In this document: positions 1 through 64,000 of the stretch, piece by piece | How the letters are laid out: each line of letters starts with the position of its first letter | Numbering within the stretch: position 1 is the stretch's first letter | Assembly: GCA_030770425.1 (NCBI GenBank) | Contig: JASJFT010000021.1 | Location: forward strand, 186,001 to 250,000 | Source of the DNA: Darksidea phi | Taxonomy: Eukaryota > Ascomycota > Dothideomycetes > Pleosporales > Lentitheciaceae | Length of the DNA: 64,000 nucleotides | Direction of reading: 5' to 3' | The notes under the pieces: model-generated | Database searches by the model: none | What the model saw: the letters and a program-made list of their open reading frames with translations, nothing else | Told to the model about the DNA's origin: nothing | Program-made: the position numbers and the translations under genes

Positions 1-240
1 ACAAGGACAATGAATACTTAGCACACGTATCAGAGATCGTCATGGATTGGTTATTGATGCGAACAGTGCAAGTATCGTGAAGACAGGTGATGTTTGTTCC
101 GAAAACTCCTAATAGACGTTCATGATGTAATCAAGTAAAAGAAAGTCCAACTTGCTTTGCCTGAGCTTTTTACCCATGGTTCATGATACCACATGTCCTC
201 CTGATCCAAAGATTCATAACATTCTCGTGTAATATGACAA

Positions 241-3200
241 TCACGTAGTCCCGTCATGCTCTGTTTGGAGATCACAATCTCCGTCCTCGTGGTTCCGATC
301 GTTTGTAGACTCTTCGGTGTCGTCGCTGGATTGTTGAAGGAGGTCACGGGCCTTGCAGATGACCCCCAGAATTTCCGCCCACGGTTGCGGCAGCTCGTTT
401 ATAAACTCCTTGGTGACGTCGATGGATTGTTGAAGGAGGTCATGAGCCTTGCAGATGACCTCCAGAATTTCCGCCCACGGTTGCAGCATCTCGTCTACCG
501 AGCGCATCAACTGACCGGCGGCAAGAAATTTCTGTTCTGATTCTTTGATGAGGTCGACATTTCGGGGGTCTTTTTCCAGCTTTTCCAGACAATTTCGTAG
601 GTCGCTACGCATGTTGTTTACCGGATTTAGTAGTTCTAGAAAATCATCCCCCACACTAGGAAGTCCGGAGTCTGCAAACAGTACAAAGACCATTCGGATC
701 CGAAACGCATAAGACACTGATAATTCGGTGATCACTTCTTTGAGAGAGGATTGAAAAAAGGATCCCATAACGATTCCCCGCGAAATGATGGCAAGATGTT
801 CTAGGACGTTGTCATCAACTCTCAGTAGTACATCCGACGGTTCTATGTCGGTATGCCGACGTCTGTCGGCATACTCACGGAGCATTGTCGTGCTGGCGAT
901 TTCTCGGGTCTCGAAAGTACGAACATCATTCCGAGCAACTTCCAGCATTTCTGAAGCGAACGGCATTGCATCTTCACCTAGACCCGCCCAGAAGTCGCTG
1001 AATGCTGGCAGTCTATCAATCGCAATGCGCAGATAAGAATGCAGAGCGCTTCGTATTTGATTTTGCCGTTCGGTGGAAGCCGGTGATTCATGTCGTCCCT
1101 CGCTCTCTGGCATCCGTCCCAGACAAAAACAGTTGAAAATGATTTCCGCTGTGTCTGACTTCTCTTTCGTGGGACTCTCCTTACTCGGCGTCGAAGTCAT
1201 CTTGTTCGCGAGGCCTTGTAAAACTTGGAATAGGCAAAGTTCGAAGTGCCGTCGAGAAAGCCATATAAGTGTGTCCCAACCACAATCATCGAGGAGGGAA
1301 ATAGACTCATCGAGGAGGGGAATAGACTCGTCGAGGAGGGGAATAAACTCATCAAGGCCAGAGATGGATTCGACTTGAGATCGGCCAAGGTATGGCACCA
1401 AGCAGAACTGCATATGTGCGATCTACAACAAAATCAGCGCACAGCTTATACTTGAGATAGAATGCTCACCGCCCATTCATACCAAGAACCCGAAGGGGGT
1501 GGGACACTACATATTATGGGAGGTAGACGACCTTTATCCTTTGCAAGGCATCGTACAGCATCCAAAATATGGTGAGGAATCGTCCTGGCTCTGTCACCGT
1601 GGTCATGTCTTCGAAGGACGTCTTTCAAGATATCCAGGGCGGCGGGCCAGATTATGACGCCTTCTATGTGCATGAAGGCTGGTATTTTTGTCTTGAAAAT
1701 CCCAACTCTTTGCCTGTCTGCAATTCTCGATATCGAAGCCACTTGCGCTTCAATAGTCTTTCTGTCAATTTCGCTGATGACTCTTTTCTCTGTACTGCAG
1801 ATTGCTACATGCCCCAAATACAGTAAGCAATAGTCAAATATGAGAAAAATCCATACTTACAGCCGATATATGTTACGCTTTCAACAATCTCGAGAAACTC
1901 GGCTTTAATGTATGGATACTTCCAGCAAGGGGCCTTTGACTTTGTGTAGCAATTAACGCAGGGAAAACCACCAGAGCACTTTGATCATGGGCATGAACGT
2001 TAGTAAATATCCTATATGAGCATAATTTTACTTACACGTTCCCTCATTCTACGACATCGAATGCAAACACCTCGATTTCGTGCCTCTTTTCTCCTCTCCT
2101 TTTCTTGTACCGAGAGAGGGCCTTTTCGTCCACCTTTGCGACGCGGCGGTAAGTGGACTGGACGTGACGGGCCTTGGACCGTACTCGGTATGGTAGTTTG
2201 GACCTAAAAATCGAATAATTGTTAGACTACAATCACTCTGAAAACCCTGTTGCGTTTCTTACCTCAATGTTGCCGTGGGTCGCATTGCGTTGCGTGGATG
2301 TAACATCCATAACCGTCTCTGTGGAAGTATCTAAAGCTTGGCTCCAGAATAAACCCTCTGTACTAGTCGGCTCTGTTTCTGGCCTGAGTTGCTGTGATAA
2401 ACCAACATCTGACACTGGTTCAGAAAATGAAGGAAGCAACCCTGGCGCACTGACATCGCCAAGAAGCCCAAAACTGCCAATTGAGAAGTTTACATTGTCT
2501 GATAGAAGCAGCTCTGCGCCTGGGAGTTCATTAAGACTATTCGGGGCAGTCTCGTTTAGTGTCCATCCGGTCGCACTGGCTGCATCAAAGGGTGGAAGGA
2601 GGTCCCCAGCTAAAGTTTGCTGCATAGTGGCGTCCAGACTATGATATCCTTGCATGGCCTGGAAATGCGGATAGATACCATCATCTAGGTTACCAACTCG
2701 AAGAGGGCCTTGAGGCTGAGCATCGAAAAACTCGCGCACATCGACACTTTCTTGCAGTCCTGGAAAAAAGGCATCAGACTGCACCTGTTGCTGGTTTCCG
2801 GCTGTGCCAGCGACGTTGTCTGGCAATATGAATGGTTCGGGATCTCTGAAAGATTGAGTTGAGTGCTCCATAAAATCATCGAGGAGTGGGGTATGCGTAA
2901 AGTCTCGCAGGAGCGCAGAATTTGATCCGGCGCCTGGGTTCTCCACTTCAGGCAAGGGATATCCTGCGAAAGTGTCGTCCTCTTGCGTACACCAATTTGG
3001 TAGCAACTCATTGTCATCCTGGAAGATATCTAGAGATGGATGATCGTGAGTATATACGCTTCATCTGTAAATTGCATACAGGCTTTAGAATAACTCACTG
3101 TCAACGTATGTTGGTAGAGGCAAGGGAAGATCCGAGTCGGAGTTTGGCCAGGCCGAGGCGTATGGCTCCACAACGGGGGTAGCCATGGGGTCTATAGTTG

Positions 3201-3336
3201 TTGGAAGACGAATAGTAGCATCCAAGTCAGATTGGACTGTTGACCGCGTCTCCCCTTCATTAGGAGGGCTGGCAATCGTAGTCTCTTCTTCAAAAGGGTG
3301 GTTTTCGTCATGTGACTCGTTCATGTGGTAATCCAT
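241..3336 (-). CDS. Zn2Cys6 (fungal C6 zinc cluster) transcription factor, six exons
   Basis: Exons (minus): 3336-3099, 3029-2263, 2203-2036, 1978-1861, 1804-1470, 1422-241. All splice phases agree, giving 2808 nt and 935 aa. Introns are 47-69 nt with GT..AG ends. The zinc cluster lies in the middle, about residues 382-409, and is split by intron 3: C-x2-C-x6-C-x5-C-x2-C-x7-C (CIRCRRMRER, then CSGGFPCVNC). A basic, Arg/Lys-rich stretch precedes it. The N-terminal 330 residues are acidic and look disordered, suiting an activation domain. The C-terminal 400 residues are mostly helical and match no domain I recognise; no fungal_trans domain is evident. The family binds DNA through two zinc ions; the target is unknown. 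The start at 3336 was chosen because a TATA box lies just upstream, between it and the alternative ATG at 3405. Two tandem repeats fall in the last exon. The zinc cluster is certain; the C-terminal joins rest on phase and splice sites. Confidence 0.85.
319..492. repeat. Two-copy in-frame tandem repeat, period 96 bp
   Basis: Two diverged copies (starting near 328 and 424) of a 96-bp unit lie inside the last exon of the zinc-cluster gene. Each encodes a 32-residue helical unit containing QPWAEIL and ICKA.DLLQQS. The period is a multiple of three, so the reading frame is kept. It appears to be a recent internal duplication. Confidence 0.85.
1288..1350. repeat. 21-bp minisatellite, three copies
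   Basis: Three near-identical 21-bp units (core GAGGAGGGGAATAGACTC) sit in the zinc-cluster gene. On the minus strand they encode a heptad-like repeat with the pattern LLDESIP. Copy number could vary between strains without breaking the frame. Confidence 0.85.
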
Positions 3337-3385
3337 TATGGAATGATTTATGGAACTCTGTAGAGAATATTTGGGAAGGCCATGT

Positions 3386-3395
3386 CCTTTTATAG
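3386..3395 (-). promoter_or_regulatory. TATA box of the Zn2Cys6 gene
   Basis: The minus strand reads CTATAAAAGG, a consensus TATA box. It lies about 50 nt upstream of the ATG at 3336 and downstream of the alternative in-frame ATG at 3405. This placement favours the shorter N-terminus. Confidence 0.5.
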
Positions 3396-3405
3396 ATGGA
3401 ATCAT

Positions 3406-4364
3406 GGTCCTAATCTCAGTATCACGTGTTGGCTTGCAAAACAGCCAAGAGCCCTGAGCCAATCAGCATCTAGACCGGTCAGACTGGTGCCCAAAGTAAA
3501 TACAGGGTGGCGTGTCTGTAGCCAATCATAAGTGCCACCGGCAAACTTTCTCTATCACAAAAGCAGAAACTGCGCTTCCTTTGGCTAGATTCCATGACGA
3601 GGCAGTCGTGGAGCGTGACATGTAATTCGGAATCACCATGAATACCTAGGTATGCTGCGAATACACTTTCGCATGCGATAAGTGAGCGCTGGTGCACAGT
3701 AGTAGACTTGCAACCGCCTCTTATACTAAGGAATGCAGACTATTTGCTTGTCAAAAAATCGCAATAGGTAGCGCGCACTTGGTTTGATTGTATACCGTGG
3801 ACCCAGGCCGCGATGTAGATCTATGTCCATTATCGTGTTAAGATGTGGGCACAGCACATCGACTGTGTACAAACTTCTACCGTATATCGTACGGGCCTTA
3901 CAAAGGAGACTCTTGCTATACAAATTCAAATAAATAAATTTAACCCAGCACGCCCGTTCATACATAGACGTAATTGTGCATCATCACACAAGACAAAATC
4001 GAGTACGAAAGCCGCCAAGCACATCCGACGGGCCACATTTCTTTACTTACAAGACAATAAAAATTGTGCAAGATACTGGACAGAGCCTTCATAGCCTCGT
4101 CAAACGACCTTCTTTCAACGAGACTCTGAGGCCCCGAATTTGCTAGCTTACGCGTCTCCATTTTTGAAAACAAAATCAACCGTGTATGAAGGCTACCGAG
4201 CTAACATTATCGATGGAAAAAATTAAAAAAAAATTATGTCTGCGCTCGTACGCAAATGGGGCTGAATTTTAGAACTAAATTACAAGTTACGCTACACTCC
4301 TCCGCCATTGGCAATGCAGATCGACGTCTGCTGTCACTGTTCTCATATCTCACGACGGTGCTTG
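3406..4364. other. Intergenic, no gene seen
   Basis: About 960 bp lie between the 5' end of the zinc-cluster gene and the 3' end of NUP192. Only short ORFs without coding character are present. I see no RNA gene or repeat. Confidence 0.6.
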
Positions 4365-7300
4365 CTATGAGAACATGTCTGCGCGAACCTTTCTTACGCT
4401 CGATGAATCTTCGTACTACACAAAATATTAGTATCTCACGCTTTCATGATGTTGAAAAGTAACTCACCTCCAGAAACCCCGTAATCTCCACCAAAACCGT
4501 AAAGCAGTCCACCAATTCGACCAAATCCTGCAACATTCTCTCATCCTGCCCCAAACCGGCCCCAACGTTAACACTCCTCTTGAAGATAGAAACCATGCTA
4601 TGTCTGCTATCTTTCAGAAACTCTCGTGCTTGGAAGACTGTCTGGTCATTCTGGCGTCCGCGCGCGATGACTGCGGCATTGATCACGCGCAACACGGAGA
4701 GCATAAGTTCGTAGTATCTTTTGAGTGCGTTGGGATTGTCGAATTCAAGCCCAATGTCTGGGTCCACGTCAAAGATGCGTGATTCGCGAATGGATGGGAA
4801 GAGGCTAGCATTGAGCACGTATGCTGCGCCGAGACGTGTCTGACATATGCGGAGGAGGAGAGCGAGGCTGGCGTCGTAGTACGAGAGTAGGACGGGAACT
4901 TGCGGGGCAGTTGCGGCCTTTAGTTCTTCTGGGATGTGCTTGATGTTATCAACGAGGACGCCCACAAAGTTTAGCGAAACGAACGACTCTAAGATGTACT
5001 TAGATTCTTGCCGGGCGGCTACCGAGACGAGTGCATTGAGCAAAAGGAGCGCGGAGACCTTGCATGTCCCTTGCCCGCTATATGCATCATCGCATACTAC
5101 CTCAAGAAGGTGATTGCCGCAGTTCTTCACAGTGTTAAGCGTATGACGTCCGAGTAGAGAGCCCTTGGTTGCCTTTTCAAATGTGCCTTGGATGTACCGG
5201 AAGCATATCTGGTAACAGTACTCTCGTAATTCGGTTGTAGAGATTGGACTGTAGACCCCGACGAGTGCGGCGCGGAAGAGCTGTGAGAGTCGATCATTCG
5301 CAAAGTCCCCGTTCCTCGTCTTTTCGAACGCAGTAGATTTAAAGTCAATTTTCTGGATGAGCGCTTCCGCAAGGGTAGCGAGTTGTAGTGCGGTATTAAG
5401 GTCCGCGGCATACGATAGCTCTAGCTTTGGGAGGATCACCTGAAGGGTTTGTAGGATGAAGGTGGTTCGCGAACTGGTATCGAAGTCGCAGGCATGAAGT
5501 GTAACCATTACTAGCTGAACCCATGATTGAAGAATATCCTTGTGATAACGGATGAGTTGGGCGCGTCGATTCCAGTCTTCAAAGGCGGCTAACAGCGCCT
5601 CGCCGATTTGCGCTGCTTCTATTTCTTCCGCTTCGTCCTTGATGATCTGTTGCTTCTTCCAGTACTTGATCTTCAAGAGCATGACCTGCTGCAATAATGG
5701 TAGCGAGAAGACAGTTGTACCGTCCTTGTCCTCCTCGCAAGAGGTGATGTTGACACCTTCAAGAAAGCGGTGCATTGGTACCTCCATTTCAGGGTAGCTT
5801 AGCTCGATGAAGTCGAATAGGTCAAATATAGTTGCATTCGGGATGGGGTCTTCGCCTGGTCTTATAGTTGTGCCGAGAAGTACCGATTGGATCCGGGATT
5901 TCATGGTTGGCATTCCTTCCTTGACAGTCAAGCGCAACTCTCTTGATTCGTAGTCCAAAAAGGCTGCACGTCTTTGCAAGAAGTTTTGCAACGCCACTGC
6001 AGGAGATCCGTAGAAAAACTCGGTCGTGTGTGCATTCGCTAGATCTTCGAGACCTTGCGAAAGTGATAGCCCATCCCATGGGGTTTCTGGGCTGATGGGC
6101 AGCAGATTGGGCGCTTCGATGAAGAGCAGTTCGTTGGTACGTAACTCCTCCATCACCAATGCGCTAGTCAAAGGAGATCTCCATAGTCTTTGGAGGACTT
6201 CCCAACTCTTTGTTTTGACAGCCGACATCCAAGAAGAGAATGTCTCACCATCGTTGTCGGGGTAGCTCACGGCGAGCAGAAGAATAGCGTGGAAGAGAGA
6301 ATTCCCGTCATACCATAGGCTGTCCTCAGCAACACGAACGGTCGTGCTACCACAAGAAAATCCAAGAAGGATGTGAGCAATCGTCGGCCTCTGTGACACG
6401 GCGGCCAGACAACTATTGAGAAAATCGAGGATACGAATCTTGATAGCATAGGCAGAGGCTTCTTGTTTCGCCTCTAACTCCTCGTCAGAATATTTCATTA
6501 GGTTTGAGAGTAGACGTCCAATGCGCTCTGATTCACGGTCTTTTTCCAGTATGCCAACGATCTTGCTACGTCCAGAGCGTTGACCAAACCCTGCTGGGGA
6601 GACCGCAAGTTTACGAGACGATGCCATCTTCTCCAAGAGCTGAAGTGAGGCAACCGTCAAAGGCTCATGACCAGTGCCGCAGTACAGACCCAGGTCAACA
6701 ATGATCTGGAGGTTGTTGAGAATAGCATCTTCGAATGAAGCAAGCGAGAGGTTGGAGACCGGCGAGTGTTGAATTGAATGCTGTTGCTGTAGTACGGGTC
6801 GCACAATGTCGAGGTACGTGGCTTGTAATTTCATGGCTTGATCCATGACGTCTATGCTCAGCATCAGTGACTGCACCAACGGCGAATCAGTAGCAGCCGC
6901 ATCGACTTCCTTGACATCGTGGTGAGCAGAGGCAAATAGAGCCTTAATGACTTTGTCATTAAACAGCCACTCCATTACTCTCGTGAATGGATGGAGGGTT
7001 ACATAGACTGCGAGCGAAGAGGGGTCGATGACATCGTCCACTGGGATGCTTGACTTGTTTGCGAAGACAACAAGATTTTCGTTGAACGTCCGAAGGCAGG
7101 TAGAAATGAAGCGCAAGCACGTCCATCGCATGACATGGCGCTGCAGCGGATCCTGTACCTCCAGGCTACGCTCTGCAAATACTTGCTGCATGACAAAGTC
7201 GACGTACTTCTCTATACCAGGCATCCTACGAGCTGAGCCGAGGCCCTCAGGAAATGGAAGACTGTCATTCAAGGCCTGGCTGTCGGGGTATGGCTCGACA

Positions 7301-9429
7301 AGCGCTTGAAGTAGACGAATAAACGCGATCGATTCGTCGTAGCCATTTGCCAATGTTGCCCAGAAGTCCTCGTGCGGGTATTGATTTAGGGTGCTGCTCT
7401 GTTTGGAGCTTATGTAGAAACCTGAAACAGTCCAATCGTCTAGATTGTTCCAGACGCCAGTTGCACGCAAAACATCCTTGCCAACAAGTAGAGCGGATAC
7501 AGCGTCGAATGCAGATGCGCGAAGGCCGCTTTCGACCTTGTCCGTGCACAGACCAAAGCAAATGCCAGCCAAGTTATAGTCTTGGGAATCCAGCAGCCAA
7601 TTCCGCGCTGTTGGGCTCTCCCGACAAAGATGCGCCAACAGACGAAGGTAGCTCTCGAGCATGGTGGCACTCTCGGGCTCCACGATGTGATCCACGGGAT
7701 TCTGAGGCGGCGCATAGAGGCCTCCCTGGATGGTTTTCTTGGGCTCGTGGATATTAGTTTGAAATTCAATCAGCTCGTTGAAGATGTGCGTATAGCTTAG
7801 AGAACTGGTCCGTCGGATCTTGCCCGTTGATGATGCGCCTTCTTCCAATAGGAAACGGTGGGCCGAATCCGCGTTTGAATCACCTGTCGATATAGCACGC
7901 AGCATTTCGCAGAACATGGCTATGCGAGGCGTAGGCTGCCGCTTTGCCGCCCATTGCAGAAAGCCGTACAGATTGCTCTCCTTGTCGCTCCAGAAGTCCT
8001 CTGCAGCATCCGGGAAACCGTCAAAAGCGTAGGACACGATGACTAGAAACCGTTCAAGATGAAGAGGTTGCTCGCCTGTAGATTGTTGGAAGTGCAACTG
8101 CAGGCGTCTCCGCTGGTCGTCTTCCTCCACTTTGAGTCTCCGCAGTGTATCTGGCATGTTTGTTATGAAAGAGTCGACGAACGTTTGCATATTTTCCATG
8201 AGGAGCTCTTTAAAAAAGTCCTCTGGCTGGCCAGACTCGGGGGTCAAGATTGCCGTGTCATGTAGCAACGAGGAGATCATGCTGTTTTTCTGCGGATCGT
8301 ACCATCGTGTAGGGCGCACATCCTGGCTGATAGAGAGCATGAAATGAAATGCGCCATCGTTTAGCGCCCTGAGGAATGCTTCTGACCGTAGATTGGCCTC
8401 GTCTTCGAACTTGACGTTCTGGAGGTCCGCATCCTGGAAGTTAGGGTCGATGTAACGCCCACTATATTCGGCCAGCCACCAGGTCAAGGTCGCAGCATGT
8501 AGGCCCCGCAAGGCCCAAGGGTCGCTGTCTCGTCCTGCCATCAGCGAGTCGTGCAAGGCCCTCGCCTCCCTTGTGAGTGTCGTCGATTCCGAGGCGACGT
8601 GCGTTGCCAACCGGAGCAGCATCGGAACGTAGTGAATGGTGATAAGGTCGTGCTTGTCGAGGGTCTTGGCCTTTGCGATGAGGGTTTTGAAGTTGTTCAC
8701 GTCCGCGAAACCGGGCTTGATCATATGCGTGCATATCGCGGCGAGGTTTTCGTGCTGGCGGGTGAGGCTCTCGCGCTGAAAGGTCATGATCTCGAGGAAG
8801 CCGGGCAGAGGCGCCTGGCCCACCACCTGTGCGCTCTGTAGCCGTTCCGCGATGCTCTGCAGCCACTTCTCAATAGCGCCCATACTATCCAAGCACTTCC
8901 CCCAGAATCTGTATGCGGGTTTGAAGTCGGTTCCGCCGACAATATCCAGGAGAATCTGCACCGCCATCTGCAGCGGTGGCTGTCCCTCGATGTCGGCCTC
9001 TCCGCTGTCCATGGCGGCCTTGATCAACATGCGCACCGAGAGTAGCACGTATTCGCGGCGACGGTGGAAGCGGATGACGGCTGTTTGAAGCTGCGACCGA
9101 TCCAGCTCTTTTGCCTCATTTTGTGCGCCCATAAAGTAGGCAGCGGCATCCAATTCGTCGAGGTCCAGCGCCTCGGCCATCTCCAGTGCCTGCTGCTTGA
9201 AGTCATCGTTGACTGAGTACTCTGTGTCGCCAATGGTGACGGTCCCCGAGTTCAGAGCCTGTCGACTTGCATCGTTCTTCGGCTTCTTGTCGACGAGCGA
9301 CCGGAACTCGTCCAGGTGGGTTTCCAAGCTCTGCAGCAGACGGTCGAGCGCAGGCAGCCTGTTTTCGATGAGCGCGCATAGGTCGCGGTGCAGGCCCTGG
9401 AGGGCAGCGAGGCTGTCGTCGTCGGCCAT
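4365..9429 (-). CDS. NUP192: Nucleoporin NUP192 (Nup205 family), inner-ring scaffold
   Basis: Large alpha-helical scaffold protein of the nuclear pore inner ring; the family includes yeast Nup192 and human Nup205. The long exon 9429-4468 starts MADDDSLAALQGLHRDLCAL and encodes 1654 residues of helical repeat, the usual size for this family. A 52-nt intron (4467-4416; GTGAGT, ATACTAAT branch, TGTAG) leads in phase 0 to a 51-nt last exon. This adds 16 residues (YEDSSSVRKVRADMFS) and a stop at 4365, for 1670 aa. Reading through the intron instead would end the protein a few residues into it, at 4444. The gene diverges from TEL1 with 355 bp between the two starts. Assignment rests on recognising the family's N-terminal region and its length. 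Confidence 0.88.
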
Positions 9430-9784
9430 GGTGGACTGTCGGAGCTCGCGTGGGGATGCGTATGCGGAGGGCCTTTAGCACCCTGTCGACCGACGTCGTC
9501 TGCCGCGATGTTTGTGGTTTTTGCGGCGGTTCCTGGAACCAAACGCGCTTTCCTGGAGCTCGGACGCGCTTTCCTCTGGAGACCCCTGTCGCTTGGCGAC
9601 CTTCTCAACCTCTCACCTCCGCCATAGCTCCGCACGCCGTAGACAGAGCGCTGTGAAGGGAGCTTTGTTGCGACGACTGGCTGGCGAGCCGGAGGCATGA
9701 GGAGTCCTCTGAACCCGTCCCCAATTGTTGCATATGCCCCGCCATGCACACTCTCTTCCTGCGCATCACACCGAAGCTGTAGCA
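9430..9784. promoter_or_regulatory. Shared divergent promoter, NUP192 / TEL1
   Basis: A 355-bp GC-rich gap separates the two head-to-head start codons, so it must hold both promoters and both 5' UTRs. I see no clear TATA box for either gene, which is usual for housekeeping genes. Confidence 0.5.
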
Positions 9785-12700
9785 ATGGGGGCGACGAGCA
9801 TTCAGGACGCAAAGGGTACGAGAGGCCGAGCTACCCCCTGTGACGTATACTGATTGCCCGTAGTCCTCATCTCGTCGACCAAGGTAGCCGACCGCAATGC
9901 CGGCCTCAAAGACCTCGTTCACATCCTCAAGCACAACCGGGGCAAGCCCAGTCTGGAGACACTCGGAAATAAAGCTTATCTGGCACTATGCGAGACGCTC
10001 TTCCAGTGCATGCGCGACGAACGGTCGGCCTTGCTCCGCAGTAAGAGCAGGGCGGCTAGACCCTCGGCACTCCTTCCGCTCTCCGCCAACGCTCTGCGCC
10101 ATGTCGTCTACTCGGGCGTACGCACCATAAAAGCCTCCACTGTGGAGATGATCATCGACACCATCGTTGAGCTGCTCCCGGGGAAGGATGGCGACCTGAT
10201 AAAGCCGCTCGTCGAAGATCTGCCCAAAACGCTGCGGGCTCTGCTCGAATACCAGCCTCATGTTGAACGTCTCTCCAAGGAGTGCTGGGAGGCTACGGTG
10301 GATTTCTGCATCGATTCACTGTCGAGCATCTTCGTCGAGCCCGACGCTGAGCCGCCAAACAGCTGGAGCACCGGCCTCTCTAGCCGTGGCCCAACGCCAT
10401 TCGAGTCTACTGATGGCGGCCGGCGGCCCAGCCAGCGCGACTCGTCTTCCAGGAAGAAGCAGATCTCCCAGGAGCTCATACGTGCTGCTGAAGATCTCGT
10501 GCATTGTCTACACCTTCTCGTCAAGGCCCCGAACTCGCCTGTGTTGGAGAAGGCTGACTCCATGCTCATGTCGTTGGTTTTCTTCTTGCAGCAAAAAGCC
10601 GGCCGGGCGAAAGCTGCGGGACTTGCCGCCATCAACTCTATATTGCCTCGCATCACATTACACGCAACGCAGCTTACCCAACAAGTCGTCCAGGAACTGC
10701 TTCCGCTGATGAAAACCATGTGGTCCGATCACCTGCTGAGAGAGGAGATCATGATCACTCTGATATATACCGAGGCCCACATCGCCAGCATTCTCATTAA
10801 CACACGTGATGACTCGTTCAGCTTTGAACTTGAAGCACTTGTTGAGACCATGTATGGCGACTACCGACGTAGGCAAGAGACCACCGCCCACCAATATTTA
10901 GAGGATGATCATCTCTGCTTCCGAGGATTTGATAGAGAAAGACACAATGCTCATCCGCTCAACACATGTGCCTTCTCCTTAGCAATGGACCAAATCCGCT
11001 ATGAGGGGCTGTGGGCTACGGTTGCAACCATTTCGCGCTTTTCCCATCTGCTTGACGAAAGAAGGCACAGACTTGCTCAGGATCGGGAGGATGGAGAAGA
11101 GTCCATGATCAAGCGTCTTCGCGTATCGCATCACTTCCAAGATTACCTACGTCACGTCAGTGAACCGCGCTCTAATGCCAAACGTGCCGCATTGCAAGTC
11201 GTTACTTTCATGGCCCAAGAAGGTCGGCTTGATGAGGAAGACCTTCAATCGTTGTTGGAAAAGCTCACTCCGTGCATATCAGACGAGAACCCAGTACACT
11301 CTTCGTGGGCTATGATAGGTTTGGCTACGTAAGTTTTGCTTTCTTTCCACAGTGCGCGCTCTAACTGATAATCTACAAGGGCTGCGTTCCAGCAAGCGTC
11401 CAAAGCGACTTCGCTATCTACTTACTGGGTGTCCGCCTGGAATACGGCCTCTAGGGCAGTGACAACCCTCTCATCATCCCGCACTGCATGTCACTTCATG
11501 GATGTCCTTCTCAAGCTCAACATTGTCCCGTTTTCGGTAATCTCCGAGACCGTGCAGACGATGCTCCTGTCTATTGAGCTCAGCGGTCCCGCCTTACTTA
11601 CGGATACGAGCTCAGCTTTGATGATAACGTTGATTCGGGAGAGGATTAATGAGAATCCGACACACTACAACATCACAGCCGAGAAGGTGCTGAGTTGGCT
11701 ACTTAGCAAATGGACACCGAGTGAGCTCACTATGCAACCGTGATGAGATATTGCTAACAAGCTAGGTCTGTGGTCGGACCGAACCTATGCCGCACTGAAC
11801 GCGCATCATTGCAATGCTCGCGACTTGCTAGGAGTGCTGCATGCTTGTCTTGACCGCCCTTTCGACTCGATGGAAGTTTCCTCTTTCCGGACCCTGGGTC
11901 CTATCGCCCAGGCTCGCATGCGAGCAGCCACGTACAAAGACCTATCTCAATACCTCTTACTTTTGGACGATGGAGAAGACTTCAGATTGTCCGTGGCTAC
12001 TGTTCCTAGTTTTGCTAGTACCGGCCCCTCAAACCATGCCAACCAGCTAGAAAGCAGAGTACTGGAATTCTGCATCTCGGAGCTAGACAAGACAAAGATG
12101 CGCTGGAAGGAGTCGTCGCACAATACTCCCCAAGGCATTACCCCTGATATGTTGCGCGTTATAACCAACTTCTGCGTTGCAGCGGCGGCAATAGCGACAA
12201 TGACTGTGGGCAACAATCAGAGGGTCTTTGATCTAGAATCGGCCGCTGATGATCTTACTCAGTCTTTTGTTCAGCTACTGGCAAGGGCGCAGACGGAGCA
12301 ATACAAAGTCGATGCAGTCCTAGAAAGCTGCGCGCAGAACCTGCCAGAAATCAGTCGCATGGGCTGCCTTTCTCGCGAAGCATTCAAGAACAAAGGCGTT
12401 TTGTTCCTCGCAAATCACCTCTCAAGGGCATTACGAGATAGGAAGGAGATTAAGCAGTCATTCTATGCTGAGGACGATGACTTCATGGATATTGATGATG
12501 TGCCAAATTCTCAGATGACAGCAGGTGGCTCTGGGTTTGATGTCGAAGTTCCCCGTCACGACATTCCGGCATCGACAGAATCTGGAGCGTTGCACACATG
12601 CTGCTCAACATTTTTACAATTGATCTCGTCAGTTAGCGATATGCGCAAAGACGAGCAAGACCGCATACCTTCAGAGTTTGTGGAGTATTTGGCAACCATT

Positions 12701-15700
12701 TCAGAAGCTGACCTACTTCGATCGCGACAGTTTGTACAAGCCCTGCTGAGTAGTCATTTTAGCATATCCCGAGCAGATTGCCTCCATCTACTCGAGCGCC
12801 TTAGTGAAGCCCTCATCGACCCCCGCGCTCGAGAGTACAATACTTCAGAAGTGGCAAATGGCATGGTGGTGGAAGTTCTCATTGGGACTACACAAGTGTG
12901 GACTTTGGATACGATGGACCGCGAAGCACAAGACCTTTACGAAAACGTCGAAGCCTTGTACGCTTATTATGCAAAAGGATTGGAGAAGAATGGCGTAAGG
13001 AGATCACCAGGTCTCCAGACGCGTGTTGCAGCATTTTTCCATGGTCTCTTGCGACACCATCCAGAGTTCGGACAGAATCGAAAGGTGCCATCAGTACGCA
13101 CTAGCCTGTTTGAGCTTCTATCGCAGGGTGAAATGACAGTCAAATACCACATCGCTGAACGTTTACCCGGTATATTTGAAGACTTCATTCTCTCAGAGCA
13201 CGATAAAATACTGCAAGATGTTGACAGTAGTCTTCCCAGCGATGATGAATGGCTCGAAGGCATTGCAATTCGGTTGTTAGTTTTGTCTAATCTCGCATCG
13301 CGCTGGCATACACTCCTACGTCAATGTGTATATCGTCTCTTCGCGACGGCGGGCTCAATCATGGGCGTAGCGCAGCATGCGAGGCGGTGCATCTCCCAAG
13401 TCGCAAAATCCAGGAGCATGACTGATTCTCAAAGTTTATTCCGACTGTTTGCACCTCAGATTGTCTATACATGGCTGGATCGAGGTCGAAAATTCGCCGA
13501 CATGCCATACTCGACTTTTGGGTACGAGGCGTTGGTGGACCTTCTACGTGACATAGAGTCCGAAGCAGTTGGGCAGGCGATCATGCGGGGGCTTCAAGAC
13601 GAGATCGACTACCTGGCCGAGCAATTCGGTGTAAAGGTATCCGAGGCGTTGATAAGGAATATGAGTAAAGCTGCGGCATATACCACCTCGTGGGATACTT
13701 GTAAAGGATTCGCGCGTAACAAGTCGATGCCCAGCAACTCAAACCTTTTGCGCGATCTTGTCGGAAAGGATCAGTACATCCCTTTAATCCAAAAACAGTT
13801 CTCGCATATCCTCGGTCATATTCTTCAAACGATTGATCAGGAAGAGCGTGTCCACAAACAGCTCGGTAAGCGACCGGCTTTCGAAGCCACCGCCAAAGCA
13901 CTAGCAGAGATGGACAATATCAGTCACTCTACGTTGGACCTGAAAATTGGAATCGAACCTTCATTCAATGCATACTACTTATTCGACCAGCTGGAACGCC
14001 TTTGTCGGCGAACGGGTGATAATCCCGTTGACTTTTGGACACCTAGCAACTACACGTTAATCATTCGAATGATTCTTGATCGCATGCATCCAGCGCTAGG
14101 TTCTCTGTACGCCCGGTCCTTGATTCGCAAGATTAGAATCGTCGTAGCCCTTGCAGGACGGGTGGCCTATGAGGGCTATCCGCTCCAAATGACCCTCCAA
14201 TCGTTACGACCATTTCTTACCGACATACAATGTGCGGAAGATACTGTGGGCATCATGCAATATTTATTTGCACACGGAACTCCGTTTTTGAGTTCCAATC
14301 TCAGTTTTGTGACCGGTATTGGACTGTCGGTCCTCATCTCCATTCGCGTCTTTCTTGGGTCATCGCAGGAGAGCACTACGCAACAGTCCCAGTACACGGC
14401 GACTATGAACACCGCTACCCGATTTCATTCATGGTTCACCGAGTATCTCAAAACGTACGCGGACGGCTTATCCGCAAACGAGAGCGGCTCGTCTAGCAAA
14501 GCCTTCAAACTCATTACAATGGCCGCCTCGCAAGTCCGCACCGAAGGAAACTCTGCTCGTGGCAGCGAGGAGAGCAAATTGCTATTGGAAATCCTGGACG
14601 ATGTTCGGTCCGGTCGCAGGCTCCTAAATAACACCTCTCGCGAAGTAGCTCTCGACTTGCTTTGCCGAAACTTTGAGCCAGCTCCAACCGCGCGAGATGA
14701 CGTGCTGGGCTCGGATGATGAAGCGACAAAATTTGCGTCTCATGTCTGGGACTCGTGTCAGAGAAATAACGTCGGAGACGGGTACTTGCTGTGGGCAGCC
14801 AGGGTGCTGGGACGAGCCTACAGCGCGCATGGGCAAGTGAAGCGCAACACAGCTCATTCTCGGCCCTGGTCGGCACAGCATGCCCTCTCTAAAGACGCTT
14901 CCGGTCGAGCATCAAGAGAAGCTATCGTGAAGGAGCTCGTAGACATTTTCTACAGCGACGATCGCGGGGAAGTCAGCCTTGCTGAGAACGCCATCCGACT
15001 TGTCATTTCCCGTCTCCCAACTGCAAGTGCTAGCTACGTAGCAGAGTTAAACGAGATCATACCCGTACCGATTGGAAAAGCACTTGGTCTCCCTATGCCT
15101 ACAGAGGATTCAAAACTACCACCAGGAACGGAATCTGTGGAACAATGTGCAGCCCCCACAGACAATAAAGCCGTGACGGGATGGATTAGAGACTTCGCAG
15201 TATCGCTATGTCGCGTGGCTGCTCAAGATCCAGTTCTTGGCGCATTGTCAACGCTCCTCGTCGGCATCAGCCATATGGCGGAAAAACTCTTCCCGTACAT
15301 CCTTCATCTCGTCCTTCTCAGGGAATTCGATGGACAACGTACTGTCCAGCAAAAAGTGTCTGCAGCTACCATGGCTTGGTTCTCGCAACCTAGCCATGCA
15401 CGCGTTCCCCATATTCGCATTCTCGTTCAAGCAATCCTATACCTACGTAGCCGGCCGATCCCCAAAGAGATCACCAGAGTTGACCGCGATCGATGGCTGG
15501 AACTGGATTATCTACAAGCATCTGAAGCGGCAACAGTATGCGGCATGTACCGTAGTGCTTTGCTGTTTGCCGAGGCGTCTTCTGGTCAACCAAAAGTAAG
15601 AACTGTTTCTCGCAGGTCTTCCGTATTGGTGGAGGCACCCAAATTGCCGGTCGACTTGCAGCTCTCTATCTACAAAAATCTAGACGAACCTGACTCATTC

Positions 15701-18700
15701 TACGGTGTCGACAGAGGGTCCAGTTTGACGTCTGTGATTGACCGTCTCGACTATGAAGGCGATGGTGGCAAGAGCTTGCTGTTTCGTGGAGCTCGTTTGG
15801 ACAGTCAATTTCGCCGGGCCAACGCTCTTGAATCATCGGACTCGCGTGGTATGGTCAAAAGTCTCATTATGCTCAACATGAACAGCGTCACGCACTCGTT
15901 ACTTTCGAATGATCAATTTCGGGAGATAGGAAACGATGTGGTGGAGAATACACTTCACACAGCACGAAAGCTGGAACAATGGGATATCAAAGCCCCCGAA
16001 ACGAATCACACCGAACCAAGCACCTTGTTTAAAGCCTTTCAAGGGTTCCATTACGCGACAAGTGTTGCTGCTGCAAAGAAGTGTTTTGACAACCAATTTC
16101 TAGCCACCATGGCCTTTCTTTCCAGCAAGAATGACTCTTCTACATCTACCAAGGCCCGTTTGCGAACGCTGGCAGCGCTGACAGAGGCGGATGAGGTGAT
16201 TAGCGCAGGCCATCCCGATCATTTGCTTGATACTTGGGATCGAATGAAAGGGCGAGAGAAATGGATGCGAGCTGGCGAGTAAGTGGCCATTCAAATGCGT
16301 CTTTGATTATACGTCAAACTAACTCTTTGCCTACAGGTTCGAAGACGTTCGCCAACTCTTATCCTGCCGTGAGACTTTGTTCAGTGTCTTGAGTACGAAT
16401 GCGCCATTATTAGAAGAACTACATGTCAGCACTGGCAGCATTCGCAGCATGGAGACAGAAGCTCTGATAGCTTCGTCAGCCATTTGTAGGAAACACGGTG
16501 CGCTTCAAGAATCACTTGCGAGCGTGACCTACCTCTCCGATCTCGTGCCCGAATGTAGAGCTATCGGGCTAGATATCGAAGCCGCTGCGCAACACGAAGT
16601 GGCTAGTGTGTTGTGGGAACAAGGTGAAGCCGAGACGTCCATCCGAATGCGCCAGTACCTCATCGATCATGCCAATCTCGATTCACAGGATACTAGCATT
16701 AGCCTCCCTGTCTTGTTGGCGAAGCTGGTGAGCTGTTCCACACAACTATTGCTATAAAATACTAACCATGACAGGGCCACCACCTTGCTGAAGCACGGCT
16801 AGCAAAGCCGGATAACATCATACATGAGTACCTTGAGCCTGCCATCCGAGAGCTCAAAGGACAAGTGCAAGGCCCTGGGCCTGGCCAGGTCTTTCACGAG
16901 TTTGCTCTTTTCTGCGACAAGCAACTACAGAATCCGGAAGCCGCCGAAGACATGGAACGCATCAAGACTGTCATGGATCGAAAGTACCAAGAGTACCAGG
17001 AGTTTGCGAAGCTGGCTAGTACAGACAAGAGCAAGGGCATGCGAGAGACGTACAGGCGGAATGCGCATCGTGCCAAAACTTGGTATACCCTCGACCATAC
17101 CGAGTACGAGAGATTACGGAAGGGTCGTGAACAGTTCTTACGGCAATGTCTAGAGAACTATCTACTATCATTGCAGGCGAGCGACGAGTATAACAATGAT
17201 GCTCTCCGGGTGTTCTCCCTATGGCTTGAAAATTCCGACATGCCCTTAGCTAACGCGGCCGTCAAGCTGTACCTTCACCGCGTTCCCAGCGGCAAATTTG
17301 CTCTCTTGATGAATCAGCTGTCGTCTCGCTTGCAAGCCGAAGATAGCGAATTCCAGCTTCTGCTTCGCAAGTTGGTGTTTCGCATCTGCTTGGAGCATCC
17401 ATATCATGGCATGCATCAGATATTTGCCATCCAAACAAAGGTGGGCAATTTCACTAGGGAAGACATCGTGAGGTCCAAAGACGAGGCTGCAAAGTCTCGA
17501 CAAAGAGCGGCGGGTGGGATCGCCGATGCTCTAAGCAAGGATAATAGGTCACGTCCTATCTGGAACATTATATATCGATCCAACCAAATCTACCACGCCC
17601 TCGCTATGTTCAAGGACGAGAAGGATAACCGACAAGGCAAAGAGATTCGACTTGACAAGTACCCCGAGTCACGAGAGCTGCTCCAGAAAATTCCGGCGTT
17701 GAACGTCCCCCCTGCTACCCTGCAAATAGAGGTTAGGCCAGATAAGCAGTATGGCGACCTCCCTACGATTAGGGGGTGGAAGCCGACAATGAGCATTGCA
17801 AACGGGCTTAGCGCCCCAAAAGTCATCACAGCTCTAGGCTCTGATGGCAAGCAATACAAGCAACTTGTAAGTTCTTGATGAGATCAAGATGGACCTCTAC
17901 TAAACTCATCGACAGTTCAAATCTGGCAATGATGATCTCCGCCAGGATGCTATCATGGAGCAGGTTTTCGATCAAGTCTCACGCCTGTTGAAGAACCATA
18001 CCGCAACACGCCTTCGCAATCTTGGGATCCGCACGTACAAAGTGCTACCCCTATCAACTAGATCTGGTCTCATGGAATTCGTTCAGGACACCGTTCCTCT
18101 TCATGCATGGGTCATGCCCGCTCATGAGAAATACTATCCTCATGACTATAAGCCGGAAAAGTGCCGGAAGGAAATTGCGGCATGCCAGCAAGAGTCGCTC
18201 GAGACACGTGTGAAAGTATGGCAGAAGTGTGCCGAGAATTTTCACCCTGTACTACGCTACTTCCTGCTCGAGCATTTTGAGGATCCAGATGAATGGTTTG
18301 AGCGACGCCTAGCATACACACGCTCTACCGCCGCCATCTCCATCCTTGGACACGTGCTAGGTCTCGGTGATCGACATTGCCACAACATCCTTCTAGACAA
18401 GAAGAGCGGAGAGGTCATCCATATTGATTTAGGAGTTAGCTTCGAAGCAGGTCGTGTTTTACCTGTCCCCGAAGTGGTCCCTTTCCGCTTAACCCGCGAT
18501 CTTGTGGATGCAATGGGCTACACCAAGACTGAAGGCGTGTTCCGCCGCTGTTGCGAATTCACAATGGACACCCTCCGCGAGGAACGCGAATCTATCATGA
18601 CGCTTCTCAATGTTCTGCGTTACGACCCGCTCGTCAACTGGAGCGTGACGCCCACAAAAGCGAAACGCATGCAAGAAGGGCAAGATACAAATGTACAGAA

Positions 18701-18956
18701 TGGTACCAGGGCAGGCACAGTTGGACCCTCGGGAACGCCGGCACCGTCAGGCGTTGCGGCTGTTGATGCAGAGGTGCAGGAGAGTAATAAGAAGAGGGAA
18801 GAGCAGGCGGGCGAAGCAGGCAGGGCTTTGTCCGTTGTGGAGAAGAAGCTGAGTAAGACGTTGAGTACGAAGGCCACGGTTAACGAGCTCATCCAGGCGG
18901 CGACCGATGAGCGGAATCTGGCGGTACTGTATATGGGGTGGGCTAGTTATGCGTAG
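9785..18956 (+). CDS. TEL1: TEL1/ATM-type PI3K-like protein kinase (DNA-damage checkpoint, telomere maintenance)
   Basis: Serine/threonine kinase of the PIKK family, acting in the nucleus at double-strand breaks and telomeres. Exons: 9785-9815, 9864-11328, 11380-11720, 11766-16278, 16337-16727, 16775-17866, 17916-18956. Phases agree throughout, giving 8874 nt and 2957 aa, the normal TEL1 size. The tiny first exon encodes [10 protein letters not shown]; exon 2 follows with the conserved N-terminal helical region ([16 protein letters not shown]). The middle is HEAT-like helices, then a FAT region (around exons 5-6). The kinase domain is in exons 6-7, with the catalytic loop GLGDRHCHN near residue 2760 and the metal-binding motif as HIDLG. 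The C-terminal FATC tail ends [14 protein letters not shown] low-complexity insert lies between kinase core and FATC (around 18,660-18,830). No damage is seen. Confidence 0.95.
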
Positions 18957-19465
18957 ATGGTAATAGCGGTGAGCGAAGAAAGCAGAGCAGCGTTCCGTAC
19001 GGTCTGTGGGTTTTGAAGATGGAATGGCGTGCAAAGGATGGGTAGGGGATGCATGTATTTTAAGAGGACTTTAATCGAGGTGTGAATGTGCATATTTGGC
19101 AAAGCTATTTCGCCATTACAGACTGAACCTGAGCATGCCATGATTTTGACGCGTCGGCGTTCTATCAAGGTGTCAACGATAGATGGCACACAGCCGAAAT
19201 CCAGTCAAAGAGAGATGCGTGGTCTGCGGGCCGCAGAAGAATTCACAGGAGTTTGATAACCGGACAAAGGATTCGTAAGCGTTTTCCATGCTACGTGCAC
19301 TTGCGAAAATGCCCCGTCTGTTGTACGCTTGACGTGCAACTTGCGCTATCCTGGTAAATAATGCCATTAAAATTATATGCTATAGACTCCTCCGATCGAT
19401 ACCCGGTTGCGGGTTCTGGGTATCTTATGCACAATCTCAACAATCTACTTCTTCCCCATTATCCG
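18957..19465. other. Intergenic between convergent genes
   Basis: About 510 bp between the 3' ends of TEL1 and the GPI-protein gene, presumably both 3' UTRs. No gene or repeat is seen. Confidence 0.5.
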
Positions 19466-20044
19466 TTATACAAGCGCCCACCCGGCAGCTACTCCTCCTA
19501 CAACCGCGCCGACGACCTCTGGATACACAGCATATGCAGCGCCGGTACTCTGTTGGGCTGGAGCCGCCGAAGTTGATGAGGAGGAGCTCGGAGGAGGGGT
19601 TGTAGACGCAGCGGGCGACTTGCTAGACGGCTCGGAGGCGGGCGCAGACACCGAGGGAGACGATGAGGAGGAGGGGGAGGAGGAGGAGGGTGATTTCGAG
19701 TGCGATTTTGTGCAGGAGGTTGAAGGCGAGGGTTGGTTTGGGCCGTCGGTGGGAAGAGTGGTTCCGGGATCGCCGTAGGTGAGTGCGGTGGTGGGGTTCC
19801 AGACTGGGATCGTGTAGGTAGCTAAACGAGCATGTTAGTACTCGCATATGGGGGTAGCTGGCGTGGTTTGCGGTATGCGAGCCGGCGACTTACATGATTC
19901 AAATGTAACTGTGATCACTGTGTCTGTTGGTCCTTCGGTAGGATAGATGGCAGGAAGCGACGTCGTGTCGGTATATGTAGTATCGCTAGCCTGCGCCGAT
20001 ACGACGGCAGCCAGGCCGAGGGCAAAAAGTGCAGTGTTCTTCAT
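19466..20044 (-). CDS. Small secreted Ser/Thr/Pro-rich protein, probably GPI-anchored
   Basis: Two exons, 20044-19894 and 19821-19466, with a 72-nt intron (GTAAGT; TACTAAC branch; TTTAG). The product is 168 aa. The N-terminus MKNTALFALGLAAVVSAQ is a clear signal peptide. The middle is rich in Ser, Thr and Pro and likely O-glycosylated. The C-terminus is a hydrophobic tail (VVGAVVGGVAAGWALV) after small residues, the layout of a GPI-attachment signal. Such proteins usually end in the plasma membrane or cell wall. There is no catalytic domain. The neighbours give no functional hint, although the GPI-synthesis gene GPI12 is elsewhere in this window. Confidence 0.82.
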
Positions 20045-20737
20045 CACGAGTATGGTGCTATAGGTAATTTGTCGGAAGCTAAAACGATGGTAGCGGCGGG
20101 TATGAAGCAAGCAAGCAAGCGGGTTAAGTAGAAGATCAACGGGGCCTTTTGTTACCAGAACAAAGAAAGAATGATGCACCGGCGGGGGCGCGTGTAGCCA
20201 GGAATAAAGAGCCATGATCAACGGCTACCCCGGCTTTATATCGAAAATGACCCCTTCGGATCAGGCGTCGTCGTGGCGGCCAGTGGCAGCTGCCTGCTGG
20301 GAAGGGTCCGCTGATGTCCCATCACGAGTTCAGCCCCCTTACCCTGTTGGTGTCTTGCCCGAGTGCGGCGTCGTAAAAGGGGCGGTTACCGATGTACCGA
20401 GACCGACGGCGGGCGTGGTTATTGGATGTGTGTAGCGCTGCGGAGACGATCTTATGCGGCGCGCTTGCTTTCGTATGATGGGGGCAACTGAGCCTCTCTA
20501 ATGTCGTTTGGGGGGAGTGCAGAGGTGGTAATTACTGGGGTTTCAGGTTGGGAGATGGCGAGTGATTGGTTGCGGATCCCTGACTTGGTGAGTGTGCAAG
20601 CGACGACGTGCATTGACAGCGCGAGGGTCCGTGCGGACACGAGTCCAAACGAAACGAAACATCAGTCAGCATCAAGGATCACATCGTGGCTCCGCTCATC
20701 ACATTTCCTTGGAAAAAGTAACATTTGCACTACCTAG
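20045..20737. promoter_or_regulatory. Divergent intergenic region
   Basis: About 690 bp separate the GPI-protein gene (minus) from the hydrolase gene (plus), so both promoters lie here. No confident motif or gene is seen. Confidence 0.4.
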
Positions 20738-21622
20738 ATGAAACACACTCAAGGAGCATTCTGGACTCAGCCATTCATCGTCCCACCTCAAGCACAACAA
20801 CACACTCACACTTTCATCCTCCTCCACGGCCTGGGCAGCAACGGCGAGAAGTTTGGAAGCGAGCTTTTGAGGACTGGTGTTTCGTCCGAGGGTAGGACGC
20901 TTCGGGACGTCTTCCCGGGCGCAAAGTTCATCTTTCCGACTGCAAAATGGCGGCGGTCGTCTGCTTTCAACCGAGCTCTGTTGACGCAGTGGTTCGATGT
21001 GTATAGCATGGATAACCGGTCGCTGCGGCAGGATGTGCAGATAGAAGGGCTCGTTGACTCTGCAGCTTTTCTCCGGCCTATTATTTCTGAAGAGATGGAA
21101 ACAGTGTCTGCAAGCAACATTGTACTAGGGGGGTTGAGTCGAGGCTGCGCTATGAGCCTTATGGTGCTACTGAGCCTAGAGTTTCCAATAGGCGCTTATG
21201 TGGGTATGAGTGGTTGGTTACCATTCCGCAACGACATTCACGACATCCTCGGTAGCGCAGGTGCACCGAGCGATGACATCACGTTCGGGGATGAGGAGTC
21301 AACTGAACAGCCAAATAGCTCCACCCAGGCGCTCACTTTTGTTCGAGATCTTCTCGAACTAGGCAATTTAAACGCAAAGCCAGCGGAAAGGGGAGACTCC
21401 CTGGCCACTCCAGTATTCCTTGGACATGGGGCCAAGGATGAGAAGGTACCGTGTGGGCTCGGTGAAGAGGCTGCCAGTGTCCTCTCGCTGCTTGGAGTCG
21501 ACGTTACATGGAAGAGATATCCGGAGCTAGGGCACTGGTATCAGATTCCGGAGGAGCTTGACGATATTATGCAGTTCCTTTGTGCGAAGCTGAAGAATAC
21601 GACAGCGATCTACTTGGACTGA
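20738..21622 (+). CDS. Alpha/beta hydrolase, acyl-protein thioesterase / phospholipase-carboxylesterase family
   Basis: A single-exon protein of 294 aa. It shows the family order: HGLGSNGEKF (oxyanion-loop region, residues 30-39), nucleophile elbow GLSRG with Ser134, then Asp234 in HGAKDEKV and His266 in GHWY. Together these make a Ser-Asp-His triad. Relatives remove palmitoyl groups from proteins or hydrolyse lysophospholipids and short esters. This branch differs from classical APT1 by GLSRG in place of GFSQG and by a longer insert before the Asp, so the substrate is not predictable. There is no signal peptide, so it is likely cytosolic. It converges on ureD with only 48 bp between stop codons, so the 3' UTRs probably overlap. 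Confidence 0.87.
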   Translation: MKHTQGAFWTQPFIVPPQAQQHTHTFILLHGLGSNGEKFGSELLRTGVSSEGRTLRDVFPGAKFIFPTAKWRRSSAFNRALLTQWFDVYSMDNRSLRQDVQIEGLVDSAAFLRPIISEEMETVSASNIVLGGLSRGCAMSLMVLLSLEFPIGAYVGMSGWLPFRNDIHDILGSAGAPSDDITFGDEESTEQPNSSTQALTFVRDLLELGNLNAKPAERGDSLATPVFLGHGAKDEKVPCGLGEEAASVLSLLGVDVTWKRYPELGHWYQIPEELDDIMQFLCAKLKNTTAIYLD

Positions 21623-21670
21623 ACCTCGCATCGTCAACCATCTCGCCGGATCGTCCTAGATAAAGCTTGC

Positions 21671-22672
21671 CTATTTCAAGCAAAGCATCGCTCTTTCCCC
21701 CACCGACCTCAATATCGAACCCTCTTCTCTGATCATGTCTCGGAGCCAATTGCGCGATCCCTCAACATCCCTGCTCGCAAACTTGATCAAAACGAAACCA
21801 CGTACATTGGCCGCGCTCCAGATCAAGCCCTCTGCTTCCTCTCGCTGTTGCCTCTGAACGCGCCTCTGCTCCACTGGCGTAAGCTCGGGTTCCGCAACAT
21901 CTCCCCACTTCCTCCCGCCGATTCGGGGTAGAGCTTCAAATTCATCGAGAAAGTACTGCGACAGGGTTGAGAAGACGGGTCCGCGGATGATGAGGGTACC
22001 AAAGACAGAGTAGCTATCCATGCGTTCTGATAGCTGCATGCCTGTGCGACCGTGCTTGTCCAATATCAAGTTATCCCTGAGTAGCAGCCTCTTCTTTCCT
22101 GTTCCATCTGTGGTCCACACTTCGTTCCTGCTCTTGTACTCGTGTATGTCCCAATTCTCCCCGCGGGCTGACCGGCCGCTTGTCACCCAATCACATGCGC
22201 AGAGACTCCCGCCTCCATTCTCCAGGTGGTAGATCTGGGACTGCGCAAACGCAGTCTGTGCGAAGGGCTGCACAGGGTCGGGCAGGTAGACCAAAGCCGA
22301 CTCCGCCGCTAGATGCACGTTCATGAACTGCCTCGACACAAGCTCGGGATCGGGCGTCTTGAAGATCTTTGTAGAACCCTGCGTAAGCAACACGAGCCTT
22401 GTCCGGCCTTCCAAGTTCACGGTCAGATCTATGCTGTCGCCCGCAACGATGCCGCCGCCATAGGTCAGGAGGAAGACGGTGTGTACAAGTCTGGGCGCAT
22501 CCGAGCCGGCATGCTGCTCGGGTGGGGGGAGAGGATCGGGCGCGACGAGCTTGAGGGGGTACTGATAGGCGACGTTGCGGAGGACTGGTGTATCAGGTGG
22601 TAGAATGGCGAGCTCAATCGAGCCATGGCCGGCTTTCGCGGTCGACGGCGCGAAGGGAGAGGTGAAGGGCAT
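21671..22672 (-). CDS. ureD: Urease accessory protein UreD
   Basis: A single exon, 333 aa. UreD/UreH proteins join UreF and UreG in delivering nickel to the urease active site; without it urease stays inactive. Family features visible: an early GHGSIEL, then LLTYGGGIVAGD, LLTQGSTKIFKT, YLPDPVQPFAQT, and a late SVFGTLIIRGP. These recur in that order in UreD proteins, and the length fits. No other urease gene lies in the window, which is normal in fungi where these genes are scattered. It diverges from the TFIIIC gene with a 374-bp gap. Confidence 0.93.
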   Translation of the reverse strand: MPFTSPFAPSTAKAGHGSIELAILPPDTPVLRNVAYQYPLKLVAPDPLPPPEQHAGSDAPRLVHTVFLLTYGGGIVAGDSIDLTVNLEGRTRLVLLTQGSTKIFKTPDPELVSRQFMNVHLAAESALVYLPDPVQPFAQTAFAQSQIYHLENGGGSLCACDWVTSGRSARGENWDIHEYKSRNEVWTTDGTGKKRLLLRDNLILDKHGRTGMQLSERMDSYSVFGTLIIRGPVFSTLSQYFLDEFEALPRIGGRKWGDVAEPELTPVEQRRVQRQQREEAEGLIWSAANVRGFVLIKFASRDVEGSRNWLRDMIREEGSILRSVGERAMLCLK

Positions 22673-23046
22673 CGTTACCGTGGCCTACGATAGAGCATCT
22701 TGCGAGGGCTTGAGGCTAAATGCATGAAGCCTTCACTCGTCGCTGCATGCCCCGATTGTGCTGATATTTATGGCACACCTCGAGAAGATCAAATGGGGAC
22801 ATGGAGGTGAATGGGGCGGGGCTAAGATAATCCGCCCGAGGGACGTGTGAGCTTGGGCCACCCGGAACCAATTGCCAAGAGCACCCGCTTTCGTCGCTTA
22901 ACCCCACCAACCTGCTGCTCAACTCTCACAAATCGGAAAACAGCTGCTGACTCCAGTTCCAGCAAAACCCAGCAACCGCCCACGTTCGATCCCCCCTCTC
23001 GTCACCCTCTTCTCATGAAACTTTTGCCCTCCCTTTACCGGCGGGA
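22673..23046. promoter_or_regulatory. Divergent promoter, ureD / TFIIIC subunit
   Basis: A 374-bp gap between head-to-head start codons. It must contain both promoters. No specific motif is assigned. Confidence 0.4.
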
Positions 23047-26000
23047 ATGGCGACGGGTGTCGACGACCTAGCTGATTATTTGCTTGCCGGCATCGCGCTT
23101 TTGGGAGTACAAGGTATGCATTGCCTCGCATCATAAACTGTCGCCTTTCTAAGTTTTTCCCCCCCATCGCGGGTTTTCCAGCTTACCGCTGGGAAGCTTG
23201 CCCATCCTCTGATTTTGATTTCCATGTTCGGACGCTTATCGCAGATCCAAGAACCCACTTTTCTGACTTCAAACTTCAGGTGCCGGCAGCAAAGAATTCC
23301 TTAAATTGCTTCACGACTACTACGAAGAGTCGCGGCAGGATGAGGCATCGTCTGCGAATCTGTTTGGCCCCAATCTCCCGCCCGAAGGTTTGACTCGTAG
23401 CTTCTATGAGAAAGTATGGGACTGGGTCACAGATCATCCCGACATCCGCATCTGCTACAAACAGGAAACCCCTAAGCTGTCTCTTTCCGAGTTTGAGGCT
23501 CTAGAAGCCCAAGCGGAAGATGGTAATTCAAATAGAGCTCGTACATATCAGCAATGGAAGCCTTCGATAACTCCGGCTGCCGCCGTGCAGCCGACACCTC
23601 GTCTTTCTGACACCTTGTTGTCGCTTGGTGGCTCATTGCGCCAACGACTATTGACTGACGGCTGCCAGCCGATCAAGATCCCTGCTCCACAGGCCGGTTT
23701 CGGAGTTTCCTACAACGCCTCTTCCAGCACTGCCCAACATCTGGAAGGAGGCCTCAATGATACCGAAGAAGTCGACCGTCGTGCATCGCAATTCCCGACG
23801 CCCGCTGGCTCAACGCTCCCGACATCTACACCGATACTCAACTCCCTTGACTCTGAGCCTAGGATTCATTCCAGACTACGCGGGCCTCGCAGCATACCCA
23901 AGGGGGTCATGGTTACAGAGCCAATATTCGACGAGCCACCATCATCCCTCGCTGTGCCTAGGCTTTTTGCTAGCCAGAACCGAGTTTGGCAAGCCCTCAC
24001 GGGCCATACGATGGATTTGAAGAAGGTTCCTGCCATGGAATTCGTGCTCCTTTGCATCATTGCAACCCACCGCTCAGATGGCATTACCCAGCCTGACCTG
24101 TCGAAGCTCAGTGGGCAAGACAAGAGATCGGTTCCGAAACGGACGGACGAGCTTGCTCGAAAAGGCTATATTTCCAAGAAGCCATACCAACATGGGGCGA
24201 TTCATACGAGCCTGTGCGTCCACAAGAAATATGACAAGGGAGAGGACATTCTATACAAGCCGCAAAGCATCGACGAGGTCTTTGGACCAAAGCGCTTCGT
24301 CTTGTCTGGCTTTATTTACTTTCTTCATAAACTTCTCGCAGAGGCTGGTGGTGTAATTCCAATGCGTGAATTAAGAATAAGACTGGTAATAGTTATATCC
24401 ACTTATACTTGAAGCCATACTAACGTTATAAGGGTGTGTCTGTCCGGCAATGGCATGGCAGAGCCGTTCGCGCGGCCATCACGCGTCTGTCGCAGACCGG
24501 TATGATCAAACGGGTGCAGACGCGCAGGAAAGGCAAGCCTGAGAGATACGTTATCTGCATCAAATTGCTCCGCGAGCCCATCGAGGACGACCTGAAGGGC
24601 TACAAATTCCGCCGCGGCGCACCTGAGGCCGAAGAGGCTAACGAGAATTTACTGGAGGATGATGTGGAGGGCGAGACCTTCATGCGTGATATGGAGTCTG
24701 ACCTGGCAGATGAAGTAGAGTCCAACAATGGCGATGGCAACGATGAGCTCGATCGCATTCCACCGCAATGGACGCCCGATCAGTCACTCGCCAATATGAT
24801 TGTCGATATTCTAAAGTTGTCTAGGACTGACGGAGGGGATTCTGATCTCCTGCGCGAGCGGACAATGGGCAAATTCTGGAAGCGTCCGCTCGAATCTTTC
24901 GTTTCTCGCTTGACAGACGATTGGGAACGGAGCCAGCCTTACCATCTTCATCACCTCGCTATCATTAGAGACAACGTGATCACAAAGGAGAAGAAATGCC
25001 TTCATTACGTCTATCGAACGTATGAGTACTACAAAAAAGCGGTCAAAGCAGGCGAGGTCCAAACTCCTCGAAAAAACTTAGATCCTCCGAATAATGTTTT
25101 CCTCGATGAATGGGGTTTCCTACCGCTTGCTATAGACGATTTTCATGGCCGCACGGGTTCGAGCACCTTAGTGGAGTGTCGCCCTGCTGCCACACGTGGC
25201 GGTGGATATGGCCCACAGTGGGACAAAAACATTACGACGAGGATGGGATACCAGAAACCCAAAAAGTCATGCGTCGTTGACGTTAAGACTCTGAACAGAA
25301 CCCTTCCCCCAACGCTCATCGCACAGCTGCAGCACAAAGCTGCGAAATCAAAACACGGCAAGGCTAAGATGACTACACAAGATAAAGAACCCACAAAGTC
25401 TGTCGCTAGTGACGCCAACCAATCGTCGCCGCCTTTACCCCACCACGTTGCCGATACTCGAGGGGCTTCTACGGAGACCGAAACATCTCGACCGAACATG
25501 CGCGTTAATAAAGGGAAACAGTGTGGTGGAAGCAACTCTGTACCACTACTGACAATGGATGAGAGAAGGAGTCTGGGCTTGCCACCAAGAGGACGGCTGG
25601 GTAAAGACATCGAGAACAAGATTCGACGAAGCCGTGGCGAGCCCATCAAGCCTGCACGGCCGACTAAACCACGATATCGGGGTTCGAGCGAAAAACCTCT
25701 GCTTACCATGGAGCAACGAGTAAAAATGGGTCTCCCTCGGACTGGAAGGCTTCCGGATGCCCTCGTTCAAGAACTGCGACGTAAGCGGGCCTTGGGTTTA
25801 TCACTGGATGATCCGCTGCCAGCTGGTGAGGACAGCCTAGGCCATCGGGGATTATCACTGGATGATCCGCTGCCAGCCGGTGAGGACAGCCTAGGCCATC
25901 GGGGAGAATGTGGACTAGAATTGGGCGATGACACCGATGACACTGATCACGTTGATGAGCCAGTGTTTGCGAACATGTCGTCGCTAATTCCATCCATCGA

Positions 26001-29000
26001 GCACTTTGCAAGCGCTTCGCCCCGTTCTTCTACGGCGAAGGGCAAGTCTCTGAAGCGTCGGGCCGAAGGCGATGGCGCAGACCCTCGGAAAATAACTAAG
26101 AGGGTGCGGCTAGGTTCCGATGTTTCTGAGGTTGTTCCGCAATCCGGAGCAGTGATTGCAGGCTCTGGGGCGAGCCTCCTTCCAGCGAAGCGTAGGCTTG
26201 AGGTCTCTATTAGTGATGCTAGAAAACCGCCGAAGAGATTGCGAGCAAGTCCACACGTGCCGTCGTCGACTCGATCATCGAAGAGGTACCGCAGGACTGA
26301 TGCTTCGTCCCCTATTCCAGCTGCCCGGGCGACTTTTTCAAGCACTGGTGAGCAACCTCTGGACGGCGTCGAGGCTTCCGATATAGAAACAACAGCCAGC
26401 ACTCCTATCTCAGACAATCTGCCTGACCAGCCTCTGAGCGAAGCAGAGATGCGAGTGGAACAGATTAAGACAAAGTATGCGAACAGGACTGATCCTGGCT
26501 TCTATTACAACCCATTCGCAACTCGGAAAACGCGCAGAGGTCGGCCGCCAAAAGTCTTTCTTGCCACCTTTAAGTTACCGCGTCTTCATGAGTTCTCTTG
26601 GTTTGCATCAGACCCGGCTGCGGTTAGTGGACGTTTTTCGCCACGCTTGGCTGCTCCCACTGGTGTCGCCATACAAAGCGAGCCTATAGATTTGCGAGGT
26701 GCAGGATCCAAACTGATTGTCATGGCTGATGCTGAGGCTGAAGTACGCGCCAACTCTCCAGGACTTGACGCGCCAGACGTGGAGCCTGCATTAACTGCCC
26801 CTCAATCAACAAAACCCCCAGCCCTCGAGGAGCTACCATTAGGGCCTCCGAGGTGTATTGAATTGCAGGTGGAGGCTTCGGCGCCTTCTGAAACTATTCT
26901 GGATATGGTGGAACCCTCGCCAATAGAGACGTCACTAGCTCCGGTAACGAAACCTCTGCAAAGTACCAACACCACTAGAGGAGATGCAGTCTCGCAGCAA
27001 CCATCCGTGACCAACGTTACGCAAGGATCGCTGGTTGACATCAGCTTGCATCAAAGCCACAATTCAAGTGAATCTCGACTAAGTCCAGCGGGCTGGAATG
27101 CCATCAACCTGCCGGCCAAAGGTTTATCCGCTCCGTATCAGAGCCCGTACGGTGCGTCATCGCTCGCCCGTTCTTCGCCACTTGCACTAGAAATAGAGGA
27201 AACGGGTGCCGTGCCCGCCCCAAAAGAAAGGTCTCGTTCCACTCGAAAGAACAAGAAAAGTGTCGGTGCTGGCGCGATCAAGCTAGCAAGCGGCAGCGTC
27301 CAATACACGCGTACCTCGATCATCAAACACATTCTCCAACTCTGCAATGGTGTTTTCCCAGGGAATGGGGAGATCGTTCCGGTCTTCGAAAGCATGTGGA
27401 AGGAGCGCGCACCAAAGAAAGTGGTCTGTCCGGATCGCGGCACTATCCTCAAAACCTTCGCAGATATGATTCGGGATCCAGCTCAGAACCTTCGAAAAAC
27501 GCTCATGTTGGTCCAGAGTATCGAAGTCGAGGCACCCGCGAAGAGGTATTACATCGCTTTTAACCATCTTGCAAATGACAGTCCCGAGATCCGCCGTATG
27601 AGGAGCGGTATAAGTCAGGCTTATCCAAGCAGATACTTCCCTCCCGAGGTCGCTCAATATGTCAATCCGGAGTCCAAGCCGAATTCGAAGCTTCCGCTTG
27701 AGATCGACGATACGATCAAGGTAGACGATCTCTTCCCTTCTAGAGCGAAGAGATTGAGCAAGAGCATTCAGGAACTTGCTCGATTAAGAAACGAAGATGC
27801 TAAGCAAAAGAAGCTGAAGAAGCAAGAAGAAGCGGAGCAGCGTAAGAAATGCAGTATGGAGGTGGAGAAGAGACAATTGGCAAACGTTAATTCGTCTGAG
27901 GGAGAAGCTCGTGAGAAGCGTATTAGATTGGTCGGGTTAAATCAACGGAAGCGTCTGCGTCTTCCTCAGGCTCCACCTGATTTGCAAAACCAAGGGCCAA
28001 GAGACAATTCTCCGGCGCCATCCGACTCGTCTGAAGATATTCCGCTATCGCTGCTTCGCCGGAGACATAGTCTGGGTGAGTCTACATCAGACGCTACCAT
28101 TATGCGCAACGAGTTCACCCTCTCTTCCGACGCAGAATTATCCTCTCACGATGACGACGACAATGAGGAAGAAGAATTATTGCCGCATACGCCATCACCT
28201 AGAGGGACCCCCCAGGTCGTATTCGAAAGGCGAATCGTGACGCTGCTAGCCCCCGCCACCTATTTCTACCCTCTCAGTGGTACATTCTCTACTGAATGCC
28301 ATTTGTCTAAGGAACAAGGTGATAATGCCGTTGATGTCGCCGCCAAGGTCGCCAAAATCCCCATCAACATATCATTGGTGCAGAAGAAGGGTCATAAACG
28401 GGTCACGATCGCGGAGCCGGCCGTTCAAGACCCCCCCAAGAAAGCGCATCAGACCAACCGGATCTCAAAAGTCAAGAGAGATGCTCTATATGTGGATATG
28501 AACGAGGGCTCTGGGGAAGACATTTTACATCTTGGACAAAAACGTAAACGTCAAAAGCCTATTCCTCTCTCCGATCCAACTTTGGTAGAACGCTTGACAG
28601 GTTTGACGGGAAATCCTAACGACCCCGACTATCAACCACCAACAAAGAAACGGAGGACCTGGATGACTTGGACCGAGAGAAAGAAGAGAGGTCGGGTTCG
28701 CGAAATGCCCGTCAAAAAGTACCCAGAGAGCCTAGACCCAGTTGACAGATTCAAAAAGCTTTGTTGTGCCTTGGTCGTGGCATCCAGCATGTCGGGAGAG
28801 GAGGGTATTGTGGACTGGGACATCATAGCGAGTGTCTACAGTGAGGACCGGTCTTTTGACTTGGCCAAAATCAAGAACACTTGGTCATGGATGCAAAAGC
28901 ATATGGTGGCTCAGCTTCACGAGTTAACGAAGGTGTTTCAGTCATCTTTTTTAGAAGCTTACGAAGAGGGCGCACTTGCCAGTATTGAGGATCCAAAGAC

Positions 29001-30672
29001 ATACGATTGGGCGAACTTGGTGCGCTGGGCCCTCCACCACTGCAAATACCCCGAACCATCACTTCCAACAGCACGCGAAGCTCTAGATGACTACGAAATC
29101 GATGTCTCACCCTTCGATGTAATTGACAGGCCTGTATGGTACAAGGAAGCTCTTTCGTCGTTAAATCGGACACAGCGGCTGCTCAAATACGCTTACGTAG
29201 CTCCTCTCCACCAGTTCAAAAAGCCTATGACACCAGCCGAAGAGCATGCACTGAAAGCTCGCTCCTGGATCCGTGCCAACATATCCACGCCGAAAGCCTT
29301 GTACGACAAAAAGAAGGCTCACGACAAGTTACGACCTCTTGGAGACTCAATCCTTGGGCAGGTGGTTTCCGACTTTGTGGAGGCGAAATTTCTGCGGTTA
29401 TGGAAACTCAAGCGTCTTCGACCAGGCCGCAATTATGACTTCGCCAGTGCCTTTGCCAAAAACTATAGACGTCCTTTAGAACTAAAGGATTTCATGGCTG
29501 CTGTGAAACTCAAGAAGAACCTCGACACTGCATTTGCGGAAGAGAACCCTGAAAAGCGCGCTTTCGCCATGTCTCGGTCTGCGGATGATGGCGCTGTCAT
29601 GGCAGTCATGTCGCTTGTTGGCGCAAGCCAGGTCAAACTGATCCCTAGGCTACCACCCATCAACAGCGACTTTAGTGCGCCGCTTCCACGGCTCTCAGTT
29701 TGGGGAATGTGCGAAGGCGACTACGTCAGCCGGCATATCGACCGGCAGCGTCTATTTTGGAAGATAGATGTCGTTCCAACGCCCACCTATCAATTCGGCA
29801 ACCCTCTTCAACCAACTCCTCTCCCTCTCGCCGCTAAAGATGATGGCTCACCCGCAGATTGGCCACCCCTTCCCGAACCTCCACTCCCTGGCCGCCACAG
29901 TCCCGATGCTCTCCTCCCAATCTGGAGCTCCATTGACGGTGGATCCGTCACCTGGCCATGGTGGAACCGCATACTTAGTCTCGTCCTGCAAACCTTAATC
30001 TTTCAGCCTGGTGTTACAGCCGCCGAGATTTTCCGCCACTGCCCCAAGCACACGACTGAGACATTTGAGATTGAACTCGTACTTGATTGGCTTGAGGCTG
30101 TCGGGGCTGTGCAGCGATCCGACCATGGCACATACAATGTCCTGCCGGGCTTCTGGGCTGCGTTTGGCGATAGGCTTATTGGCGAGGAGGAGGATGGGTT
30201 TGGCGAGTACGTGAAGAGGAAGGCTACGAACAAAAAAATATCGGAGCCGACATGGAGGTCGGTGTACAATACGAGGTACTCAACAATGCAACAAGCGGTT
30301 GGTGTGGGGTTTGATGCAAGCACGAGCGAGGATGAAGATGATGTGCACGGAATGCCGGCTGCGCAAGAGCAGATTGTCAAGAAACCAAGGAAGCAGTATC
30401 ACATTGCAAAAAAAGCTCTTGAAACTCCGGTGGCGCGTCGTAGGCGAGCATCGCAGCAGAATGTGGCGGCGCCAGAACCTCGGGCTCATGCTCAGCAACC
30501 GTTGCTTGAGTCACCGATCGATCCTACGCTCTCGAGTGTTTCACCAACACCGCCAACTCAGGACGTGCATATGATGGATCCGAATCTAGAGACAGGGAGA
30601 GAGGATGTGGATGCAGAGGGTGAGTGGGATGACGAGTTCGCCATTGGCACGAGCATGAATGTGGGCAACTAG
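23047..30672 (+). CDS. TFIIIC B-block-binding subunit (Tfc3/Sfc3-like)
   Basis: Subunit of RNA polymerase III factor TFIIIC, which binds the B box of tRNA genes. Exons: 23047-23113, 23280-24385, 24433-30672. The phases agree, giving 2470 aa. Exon 1 (MATGVDDLADYLLAGIALLG) matches the N-terminal helix of the family. A winged-helix B-block domain lies at roughly residues 260-350 (MEFVLLCIIATHRSDGITQ, then LSKLSGQDKRSVPKRTDELA), and a second winged helix spans the junction into exon 3. The middle is long, basic and disordered, with two copies of a motif around LLTM(D/E)..R..GLP..GRL and an AT-hook-like RGRPPK. The C-terminal third is folded and conserved-looking, with a last helical domain around 29.9-30.2 kb. 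It is long for the family, chiefly through the disordered middle. Intron 1 is unusually long here (166 nt). Confidence 0.87.
25798..25905. repeat. 54-bp tandem duplication, two copies, inside the TFIIIC gene
   Basis: Two adjacent 54-bp copies differ at a single base (GCT/GCC). They encode an 18-residue unit (LSLDDPLPAGEDSLGHRG) twice in frame. Near-identity implies a recent duplication in a disordered segment. Confidence 0.95.
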
Positions 30673-32295
30673 TCGTGTTCTTGGGGTGAGAGGAACGGAA
30701 TAGAGTATAGGTGGTATTTTTTGTGTGTACTAGAGCATTTCCCGGCGAATATGGGATGACGGATAGGGATATACCCATTTGAGTTACGTGTAGCTATAGC
30801 CCCTTTGTATAATATCACATTGAACGAAAAGACGAAAAGACGTATTTAGAACAATGTATTGTAAAAAGAATTGATAGCGTGATACTGACAGCTCAGATAG
30901 AGGTTGTTCAGAGTGCATATTTCCCTTTCTGTAGAACGAAGCATGCCGACAAACTCACATTCGCTCGCTCGCTCGCTCGTTCGTTCGTTCGTTCGTTCGT
31001 CTCCGCCTCATCTCCAGCTAACTTATACCAAGCCGCCTGTAGTGCTAACGTGCCCATCCTATTCGGCCTACCGTTACCTAACCATTCGGTTGAAATAAAA
31101 GGAGTAGAGAGATGGTCTTAATCGATATAGGGCTTACGTATCTCTATAGTACTTGAGAGATCAGATTTTTTAGTATAATTACTACTTAGTTAGCTAAGAC
31201 ATTATACACCACCTATATAGAGTTATAGTGCTATTTGTCACGTGTATAGACTTTAAGCTGTTTAAAGCCAAAGTGCCTTTATATGTCTTAGCATAGAGGG
31301 TCTCTGTTAGAGAATTGGAAGCAGAAGTAATTGTCATTCAACTATCTGGTAGACTATGGGCTTTCAATACAGACGGTTGACTTATTGCGGCATTGCAGCC
31401 TGATAGCAGAGAGGTATGTCCCAAACCAACAGTTTCTCGCCCCTAGGGAGGGATGTTAGTAGCTAAACCATGATTGATCATGGCGTCAAACATAGGAAAT
31501 GAGATGGTGAGCGTTTATATTAACCGCAGTATCGTACTGCAGCAGATTGAAGGTGGGACATGGGAGCTGCTCTTCCTTTTCCTTCACATCTAAGCATGGA
31601 CTACCGGCATCTCGTCGTATCCAACGGTCGGCTTAGATTCAATAGAGACTGTAGCTTCTGCCTCGCTGCTACGGTCTCTGGAACCTTCTACAGCGGGCTC
31701 ATTGCTTCGAGCCAGTGGAGGGGATGCTTTAAGAGGGAGTTGCGCACTTTGCCGCCCTCTGATAGGATACCTTCGCAATACTTCGCGCATGCCTGCACGT
31801 GATCACCTAGTACTTACATGCGTACGCGACCTTCGAAAGGCCATGACGCGGTGTCAGTGGGCATTAAAATGGAAATACTACCGCTGCATGCACCGCATAT
31901 CCTCTCCGTGCTAGCTGAACGATTGAACGATTGAACAAGTAAAGGAGTGGCTTTGCCGCGTTTCTTTATCGACCTTGTGTTCGTTTGATGTTCTGCTCTA
32001 AACTTGGAGAGGTGGATGAATTCGGAGAGATAGATTCCCTGGTAAAGCTATGTTGGTTCGGCTTTATCGGACCTCCCTGTCACAATCTTCAATCACGGCG
32101 CGATGATTGGGACATGAGCTGCAAGCAAGACATACCGAACCCGCCTTTCAATGAACAAATTGAGTGGGAATGGATCACCTCGACCAGGTCGATCCACGAT
32201 CCATTTTCGCGATTTCAGCTCCCACATCGGAAATTGCCCAACACCGGCAAAAGTACCAATACTAGTATCGTTTAACCATAGGAAATGATTTCTTT
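30673..32295. other. Gene-poor intergenic region with AT-rich tracts
   Basis: About 1.6 kb with no supported gene. It holds a tetranucleotide microsatellite (30,961-31,002), then an AT-rich stretch (31,130-31,300) rich in TA dinucleotides, as in RIP-affected repeat relics. Short ORFs here have no coding character. Confidence 0.5.
30961..31002. repeat. Tetranucleotide microsatellite (TCGC)n(TCGT)n
   Basis: A run of TCGC units passes directly into a run of TCGT units, about ten units in all. The second block looks like the first after C-to-T change. Confidence 0.9.
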
Positions 32296-33467
32296 TTAAA
32301 CAAAGTTGGACTCCATAACAGTGCTCTGCATTCTTTGAGATCCACTCACCATTTTGGAAGACTGAATTAACTCAAACTCTGCCTCCCCACTCCTGGAAGA
32401 TCCAACTTCGCTCTCTGCATTACCAGACTTCAAAGCTTCCTCGTCCGCACAAATGCGAATTTTGGGACGGTGCACCTCGTTAGGCCATGGTTCATGCTTG
32501 TCGGCGACGAGAATGAGCCCCAGGCGCTGCAGTGTCTGTTCAGTTGGAGCTTTGAGATATGGTATCGAGGCCGCAGTGACACCGATAACCTCCTCGAGCA
32601 TGCACCACATGGTCATGATAAGTAAGTTACGCAACACATCGCCGGAGTAGCTCTGATAGGCCATCTCGGTTAATTTTATGATCGCAGTGGTTGTAGCAGT
32701 AAGGCCTAGGCACATAAGTATGCCAACCACGACCCTTTCGAGCTTGGGCCTCCGCAACCGCCAGATGAATGTGAGTGGCATAAGGGATAAAATTAGGTCG
32801 CTCGTAATGCTAATCGCTGACGCAAATCTGCGTTAGCGCACTCGTTATATTATGTTCGCAGATTGGAGCTCTTACCTGTGTACGCGTAGCCAAAGGCCTG
32901 CGCTGCATGCGTTGACTTGCACTTCCCAGTAGGAACGCTTTCCCATAGCGAGCGGATTGGGACGCAGAATGTGAATCCAAAGATAGTCGCAAACACGGCA
33001 ACAAAGATTTGAACCGCAACCATTGTCCAAAGGATCCGCTTCCACGTAGTGGAGCATTGCATCCGAAGTAGCAGAGAGGCTACAGAGATTTTCATCGCCG
33101 CCATTCCCCAGTACCATACAATCGCCTGCACGAAGAAGTAAAACATGGCGTTGGAACGGTCTCTCGAAGAGACGTGGATTGTATGGCGACCAATTCCATA
33201 TTTGCACGAGACTGCTACGAGAGCATAGCCAACAATGGAGCAAATCTGCATACGTAGCAGTTAGCACTGATCTTCCACAAACGGAGGAAGCCTGAGTACC
33301 TCTGCTAGAGTGATAGCATAGTCGTCCCAGCTAAGTGTATGCTGCCTTCGTATGCGTGAATACATTCGCGCAATATAGATGGGGAGGCTGACTCCGATGA
33401 TGATCCCAACGGGGATGAGGAGTCTTGGCGCAATGGAATCGTTAGGTGGGTTTAGAGGAACAGTCAT
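32296..33467 (-). CDS. Fungal rhodopsin-domain integral membrane protein (SAT4-like)
   Basis: Exons: 33467-33300, 33245-32876, 32816-32296 (introns of 54 and 59 nt; phases agree), giving 352 aa. There are about seven hydrophobic helices. Family landmarks are present: an early WDDYA(I/L) after a first helix, a Tyr-Gly-rich loop (CKYGIGRH), YFFVQAIVWYWGMAAMKISV, an extracellular Cys pair (around CVPIRS and GKCKST), and SDLILSLMPLTFIWRL before the sixth helix. The family is expanded in filamentous ascomycetes, with no settled biochemical role; some members are PTH11-related receptors. The C-terminal 90 residues are hydrophilic and cytosolic. It stands alone at the edge of a repeat-rich stretch. 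Confidence 0.88.
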
Positions 33468-35576
33468 GGTTACATGGAATCAAGTGAAGCAAGCGGAAAA
33501 AAGCCGGTGGTTTGGAACTGACATGACTCCTAGCTATATAAAGGGCGACATTTTGGGGATCCGTTACTTTGGGTGGGTTTCCAAAGCTAATCGTGTTGTG
33601 CAGCTAGGGTGCGTCCGGGGAGAGGATCCCGTGCCGCGGGTGCGGGAGTCCATCTCATGGCTCTGGGGCTGATCTTGCACCAAACTTTGCGTGGTGGGTG
33701 ACAGGGTGCCTTTGGGTCAATGGGGCGCTTCCGACGGGCCGGAAGAGCCCCCAACCTTGCGCAATATCTGTGACAAATAAGTACGAAGCCAGGGACGGAT
33801 GGTCAGTGGGCGAATTTTGCCACAGCGGATTTTTCCGCCAAAGCCCCCAACCTGCGTATGGGCAGCGCTTTGTATATGGCAAACCCTGTAGTGGCGTATA
33901 GGAATCCATTTTGGTCTGCGGTGAACTGTAACTTTGGCCGCTGAGGCGCCTGCTAACCCCGCTTCTGCAGAATCATCAGACCTACTTAGGTAATTTCACA
34001 TGCCATTCCAAGCTACCTCCGGCGCGAACCTTATTTCTATAGTTCATAATTTCCACTTGTGATCCACGATTCACAAATCAATCACGATAACACCCAAGGA
34101 GTCAGCATAAAGGCCATGTGCCTATGCACCCAGGTGAATTAAAGCCAGACAGCCGAGCAACCATTGAAGGTTATAGCGACGCGTTCTTACCTTCGAACCT
34201 CATACATCCGAGTTTTATTGGTCCTTGGAATCTCGACAAAGCACTTATCTACCAGAACGGATATTGTGGGTGGTGGCGGCACGAAACTAAATTGATGGCT
34301 TCAACGTATAAGAGGGATCATGAACGGGGCTGCTAGCGCGCTCGGTGGCGGCGGCCTGTGCATGGAAGGTGTGAGAATCAAATACCTCGTTTTATAAGCG
34401 TTTCGCTACCAAATTATGCTATTCCTCCACAATACCGAAATCATTAAATCACCGCCTTAGATATAAACCCTTAGGGGGGATAGCCTACAATACATTACCA
34501 TAAAAATATAGTGAAAATGGTATCGTCCTTACATTGTGCGCGCCACCGAACCGCGCTAGCAGCTCGTTCATGATCCCCCTTGTAGCACTGGTTTTCGCCG
34601 ATTATTTTGGCTGGGAAAATTAGAGTGGCGTGGTTATGAAAAACACGCGGTTTTGCCACCCGTCAGCCATGATTCCTATACTTGTTCTGATTGGTCTCAA
34701 ACTCGTGTCTGTCTTGTGATAGGGGCTTGTTTTCAGCTCAGCTGTAAATGTTAGTAGGAGGCTTCAGAAATGAGCATGTGAAGCAAACAAGACAGTTTCA
34801 AGGCAGCATGAAGCCTGTCATTGGGAGCCGATGGTTCGAGATCATGGCATGGAATTTAAGCGTTTTCTTGGCTTAAAGTTCCATGGTAATGACACTGCCA
34901 TATGCAATTCTGTCCCTTACGCTAATCATAGTGCCAAAGTTACCAAGAGTTTCCGATCATTAAACGGAATCTTTCCCATTCGCTAGAGAACTGGCACAAC
35001 TTCCAAATCCCGTGGAGAAACGCCGCGAAAAAAGAGGCTTCACAGGGGGATTATTCACGGGCAGCCCAATAGCCTTACTGAGTATAGGTGCAACGCCACG
35101 CGCGGCGCTAAGTGGAGAATGGCGCCGCACCAAGGCTGTATAGGGATTAGTATAGCCGGGCAGTATTTAACTAGTACGGAAGGCGTGGTACCAGCGTTTT
35201 TGGTCTTTTTAATACGTATTTTTCAACCCTTTTTTGGTGTCCGGATCATATAGGGTGATTTCCGTGGGGTAACCACGAGGGCGAGGCGAGAGGGCAGCTC
35301 CTCTAGTAAAAAAAAAAGAACCCCCCGTAGAATTCGTATGCCCTAGTAGGAGTTAGCTGGGTGCTAAGCTACGAAAACTGGTCTTATTGGGATGCCCGTT
35401 ATTGCTTGTGTGAATAACTCCCAATCGGAAGCGGAACTATTGAATATTTGATGGCTTGGCTTCAGACGGATGGATATACCCCAGATTTGTGGATGTCATG
35501 CGTTCTGACGCCACCCCGCCTCTCCATCACTTCAACATTTCCATCCAGAGTCCCATAATAGGATAGCATACCTACC
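33468..35576. other. Gene-poor region with repeat relics
   Basis: About 2.1 kb. A TATATA-containing stretch at 33,535-33,540 could serve the rhodopsin-domain gene. An inverted-repeat element lies at 34,314-34,580. The rest (34,600-35,440) has short palindromic GC-rich patches and TA-rich sequence, which look like decayed mobile DNA. No gene is supported. Confidence 0.5.
34314..34580. mobile_element. MITE-like element with about 40-bp terminal inverted repeats
   Basis: The left arm (34,314-34,353) and right arm (34,537-34,580) are inverted copies with a few mismatches and small indels. They share the core GGATCATGAACG, then CTGCTAGCGCG, then TCGGTGGCG. About 180 bp of AT-rich DNA without coding potential lies between. 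This fits a non-autonomous terminal-inverted-repeat transposon. No target-site duplication could be set with confidence. Confidence 0.65.
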
Positions 35577-37774
35577 ATGGAAGCTCACGCCGCAGTTGTG
35601 ATTGCCTGTAACGTTGTTCAATTCATTGATTTTACCTGCAAGTCGTTCGACCGGCCTTCTTCGATATACCACTCTCAGGCTGGCGCAACGCCGGGAGTCC
35701 AAGATCTTCAAACTATCACATAAAATCTGGAAGAATTGAGCGCCAAGTTATACCAGGGTTCTCGTCAACAATTGCAATCTGCGCGCTCAATCTTCAGTCA
35801 AGCCCAGGCGTCTTTGAGGAAATTGGAGAAAGACTGTGAGCTTGCATCCAGTCACCTTCTTTTAGCCTTAGAAGGCCCGAAGGCAAAGAAGGTTGATTCG
35901 AAGTGGAGTAGCTTCCATGCGCCTTTGAAAAGTACTTGGAAAACACCACAGGTGGAAGCATTTGAAAAAATGCTCCACTTGTACCGATCGCAACTAGTAC
36001 TTCAACTCCAAGTTATGCATAGGTAAGGGGGGGCTGATTGCAGCTTGAGCCTTGTCTAACTAAGCGATAACAGCGACGGAAAGTCCGAAGTCCTGCACCT
36101 CAACGAAAGAAGTACGGGTATGGGTGTTGCTTTGACGGATCGGATCGCCGGTTTGAGCGGCGAAGTACAAAGTGCGATCAAAGCTTTGAAAACGGATTTG
36201 GAAGATAAGAAGTCAAAGAAACTTAACATCTCGGCGTCGAGCAAGATTAAAGAATATGGGAGTTCTCCAACAGACGTTTCAGCGCTGGTCGGCCCACTTG
36301 TGGAAACCGAGACTTCTAGAGTGAGTTTAAGTTGTAGCGCTAGCTCTGTTGGACAGTCTGTTAGGCAGCCTGTTGGACAGCCTCAAGTTTGAGCATACGG
36401 AATTCCGACATTATAAGACATCCGCTGCCCATCCGCAAACTTATGAATGAGCCTTCTCAACAAGTTCGTCACCTGGCTCTATCTATGAGTCACTTTTCTG
36501 GATAAGTGACAAACTAGGAAGCGGTAGAGCACTCTCGAGAAATATTTTGTTGGCAATATCGAAACTCTTCGAATACTCTGCTCCTGGAGAGACTCGGACT
36601 AGTCTTTGGTTGCAAGTTATTTCTTCTGGGTCGACGGTACGGAATTGCAAAAGTTCTCAGGAAGTCCTTTACAATCTCTTCTTTACGAACTTCTGCGGCA
36701 ATGATCCTACGCTTATTGAGACTGTCATGCTACATCTATGGAAGTACATGTCTCTAAGAATGGTTAGAGGTGAATCTACTCTATTCATCCGGAAATGTAA
36801 AGACCTTCCAGATAGCTTACGGCGGCTCTTCTACGCTTGGTGCGACAGGAACGCATCTTTGTGTCTTTATTGACGGCTTAGACAAGTACAAGGGTGATCA
36901 TGACGAAATCATAGGCACGGTCCGTAATTTGACTACAACGAACGCAAGGATGACGTCGCAGTCGCCCGTGGAATTGTATTTGAAGAAGCATTTGGGGGAA
37001 ACGAACGTTGCACAATTTATCTACAACAATTGAACGAACCAGATATTGCGCAGTATGTTAATGACAAGCTACGTAATCGGCGAGAACTCCGGTCTGGTAG
37101 TAGACACACTCATTGACAACGTCATGACAAGGTCACAAGGAGTGTTTCTCTGGGTCTATCTATTGGTTCAATCAATTTTTGAAGGGCTAAGGAATTACGA
37201 GCGTCTGTCCCAGCTACGCAAGCTGCCAGAAGGGTTTTCTACCGATCTCGACGAACTCTTTCGCCACATCTTTCAATATCTTGATCCTACGTATAGGATG
37301 CAGACAGCCTACATGTTTCAAGGTACGCTAGCGGCCCATTCACCATTGACTCCGCTCGCCTGCCGGTTCCCTGACGAAGACGAAGACGAAGACCAGCCGA
37401 AACTAGCATTCTAAATGCCGATTGAACTGATCCCGAAGGAGATTTCCGAAGAACGTACCAAGAAAATCCAAGTCCGAATCAATGGACGATGCAATTACAG
37501 CCCACGTATAGCCATTGTGGAACGCAATGTGGTCTCGAATAGTAACGTATGTCTCGATAGACTATGTTGCAGGACGTCTCGTTCTCTTATCTTCCGTGGT
37601 CTTAACAGACTGGGAACTGTGGGGCAGCAATCACAACAGGGTTTAGGACTTACCTCAACATTTCGTTCTTTTCGACGTTTGTCACTCGTTGGCATCGCAC
37701 CCGACTGTGTGGTCCATGTCCCAGAACTTTGCGGACCATGGAGTTGTGAAGCATCACCAACCCCACGAAATTAA
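35577..37774 (+). pseudogene. Decayed NACHT/STAND (NLR-like) gene
   Basis: Starts MEAHAAVVIACNVVQFIDF, the typical N-terminal helix of fungal STAND proteins. An in-frame TAA at 35,721 interrupts it, and the same frame continues with NLEELSAKL. An intact intron (about 36,024-36,074) leads to the helical N-domain. After about 36,390 the frame must shift repeatedly, with stops at conserved positions (for example YE* for YEW). Recognisable NACHT pieces follow. They are FWISDKLGSGR (degenerate P-loop, the GKS lost), LVASYFFWVDGTELQK in another frame, CVFIDGLDKYKGDHDEI (Walker B region) and LDELFRHIFQYLDPTYR. Intact relatives act in heterokaryon incompatibility and immunity-like signalling. This copy cannot make a working NTPase. 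The 3' limit is uncertain. Confidence 0.85.
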
Positions 37775-38080
37775 TAATGCTAGGATACGGGCCAACAATG
37801 TTAGATATTCCGTCTTAAAGCGATACGTCGTTTCGCTATCTAATGTTCTTTAAAGCTATGGTCAGTCTGCAGTGTAGTATCATTGTCATTAACTTCAATA
37901 TGTTCTCTTAAGTGACGGATAAGGCTATTCTAATTAAGCTTAGTGTTTTCTAGCAGGGAGCGAAAACAGTCCTGACCGAAATAGAGATGTGATGTCTTAT
38001 AGGTCGAGCTTTGTCGCCGGAGCTGGCCAATCAAATTAGTTATGGCATCTTCTTTACGACATGGAATGAGGCACGGATCT

Positions 38081-38200
38081 AGTAAGGCAAGTCGCAAGGC
38101 TACTAGTAAGGCAAGTCGTCAGGCTACTAGTAAGGCAAATCGCAAGGCTACTAATAAGGCAAATCGCAAGGCTACTAGTAAGGCAAATCGCAAGGCTACT
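38081..38200. repeat. 24-bp minisatellite, five copies
   Basis: Five head-to-tail 24-bp units (core AGTAAGGCAAATCGCAAGGC plus TACT) lie just before the STAND-N gene. In one forward frame (ORF 38,042-38,272) they encode a Lys/Arg-rich octapeptide repeat, SKANRKAT. Differences between copies are mostly single C/T or G/A changes. Whether the 76-codon ORF is translated is unknown. The rest of the gap from 37,775 to 38,348 shows nothing else. Confidence 0.95.
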
Positions 38201-38348
38201 TCAGCTTGGTGTCGTCCTGTGCATCCGAATTTGCCACTCGCGGCACTCTTGAGCGTCAGCCTTCTTGAATAAATTTCTTCCTTTACCCCGCCTCCCTACT
38301 CGTCTTTTTAGCCTACTTGAATTTTGTATTCCCCCATTTACGTCAAGA

Positions 38349-40522
38349 ATGGACCCGTTCTCCGTTGCCGGTTCAGCCATCGGCGTCACCTCTCTCGGGC
38401 TGCAAGTATGCCAAGCTCTAATCCGATATTACGGGAATTTCCGGAGTTTTCACGATGAGATCGACGCAGTCGTAAGACGAACGGAAAGCCTGATGGGAAA
38501 TTTACAAGCGCTGGAATCGTTGAAGACCCGAATGGGAGATTACGAGGTATCTGTAAGACTACAAAAAACCATGGATACAGTAATGCTGGCGCTCAATAGG
38601 TTAAATGGGTATGCGAAACGATGTGGAGAGGCCGGAGTACCCGAAAACCAGCGAGCTCGAGCAAGGCTTGTGACGAAGAGGGCATTGTGGCCTTTTCGGC
38701 GAGACACATTACTCTACCTGCAGGATACGTTGGACCGAACGCAGGCTGACCTAGCGCTTGCTTTACAGATTCTAGGACTTGGAGTTGCATACGTTCATCT
38801 AGAAGCTCTAGAGGAAGTCAAGAATACCCTGATGAACCAAAATGACATCATTGAGATCGAACGTGGAAACCGGTCTATCGAGGTAGATTTGATTCACAAT
38901 CAGTCATCTCGATTTTCATCGCAGCTTTCTGCCATCGAGCGGAAGCTTGACCTATTGGTAAGAAAATTCTTAAAAAGATCATAGATCATTTCACTAAAGT
39001 ATAGGAGGTCTTACCCAACGTGAGCGCTATAGATCTCGGCGGGTTACCTCATTCCTCTCCAAATGAGATCGGCCATGTCGAAACGTTGCACCCTTCGCCG
39101 AATCAAAATGCCGAAAGCAATCGAAAATCATTTCGGGAGATCGGGCATTGGAAGAGCATGCGAAGACCAAAATGTCATTGCCACTATTACGCGCGGAAGC
39201 AGGTTCAGATCAAGTCTAGTGTTTCACGCTGGTTCTTATTGCCTATCCACACCGAAGACGCGTCGGACCATTTGCCAGGCTGCCCATATTTTGCAAACGC
39301 CAATCACACGCATACCATCGAAACACAGTTCATCTTAAGAATTACACGAACCTGGAATTATCATGTGAAAGTGGGCTGGACTTACGCTCAAAGATCAAGT
39401 TGGTCCACCATCTCGCCTGTGTTGCGTTTCCATCCTGTGGTACCGACCAGCTCGCCAGGTTTCGTCCCTTTCCAGCATTTGATGTTTGAAACTATATCAA
39501 GATCCATTGAAGAAGAGCATTTTACGGAGAGGCACAAACAGGAGTGGAAGTTCCTGCTTTCACAAACGTTGAACACGGTCAGGAACAACTTCAAGCAGCA
39601 ACGAGCTAGTCCGCTCGATGTTGGAACAGATGGGCGGAGTATACTGAGTGTGAGTCATCGTTCTTGGCTCTCAGATGTTTCAACATCCTAAATTGAGTAG
39701 TACGCTGTCGAATTAGCGCTCTTTCTCTGTGTAGAGGGATTATTTGAGATGAATGAATTTCCTAATTTCTTAGAGGACCTGGAAACTATGGGACTTGGAT
39801 TCAACAAACAAGGGGATTGTTTAAGGTAAGCAACACTTATAGATCACAACAATCTCGCTGAATATACAACTAGGGATCTGTTTCACTGTAACCAAAGCGA
39901 CACCTTTCGACTACTCTGTGATAAATATGACGAACACGATATGGCTCTCATTTACTCGCATGTCATACGTAAAGCCGGAAGTTGGAGCCTCCCCGATCTT
40001 TCCTCACTATCGAGGAGATCGCAAAAATTCTTCGATGTCATACATAAACTACTCTTACTCGAAGAATACGATATAGGTATGCGCCAAGTGCTTATTGATA
40101 TGCTTAGTTGACGTTTTACAGACTTCGAGGAAGATTCCCCTCTCGTCTCCGCCATTGTCCACAGATCGATGCCTGAGCTCCTGCAGATACTCCGATCAGA
40201 GCCGCCATCTTCAATCCACACCAGTCTTGCGTTCAAGAGAGCCTTATCCGCAGCAGTATCATGGCCATGTGGACTGGAACTACTTTTATCCAATCTACCT
40301 GGAGGCTTGTCTATCTTTGATGAGAACGAGAGCTTTCTTATTCACGATGCACTGAGGTGCGGAAATGGAGAATCGATACACATCCTTCTGCAAAACAACG
40401 TCTCCATCACCTCTGAGTCATGGATTACTGCTTGCAAACATCAAGACCTCTTTGAAGTCGAGACACGAAAGGAGATCTTCACATACATGGCTACATACTT
40501 GGCAAAGACTGGATGCAATTAG
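38349..40522 (+). CDS. STAND N-terminal-domain protein with ankyrin-like C-terminus, ended by an in-frame TAG
   Basis: Exons: 38349-38957, 39005-39649, 39701-39825, 39874-40076, 40122-40522. Phases agree, giving 660 aa. It begins MDPFSVAGSAIGVTSLGLQV, the standard start of the fungal STAND/ankyrin N-terminal domain, a helical bundle of about 200 residues. Exon 2 carries a Cys/His cluster (CHCHYY, then HLPGCPYF), as in relatives that lack an NTPase. Exons 3-5 hold helical, ankyrin-like repeats (LIHDALRCGNGESIHILLQ). The frame stops at TAG 40,520-40,522, yet the same frame stays open with protein-like sequence to 41,401. The stop therefore looks like a recent CAG-to-TAG change or strain-specific truncation. 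I found no convincing intron that removes it. The role may lie in non-self recognition, by family only. Confidence 0.75.
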
Positions 40523-41401
40523 CCAATATACTTCACACCTCAGCTGTCCAGAACCGCTGCTCAATGTCTTTGGGATGCAGGGTTTCCGCTAAACGATGAC
40601 GCATGCTACTCACCATTGTGGTCTCATTCCAGGCCTGTGATTCACCCACCATTGTCATGGGAGGCTATGGAATCGCTTCTGGAGTGGTTTTTTAGTAAAG
40701 GGTGTAGCCTTGACTGGGTTCATCCGCAGATACTCACCACTCCAGCCCACGCCATTGCGCGAGAGTTTGCACGGGCATGGGTTTACGCTTCTGTTGAACT
40801 AAACTGCCCATCGCCAACGTGCAGTGGGTTTATGATGACGATTCTACTTCGCGAGAATCGTGACGTCTGCCGCTGCCACTGTTCCGAAGGTGGATGCCCT
40901 ATTATTGGATGTATTACGAAGAGGAACCTTTGGAATCCCCATGCCAGGACTCGTGGCTTTCCCCATGAATTGCTGGCAAGACAAAGAGAGAATTTGATCC
41001 GGCATCTCATTTATGCCATAGTAGATTCGCATGATGATAATCATTGGATGATGCCTGCAATTACTCGAATCCTCACTTTCGACGAATTGGGCCTCACCCA
41101 CACCTGCTGTTATACGATACACGGAGATCCCTGGCCTCTGCAATCGAGCTGTAAAGAGAGAGACGAGACATACTTCGTGGAAATGCAGGATATTAAGCTT
41201 TTGGAAGATCTTATGCAAGAGTTTAAGGCCAAGTGGGAAGCACACACCGGCAAATTTCACGAATTCATCGACGACATCTGGAGGCCAAGAATGAAAGAAG
41301 TGTGCGGTGAAATCTCTGATATTGATGAATCGCAAATACAGAGAATCAAGCAGCTTGGAGTGAACCTTGATGAGGTTGAAAAGAGGAGCGTATCGGATTA
41401 A
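40523..41401 (+). pseudogene. Orphaned 3' coding part of the STAND-N/ankyrin gene
   Basis: In the same frame as the last exon upstream and with no further stop, this stretch encodes about 292 residues. It continues the ankyrin-like region (AAQCLWDAGFPLNDDACYSP) and ends in an acidic helical tail (ISDIDESQIQRIKQLGVNLD). It includes a Cys/His-rich patch (CRCHCSEGGCPIIGC). Without the TAG at 40,520 the whole protein would be about 953 aa. If the TAG is real it is untranslated; a sequencing error would make the gene whole. Confidence 0.65.
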
Positions 41402-43548
41402 TCGAGGAAAATCCCTTATTTATATGCTTACATGACATTTATTACTAGAATTCTTCTCTTTAACGGTAGTTTGTTAGGTTCAAATATCGTCAGCGTCTTT
41501 CGTAGTAATCAAATTGATGGCTGCTTCTTCTGGTCGCATCGTATGCTCAGCCGAGAGACAAGCATTCTTTCCCCTTTTCGAGCAGCTGCAACTGCGACAG
41601 TGTTGCGATAAGATTTTTAGGTGTTAACTTAGTTGCCCTTTGCTCTTTCTTATCCCTTGCTTCGTCTGCCGTTGCTAAAGTTGCCTGAAGGGTTTGTATA
41701 TCCTGGCGTTCTTGTGTCCTCTGTGGTTAGACGTATTGGGGCGCCTGCGTCTCTGCTTAGAGACATGTTAAGGAGCATTTGAAAGGGTTGTCATTGCACC
41801 CTGCTCTAGGCCCAGGGGCCAATCTTGTTAAATCCTCGCAGACCCGCCTGGGCCAATAACTACCCTCGAATACGCCCGTATTTTGAAATAAGAAGTAGTT
41901 GCGTATAGCATTAAATAGTACACCTATGGAGTTAAAGGACAACTGTTAGCGATCCCTGCTAGGGCTAAGGCCGCGATGGGATGGGGTAGGCGGCGTGGAG
42001 TAGGAGGATATCTCAGTAGCGAGAAAAGAAAATTGAATGGCTTGAGGCACTTCCATGTCATATGTATGTATGTAGGGCCGTAATTCCTGCCTATTATTAA
42101 ATTTGTCCCTAACGCTAATAGACATTGCGTGAGAGCGCGGATCTCCGCTAAAACCACTGATGAGCTATATTCGATGCCACATGTTGTAGAATTGGCTGGA
42201 TGCGATTTCAAAGGTGGCGTGGTTATTCATGTCTTCCTTCTATAGCAATAGTAGATAGTCTATAGCCTTGAGTATAGGTTAATAGGATTAAGGGAAAGAG
42301 ATGAGGAGGATACCTAGCGACGGGAGGGCGAATATTTTATAGATGTTAAAAGCGGCAGGTTCATAAGGCGAGGAACAATACCAAATATAGATAAGCGCAG
42401 GGAACACAAGCTACTAGACCAACGTCTGCGAGCTCTTGAAAACTCTCAGTTGGTTCTAAACAAAAATGAGAAAGCCAAGGTGGTAGAGGAGCACGCTCCA
42501 CCCCTTTTGGTCTGTTGATTGCAAGGGATGAAGTCGACTTGGAGTGCCGAAGACCCCTTCTACGATATACGGTGTGGCCGGTGTAGCCCAGGCGCAGGAC
42601 AGTGGTTCACGCTTAGTCAACATGAATATCATGAAGCAATCTAGCGCTGTGGATCGAGGAAGCTACCGGATTATCTCGAAAGCTATAGATCGACTTCCCA
42701 TTCGAGTTCCAGGAGGATTCACCCGCGAATGTCGCTGCCTTGAGTACCGTATTCATTGTTGCTAAGAATAACGCGTCCTTCCTGTCATACATCGGCAGAA
42801 TGCCACGTCAAGCCGAAATAGCCGACGCGCAGACTCCGGCGAATGTGGGTGCATTGTCGGTGGTTTAAGGCTTAATACTCCAGCTTTTGAACTTTCGACC
42901 GCCAGGCGATGGGTTCTGGTTTGACCGAAGCATGCTGAGTAGGCTTAGTGGGAATAATTCATGTTGGGAAGTAGCTCCGGGCTTGCTTATTGCTCCGCTC
43001 GAACATAATCCGATTATCCGTTATTGCATCATCCATAGATCGAACGAGCTCGGAACCGGAGAGTGTGCCATCAGATGTTAGGGGATGCTGAGGGCTCCGC
43101 CTCCCCATCCTGGTCGACTGGAAGACCATTTAGCATCGTATTAACAACTTCGGGGCGGTCTCGAGCCTTGTATGATGTTATAGAACAGAAGAACAGGGCG
43201 AGCTCTGATAAGTCTACAAAAGCGGTCGAGAGAAGAAGTGTGTATCCGAATGCTATGGAATGTAATCTTGCTTTTCAAAATCTTTATTGTGGCACCTGGT
43301 TTATGGAGATAGAGAGACCCAAATTAGGGTTAAGAATAGTATCTAGAAGGTGCGCAGCTAAGTTGTAGTAGATTTTAAAACGGGGTTATCGGTATTCGTT
43401 TACGCATTAGAGCACACTTTTGATGAACTAATATTTTATATTCTTTGAACGTTCTGACAGCGGCAGTCCGTAGCCTTGGCACCACCAACCCAAAACACGC
43501 AAGCTCAATGCACGCTCCACACCTTAAACATCCACCTCGCGATCCACA
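41402..43548. other. Gene-poor, repeat-relic region
   Basis: About 2.1 kb without a supported gene. Stretches near 41,750-42,350 are TA-rich and broken by stops. A short segment around 42,390-42,510 reads as coding-like (RREHKLLDQRLRALENSQLV) but has no start or extension. It may be the remnant of a lost gene or transposon. Confidence 0.5.
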
Positions 43549-44422
43549 ATGTCTACAACATTCCCCATTCGCCAATCCTCGCTCCCTCCACGCCCCTCAC
43601 CCCTCCCTAAACCCCAAGCCCTCCCACAACAACAGCAGCAGCAGCAGGCCCACCACAGCCAGCCCCATCCACCTAGAAGCAGCACAGCAATGAGCGGGAC
43701 TATGCCCGCGTCGGGTCCCGGCCTACGGTATCCTTCAAACAAGAAGACGATATATGACAGGAATCTAAATCGGAGTAAAAATGCAGAGTTAAGCAGGGCG
43801 TCTTTTGCGTATTTGTTTATCGAGATGATTGGATATGCGCAGCGGGGAGCGAAGGACGTGACGGATTTGGAGCAGAGGTAAGCTATGCCGCCTAGCTTCC
43901 TGCTTCCTACCACTTGCGATCATACTAACGCGGGGAAATCATAGATTAAATAACCAAGGCTACCCCATAGGAATCCGGCTTCTCGATCTCCTCCTCTCCC
44001 GCTCCTCCAACCCCCTCTCCTCCATCCGCCCCACACGAATCCTCCCACTTCTCCAGTTCATCGCGCAAACGCTTTACCGCCACCTCTTCGGTCGCCCCGC
44101 AGACGCACTCGAGCGCTCCGGTAGCGATTCCGCACAATACATGTTATTCGACAACGAGCCTATGGTCAATACATATATATCATTACCCCGCGAAATGAGT
44201 AATCTGAACTGTGCCGCATTCGTGGCGGGCATTATCGAGGGCGTGTGTGACGGCGCGGGGTTTCCGACGGAGGGCGTTAGTGCGCATAGTGTGAGCGAGC
44301 AGGAGGGTGAGGGGAAGGAAGCAGCGGGGAAGTCGATGTGGCCTGGCAAAACCGTGTTTTTGATTAAGTTTAAAAAGGAGGTGTTGGAGAGGGAGGAGAT
44401 TCTAGGGAGGGGTGGTGGGTGA
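43549..44422 (+). CDS. TRS31: TRAPP complex subunit Trs31 (TRAPPC5)
   Basis: Exons: 43549-43877 and 43945-44422 (67-nt intron, phase 2), giving 268 aa. Trs31 is a core, BET3-fold subunit of TRAPP complexes, guanine-nucleotide exchange factors for Rab1/Ypt1 at ER-Golgi tethering. The family signature spans the intron: KTIYDRNLNRSKNAELS, YLFIEMIGYAQRGAKDVTDL, then LNNQGYPIGIRLLDLL. Late in the protein come LNCAAFVAGIIEGV and TVFLIKFKKEV. The N-terminal 55 residues are a Pro/Gln-rich extension (a run of seven Gln) absent from yeast; a second ATG (MSGTMPASG) just before the core could be used instead. Confidence 0.93.
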
Positions 44423-44666
44423 GCTAGGGTGGAGGTGATCCCATAATAAGAGCATGACGACGAGAACGGAGGCCCGTTGATGCATAGGGCGGCGTTTGGA
44501 TGCAGGCATTTTCTGGAGTTTGCGCAGATAGTAGTGTATTCTACTAGCTACTAGATATCTGATGCCAAATGCAAGGAGCATAGGGATGCGAATAGACCTT
44601 ATAATGTGGACTCCTACGATAAAATCTACACGAAGAAAAAAAAACCCATAAAAATAAAAAATAAAT

Positions 44667-44799
44667 TGACCGTGCCAGGGGTCGAACCTGGAATCTAGAG
44701 CCGAGTTAGTATAAGTAAGTAGGGTAAGACTTAACTCTACATACCTCTTGATCACATATATCATCGTAGTCAAGCGCCTTGGCATTTCCCCACACGGGG
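44667..44799 (-). tRNA. tRNA-Arg(ACG)-like gene with an anticodon-loop intron and a 50-nt spliceosomal-type insert; possibly a pseudogene
   Basis: The minus strand gives a perfect 3' half: T-arm CCAGG-TTCGACC-CCTGG (B box GGTTCGACCC), acceptor strand CACGGTC, discriminator A, then a T-rich tract suited to Pol III termination. The anticodon stem CTTGA/TCAAG encloses CTACGA and then 12 more bases. This gives anticodon ACG plus a probable 11-nt tRNA intron after position 37. Between the AG after the anticodon stem and ATTCCAGG lie 50 extra bases (44,744-44,695). The 5' half is weaker: acceptor pairs 3-7 fit (CCGTG), pairs 1-2 do not (CC opposite TC), and the D-stem (GGG against GGC) does not pair. 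The A box is poor. So it is either a decayed tRNA-Arg or a variant one. Confidence 0.6.
44695..44744 (-). other. 50-nt spliceosomal-intron-like insert within the tRNA variable loop
   Basis: On the minus strand the insert begins GTATGT, has TACTAAC ending 10 nt before its 3' end, and ends CTCTAG. These are consensus 5' site, branch point and 3' site for a fungal nuclear intron, at a typical length. Exact removal joins TCAAGAG to ATTCCAGG and yields the standard five-base variable loop AGATT. Ordinary tRNA introns lie after position 37 and are cut by the tRNA endonuclease, not here. Confidence 0.7.
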
Positions 44800-44942
44800 G
44801 AATTTGAAAAAATTTGTAGATACAAATATATGATCGTATGGAAATTTTGCAGAGGGGCACACAGGGAAAATGTGGGGACTGCCTCCTCACCCAATCACTA
44901 GCAATATGTATGGCATTTTGTAAAGTTAGTAGCAGGATATCT

Positions 44943-46233
44943 CTACAGCGCCAAACCCACCGACTCGGGAAGCGTCTGATAAGCTCTCCGCATCAAAGTT
45001 GGATCATACCAACTCCCCATCCCATCGCTCTTCTCTAGCTGCCTCTTAAACTCTTGCATGGTACTACAAAAAATCCGCTCAAAAGCCTCTCCAATATCCT
45101 GCCCGCCCCACGGATACAACTTTATCCGCCAATCCGTCGGCTGCGCAACGAATTTCCACCGGCTATCCTTCACAACCCCCTCCCTCACCCAGATTCTGGT
45201 ACACAGATACGCGAACCTCGTCCGGCGTTGCCCATCGCATGATCCACTGCGTAGGACAGTATTTACAACGCTTTTCCGTAGGAGAGTATATACAACGCTT
45301 CTTCGCAGCAGCAGCATGCACACCTGTGATGGGAGTATGCGGCGGAAAAACACTAGCTAAGTTTTGATGTTTGCAGATCTTAAACGGAAGTGATGCGAGT
45401 AATTCTTCCAAAGGTGTTACAGACATGGTGCATTGCGGGCGGAACATATATGTGGAGCGGAGAAGTAGGCGGTCGAGCACGATTTTGGAGGTGAAGTCGT
45501 AGTCGAGGACTACGTTGGTGAGTTGGGAAATCGGAAAATAGCGGGTCCCGCGGCATTTGAGGGCATTGAGGCAGGCGCCATAGGATGGGTCTGAGAAGTG
45601 GCGGTGCATGATGGCTTCTACGAGAGGGGAGGAGAGGGTGTAGAGTGGATCTCCCGTGATGCCGAGTCTCAGTCCTGAATCTTGCTCGCTCTTCCTGGTC
45701 CAGAAGACTGTTTTTAGGGTCGTCCGGATGGTTAGGCTAGCTATCATCTGGTGCTTCTGTTTCTGCGCGAGTTTGACGCGAGGGTGGAAAAGTACACAGT
45801 CCGTACATCGCCAGTACTCCTCATCGAGATCCCTCTGCAAGACGTCCAGAAACTCATCGTGCCTGTCCCAGCCAGCACCCTTAGCTTTACTAGTATATAC
45901 CCAAAAGATTGAGCCTAAATTGGCCGCGAAAGTCTTGCATGTCAGAGCTAGACAAGCTTGTTCGATTGTGGTAAGATAGCCGGCAATGGCGAGGATAAGC
46001 TCTGTTGGCAGCGTCTGGATGGGCGTGCATGGAGCCTGGATGAGTGGCGTTATACTTGCGCGCTTCTTGCTTGTACTGGAGGCGGAGGTGGTGATAGAGC
46101 TCACGGTAGTCGCGTTCACGGCAGCCCGATCTTTGTCCGTGGGAACATACAATGGAGAAGACGCGTTTCGATGCATATGATACGTACAGCTGCGATGCGA
46201 TGTACATGGAAGTGAGATTACTGGCGATGACAT
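44943..46233 (-). CDS. F-box protein with Cys-rich C-terminal domain; apparent 1-nt frameshift
   Basis: Fungal F-box protein, likely a substrate adaptor of SCF ubiquitin ligases. The F-box is IQTLPTELILAIAGYLTTIE. A Cys-containing motif (YWRCTDCVLFHPRVKL) follows, and a conserved C-terminal region begins CKYCPTQW. The undisturbed frame stops at 45,163, just after NLGEG. Skipping one base in the C5 run at 45,176-45,180 restores the frame: VVKDSRWKF, then WRIKLYPWGGQD, to a stop at 44,943. Length then is exactly 430 codons. The extra base is either a homopolymer sequencing error or a true truncation. Start: ATG at 46,233 (MSSPVISLP); the frame is open up to an ATG at 46,386, which is possible but poorly protein-like. 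Confidence 0.72.
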
Positions 46234-46518
46234 TTTAGCGAATGCTTGGGAAAGAAGGTCACCAGCAAGATGCGCTCCGCAGGATGCAGGGTCGAACCAA
46301 AGTGAGATCACGTGAGCGTTTCTAACTGGCGCGCTTGGATGTTTAGCCAAGGTCGAGAGATACTCCCTGACATTGTGAACGGTCATGGGCAGGATATCAG
46401 CATCAGCATATCAGTCAGCAATGCGTGAGTCCAACGCCGCTGCAAATCTGAGCAGATTTCTACCTGATGTAGGCATACGTACAAGGGAAGTCTTATTATT
46501 GCAATATATGGACTCCTC

Positions 46519-47532
46519 ATGCATTCTCTATTTCGTCTTGATGTATATTCACCTTTGCCGACGCTTCCGCGTAGACAACTCTTACGTGTCACCCCTTGTC
46601 CAACACTTCGTAGTCCAAATCGCCATCCTCATCCTACCAGTCAGGAGGTAGGAGCCTGCCGTTTTTGGAACGCGACTGGAGCAACCTGTCCGAAGACTGA
46701 CTACCGATACAATACAACAAAGCACGATACCAGCATTCGCAAAGTTATTGAGTCGGCTCGAAGAAGCACGACGAGATCATCGACTTCGTTCAAGCTTCTC
46801 CAACTCTTCCAGAATGCCCAGGAGCGGCTAGGTTCTACTGTAGTTAATCTCAAGGTGAGCTCATGGTACGTTCTTGTACTCGCCGCCTTGACTGCTAGCG
46901 GAAAGCCTGGCCTCGCAGCAGATCTGTACCTCCACCTCATTTCGCAACCCGAATATGCGACCTCAGATTCTCGGAAGCAACTGATGCAGCGACTCCGAGA
47001 AACTTTGGTGAAGAGCGTGTCCGTCATTGGTGTAGCTCGGCCTTTAGAAGCAATCATGTGTATGGACGCCGTGATGAAGGAAGAGGATAAGGACGGAAAA
47101 CTGGAAGGATGATGAAGTGAACTATGAGCGCGGTGTGGCTTGGTTGAAGAAGCTGTATTCCGAGAAACTTGATCTTATCAACGAAATGTTCACTACGTAG
47201 AGGGACTTTGGGTGGATCTCCAATGAAATCACGTATGGTCTATATCTGTCAGACCATCGAGTATTAGACGGAGTTGAGACGGAGATGGTGGTGTTGAGCG
47301 GTATGATTGCACAGGATCTCCCTAGATGACCGGGTGGCACTTGCGGGCTTGTCAGGGGATCGGCTTGACGCAAAAGGAGTGTGAAGCTGTGCAGACTTGC
47401 GTAAGCTCCGAGTGACTCTCGAGAGGAGCCTCATGCTGACTGTAATATGCATAGATTGAAGATGTAGTGACCTTTGCTGGCGTGACGCTTGATAAGTTGC
47501 CGCGAGTCAAGGACATCGAACACGAAGCTTGA
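46519..47532 (+). pseudogene. Decayed gene of an AhpD/CMD-like family
   Basis: Protein-like sequence is spread over different frames. Frame 1 gives KVSSWYVLVLAALTASGKPG, then AADLYLHLISQPEY, then GVARPLEAIMC. Near 47,097 the frame must shift to read GVAWLKKLYSEKLDLINEMF. TAG at 47,198-47,200 interrupts it, then DFGWISNEITYGLYLSDH and EMVVLSGMIAQDLP follow. Near 47,325 it shifts again to TGWHLRACQGIGLTQKECEA. A good intron (47,401-47,454) leads to the last exon, ending at 47,532. The pieces, in this order, match my memory of fungal carboxymuconolactone-decarboxylase-like proteins (AhpD fold), whose role is unclear. Three lesions make it a pseudogene unless the sequence is poor. The 5' end is not defined; sequence before about 46,740 does not look coding. 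Confidence 0.68.
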
Positions 47533-47656
47533 GCTGAAGACGTAGATGTCTAGAAATCATTAGTTTGCGGTGGCGTGGAATGAGTAGACCTTCAGCATTA
47601 GACTCACAAGACAACCTTCAACTTAGCACAATACTTGCACCATGCAGAATATAGAT

Positions 47657-48310
47657 TTAGAAGAAGTCAAAGCCGTTCCACCAGCCGTACGCAAATACGG
47701 TTGCTGCATTCAAAGCCGCATATAGCGCTTGCATTTCCACCACACTCCAGATCCAGAGAGACGCAACCGGAGGCGCAGCCTTCATAACATAAAAATAGCC
47801 ATGTTTATTACCCGAATATACCAGGTAGCATCCTGCCGCAATACCTCCAACCATGAACAGGAGGTTGCGTATAAGTGGGTAGCGGTTCGAGAATTCGACG
47901 TGCGTGAGGTAGACGAGGACGAGGAAGACCGGGAAGGCGGATGCTGCTCGCTTGAGGATTTCGCTCCATATCACTTCTTCCCGGTACTGGTTATATACAA
48001 TGACATCGAGCGTGAAGTGTAGCATAGCCATAGAGAGCGAGTATAGGATCGCGTCGCCGAAAGGGCCGATGGGTTCCTCATCATCGGCGGTGAATCCCGG
48101 CCTTTCCTTCTTCAACTCCCGCTGACGTTCTTCTGCAAGCTCAAAAAGTGTCTTCCCCTTTGGTCCGGAGTAGTCGGGGTGCTTCAGGATGAAATTTACG
48201 CCGTCTTCGTCGATTTCAGTGCTCGGCTCGAAGCCGGTCCCACTGCCGATCGCATCGTTTTTTGAACTTTTCTGGCCGGCTGCCCGCCGCTCTTTTCTAT
48301 TCCCGCCCAT
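47657..48310 (-). CDS. Conserved fungal membrane protein, about four transmembrane helices
   Basis: A single exon, 217 aa. The N-terminal 90 residues are hydrophilic and begin with a basic MGGNRKERRAAGQK. They are followed by about four hydrophobic segments: LYSLSMAMLHFTLDVIVY, AFPVFLVLVYLTHV, LLFMVGGIAAGCYLVY, and a last one around VASLWIWSVVEMQALYAALN. The protein ends WWNGFDFF. It resembles a family of uncharacterised ascomycete membrane proteins (I believe the one catalogued as DUF7719); function unknown. It diverges from GPI12 with a 211-bp gap. Codon use and an intact frame support a real gene. Confidence 0.82.
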   Translation of the reverse strand: MGGNRKERRAAGQKSSKNDAIGSGTGFEPSTEIDEDGVNFILKHPDYSGPKGKTLFELAEERQRELKKERPGFTADDEEPIGPFGDAILYSLSMAMLHFTLDVIVYNQYREEVIWSEILKRAASAFPVFLVLVYLTHVEFSNRYPLIRNLLFMVGGIAAGCYLVYSGNKHGYFYVMKAAPPVASLWIWSVVEMQALYAALNAATVFAYGWWNGFDFF

Positions 48311-48521
48311 TATAGGACTCTATGGCAGTGGTCGAAGGTCGTCGGGTGGTGAACAAATAGAAGCTGCGGCTCTGCGGAGAAGAATTTCGGTTCCGCGCCC
48401 AAGCTCCCGAAGCTCGGATCATCAGTCCCTTTCACCCCTCCGTGATGGGATGCGCCTATTGTAAATAGCAAGAAAGCGCACCTTCGAGCTGCCGACGCTT
48501 CTCTACGCAAGCTTTACCGCC

Positions 48522-49468
48522 ATGCATTGGATCACCTGGGCCTCTGTGCCTGTCCTCATTTTCGGTCTCTGGCTCTACACTGCCCAGCTTAGCACCTCAT
48601 TCCCCACGCTGCAGGGAAAACGGATACTACTCCTCATAGCACACCCAGATGACGAAGCCATGTTCTTCGCACCAACCCTGCTGGCATTGACGCGTCCAGA
48701 GCTTGGAAATCACGTTAAAATTCTCTGTTTGAGCAGCGGTACGTCATCTCTCCCCAACGCTCCGCAGTGCATTGACTGATAATCGCGCATTTACAGGCGA
48801 TGCCGATGGTTTGGGCGAGATTAGAAAGAAAGAGCTCGTCAAAAGCGGACTGCAACTCGGTTTAGGCTCAAAAGACGACATCCATATCATTGAAGACAAG
48901 TAGGTTTATGCTCGAGCTGCCAGCTAGGACTATAGTAACGAGGTACAGGAACTTCCCCGACTCTATGACGGTAACGTGGCACCCTCGCCTGATCTCCAAC
49001 CTTCTTACAGCAACATTCGCTCCGAAAATGGCGTCCGTGTCTTCCAAAGAAGCCCCTCGGGCTAACATCGACGCCATCATCACGTTCGATGCTCACGGCA
49101 TCTCTTCTCATCCGAACCACATAGCGCTATACAATGGGTCACACGCATTTCTCAAAGCGCTCATGCATCGGCATAGTGGGTGGGACTGCCCAATAAAATT
49201 GTACACCCTTGCGACCACCTCGATATTGCGAAAGTACATCGGTGTAGTCGATGCACCTGCGACATTAATCAGCGCTTTGGTAAAACGGAAAGAACTCGGG
49301 GGCTCTCCGACACCACTCCTGTTTGTCAGTTCACCGGTCGGTTACAGGACTGCACAAAAAGCCATGACCACGGCGCACGAAAGTCAAATGAGGTGGTTCC
49401 GATGGGGCTGGATCACCCTTTCCCGGTACATGGTGATCAATGATCTGAGAAAAGAAAAGGCACGGTGA
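48522..49468 (+). CDS. GPI12: N-acetylglucosaminyl-phosphatidylinositol de-N-acetylase (PIG-L/Gpi12)
   Basis: Catalyses the second step of GPI-anchor synthesis, removing acetate from GlcNAc-PI on the cytosolic face of the ER. Exons: 48522-48738, 48797-48899, 48943-49468 (introns of 58 and 43 nt; phases agree), giving 281 aa. An N-terminal membrane segment (WASVPVLIFGLWLYTA) anchors it. The metal-binding LmbE/PIG-L motif AHPDDE is at residues 40-45. SSGDADGLGEIRKKEL follows across intron 1, and the second conserved block is TFDAHGISSHPNH. All catalytic motifs are intact. The second intron is short and its 5' site (GTAGGT) is not the commonest, so its edges are slightly less sure. Confidence 0.93.
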
Positions 49469-49935
49469 CCTCTGCTGCCTTTCGACTGGGCAATCGATGT
49501 CTATTGCGAATGCGTGAGTCGCGTGCGGTACTACCGAAGCTGGACGTGGACCTCCGTATCGCACATCGGTGCGCGCAAAAATTATTGATACTGCATAGCG
49601 GCGGGATGGCCACATACACACGCTTGTCTGTCATCTGACGCACCTTGACCACCCCGAAAAGACAGGGTCTATCTTGCCTCATACCAACGTGAGGCGGTAC
49701 GCTCCTGGCCGACTTATCTTCAGCCAATTCAAGACAGTCAGCAGAAATTCAACTCTTACTGCATCCCAAAATGACGTGGTACAGAGGATGGAAGAATAGC
49801 AAAGTCCGCGCTTTCCGCGCTGTGTAGCGCCCTGTGTGACACGTCCCTTCATTTTCTTATAACCTTGCTTTGAGAGCTGAAACTATTGTCAAGTTCCCAT
49901 TTCATCAGCTCATTCACCAGCCTCATACTTTCGCT
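49469..49935. other. Intergenic, no gene seen
   Basis: About 470 bp between GPI12 and the second F-box gene. Only shadow ORFs are seen. The last 90 bp are probably the F-box gene's 5' UTR. Confidence 0.5.
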
Positions 49936-50511
49936 ATGAGCACCCCACTTTTGCGTCTCCCTCTCGAGATGCTTACAAATATTACCGATCGTCTCGACCT
50001 CCAAGACAAGGTTCAACTGGCTATGACGAATCGCTATCTACGCTCCATCATCAAGCCGCCCACGCACGAAGAATTGCTCCAAGCCGAGACTAGTGAGTGG
50101 GCGATTTCAAGGCAACTCTATACCTGCAAAGGCTGCGACGGATTTCGACCTCTCTTGGACTTCGCCGATGATATGAGGAAAGGCAGACGTGCCCGGCGTG
50201 GCGTTGAAGCTAGCACGAGACTATGCATAAAGTGCGGGGTCGATCGAGGCTGGTACTCTGAGGGTGTAGAAATTACTGTCCTCGGGAGACGAGCTGTTTT
50301 AGGTCAGCATTGCAGGACGCTCACCGATCATGCCAAAGCCAAGGAGTCATGCGGCTCCTTTGGAGTACTTTGGACATTGATACATACCGGAGAACCACGA
50401 CGATATCTTACCAACCACCCGCTTTCCGAAGATGATTGGGCACACTCCACGCGTTATTTCGTTCAAGGCAGACATGCTGAGGAACTCTCTGGGTGTTGGC
50501 TCGATCTCTAG
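49936..50511 (+). CDS. Small F-box protein
   Basis: 191 aa from the ATG that opens MSTPLLRLPLEMLTNITDRL, an N-terminal F-box. Two Cys pairs follow (CKGC and CIKC, about 45 residues apart) and could bind zinc. The frame is open further upstream to 49,870, but the F-box proteins of this kind usually begin directly before the LP.E motif. The C-terminus has no recognised substrate domain. It is probably an SCF adaptor, by family. It is shorter than and not closely similar to the F-box protein at 45-46 kb. Confidence 0.75.
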   Translation: MSTPLLRLPLEMLTNITDRLDLQDKVQLAMTNRYLRSIIKPPTHEELLQAETSEWAISRQLYTCKGCDGFRPLLDFADDMRKGRRARRGVEASTRLCIKCGVDRGWYSEGVEITVLGRRAVLGQHCRTLTDHAKAKESCGSFGVLWTLIHTGEPRRYLTNHPLSEDDWAHSTRYFVQGRHAEELSGCWLDL

Positions 50512-51051
50512 CGCGCAGCACCAGCTTCTTGTTGTCACCATACATGTAACCTACAAGCGAATAATACGCACGTCGACGGTACGAACTTCAAACGCTTCTT
50601 TTCATGACAGACCGTTCCGACAGTGTGTACGACCTTCTCACACAGTATGTGCACGACATTTGACACCATACCCGCAACTACATGTGGGTGATTGCAAGTA
50701 TGTTGTCTCTTCTACGGGTCCGTTGACGGTGTTGTTTGGTGCAAAGTAGCCAACAACGCACCACTCGTCGTTCTCTTGAGAGTACACGTCAGATCTGTAG
50801 TTTCAATTCACATTCCCACTTTACGATCATAAAACCCTTTGTCTCAACGAAAGGATCCAGTATCTAAGTCGTCTTGACTCCCAAGCCTATTTCCTCCTTC
50901 CATTGCGAAATAAAGTATCACTAATCTCCCCAACATCACACGCGGCACCCACAAAAGAACTCTCGTCGCAGGACATCTCTTAAAGCCGCTGCGTGTCGTT
51001 GCGTGCCGTTGCGTTAATATTCACAGTTGGGTTTACCATATTGAGTAAAGT
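50512..51051. other. Intergenic, no gene seen
   Basis: About 540 bp between the F-box gene and the long low-complexity gene. No gene, RNA or repeat is recognised. It must hold the 5' UTR and promoter of the downstream gene. Confidence 0.5.
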
Positions 51052-54000
51052 ATGGCACCTCAGAAGAAAACTTACGGCAAAACTCCAGGACCGGAAGATC
51101 AGAGGCCAGTTCCTCGCCGGTCGTCTTTGGTCAAGCGCATCTCTGGATTACTGACTTCGGTACCGCGAAGGAGACCCGCAGAAACCCAGCGGTCCATGAC
51201 AGCCACATGTCCGGACAGCCGTCTTAATACCAGAGCCATACACCAAACTTCAGGCGGAGGGTTTGAAGACGAAGAGTCCCTTATTCAAACGCCGACCCTA
51301 CCGGAACAACCATGTCCGTACGATCCTAACGTTTATCAATCTTTCCCTAGCATTGAGGAATTGAAGTGCTGGAGTTGCGGCTTGCCATTTCCATGGACAA
51401 GAGGCAAAGAACCGCCACTCAGGCCATGCAGTGCCTGCCGCTCCAGGAGCCAATTTTCGCATATTGCTATGAATTCGAGATCCTCCAGGAGCCGCAGAGA
51501 GACACCAATTCTGGAAACTATCGACGTATCCGTTTCGGAAGTGAGTATTGATCTGCCTGTAGGACCAGATTACAATGTTCCGCAAGCGCTGCTCGAAGGC
51601 AGACCGAGACCACCAAGGAGGCTCCGTCCTCTTGCACTAGAGTCTCGTCCTCTTGCTCTAGAGTCTCTTTCTCGTGATTTAGAGTCCCTTTCCATCACAA
51701 GACTTTCATCTTCGAATGGACGCCCTCCAACCAGGCGTGGATATCATCCGGAGTCCGAAAGAGGCTCCGCCTTTGACAAGCTTAAAGGTAAACTTCCCCA
51801 ACTTAGTAGCAAGCCGCCGTCACCTGATGTCCCAAAAGCCCCCAAACTTCATCATTTTCATGGCTTACCCAACGCAAAAGACTATCCATACGTACACAAA
51901 CGCGAGGTAGCGTCCCACCTAGCAGCGTTACGTGCGGGCACACCAAGTCCCATCAGGGATCACCAGATTGAAGCAGAGAGAAGAATACGTGATGAACCTA
52001 ACATTGCAGGAAGGATGGATTGGTCCAACACGGTTTACTACCCTCGCGGCCGCTCACCCGTTCCTGCTAGGGTTCGTTCACCTGAGGGGCCACGGCCAAC
52101 GAGTCGGAATACGCATCGTGAACTACCAAGTTCTTCAAGTACTTCGGTACAAAATACACGGCAACGACCTAATGGCGTACGTAACACTGGAGTGCCGCCT
52201 CGGTCAGTGCTTTCTCGAAACGCTAGGCTGCGAACCGTAGTAGCGTCGGATAGCATAGCTGTGCGCGATGATCAAGTTGGCAGTGTCGAAGCTGAGTTGC
52301 AGGGGAGCAGAGTGTATACTCTGCGCTCACGCAACGGCGTGCGCCACACTCCCAGCCCGCTTCGTCACGAGATTACCGGTTCTTCTTCCTCTGATGACTC
52401 TAGTTTCTCAACTGGTACTATGCCTCCAACGCCGGATGAGATCGATGGGATGCGCTTTGAGTTGCGGAGTGGGTCTGAATCTCCTAGGCTCAGGGGTGGT
52501 GGTCGTGAGGAGCGATTTGAGGCCATTCTTTCGTCGAAGAGGTATACGTTGAAGAAGTTTCAGTTTGCATGCGAATCCCGTGGCCGCAGCAAAGAAAACG
52601 GGTTTGCCAATGCACTTCTAGCGCGCCGAGTCATGTTCCAGCAGGTGAGGAGGGCTAAGAACGGTACTGGGAGGGTCCCACATCCAAGACACATTCAGAG
52701 CGATAGCCGTGAAAAGCTCGTCAGGAGCAATTTACACAATTGCCTCCCTAACACAGCTCATTCTGGCCATTCTCCAAATCCTGGAGGAACACTCCACCAA
52801 CCCTTCTCAACTCATAATCAAAAGATTCCACATCTAAGGGGTGGAGCCGGCTCCGACTGGGCAGAGGGAGTTAGCGTCCCTACACACCTCTGGTTTCTAG
52901 CCGGGGGCCGTGGAAGTCCGATTAGTGTCGCTTCATGGAACAGACAGAAGCCCAAAAACCGATTAGGCGGGCTGTGCGGCATGGCCATCTATGGTCATAA
53001 AGCTGGGACTCCGTATAAGACAAAGGAGGGAGGGAGTGGTGACTCTAAGGATGGCATCCCGGTTTTGTCAAGAACGAAAGCGTCATTGACTGTACCAAGC
53101 CCTAATCCCAGCTCATCATCGTCATCGTCATCTTCAAGCTCCTCCGACGGCGAAGAACGTGCAAGAGCAGCACCAACAACCCCAGGAGACTCACATCTTC
53201 CGTCGGAGGCCAATCCATCAGACGCTGATCAACGTATTGCAAATGCTATTCTGTATCTGCCACTATCGCCTACACAAGAAGCTGCCCCAACTACCAACCC
53301 GGATAATACTAGAGGTACTCCTGAACCTGACACTCCAAGAGACAGCCCTTCTAGTACTAACACTGCACCTCTTGCAAGTAGCTCCGCAGTGAAAGAAGAC
53401 TCTGTTTATAGTGCTACGGGCAGTACAGACACAACTTCGGGCGATGCATCAGAACCTAGCCCTCCAAAGAACAATCCTTCCGTGGATGATTTTACACCTA
53501 CCGTGGACGCAACAAAAGATGCAGATCAGCCCAACGATATCAACACTACAAATGGTCCACCAGAAGACAATCCATCAGGAGATGATGCTACTCCAGAAAC
53601 CAATTCTACCCCAGAACCATCAACGGCACGTGGAGACACTCCAACAGAAAACACTAACGATTCTAGCAGCACTGCAGATCCCAACACCCCAGAAAACAAC
53701 CTGCCAACTTCCGAAGCTGCTTCTGCCACGAGCGGCCCAGCAAGCAGTCCTACCGTCAATACAAATGCCTCTCCGAAGGATGGACAAGAGCTCATTCCAC
53801 CACCGGGTATTACTCCTCCAGCTGATTCTACTCCCACCATGAACGAAGCGACAGAGACTTCCCCGCCCGACAACACTGAAAAGAATGCCGATGCCCCTAC
53901 CACAACGTCAACATCTTCGACAGCAAACAATCAATCAAACAGTGATGCTCTGCCGCCCCCAAACACTACGTCACTGCATAAAACCCCACCCGAACATTCT

Positions 54001-54291
54001 GCTGATAGCGCCAACTCCGCTTCTAACGATGCTCAAACGCCCAGCACATCACACGACAGCCCCTCAAGCGCGAACACCGACTCTTCTATGAACGGTGCCA
54101 CCGTAGATAGCACCGCCCAACCCGCCACCACCACCAAGGATACAACTCCCCCTCTCGCAAAGGACGCTTCAGTTTACGATCGACGTGGACGTGCGCGCCG
54201 ACCGCGCCGATGCTCGCAAAAGCAACCCACGGTAGGTGATAGTGCCCACGATAAGATGAGTGAAGCGAACGGTCTTGGCGATGCTAAGTAG
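51052..54291 (+). CDS. Long low-complexity protein with a zinc-ribbon-like motif and two LRGG motifs; function unknown
   Basis: A single open frame of 1079 aa, far longer than chance. The first 100 residues are basic and disordered. Residues 106-129 form C-x2-C-x16-C-x2-C (CWSCGLPF, then CSAC), a possible zinc ribbon. The middle is Arg/Pro/Ser-rich. LRGG occurs twice, near residues 480 (PRLRGGGREE) and 595 (HLRGGAGSDW). The second is followed by a compact block, LWFLAGGRGSPISVASW, then KNRLGGLCGMAIYG. I recall this block, headed by LRGG, from uncharacterised proteins of Dothideomycetes. From about residue 680 there is a poly-Ser run, then about 350 residues of Ser/Thr/Pro/Asn/Asp repeats, and a basic C-terminus (RRGRARRPRRCSQK). 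There is no signal peptide or membrane helix. Introns within the frame cannot be excluded. Confidence 0.65.
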   Translation: MAPQKKTYGKTPGPEDQRPVPRRSSLVKRISGLLTSVPRRRPAETQRSMTATCPDSRLNTRAIHQTSGGGFEDEESLIQTPTLPEQPCPYDPNVYQSFPSIEELKCWSCGLPFPWTRGKEPPLRPCSACRSRSQFSHIAMNSRSSRSRRETPILETIDVSVSEVSIDLPVGPDYNVPQALLEGRPRPPRRLRPLALESRPLALESLSRDLESLSITRLSSSNGRPPTRRGYHPESERGSAFDKLKGKLPQLSSKPPSPDVPKAPKLHHFHGLPNAKDYPYVHKREVASHLAALRAGTPSPIRDHQIEAERRIRDEPNIAGRMDWSNTVYYPRGRSPVPARVRSPEGPRPTSRNTHRELPSSSSTSVQNTRQRPNGVRNTGVPPRSVLSRNARLRTVVASDSIAVRDDQVGSVEAELQGSRVYTLRSRNGVRHTPSPLRHEITGSSSSDDSSFSTGTMPPTPDEIDGMRFELRSGSESPRLRGGGREERFEAILSSKRYTLKKFQFACESRGRSKENGFANALLARRVMFQQVRRAKNGTGRVPHPRHIQSDSREKLVRSNLHNCLPNTAHSGHSPNPGGTLHQPFSTHNQKIPHLRGGAGSDWAEGVSVPTHLWFLAGGRGSPISVASWNRQKPKNRLGGLCGMAIYGHKAGTPYKTKEGGSGDSKDGIPVLSRTKASLTVPSPNPSSSSSSSSSSSSDGEERARAAPTTPGDSHLPSEANPSDADQRIANAILYLPLSPTQEAAPTTNPDNTRGTPEPDTPRDSPSSTNTAPLASSSAVKEDSVYSATGSTDTTSGDASEPSPPKNNPSVDDFTPTVDATKDADQPNDINTTNGPPEDNPSGDDATPETNSTPEPSTARGDTPTENTNDSSSTADPNTPENNLPTSEAASATSGPASSPTVNTNASPKDGQELIPPPGITPPADSTPTMNEATETSPPDNTEKNADAPTTTSTSSTANNQSNSDALPPPNTTSLHKTPPEHSADSANSASNDAQTPSTSHDSPSSANTDSSMNGATVDSTAQPATTTKDTTPPLAKDASVYDRRGRARRPRRCSQKQPTVGDSAHDKMSEANGLGDAK

Positions 54292-54764
54292 AGGGATGGG
54301 GAGGTTGGACAGAACGTTTCCCACAGGTATGCAGGGGATGATGCGAGCAAAGATCACGCTCCGTAAGTATCAGTGCGGGGTTTGTTAGAGGGATGTGACA
54401 TGGTGAGATGCATTGATAGTATTCGCTGTGCGAATATATGTTGTTTTGTTGTGTACGTAGATTGTATGAGTATCATGAATAACGAATGTCGAAGTTAGAC
54501 TGCTGATTCATACAAAGATTTGATGAATTTTAGGGCTAGCAGTACTAAACCTGCTTGTACATCCGTATCGTGGATGTCTGGGGTATCTTCTCTTATGTGC
54601 CCCACCCATGCTACATGGTTTCTTCCTATCCCTCTATATGGGGCCCTCGCGCTTTCAGTTCCATCATTCTAATCGTGCACATGGGTATATCCGAGGTTCT
54701 ATACTCATCGCATGACTTTGGTGTCCTTATTCTTACTCTTCGTACGTCCTGCTGCTCACAACCC
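54292..54764. other. Intergenic between convergent genes
   Basis: About 470 bp, probably the 3' UTRs of the low-complexity gene and CSL4. No gene is seen. Confidence 0.5.
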
Positions 54765-55430
54765 TCAAAAAGGTTTCGCAACCTTCCTCCCCTCCCTCCT
54801 CCCCGTCCGCGCATCAACAAACTCCTTCCAACTAACCGGATACATGGTATTCCCCTCCTCACTCGTCGCCATCACCACACCCAATTCATTCTGCGCCGTA
54901 GTCAAGTAATAATTGCTCTGGTCGCCTAGACTTATCACCACTCCCCTCACCAGATCGCCCACGCGGAAGCTGTCCGAGATGGTGACTTTATCTTTCTCCG
55001 TAGCGCGAATATCCTCGCGGCGGATCATGCCTTGAAACGTCGATGTACAAACTGTGTCGTTTACGACGATGATTTCGGCGGTTGCGAAGCGTTGTCCTAA
55101 CCTCGTCACCCGCGCTAATACCACGCTTTCTACCTCTGGTAAGATGTTTCCTCCACCGCCGCCGCCAACGTCTAGTATTGCTGCTGCTGCATTTTCTGCT
55201 GTGCTGGGGCGACATATTGAGAGCAAGGGTAGCGCTTTCGTTTTCGCGCCCGTCTTTGGTGTGGGTGTGGAGGTGGATGCGGTTGCGGAAGTTCGCGGTG
55301 GAGATGAGACGACGGGTCCCGCTATTGAGGCATAGATTTGCGCAGCGTGGATGTGCGTCCCCGGGCCGGGAAGGTATTTTGTTGCGGGGCCGAGGAGTGT
55401 GCCTGGTAAGGCTATGGAAGGGAGAGCCAT
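54765..55430 (-). CDS. CSL4: Exosome cap subunit Csl4 (EXOSC1)
   Basis: RNA-binding cap protein of the nuclear and cytoplasmic exosome. 221 aa from the ATG opening MALPSIALPGTLLGPATKYL, which matches the conserved Csl4 N-terminus. An S1-like barrel follows: VESVVLARVTRLGQRFATAE, then FQGMIRREDIRATEKDKV. A zinc-ribbon-like C-terminal part begins VGDLVRGVVISLGD (relatives in fungi often lack the cysteines, as here) and runs YYLTTAQNELGVVMA to the end. A Thr/Pro/Ser linker lies between the N-domain and S1. The frame is open 64 codons further upstream to 55,622, but that part looks like untranslated leader. Confidence 0.92.
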   Translation of the reverse strand: MALPSIALPGTLLGPATKYLPGPGTHIHAAQIYASIAGPVVSSPPRTSATASTSTPTPKTGAKTKALPLLSICRPSTAENAAAAILDVGGGGGGNILPEVESVVLARVTRLGQRFATAEIIVVNDTVCTSTFQGMIRREDIRATEKDKVTISDSFRVGDLVRGVVISLGDQSNYYLTTAQNELGVVMATSEEGNTMYPVSWKEFVDARTGRREGRKVAKPF

Positions 55431-55672
55431 CACGGCGGGGTGGAGACAGATTGTAGTCTTGTAAAATACGTGCGTTGAAATTTTTGGGCTGTTTGTGTAT
55501 TGAGAATGGAATTGGGAGATAGGGATATCGCTGGGATGTATGAGGAGGCGCTGGAGGGGGGCTGTGCGAGCTGTTCGAGCTGTTGGTGTGATGGTAGAGA
55601 TATAGTGGAGTAGCTTGAACATTTTAGAGATTCAATGAGCTAGTTCGGCTAAACTTACGTCACCACGCTCGC

Positions 55673-55939
55673 CTAGACTTTCCCAAAAGCGTCGAGTCGA
55701 TCACACTTTAGCGACAAAGTCATCTCAATAAAACTCGCTGCTTGATAAGACACTACACTATACTTGTTTACAAGATCGTCGTCCTCACTGATGTCTTCGC
55801 GCCGCGATTCGATCGATGCGTGGACCGAAAACGAAGCATTCCAGTGCTTCAGAGTAATCAAGCGCTTCCTGCTCCATCTAAGGCATAGCAACGCCCAATG
55901 TTCAAACCAAACCCTAGATTGCTCCGGTCGCCGATTCAT
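55673..55939 (-). CDS. Small hypothetical ORF
   Basis: An 88-codon frame (MNRRPEQSRVWFEHWALLCL, with acidic SRREDISEDDD later) between CSL4 and the TEM1-type gene. No domain is recognised. It may be part of an untranslated region. It is listed only because the gap otherwise has no gene. Confidence 0.2.
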   Translation of the reverse strand: MNRRPEQSRVWFEHWALLCLRWSRKRLITLKHWNASFSVHASIESRREDISEDDDLVNKYSVVSYQAASFIEMTLSLKCDRLDAFGKV

Positions 55940-56044
55940 GCAAGGCCCTTCCCTCTGTATTTCATCAAAGCCATTTTCTCATTAGTAACATTGCGCGTGA
56001 AATCTTGCCTCCCAATGTTACGCGTCCCGCGTACAATGCTGTAA

Positions 56045-57286
56045 TCAGACGGCTTGATAGAGAAGAAGCGGCTCCCCGACGTTTTCTATTTCGGGTATCG
56101 TGCACTTGAGATCAAACGCCTTGGACAAGACAATTTTAAAGATCTGCGTGGCAGTTAGTGTTGTTTGAAGGGGTAGAAATCAGTTACACGTACCTTTTGC
56201 ACGTTAATGCTGTGACTTGTGCTGCTAAAGATTAGACTAGCTTTCATCGCCTTTGCGAATCGTTTCGCCTGTTCTGGTTGTTAACTTGACAATAGCGATA
56301 CATCTTTGTAGCACGCACCTGATTCGAGATCTCCTCCTGCTCCTCCCGCGGGAAGTTGACGAAGTGATCGTACTTGGTGCCAACTAGAAACGGGATAGCA
56401 GTCTTATTGAAACCTCGTCCTTGGCGGTACCACTCCTTAATCGAATTCAGTGTGCTCTTACGAGTGAGGTCGAACATGAACAGAATGGCGACGGCGTCGT
56501 TGCACACCAACGGTAGCATGTTGACGAATTCGCGCTGGCCGCCCAGGTCCCATATTGAAAATGTGATCTCTGTGTTCCGAATGGATATCGTCTTTTCCAT
56601 GAAGTTGACGCCTGATGAAAGTCAGCAATTGCATGTTAATTAATATGACATGGTGACAACAGACCTAATGTTTGGATGTAGTCCTCGTCCCAGCTGCCCT
56701 CGACATACTTGACCATCAAACTGGTCTTCCCAATCTGCGCATCACCAACCATGCCAACCTTGATTACGACACTGCTGTTTTTGGTTGCGGTTTCTTGCGG
56801 CTGCGAACTCCGCTGGTTTTGCTCCTGGTATACCACAGACCTAGCTCCACCCTCTGAATTAGGATATCGGTGCCCCATTGTCGAGCTCGGACGCGAGTTT
56901 GACTGTCCCATCTGTGTCTCCTTGCCGCCATTGTAGTAACCGTGCCGTGGCGGTGTATCTGCGTCTGAGGGCGTATTGAAGCGCGAACCGTAGCCATCGC
57001 TCGCATGGCCGTAGTGGTGGTATGCGGTGTCGGAGTAAGATGTCTGCGGGCGTTGTTGCTCGTTTCCGAAGCCATTGCTGCTCTGAACAACGTTGTTGTT
57101 GTGGAAGTCGGGGAGCGGCCCTACGGTAGAGGCGGTAATGGTGGTATTCATACTGTCGTCGACCTCCATCGGCTGTTCCGTATGCTTCTGGGCGTCCGCA
57201 TCCATGCTATCGCCAGCTACGGGCTCTTGTTGCATCTCCATGTTATGATCACGCATAGAAGGGTGATCGTGCCCCTGTACCTCCAT
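56045..57286 (-). CDS. Septation-initiation GTPase of the Tem1/Spg1 family
   Basis: Ras-like GTPase that starts the mitotic-exit / septation-initiation network at the spindle pole body. Exons: 57286-56665, 56611-56319, 56268-56194, 56143-56045. Phases agree, giving 362 aa. The G domain begins [20 protein letters not shown] (G1), then the WDLGGQREF switch II form (G3) and GTKYD (G4). The latter two are hallmarks of Tem1/Spg1 against NKxD in other Ras proteins. Later comes [12 protein letters not shown] (G5 region [15 protein letters not shown]), and [11 protein letters not shown]. The first 170 residues are a disordered Gln/Asn/His-rich extension not found in the fission yeast protein. Intron 1 has an unusual 5' site, GTCTGT. 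The start is the first Met with acidic follow-on; the frame is open to 57,433. Confidence 0.9.
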
Positions 57287-57718
57287 GAAGACCTGTATAG
57301 CTAGCGAATATATTGTCTGATTCGAGGACGGCTGAATGTCTCGGATAGGCGAATAGGAGGGTGTGAAAAGCCGAAGTTGCAGTAGGCGCTGGTACGGCCC
57401 CGCTGTGACGTGAATCGGTCGCGGACGCGTCAAGACGTGTAGCGCAGGCTGCAGCGCATGCTCTTCGGAGCAGGACTAGACCAAAGTGGCGTCAGCGACT
57501 TGACGATGGGAGCGTCGGGACTTTGTGTGTTTGGGCTGCTGGGAAACAATCGAAGTGGCAGGGGTACGACGGCGCGAATCGAGGGGCTTTGCTGGAGAAG
57601 AGGCGGCACAGGCCCGTGCGTCTGATCGGAAGAGCCCAAAAAAAGTTCGAAATTCAAAGATCCCCGCTTCACCACCAAAAGTTCGATCTCGCCATCCACA
57701 ACACATCATACCAGGAAT
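57287..57718. promoter_or_regulatory. Divergent promoter, TEM1-type GTPase / RRB1
   Basis: A 432-bp gap between head-to-head start codons. It holds both promoters and leaders. No specific motif is assigned. Confidence 0.4.
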
Positions 57719-59253
57719 ATGGCAAAAAGGCCAGCAGATTCGGACGAAAAGGAGTTAGAAGCAGTAAAAAATGGGGAGCGGCCCATGGAAATCGACCAAG
57801 ACGAGGCCGGTGAGTTCGAAGACGAATATGAGGACGAATACGAGAGCGAAGATGAGATATTCGAGGCTGGCGTAGACGGCAGGCCAGACGAAGAGCGAGA
57901 GGCGGAAGAGCGGGAGCATGCCATGGACGTCGATCAAGGCACATTCATACCCGGCCGGCACAAGCTCTCCGCCGGCGAGACTCTCGCGCCTGACTTATCT
58001 ACCTACGAAATGCTCCACACCCTCGAAGCGCCCTGGCCATGCCTCTCTTGCGACATAATACCAGACCATCTCGGTACCGACCGCAAGACATACCCAGCGA
58101 CCGTATACGCAGTAGCAGGCACACAGGCGGCACGAAACCGAGAGAAGGAGAACCAGATCATGGTCATGAAGATGAGCAGCTTGTCAAGAATGGAGAAGGA
58201 TGACGAAGAAGACGACGAGGATTCGGACGACGAGGCTTCAGATCCCATACTAGAGACAAAATCAATACCTCTCAGCAGCTGCACCAACCGCATACGCGCA
58301 CACCAGTCGCCGCAGAGCACGTCCGCGAGACCTCCGACTACATTGACAGCGTCAATGATGGAGTCAGGCCAAGTCCTAATCCATGATATCACACCCCACC
58401 TTACGGCTTTCGACACGCCTGGCACTACCATCACACCCGCACAGAACAAGCCCCTCAGCACAATACGAGCGCATAAGGCGAACGAAGGATATGCGCTAGA
58501 CTGGTCGCCCCTCATACCCGAAGGAAAGCTCTTGACCGGCGACGTCACCGGCAAGATTTTCACCACAACACGAACACAAGGCGGCGGATGGGTGACAGAC
58601 ACGACCCCCTTTACCGGCCATCAAGGCACTGTAGAAGAGTTACAGTGGTCGCCAACCGAGAAGACCGTATTCGCATCTGCATCAAACGATGGCACAGTCA
58701 AGATTTGGGACGCCCGGTCAAAGTCGCGCAAACCAGCTGTCAGCGTACAAGTGTCGAAAACAGACGTCAACGTGCTGAGCTGGTCTCACCAAACCGCGCA
58801 TCTTCTCGCTTCAGGTGCAGACGATGGTGAATGGGCCGTTTGGGACCTACGGCAATGGAAACCGCAAACCTCACTGGACAGCGAAAAGAAGCCCTCACCT
58901 GTCGCTTCATATACCTTCCACAAAGAGCAAATTACTTCAGTAGAGTGGCATCCGACAGATGACAGTATTGTGCTTGTCTGCGCAGGCGATAACACACTCA
59001 CACTGTGGGATCTTGCAGTCGAGCTAGATGATGAAGAGAGCCGGGATACCGGGGGTGTGCAAGATGTGCCGCCACAACTGTTGTTTGTGCATTACATGGA
59101 GCAGGTCAAGGAGGCGCATTGGCATCCGCAAATTCCGGGAGCAGTGATGGCGACGGGTGGTTCCGGTTTTGGGTAAGTTGTCTCGTCGTTCAATACGTCA
59201 GGAAGAAAACAACAGCTAAGAGCAACAGTGTCTTCAAAACAATTAGCGTGTAG
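57719..59253 (+). CDS. RRB1: Ribosome assembly WD40 protein Rrb1 (GRWD1)
   Basis: Nuclear chaperone that binds ribosomal protein L3 (uL3) and feeds it into 60S assembly. Exons: 57719-59172 and 59229-59253 (56-nt intron, phase 2), giving 492 aa. An acidic N-terminus (runs of Glu/Asp) is followed by the CAF1C/histone-binding-like segment (YEMLHTLEAPWPCLSCDIIP). About six WD40 blades follow: HKANEGYALDWSP, GHQGTVEELQWSPTE ending KIWDAR, ADDGEWAVWDLRQW, and HKEQITSVEWHPTDDS ending LTLWDL. The tiny last exon gives VFKTISV, the conserved family C-terminus. Without the intron the protein would end a few residues early at 59,176. Confidence 0.95.
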
Positions 59254-59599
59254 ATACGCAACCCAATCTAGCGCACGAGTGCAGTAGTACTGGCGTCCTT
59301 GCTGGACTTTTGCTTGCTTGTTCGCGCGAAACATGTTTGGAACATTCTACGCGTTCTGTTTTTCCCCGCGTAGTCACGTTTTTCTTGTTTCTCCCCACCC
59401 GATGCGGCACAAGCACTAACAAACAAAGAAAAGCAAAACACATTTCATCTACTGTTTCCCCGTTTAACACAGGACTTCAGCGGTTAGCATCATATACTTC
59501 AAACCGCCTTCTGGGCTTAGCCCGATCTACCGATACACCGAGCACTTCATCGACGCATCCTAACACGCTCCGGTCTCAACCTCCAACGCAAACACAGCA
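59254..59599. other. Intergenic
   Basis: About 345 bp between RRB1 and the following small gene. It is probably the RRB1 3' UTR and a promoter. Nothing else is seen. Confidence 0.4.
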
Positions 59600-60079
59600 A
59601 TGTCTTTGCAAACGCCATCTCTCAAAACATCCACCTCACCCTCTACATCGCTAACCACACACCCAACAACACGCCGCTCACCTACGCCTCTCGACTACCC
59701 CACCCACGGCAACCTCTTCGCCAAAGGCCTCGACACAACAAACTCGACATATCCCACATCCTTTGACCGCACACCGGTTTATCTCCTCCCCTTCCCACAT
59801 CCAAAGTACCACATGCAACCTCTCACGGGCAAAATCTACGAAGTTATTTCTCCTATCTTCGAAGAATATGATCCCGTGACTGGATATATCGAAAGCGTCG
59901 ATGAGATAAGACGGTCTGTTGATGGTGGCGGGGATCTAGAGACGACGACGTGGAATGGCTGTGTGAGACATCCGGAGAGTCGGGAACGGAGTAGTCTGAG
60001 GAGGGAGGCGAAGAGGGTTAGAGAAGAGCGAGATGGGGATGCGAGAAGGAACGGGGAGAAGAGGCTTAGAGAGATGTAG
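59600..60079 (+). CDS. Hypothetical protein, 159 aa
   Basis: A single frame. The N-terminus is Ser/Thr/Pro-rich, the middle is ordered-looking (RTPVYLLPFPHPKYHMQPLT, then GKIYEVISPIFEEYDPVTGY), and the C-terminal 35 residues are a charged Arg/Glu helix. I do not recognise the family. The middle block has the composition of a real conserved domain, and codon choice resembles the neighbouring housekeeping genes. No targeting signal is seen. Confidence 0.55.
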   Translation: MSLQTPSLKTSTSPSTSLTTHPTTRRSPTPLDYPTHGNLFAKGLDTTNSTYPTSFDRTPVYLLPFPHPKYHMQPLTGKIYEVISPIFEEYDPVTGYIESVDEIRRSVDGGGDLETTTWNGCVRHPESRERSSLRREAKRVREERDGDARRNGEKRLREM

Positions 60080-60217
60080 GTGGTGGTACCCTGTGCAAAT
60101 AGGCAGTAGAGAGGCGGACCCGTGTATCGTATCGGATGGTTTCGGATAGTTGCGTTGCCGGATATCGCGTCTGTAAATAATGCGTTCGCTCGCCCTCAAA
60201 ACAGCCTTTTTTGCCGC

Positions 60218-61790
60218 TCATGGCTCAACGTAACACCACTGCGCCATAGCGTCCCAGTCGATACCATCGTCTCTTGCTGTGAAATCCATACCCTCGAATG
60301 CATCCAACCCCGGCGCGGCGAAAAGATCTAACTCGAGCTCTAGATCCACATCCGTTGTCGACGGCGTGACCTCCGCCTCAGTCCGTAGCTTAGGTTCAAG
60401 CACATCATCCACAATTCTTGTAGATGCCTTGCAGGCCTTCTCGCAAAGCCCCTAATCAGCTTCTCAGGCCCGGGCCCTGGAGTTCTCCAGGTGGGCCACA
60501 GGATCGAGATGCGATGTCAACACGCCCAACATTCTAATCATTTCTATTCGTGAGATTTCAGGTAGGAAGGGCTGGTTTGTGCGTTGTTGTTCTTGCAAAG
60601 TGAACGCGAGGATGGACGTAGTAGGGATGCCGAAGAGAATGATTTGAATGAGGAAATTGCAGTGGATATGGTAGGTGTGGTCACAGATTGTGCTGAGGGT
60701 CAAGGTATTGGAAAGGAGGTAGGTGGATACGCGGAGGAGCTCAGTGTTGGAACTGAGGGGTTGCTTGTGTTTGAGAAGTTTTTAGATCACGAATTGGTGG
60801 TACCAGTGCGTTTGGTGGACTACGACGAGCATGAGGCAGGTGCTGGATAACCCTTTCCAAGGTCATCTCATTAGCCATGAGTTCTTCGTCAGACAAATCC
60901 AGCGGCATCTTAATATCGGTGTGTCGCTTGCCCATTCGGAGCGGTCAGCTGAGAAATGTCGAGATATCCTTATCCTTTAAGTACACCGAGCAGAAGGCTC
61001 TACAACGGGTCTCCTGAGGCCATTTTGATATGATTGATGCGTTAGACTCCCTATGTAATTCGAGGGCGTAGATTTGCGTTGCTATTTTGCCTGACCGCCT
61101 CCAAGCCGGGAGTACTAATCATCGTTAGTACGTGTAAGTCCTTGCTCATTTTGCGGGAGCATGGCTTGTACCAGAGGATCCGGAAATTTCAAAAAGCATC
61201 CAAATTGTGAAATCATTGACGAGATTTATCATAGAGTATAGCATACAGCAAGTTGTGCAAGCTCACAATAGCTCATCGATGAGTCGCGATGTCAGAATGG
61301 GCTTCAATGGATCGTTGAAGAGATGGTAACATGATCAAACAATAAAGCTCTGCTGGCAGTTGCGAGCAGAAGCCCAATGCTTTCAAAACGTATGTTGTCT
61401 CCAGAGCATAGTTGTGGGAATTGCGAGCTTGCAATGTGCTCGCGATCTCTAGAGGTCGTCTAGGTATCCTAGATGGTTTGTTTTTGCTGGAACGGTATCC
61501 GCCACCTTGTCGGTTTGAGTTGTTGGAGACGCTGGTAATGTCACTTCGTCTACCAGATTGCTGTTGTTAGATCCCAATCTATGCAGAAGTGGGCGTGAGC
61601 CGTTCGAGGGCTTTTCATTCCATTCTGCATTGCAAGGTTTCGTTAAGGAGCTGGGTGGTAAAGCATTGCTCTGAAATGCTACACTGTATGCATCAATCGC
61701 ATTTAAGGTAGGTATTATCGCATTTCGTTATGTTCGAACGGCAAGGCTTACATTAAGCAGGCTTGCCGTTACGTCTACTGGAATTCTTGT
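60218..61790 (-). pseudogene. Decayed Zn2Cys6 transcription factor with fungal_trans domain
   Basis: Reading the minus strand from 61.8 kb, a zinc cluster with stops inside appears: CKPCRSNITKC, then a C*C..CIQC-type second half. The middle domain follows: CSGDNIRFESIGLLLATASR, a frameshifted LVNDFTIWMLFE, a TACTAAC/TTAG intron end near 61,135, then IYALELHRESNASIISKW. The diagnostic block CRAFCSVYLKDKDISTFLS ends in TGA where family members have Arg, and the same frame resumes PLRMGKRHTDIKMPLDLSDE. The C-terminal part (STICDHTYHIHCNFLIQIIL) is broken by TGA at 60,464 and a TAG shortly after, where ARA*EAD*GLCEK stays in one frame. Most stops fit C-to-T changes (CGA to TGA, CAG to TAG). Confidence 0.8.
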
Positions 61791-62145
61791 GATGTAAAGC
61801 AGTTGCCAGCGCCTCCGCATGTGTATTCATACAAGATCAGTACAGAAATCGAGAGCTCCAAAGAGATATGGCGAATAACGTCAAAGGTTGCTGGATGACG
61901 ACGAAAGAAGGTGTAATCGACCGATCTCGGATACGCGTTAGTCCGGAAGTTGACTAGCCCGTCTTTCGATTATCAGCCCATGGCTTCTCCACATACCTCC
62001 AACCTTCAATGTAAGATCGTTCCGACGCCTGACATCTGTGCAGCGCTCAATCCCCTCGGTCGTCCACTCTGGTTTCTACGAAGGAGAGGCACCCCATATT
62101 GAGCGGCGGTCAGAAGCAAGGCTGAGAACGTGTCCGTCCAAAAAT

Positions 62146-63056
62146 ATGACATCAGTTGTTGAGCTGCGAAAAGAACGGCATCCGGTCACGGCTTTAAAAG
62201 TGCGTACTGCTCGAAACACTAGGAATGACGAAGATGTGCTTACGTGCTCTCACAGCCGTTAGTCGAGATTGCCTGGGCTCGGTCTCATACGGCAGTTCCA
62301 AGCAACATTGGATTCTTGGATCTACCGCGCGAAATCAGAGATTTATGTTACGAGTTCGCTTTCCGGGTCTCTGGCGCAATATTCATCTATTCTTCTGATG
62401 TCTATGGTTACCGGCCCATATTGAAAGGCAAGATTGTAAAGTACAAGGCAGAAGGACCACTTGAACCCCAGCGGATTGAAGATGCTATCCCAGTTGGCCT
62501 CGTTAGAACATGCCGACAAGTTCATGCAGAGAGTGCGGAGATCCTTTACGGCCACAACGTCTTCTGCCTTTATATGAGCAATGCCGACTTTGCATCCGCG
62601 TACCGCAGTCTCGTCCATCATGTTACGTTCACAATGGAAGCCGGTCGAGGTATATATAGCGATGATCTGGAAGTGATGTGTTACTGGTGGAGAAGAGTCT
62701 TCTGGCCTAATATCATTGATAGAAGCACGAGCTTGCTTCTTCGCTATCCCAACTTGGAACTCCTGACATTCCCCATCAAGTCCATCCAGCCGGGGCGGAC
62801 GTGGCGACCAGCCTTCCTCGCCCTCGAACAGAAGACTAAAGAGCAGCGTGTAGCTCTGGCGGCGCGATGGCTAAGCGTGAATTGTCCCATACAAGACGAG
62901 CGGCTTCGGCAGGTCTTGCGTCTAGAGATTCAACCGGCTGCGGGCTTCTCGAAGGACGAGTTTGAGGGGTCAAGATTCCTTCCAAATGATGAAGATGAAG
63001 ATGAAGATGGATGGGATGGCTCTGAGCTTGCGCAAGCTTGGATAAAGTGCTTATGA
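62146..63056 (+). CDS. Fungal DUF-type protein with an F-box-like N-terminus (DUF7730-like)
   Basis: Proposed exons: 62146-62199 and 62256-63056 (56-nt intron GTGCGT..CACAG, phase 0), giving 284 aa. The core frame alone is open from 62,244. It carries GFLDLPREIRDLCYEFAF (the LP.EIR start of this family), VGLVRTCRQVHAESAEILYG and NVFCLYMSNADFASAYRSLV. These are landmarks of a large ascomycete family of uncharacterised, possibly F-box-related proteins. The C-terminus has a run of Asp/Glu (DEDEDEDGWDG). Exon 1 is less sure than exon 2. A 30-bp duplication straddles the stop codon. Confidence 0.68.
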
Positions 63057-63085
63057 CTTGCACAAGCTTGGATAAAGTGCTTGTG
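63030..63085. repeat. Direct duplication at the stop codon, about 30 bp, two copies
   Basis: The segment GCAAGCTTGGATAAAGTGCTT occurs at 63,033 and again, one base changed (CACAAGCTTGG), at 63,061, period about 29 bp. The first copy encodes the last residues (QAWIKCL) and stop; the second is just downstream. Confidence 0.85.
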
Positions 63086-63471
63086 AAAGGGGTAAACCGT
63101 TATGCCAGAGTGGGATTTAGGCAAGTATAGCTACCAATTAGGACGTGCGCGCCACATCTCATCGACCCTTCCAGCTCTGACAGAACGAACAGTCTGCTCT
63201 ATCCACAAATCTCAGTCTAATACCTCACTTCGCGACAGGGCATCACGCGTCCAACCCGCCTTCACCGTATACTAGGAATCGTTCTGTCCATCGTGGGAGG
63301 TAGTCTAGGCTCTACCCTTCAGTTTTGCCTGCCTTTTCGCTCGGCCTCCTCTTTCCCTAATTATTGGCTAGAACAGCAGGCATCTGCACCCGACCAGATT
63401 CTGTCGTTAGATTATATCTTAGACCTCACACACCTTGAACGCAGCCAGCATCCGCGTTTTGTTACGCCAAG
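63057..63471. other. Intergenic
   Basis: About 415 bp. No gene is seen. The CT-rich stretch near 63,330-63,470 is probably the promoter and leader of the next gene. Confidence 0.4.
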
Positions 63472-64000
63472 ATGTCGACCGATCCCGTTTTGGCAACCAT
63501 TCTTAGCGCCCTCGAAAATCTGAAGAATGAGGTAGCTGGGCTCACATCAAGTCTTCATTCGGCTGAAGAGAGAATTACGCGGATCGAAGGGGCTACATTC
63601 ACGTCAAGCACATCTTTTCCCTCATCACCAAAGGCGGTCGAGAAACATGAATCGGATTCCACTTCAGTAATAGAACCCCCAGAGAAGGCAGATGTTAGGC
63701 AAGGCTTTGGTATCACGCCTTCCGGCGAATGTTCCTGCGAGATTCGCCACCAGCTAAGACCCGTCCACGATACCCTTGCCGCAATGACGGTTCAGCTCTC
63801 TCGCATTGAACAAGCGATCAGCGTTACAACCCCTAGTCGTCATTCGCCGCCAGCAAAATCAAGAAATCCTTCACGCCAAGCTTGCAATTCCCGTCGAGAA
63901 GAGCCGTTGTCGCTCTATGATACGGAACCGCCCAACACCCCGCCCAAAGATCCGCCAGCAAACTCCAAACTACGATACAGCTTCATACTTTATGGAGATC
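63472..64000 (+). CDS. Hypothetical coiled-coil protein, 5' part only (runs off the window)
   Basis: ATG at 63,472 opens a frame without stops to the last base (176 codons). It begins MSTDPVLATILSALENLKNE, a heptad-like helix continuing VAGLTSSLHSAEERITRIEG. A Ser/Pro-rich linker, a Cys pair (ECSCEIRHQL), a second helix (DTLAAMTVQLSRIEQAIS) and a Pro-rich tail (NTPPKDPPANSK) follow. The last bases read LRYSFILYGD, perhaps the start of a folded domain. The family cannot be told from this portion. Confidence 0.6.
   Translation, partial: MSTDPVLATILSALENLKNEVAGLTSSLHSAEERITRIEGATFTSSTSFPSSPKAVEKHESDSTSVIEPPEKADVRQGFGITPSGECSCEIRHQLRPVHDTLAAMTVQLSRIEQAISVTTPSRHSPPAKSRNPSRQACNSRREEPLSLYDTEPPNTPPKDPPANSKLRYSFILYGD

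Follow-up and report, generated by a model that had tools for sequence, protein, structure and literature searches.

Thirteen tRNA genes in the 51-Mb genome of the fungus Darksidea phi carry a total of 15 inserts of spliceosomal type. To judge from their sequence, these inserts are very probably U2-type spliceosomal introns that were gained in many nuclear tRNA genes of this member of the Pleosporales. One of them lies in the window, the 64,000-nt stretch of contig JASJFT010000021.1 that was analysed here, where it interrupts a tRNA-Arg(ACG)-like gene. A sequence-only reading of the window had proposed a spliceosomal-type intron at this place, and the 12 further tRNA genes in which the same kind of insert was found elsewhere in the genome support that proposal. 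The window also encodes a WD40 protein with 88-90% identity to its counterparts in Massarina, Paraphaeosphaeria and Lindgomyces, which are Pleosporales.

The features of the window locus are as follows:

44667..44799, minus strand: tRNA-Arg(ACG)-like gene, interrupted twice and probably decayed; T-arm and anticodon arm fully paired, 5/7 pairs in the acceptor and 1/4 in the D-stem, not recognised by ARAGORN
44695..44744, minus strand: 50-nt intron of spliceosomal type (GTATGT...TAG), placed in the variable loop with AG (44746-44745) before it and ATT (44694-44692) after it
44705..44711, minus strand: TACTAAC, similar to a branch site, whose branch A (44706) lies 11 nt before the 3' splice site
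44753..44763, minus strand: 11-nt canonical tRNA intron after base 37 (cloverleaf parse)
44765..44767, minus strand: anticodon ACG (cloverleaf parse)
44793..44799, minus strand: 5' acceptor strand CCCCGTG, positions 1-2 unpaired with CACGGTC (44674-44668)
44675..44691, minus strand: perfect T-arm with B box GGTTCGACCCC
44656..44661, minus strand: downstream T6 run, Pol III terminator-like

On the minus strand, the layout is CCCCGTG-TG-(D arm)-CTTGA-CTACGA-(TGATATATGTG)-A-TCAAG-AG-(50 nt)-ATT-CCAGG-TTCGACC-CCTGG-CACGGTC-A. The sequence-only reading had described the variable-loop insert (GTATGT...TACTAAC...CTCTAG) correctly to the base: the insert ends in CTCTAG, with TACTAAC 10 nt before the end, and its deletion links 44745 to 44694 and restores the five-base variable loop, AGATT. 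The 11-nt intron of the anticodon loop (44763-44753) and the damage to the 5' half were also as described. After intron removal, no full cloverleaf is obtained from this copy (five of seven acceptor pairs, one of four D-stem pairs), and its A box is altered (by eye). ARAGORN detects no tRNA on the sense strand of the locus, spliced or unspliced, and in an Rfam scan of the window, no family reaches its gathering score. The 3' half equals that of an uninserted relic on C423, while the 5' half carries several changes, many of them exchanges between C and G, which disrupt the acceptor and the D-stem. Since the 5' half is broken, the copy is probably dead, and the doubt of the first reading about a decaying tRNA was well placed. 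We think that it is a dying Arg(ACG) gene that gained a variable-loop intron of its own; in our judgement, it is unlikely to make a tRNA. Over a short stretch, the damaged 5' half is nearly palindromic (window 44780-44810, TTCCCC..GGGGAA), which, together with the C/G changes, suggests a palindrome-correcting mutation, unlike the G-to-A decay of the C423 relic (by eye).

Four occurrences of the window T-arm (21-nt pattern, up to 2 mismatches) are present in the 51.35-Mb assembly of 477 contigs. The count of intact tRNA-Arg(ACG) genes, a check proposed with the first reading, comes to two among the copies found. Both are on C9, and in each, a 51-nt insert (GTAAGT...TCTAATCTCC..GTAG), different from the window insert, separates base 30 from base 31; the tRNA score rises from 26 unspliced to 56.5 spliced. 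These two genes (C9:109963 and C9:124622) are inverted copies of each other, separated by about 15 kb, with 98% identity over 153 nt. The C423 relic (C423:524426), with its decayed 5' half, is continuous across the window junction and has the same flanking bases, and the C9 copies, too, run ungapped across this junction. As functional Arg(ACG) genes, C423, C239 and C124:101303 were rejected, all being degenerate. No intact uninterrupted Arg(ACG) gene was found genome-wide, either with a 5'-half pattern (3 mismatches, five places) or with an anticodon-arm pattern (three places).

A first genome search, with a pattern of branch site and 3' splice site upstream of the B box, gave seven places, five of them in tRNA genes; the reversed pattern gave 10 matches, so the tRNA context and not the count is the evidence. 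The survey itself relied on the B box GGTTCGANNCC followed by VTTTT within 35 nt, with all genome matches listed, and is complete only for this B box with a nearby T4, other B boxes being outside its scope. Its 84 entries correspond to 62 distinct places (hand count): 24 uninterrupted genes, 12 interrupted genes, the window copy, two relics (C103 and C423), one mitochondrial gene and 22 places that are non-tRNA or ambiguous, including the tRNA-Ser-like C158 and C425 as well as C252. For this one B-box type, 12 of the 36 intact tRNA genes surveyed are interrupted. The matches on C91 and C458 proved not to be tRNAs. Together with the window copy, the third Arg(ACG) of the set, the interrupted genes are those below, each of which gives a cloverleaf when spliced:

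C9: Arg(ACG), two genes
C78: Val(CAC)
C79: Ala(AGC)
C85: Leu(CAA), two introns
C177: Ile(AAT)
C190: Leu(TAG)
C335 and C440: Glu(CTC), one gene each
C432: Arg(TCT), two introns
C436: Lys(TTT)
C445: Glu(TTC)

The inserts occupy different places of the cloverleaf, and the canonical 37/38 intron is also present in 10 of the 13 genes. Nuclear genes for Phe, Pro, Trp, Gly(GCC), Val(AAC), Val(TAC), Gln(TTG) and Ser(CGA) were not found in any form by this incomplete survey; some of them, such as those for Phe, Pro, Trp, Gly-GCC and Val-AAC, may likewise contain inserts. The site C252:31575 may be a further interrupted tRNA gene: a T-arm, acceptor-like ends and TTAAC...CTAG directly before GTTCGA are seen at C252:31580-31860, and a cloverleaf parse was unsuccessful.

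The 15 inserts are 47-57 nt long (mean 51.2, sd 2.2) and have the signals of U2-type introns, namely GT...AG ends with a fungal 5' splice site and a branch motif near the 3' site. The 5' sites are GTAAGT (seven), GTACGT (two), GTAAGC (two) and GTATGT, GTTAGT, GTACGA and GTTAGA (one each), and the 3' ends are TAG (nine), CAG (four) and AAG (two). The branch motif CTRAY is found in 14 of 15, with TTAAC in Lys(TTT), and a branch-like A lies 9-12 nt from the 3' end in all; several loci were found by a pattern demanding CTAAY, most by a pattern that did not. In length, the inserts resemble the messenger RNA introns of the species, the comparison set being a single intron: it interrupts a protein gene of the window, was confirmed through homologous proteins, measures 56 nt and reads GTAAGT...CAG, like the tRNA inserts, with CTAAG rather than CTRAY at the branch position.

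All 15 inserts have GT...AG ends, which were demanded when the genes were cut by hand; the independent check is a deletion search blind to splice signals. For each T-arm site with a tRNA score below 45 (45 of 71 sites), it sought the deletion of 35-75 nt after which the remaining sequence scores best as a tRNA. The ten best sites (scores of at least 52.5, the next being 48.6) are all within the interrupted genes, and at nine of them, GT...AG is among the two or three tied boundaries. Assuming independent sites, nine out of ten would be expected by chance with a probability of about 1e-18; the two C9 sites, being duplicates, are not independent. At the tenth best site, the D-loop insert of Val(CAC), the blind optimum (56.0) is not GT-AG, and the GT-AG cut scores 54.0. 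For Arg(TCT), the blind test recovers GT-AG for intron 2 when the other intron is removed; intron 1 gives a many-way tie in the D-loop, and the first six cuts among those listed are not GT-AG. In Leu(CAA), with the 5' site GTTAGA, one anticodon-stem mismatch and a spliced score of 48.7, the blind search favours other cuts, so this is the weakest gene of the set. In Ile(AAT), the T-stem contains one mismatch and the intron ends in AAG. Apart from these two mismatches, the 12 genes other than the window copy form a full cloverleaf after splicing.

Removal of the inserts changes the tRNA scores strongly in Glu(TTC) (57 spliced vs. 4 unspliced), the Glu(CTC) gene of C440 (56 vs. 16) and Ala (52.5 vs. 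21). ARAGORN reports a tRNA in 12 of the 13 spliced genes, all but the window copy, with a wrong anticodon in three (the two C9 copies and Ala); when given the unspliced genes, it misses nine of 13 with a maximum intron length of 60 nt and seven of 13 with a maximum of 120 nt. Likewise, the Rfam tRNA cut-off is passed by all four uninterrupted controls (46-52 bits) and by only two of eight interrupted loci (31 and 36 bits).

Closely related genes without the insert are present in the same genome. The Ala(AGC) gene on C79, with a 54-nt T-stem intron, and the one on C429, with none, are identical outside the canonical intron. The same holds for the Glu(CTC) genes of C335 and C440, whose introns of 51 and 50 nt occupy the same T-stem site, and the uninserted gene of C198; the two Glu(CTC) introns are alike only at the level of shuffled sequences (z 1.0). 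Ile(AAT) on C177 differs from the uninterrupted gene on C101 in two exon bases. The insertion boundaries are therefore fixed by these pairs, which point to recent intron gains. Introner-like elements, which occur in Dothideomycetes, form near-identical families. Such elements (van der Burgt et al. 2012, as cited in a passage of PMC11889510) likewise represent recent spliceosomal intron gain in fungi, but here, no two tRNA introns are clearly alike except for the C9 duplicate: among the 105 pairs of the 15 introns, this pair stands out (z 13), and the next best reaches z 3.2. The window and C9 introns, searched genome-wide, have no further copies beyond the C9 duplicate. An introner family was thus rejected, and the introner-like origin that the first reading had considered is not supported.

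Dependence on the interrupted genes is suggested by the searches for uninterrupted copies. Pattern and spliced-exon searches of the genome failed to reveal an uninterrupted gene for Arg(ACG), Arg(TCT), Lys(TTT), Glu(TTC), Leu(TAG) or Val(CAC). The spliced exons of the last five and of Leu(CAA) gave 14 matches in the genome: their own interrupted genes, the related Arg(TCG) on C212 and Leu(CAG) on C439, and one Leu(CAA) relic on C140. The latter (C140:69124) looks by eye like a Leu(CAA) 3' half without intron 2. This search was sensitive enough to reach Leu(CAG) at 75% identity and is word-based, so that a divergent copy may have been missed. The survey is incomplete and some isoacceptors are missing in any form; uninterrupted copies of the six could therefore be missed. 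The codons concerned are in regular use in six ORFs of the window (CGT 81, CGC 105, CGA 70, AGA 60, AAA 141, GAA 198, GTG 108 and CTA 91 out of 6575). With no uninterrupted gene found for these six isoacceptors, spliceosomal removal of the inserts would be needed for translation. Uninserted genes exist for Ala(AGC), Glu(CTC) and Ile(AAT); therefore, not every interrupted gene is needed. It is fairly probable, on the genomic evidence, that tRNA production in this lineage is spliceosome-dependent, with Arg-ACG, Arg-TCT, Lys-TTT, Glu-TTC and others encoded only as Pol III genes with a spliceosomal intron, most of them also needing the endonuclease: two splicing systems would then act on one precursor.

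The insertions could also be real and intron-like, with every interrupted gene dead and the tRNAs made by uninterrupted genes elsewhere that were missed or are unassembled. The decay of the window copy, the three isoacceptors with uninterrupted genes, the limits of the survey and the division of the assembly into 477 contigs are in line with this explanation. Yet, 11 of the 12 other genes score 52.5-58.5 when spliced, which falls between the lowest and highest scores of the 24 uninterrupted genes (51.2 and 61); the exception is Leu(CAA). Moreover, the exons of Ala and Glu(CTC) are identical to those of uninserted copies, and the searches above gave no uninterrupted gene for the six isoacceptors (for Arg(ACG), by pattern searches). 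Dead genes should also lose their splice signals, but exons and signals are intact in the interrupted genes other than the window copy. This makes the explanation quite unlikely.

Less probable still is that the tRNA endonuclease cuts the inserts, which would then be non-canonical tRNA introns of the type seen in some archaea and in the red alga Cyanidioschyzon merolae. According to passages of PMC3978253, those organisms have tRNA introns at many cloverleaf positions; the ectopic tRNA introns of algae are mediated by bulge-helix-bulge (BHB) motifs, which are ill-defined in the Guillardia theta nucleomorph. The inserts here resemble the ectopic introns of C. merolae and the G. theta nucleomorph in lying outside 37/38 and affecting many tRNA genes, but unlike the BHB-mediated introns of C. 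merolae, as presented in the same passages, they have no BHB motif. At the junctions of the 15 inserts, on average 5.1 of 12 BHB pairs are formed, vs. 4.6 (sd 1.7) when junctions are chosen at random. The 31 canonical introns tested from this genome, of which 10 belong to interrupted genes, give 7.9, a value that is partly built in because their outer helix is the anticodon stem by position. The central helix alone gives 1.3 of four pairs for the inserts vs. 2.4 for the canonical introns. A uniform length, GT-AG ends and a branch site would also be unexpected of endonuclease introns. Endonuclease introns were, thus, rejected, the junctions of the inserts lacking the bulge-helix-bulge structure. 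Like canonical eukaryotic tRNA introns, which lie at 37/38 and are removed by the tRNA endonuclease, the inserts are introns in tRNA genes, and 10 of the 13 genes have both kinds; unlike them, they are found at other positions and have GT-AG and branch signals.

The idea that the window feature is a tRNA fragment beside unrelated DNA that looks like an intron by chance has hardly any probability left: the degenerate 5' half, a spliced score (32.5) no better than the unspliced one (32.6) and a blind search that prefers an unrelated cut (42.65), as it does because the 5' half is broken, would fit it, but it is contradicted by the uninserted C423 relic with the same flanking bases through the junction and by the same kind of insert in twelve other genes. 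The refutation named in the first reading, that the 50 nt are flanking DNA, fails for the same reason, because uninserted copies are continuous across the junction. A strict intron consensus (GTRNGT, CTRAC, YAG; 45-75 nt) is matched at seven places in the window, including the insert, and at two to six places in each of five shuffled windows (both strands), so such matches are not rare window-wide; a match whose ends fall by chance exactly at the tRNA junction is very unlikely.

Spliceosomal introns, thus, remain the preferred reading, and we infer that the interrupted genes are transcribed, that the spliceosome excises their inserts and that they are functional. Pol III, directed by the A and B boxes, would transcribe an interrupted gene, the spliceosome would excise the 47-57 nt GT-AG intron via a lariat, and the tRNA endonuclease and ligase would separately take out the canonical 37/38 intron where it is present. 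The intact supply of Arg(ACG) would be the C9 pair, with the intron at 30/31, the window copy probably contributing nothing. The insert sites appear compatible with the A and B box cores (by eye, on too few sites). A TATA-like stretch is found within 60 nt upstream of 12 of the 13 interrupted genes (absent in Arg(TCT)), a count without a control set, and a downstream T-run follows all 13, as the survey patterns demand. No avoidance of Pol III terminators could be demonstrated: none of the 14 distinct introns contains TTTT, with P = 0.24 in dinucleotide shuffles (0.015 in mononucleotide shuffles). Avoidance of T4 runs was dropped as evidence of transcription, as none of the seven strict intron-like matches in the window has TTTT either.

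Some fungal U6 snRNA genes carry spliceosomal introns. As in these genes, mRNA-type introns are found here in small RNA genes transcribed by Pol III, but while U6 is a single gene, many tRNA genes are concerned here, and only one U6 gene, without an intron, was found in this genome. In ascomycetes and lichen fungi, spliceosomal introns have also been described from nuclear rRNA genes (Bhattacharya et al. 2000 and Cubero et al. 2000, both as cited in PMC11889510; PMC8527467), and according to a passage of PMC8527467, yeast removed a 57-bp spliceosomal intron of an rRNA gene from Pol I rRNA. As far as these passages go, the rRNA-gene introns and the inserts are both short, mRNA-type introns in structural RNAs not made by Pol II; the former are hosted by rDNA, whereas the latter are in tRNA genes of many isoacceptors, often together with an endonuclease-type intron. 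In a 2026 review (PMC13149111), tRNA splicing is described, in the part consulted, as a process that does not depend on the spliceosome. In the open-licence PMC literature (titles, abstracts and some passages), we found no description of tRNA genes with spliceosomal introns, and the parts consulted of PMC11782384, PMC10161547, PMC4035089, PMC4494063, PMC6461891, PMC8393795, PMC12730881 and PMC2770079 report no such introns. The splicing mechanism is already known; the substrate class, tRNA genes, and the extent appear to be new. If true, this would break the rule that tRNA splicing is spliceosome-independent and suggest that Pol III transcripts can be routine substrates of the spliceosome. The genome would also be a natural model in which to study recent intron gain where no reading frame constrains the site. 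Furthermore, interrupted genes would be overlooked by annotation programs, explaining tRNA genes missing from fungal annotations.

Several other features were noticed in the window and in the surveyed loci. About 14 kb from the tRNA copy, the window encodes, at 23306-30672 on the plus strand, a protein with a TFIIIC B-block binding domain (Pfam PF04182); TFIIIC is a factor that recognises the B box in tRNA genes. The ORF next to it carries DUF6581 and is probably part of the same gene, after an intron. Sequences similar to tRNA-Ser are present at C425:82420-82690, at C158:12980-13250 and beside the Arg relic on C239; those on C425 and C158 have an encoded CCA end (GGAGGGATGGTCGAGTGGTGT...CTCCCTCCACCA in C425), which is odd for a fungal nucleus. 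Finally, the intron of Ile(AAT) on C177 (48370-48650) contains, just before its GAAAAG 3' end, the sequence ACTGACCA, identical to the last eight bases of its own tRNA. This repeat is possibly a trace of the intron's origin.
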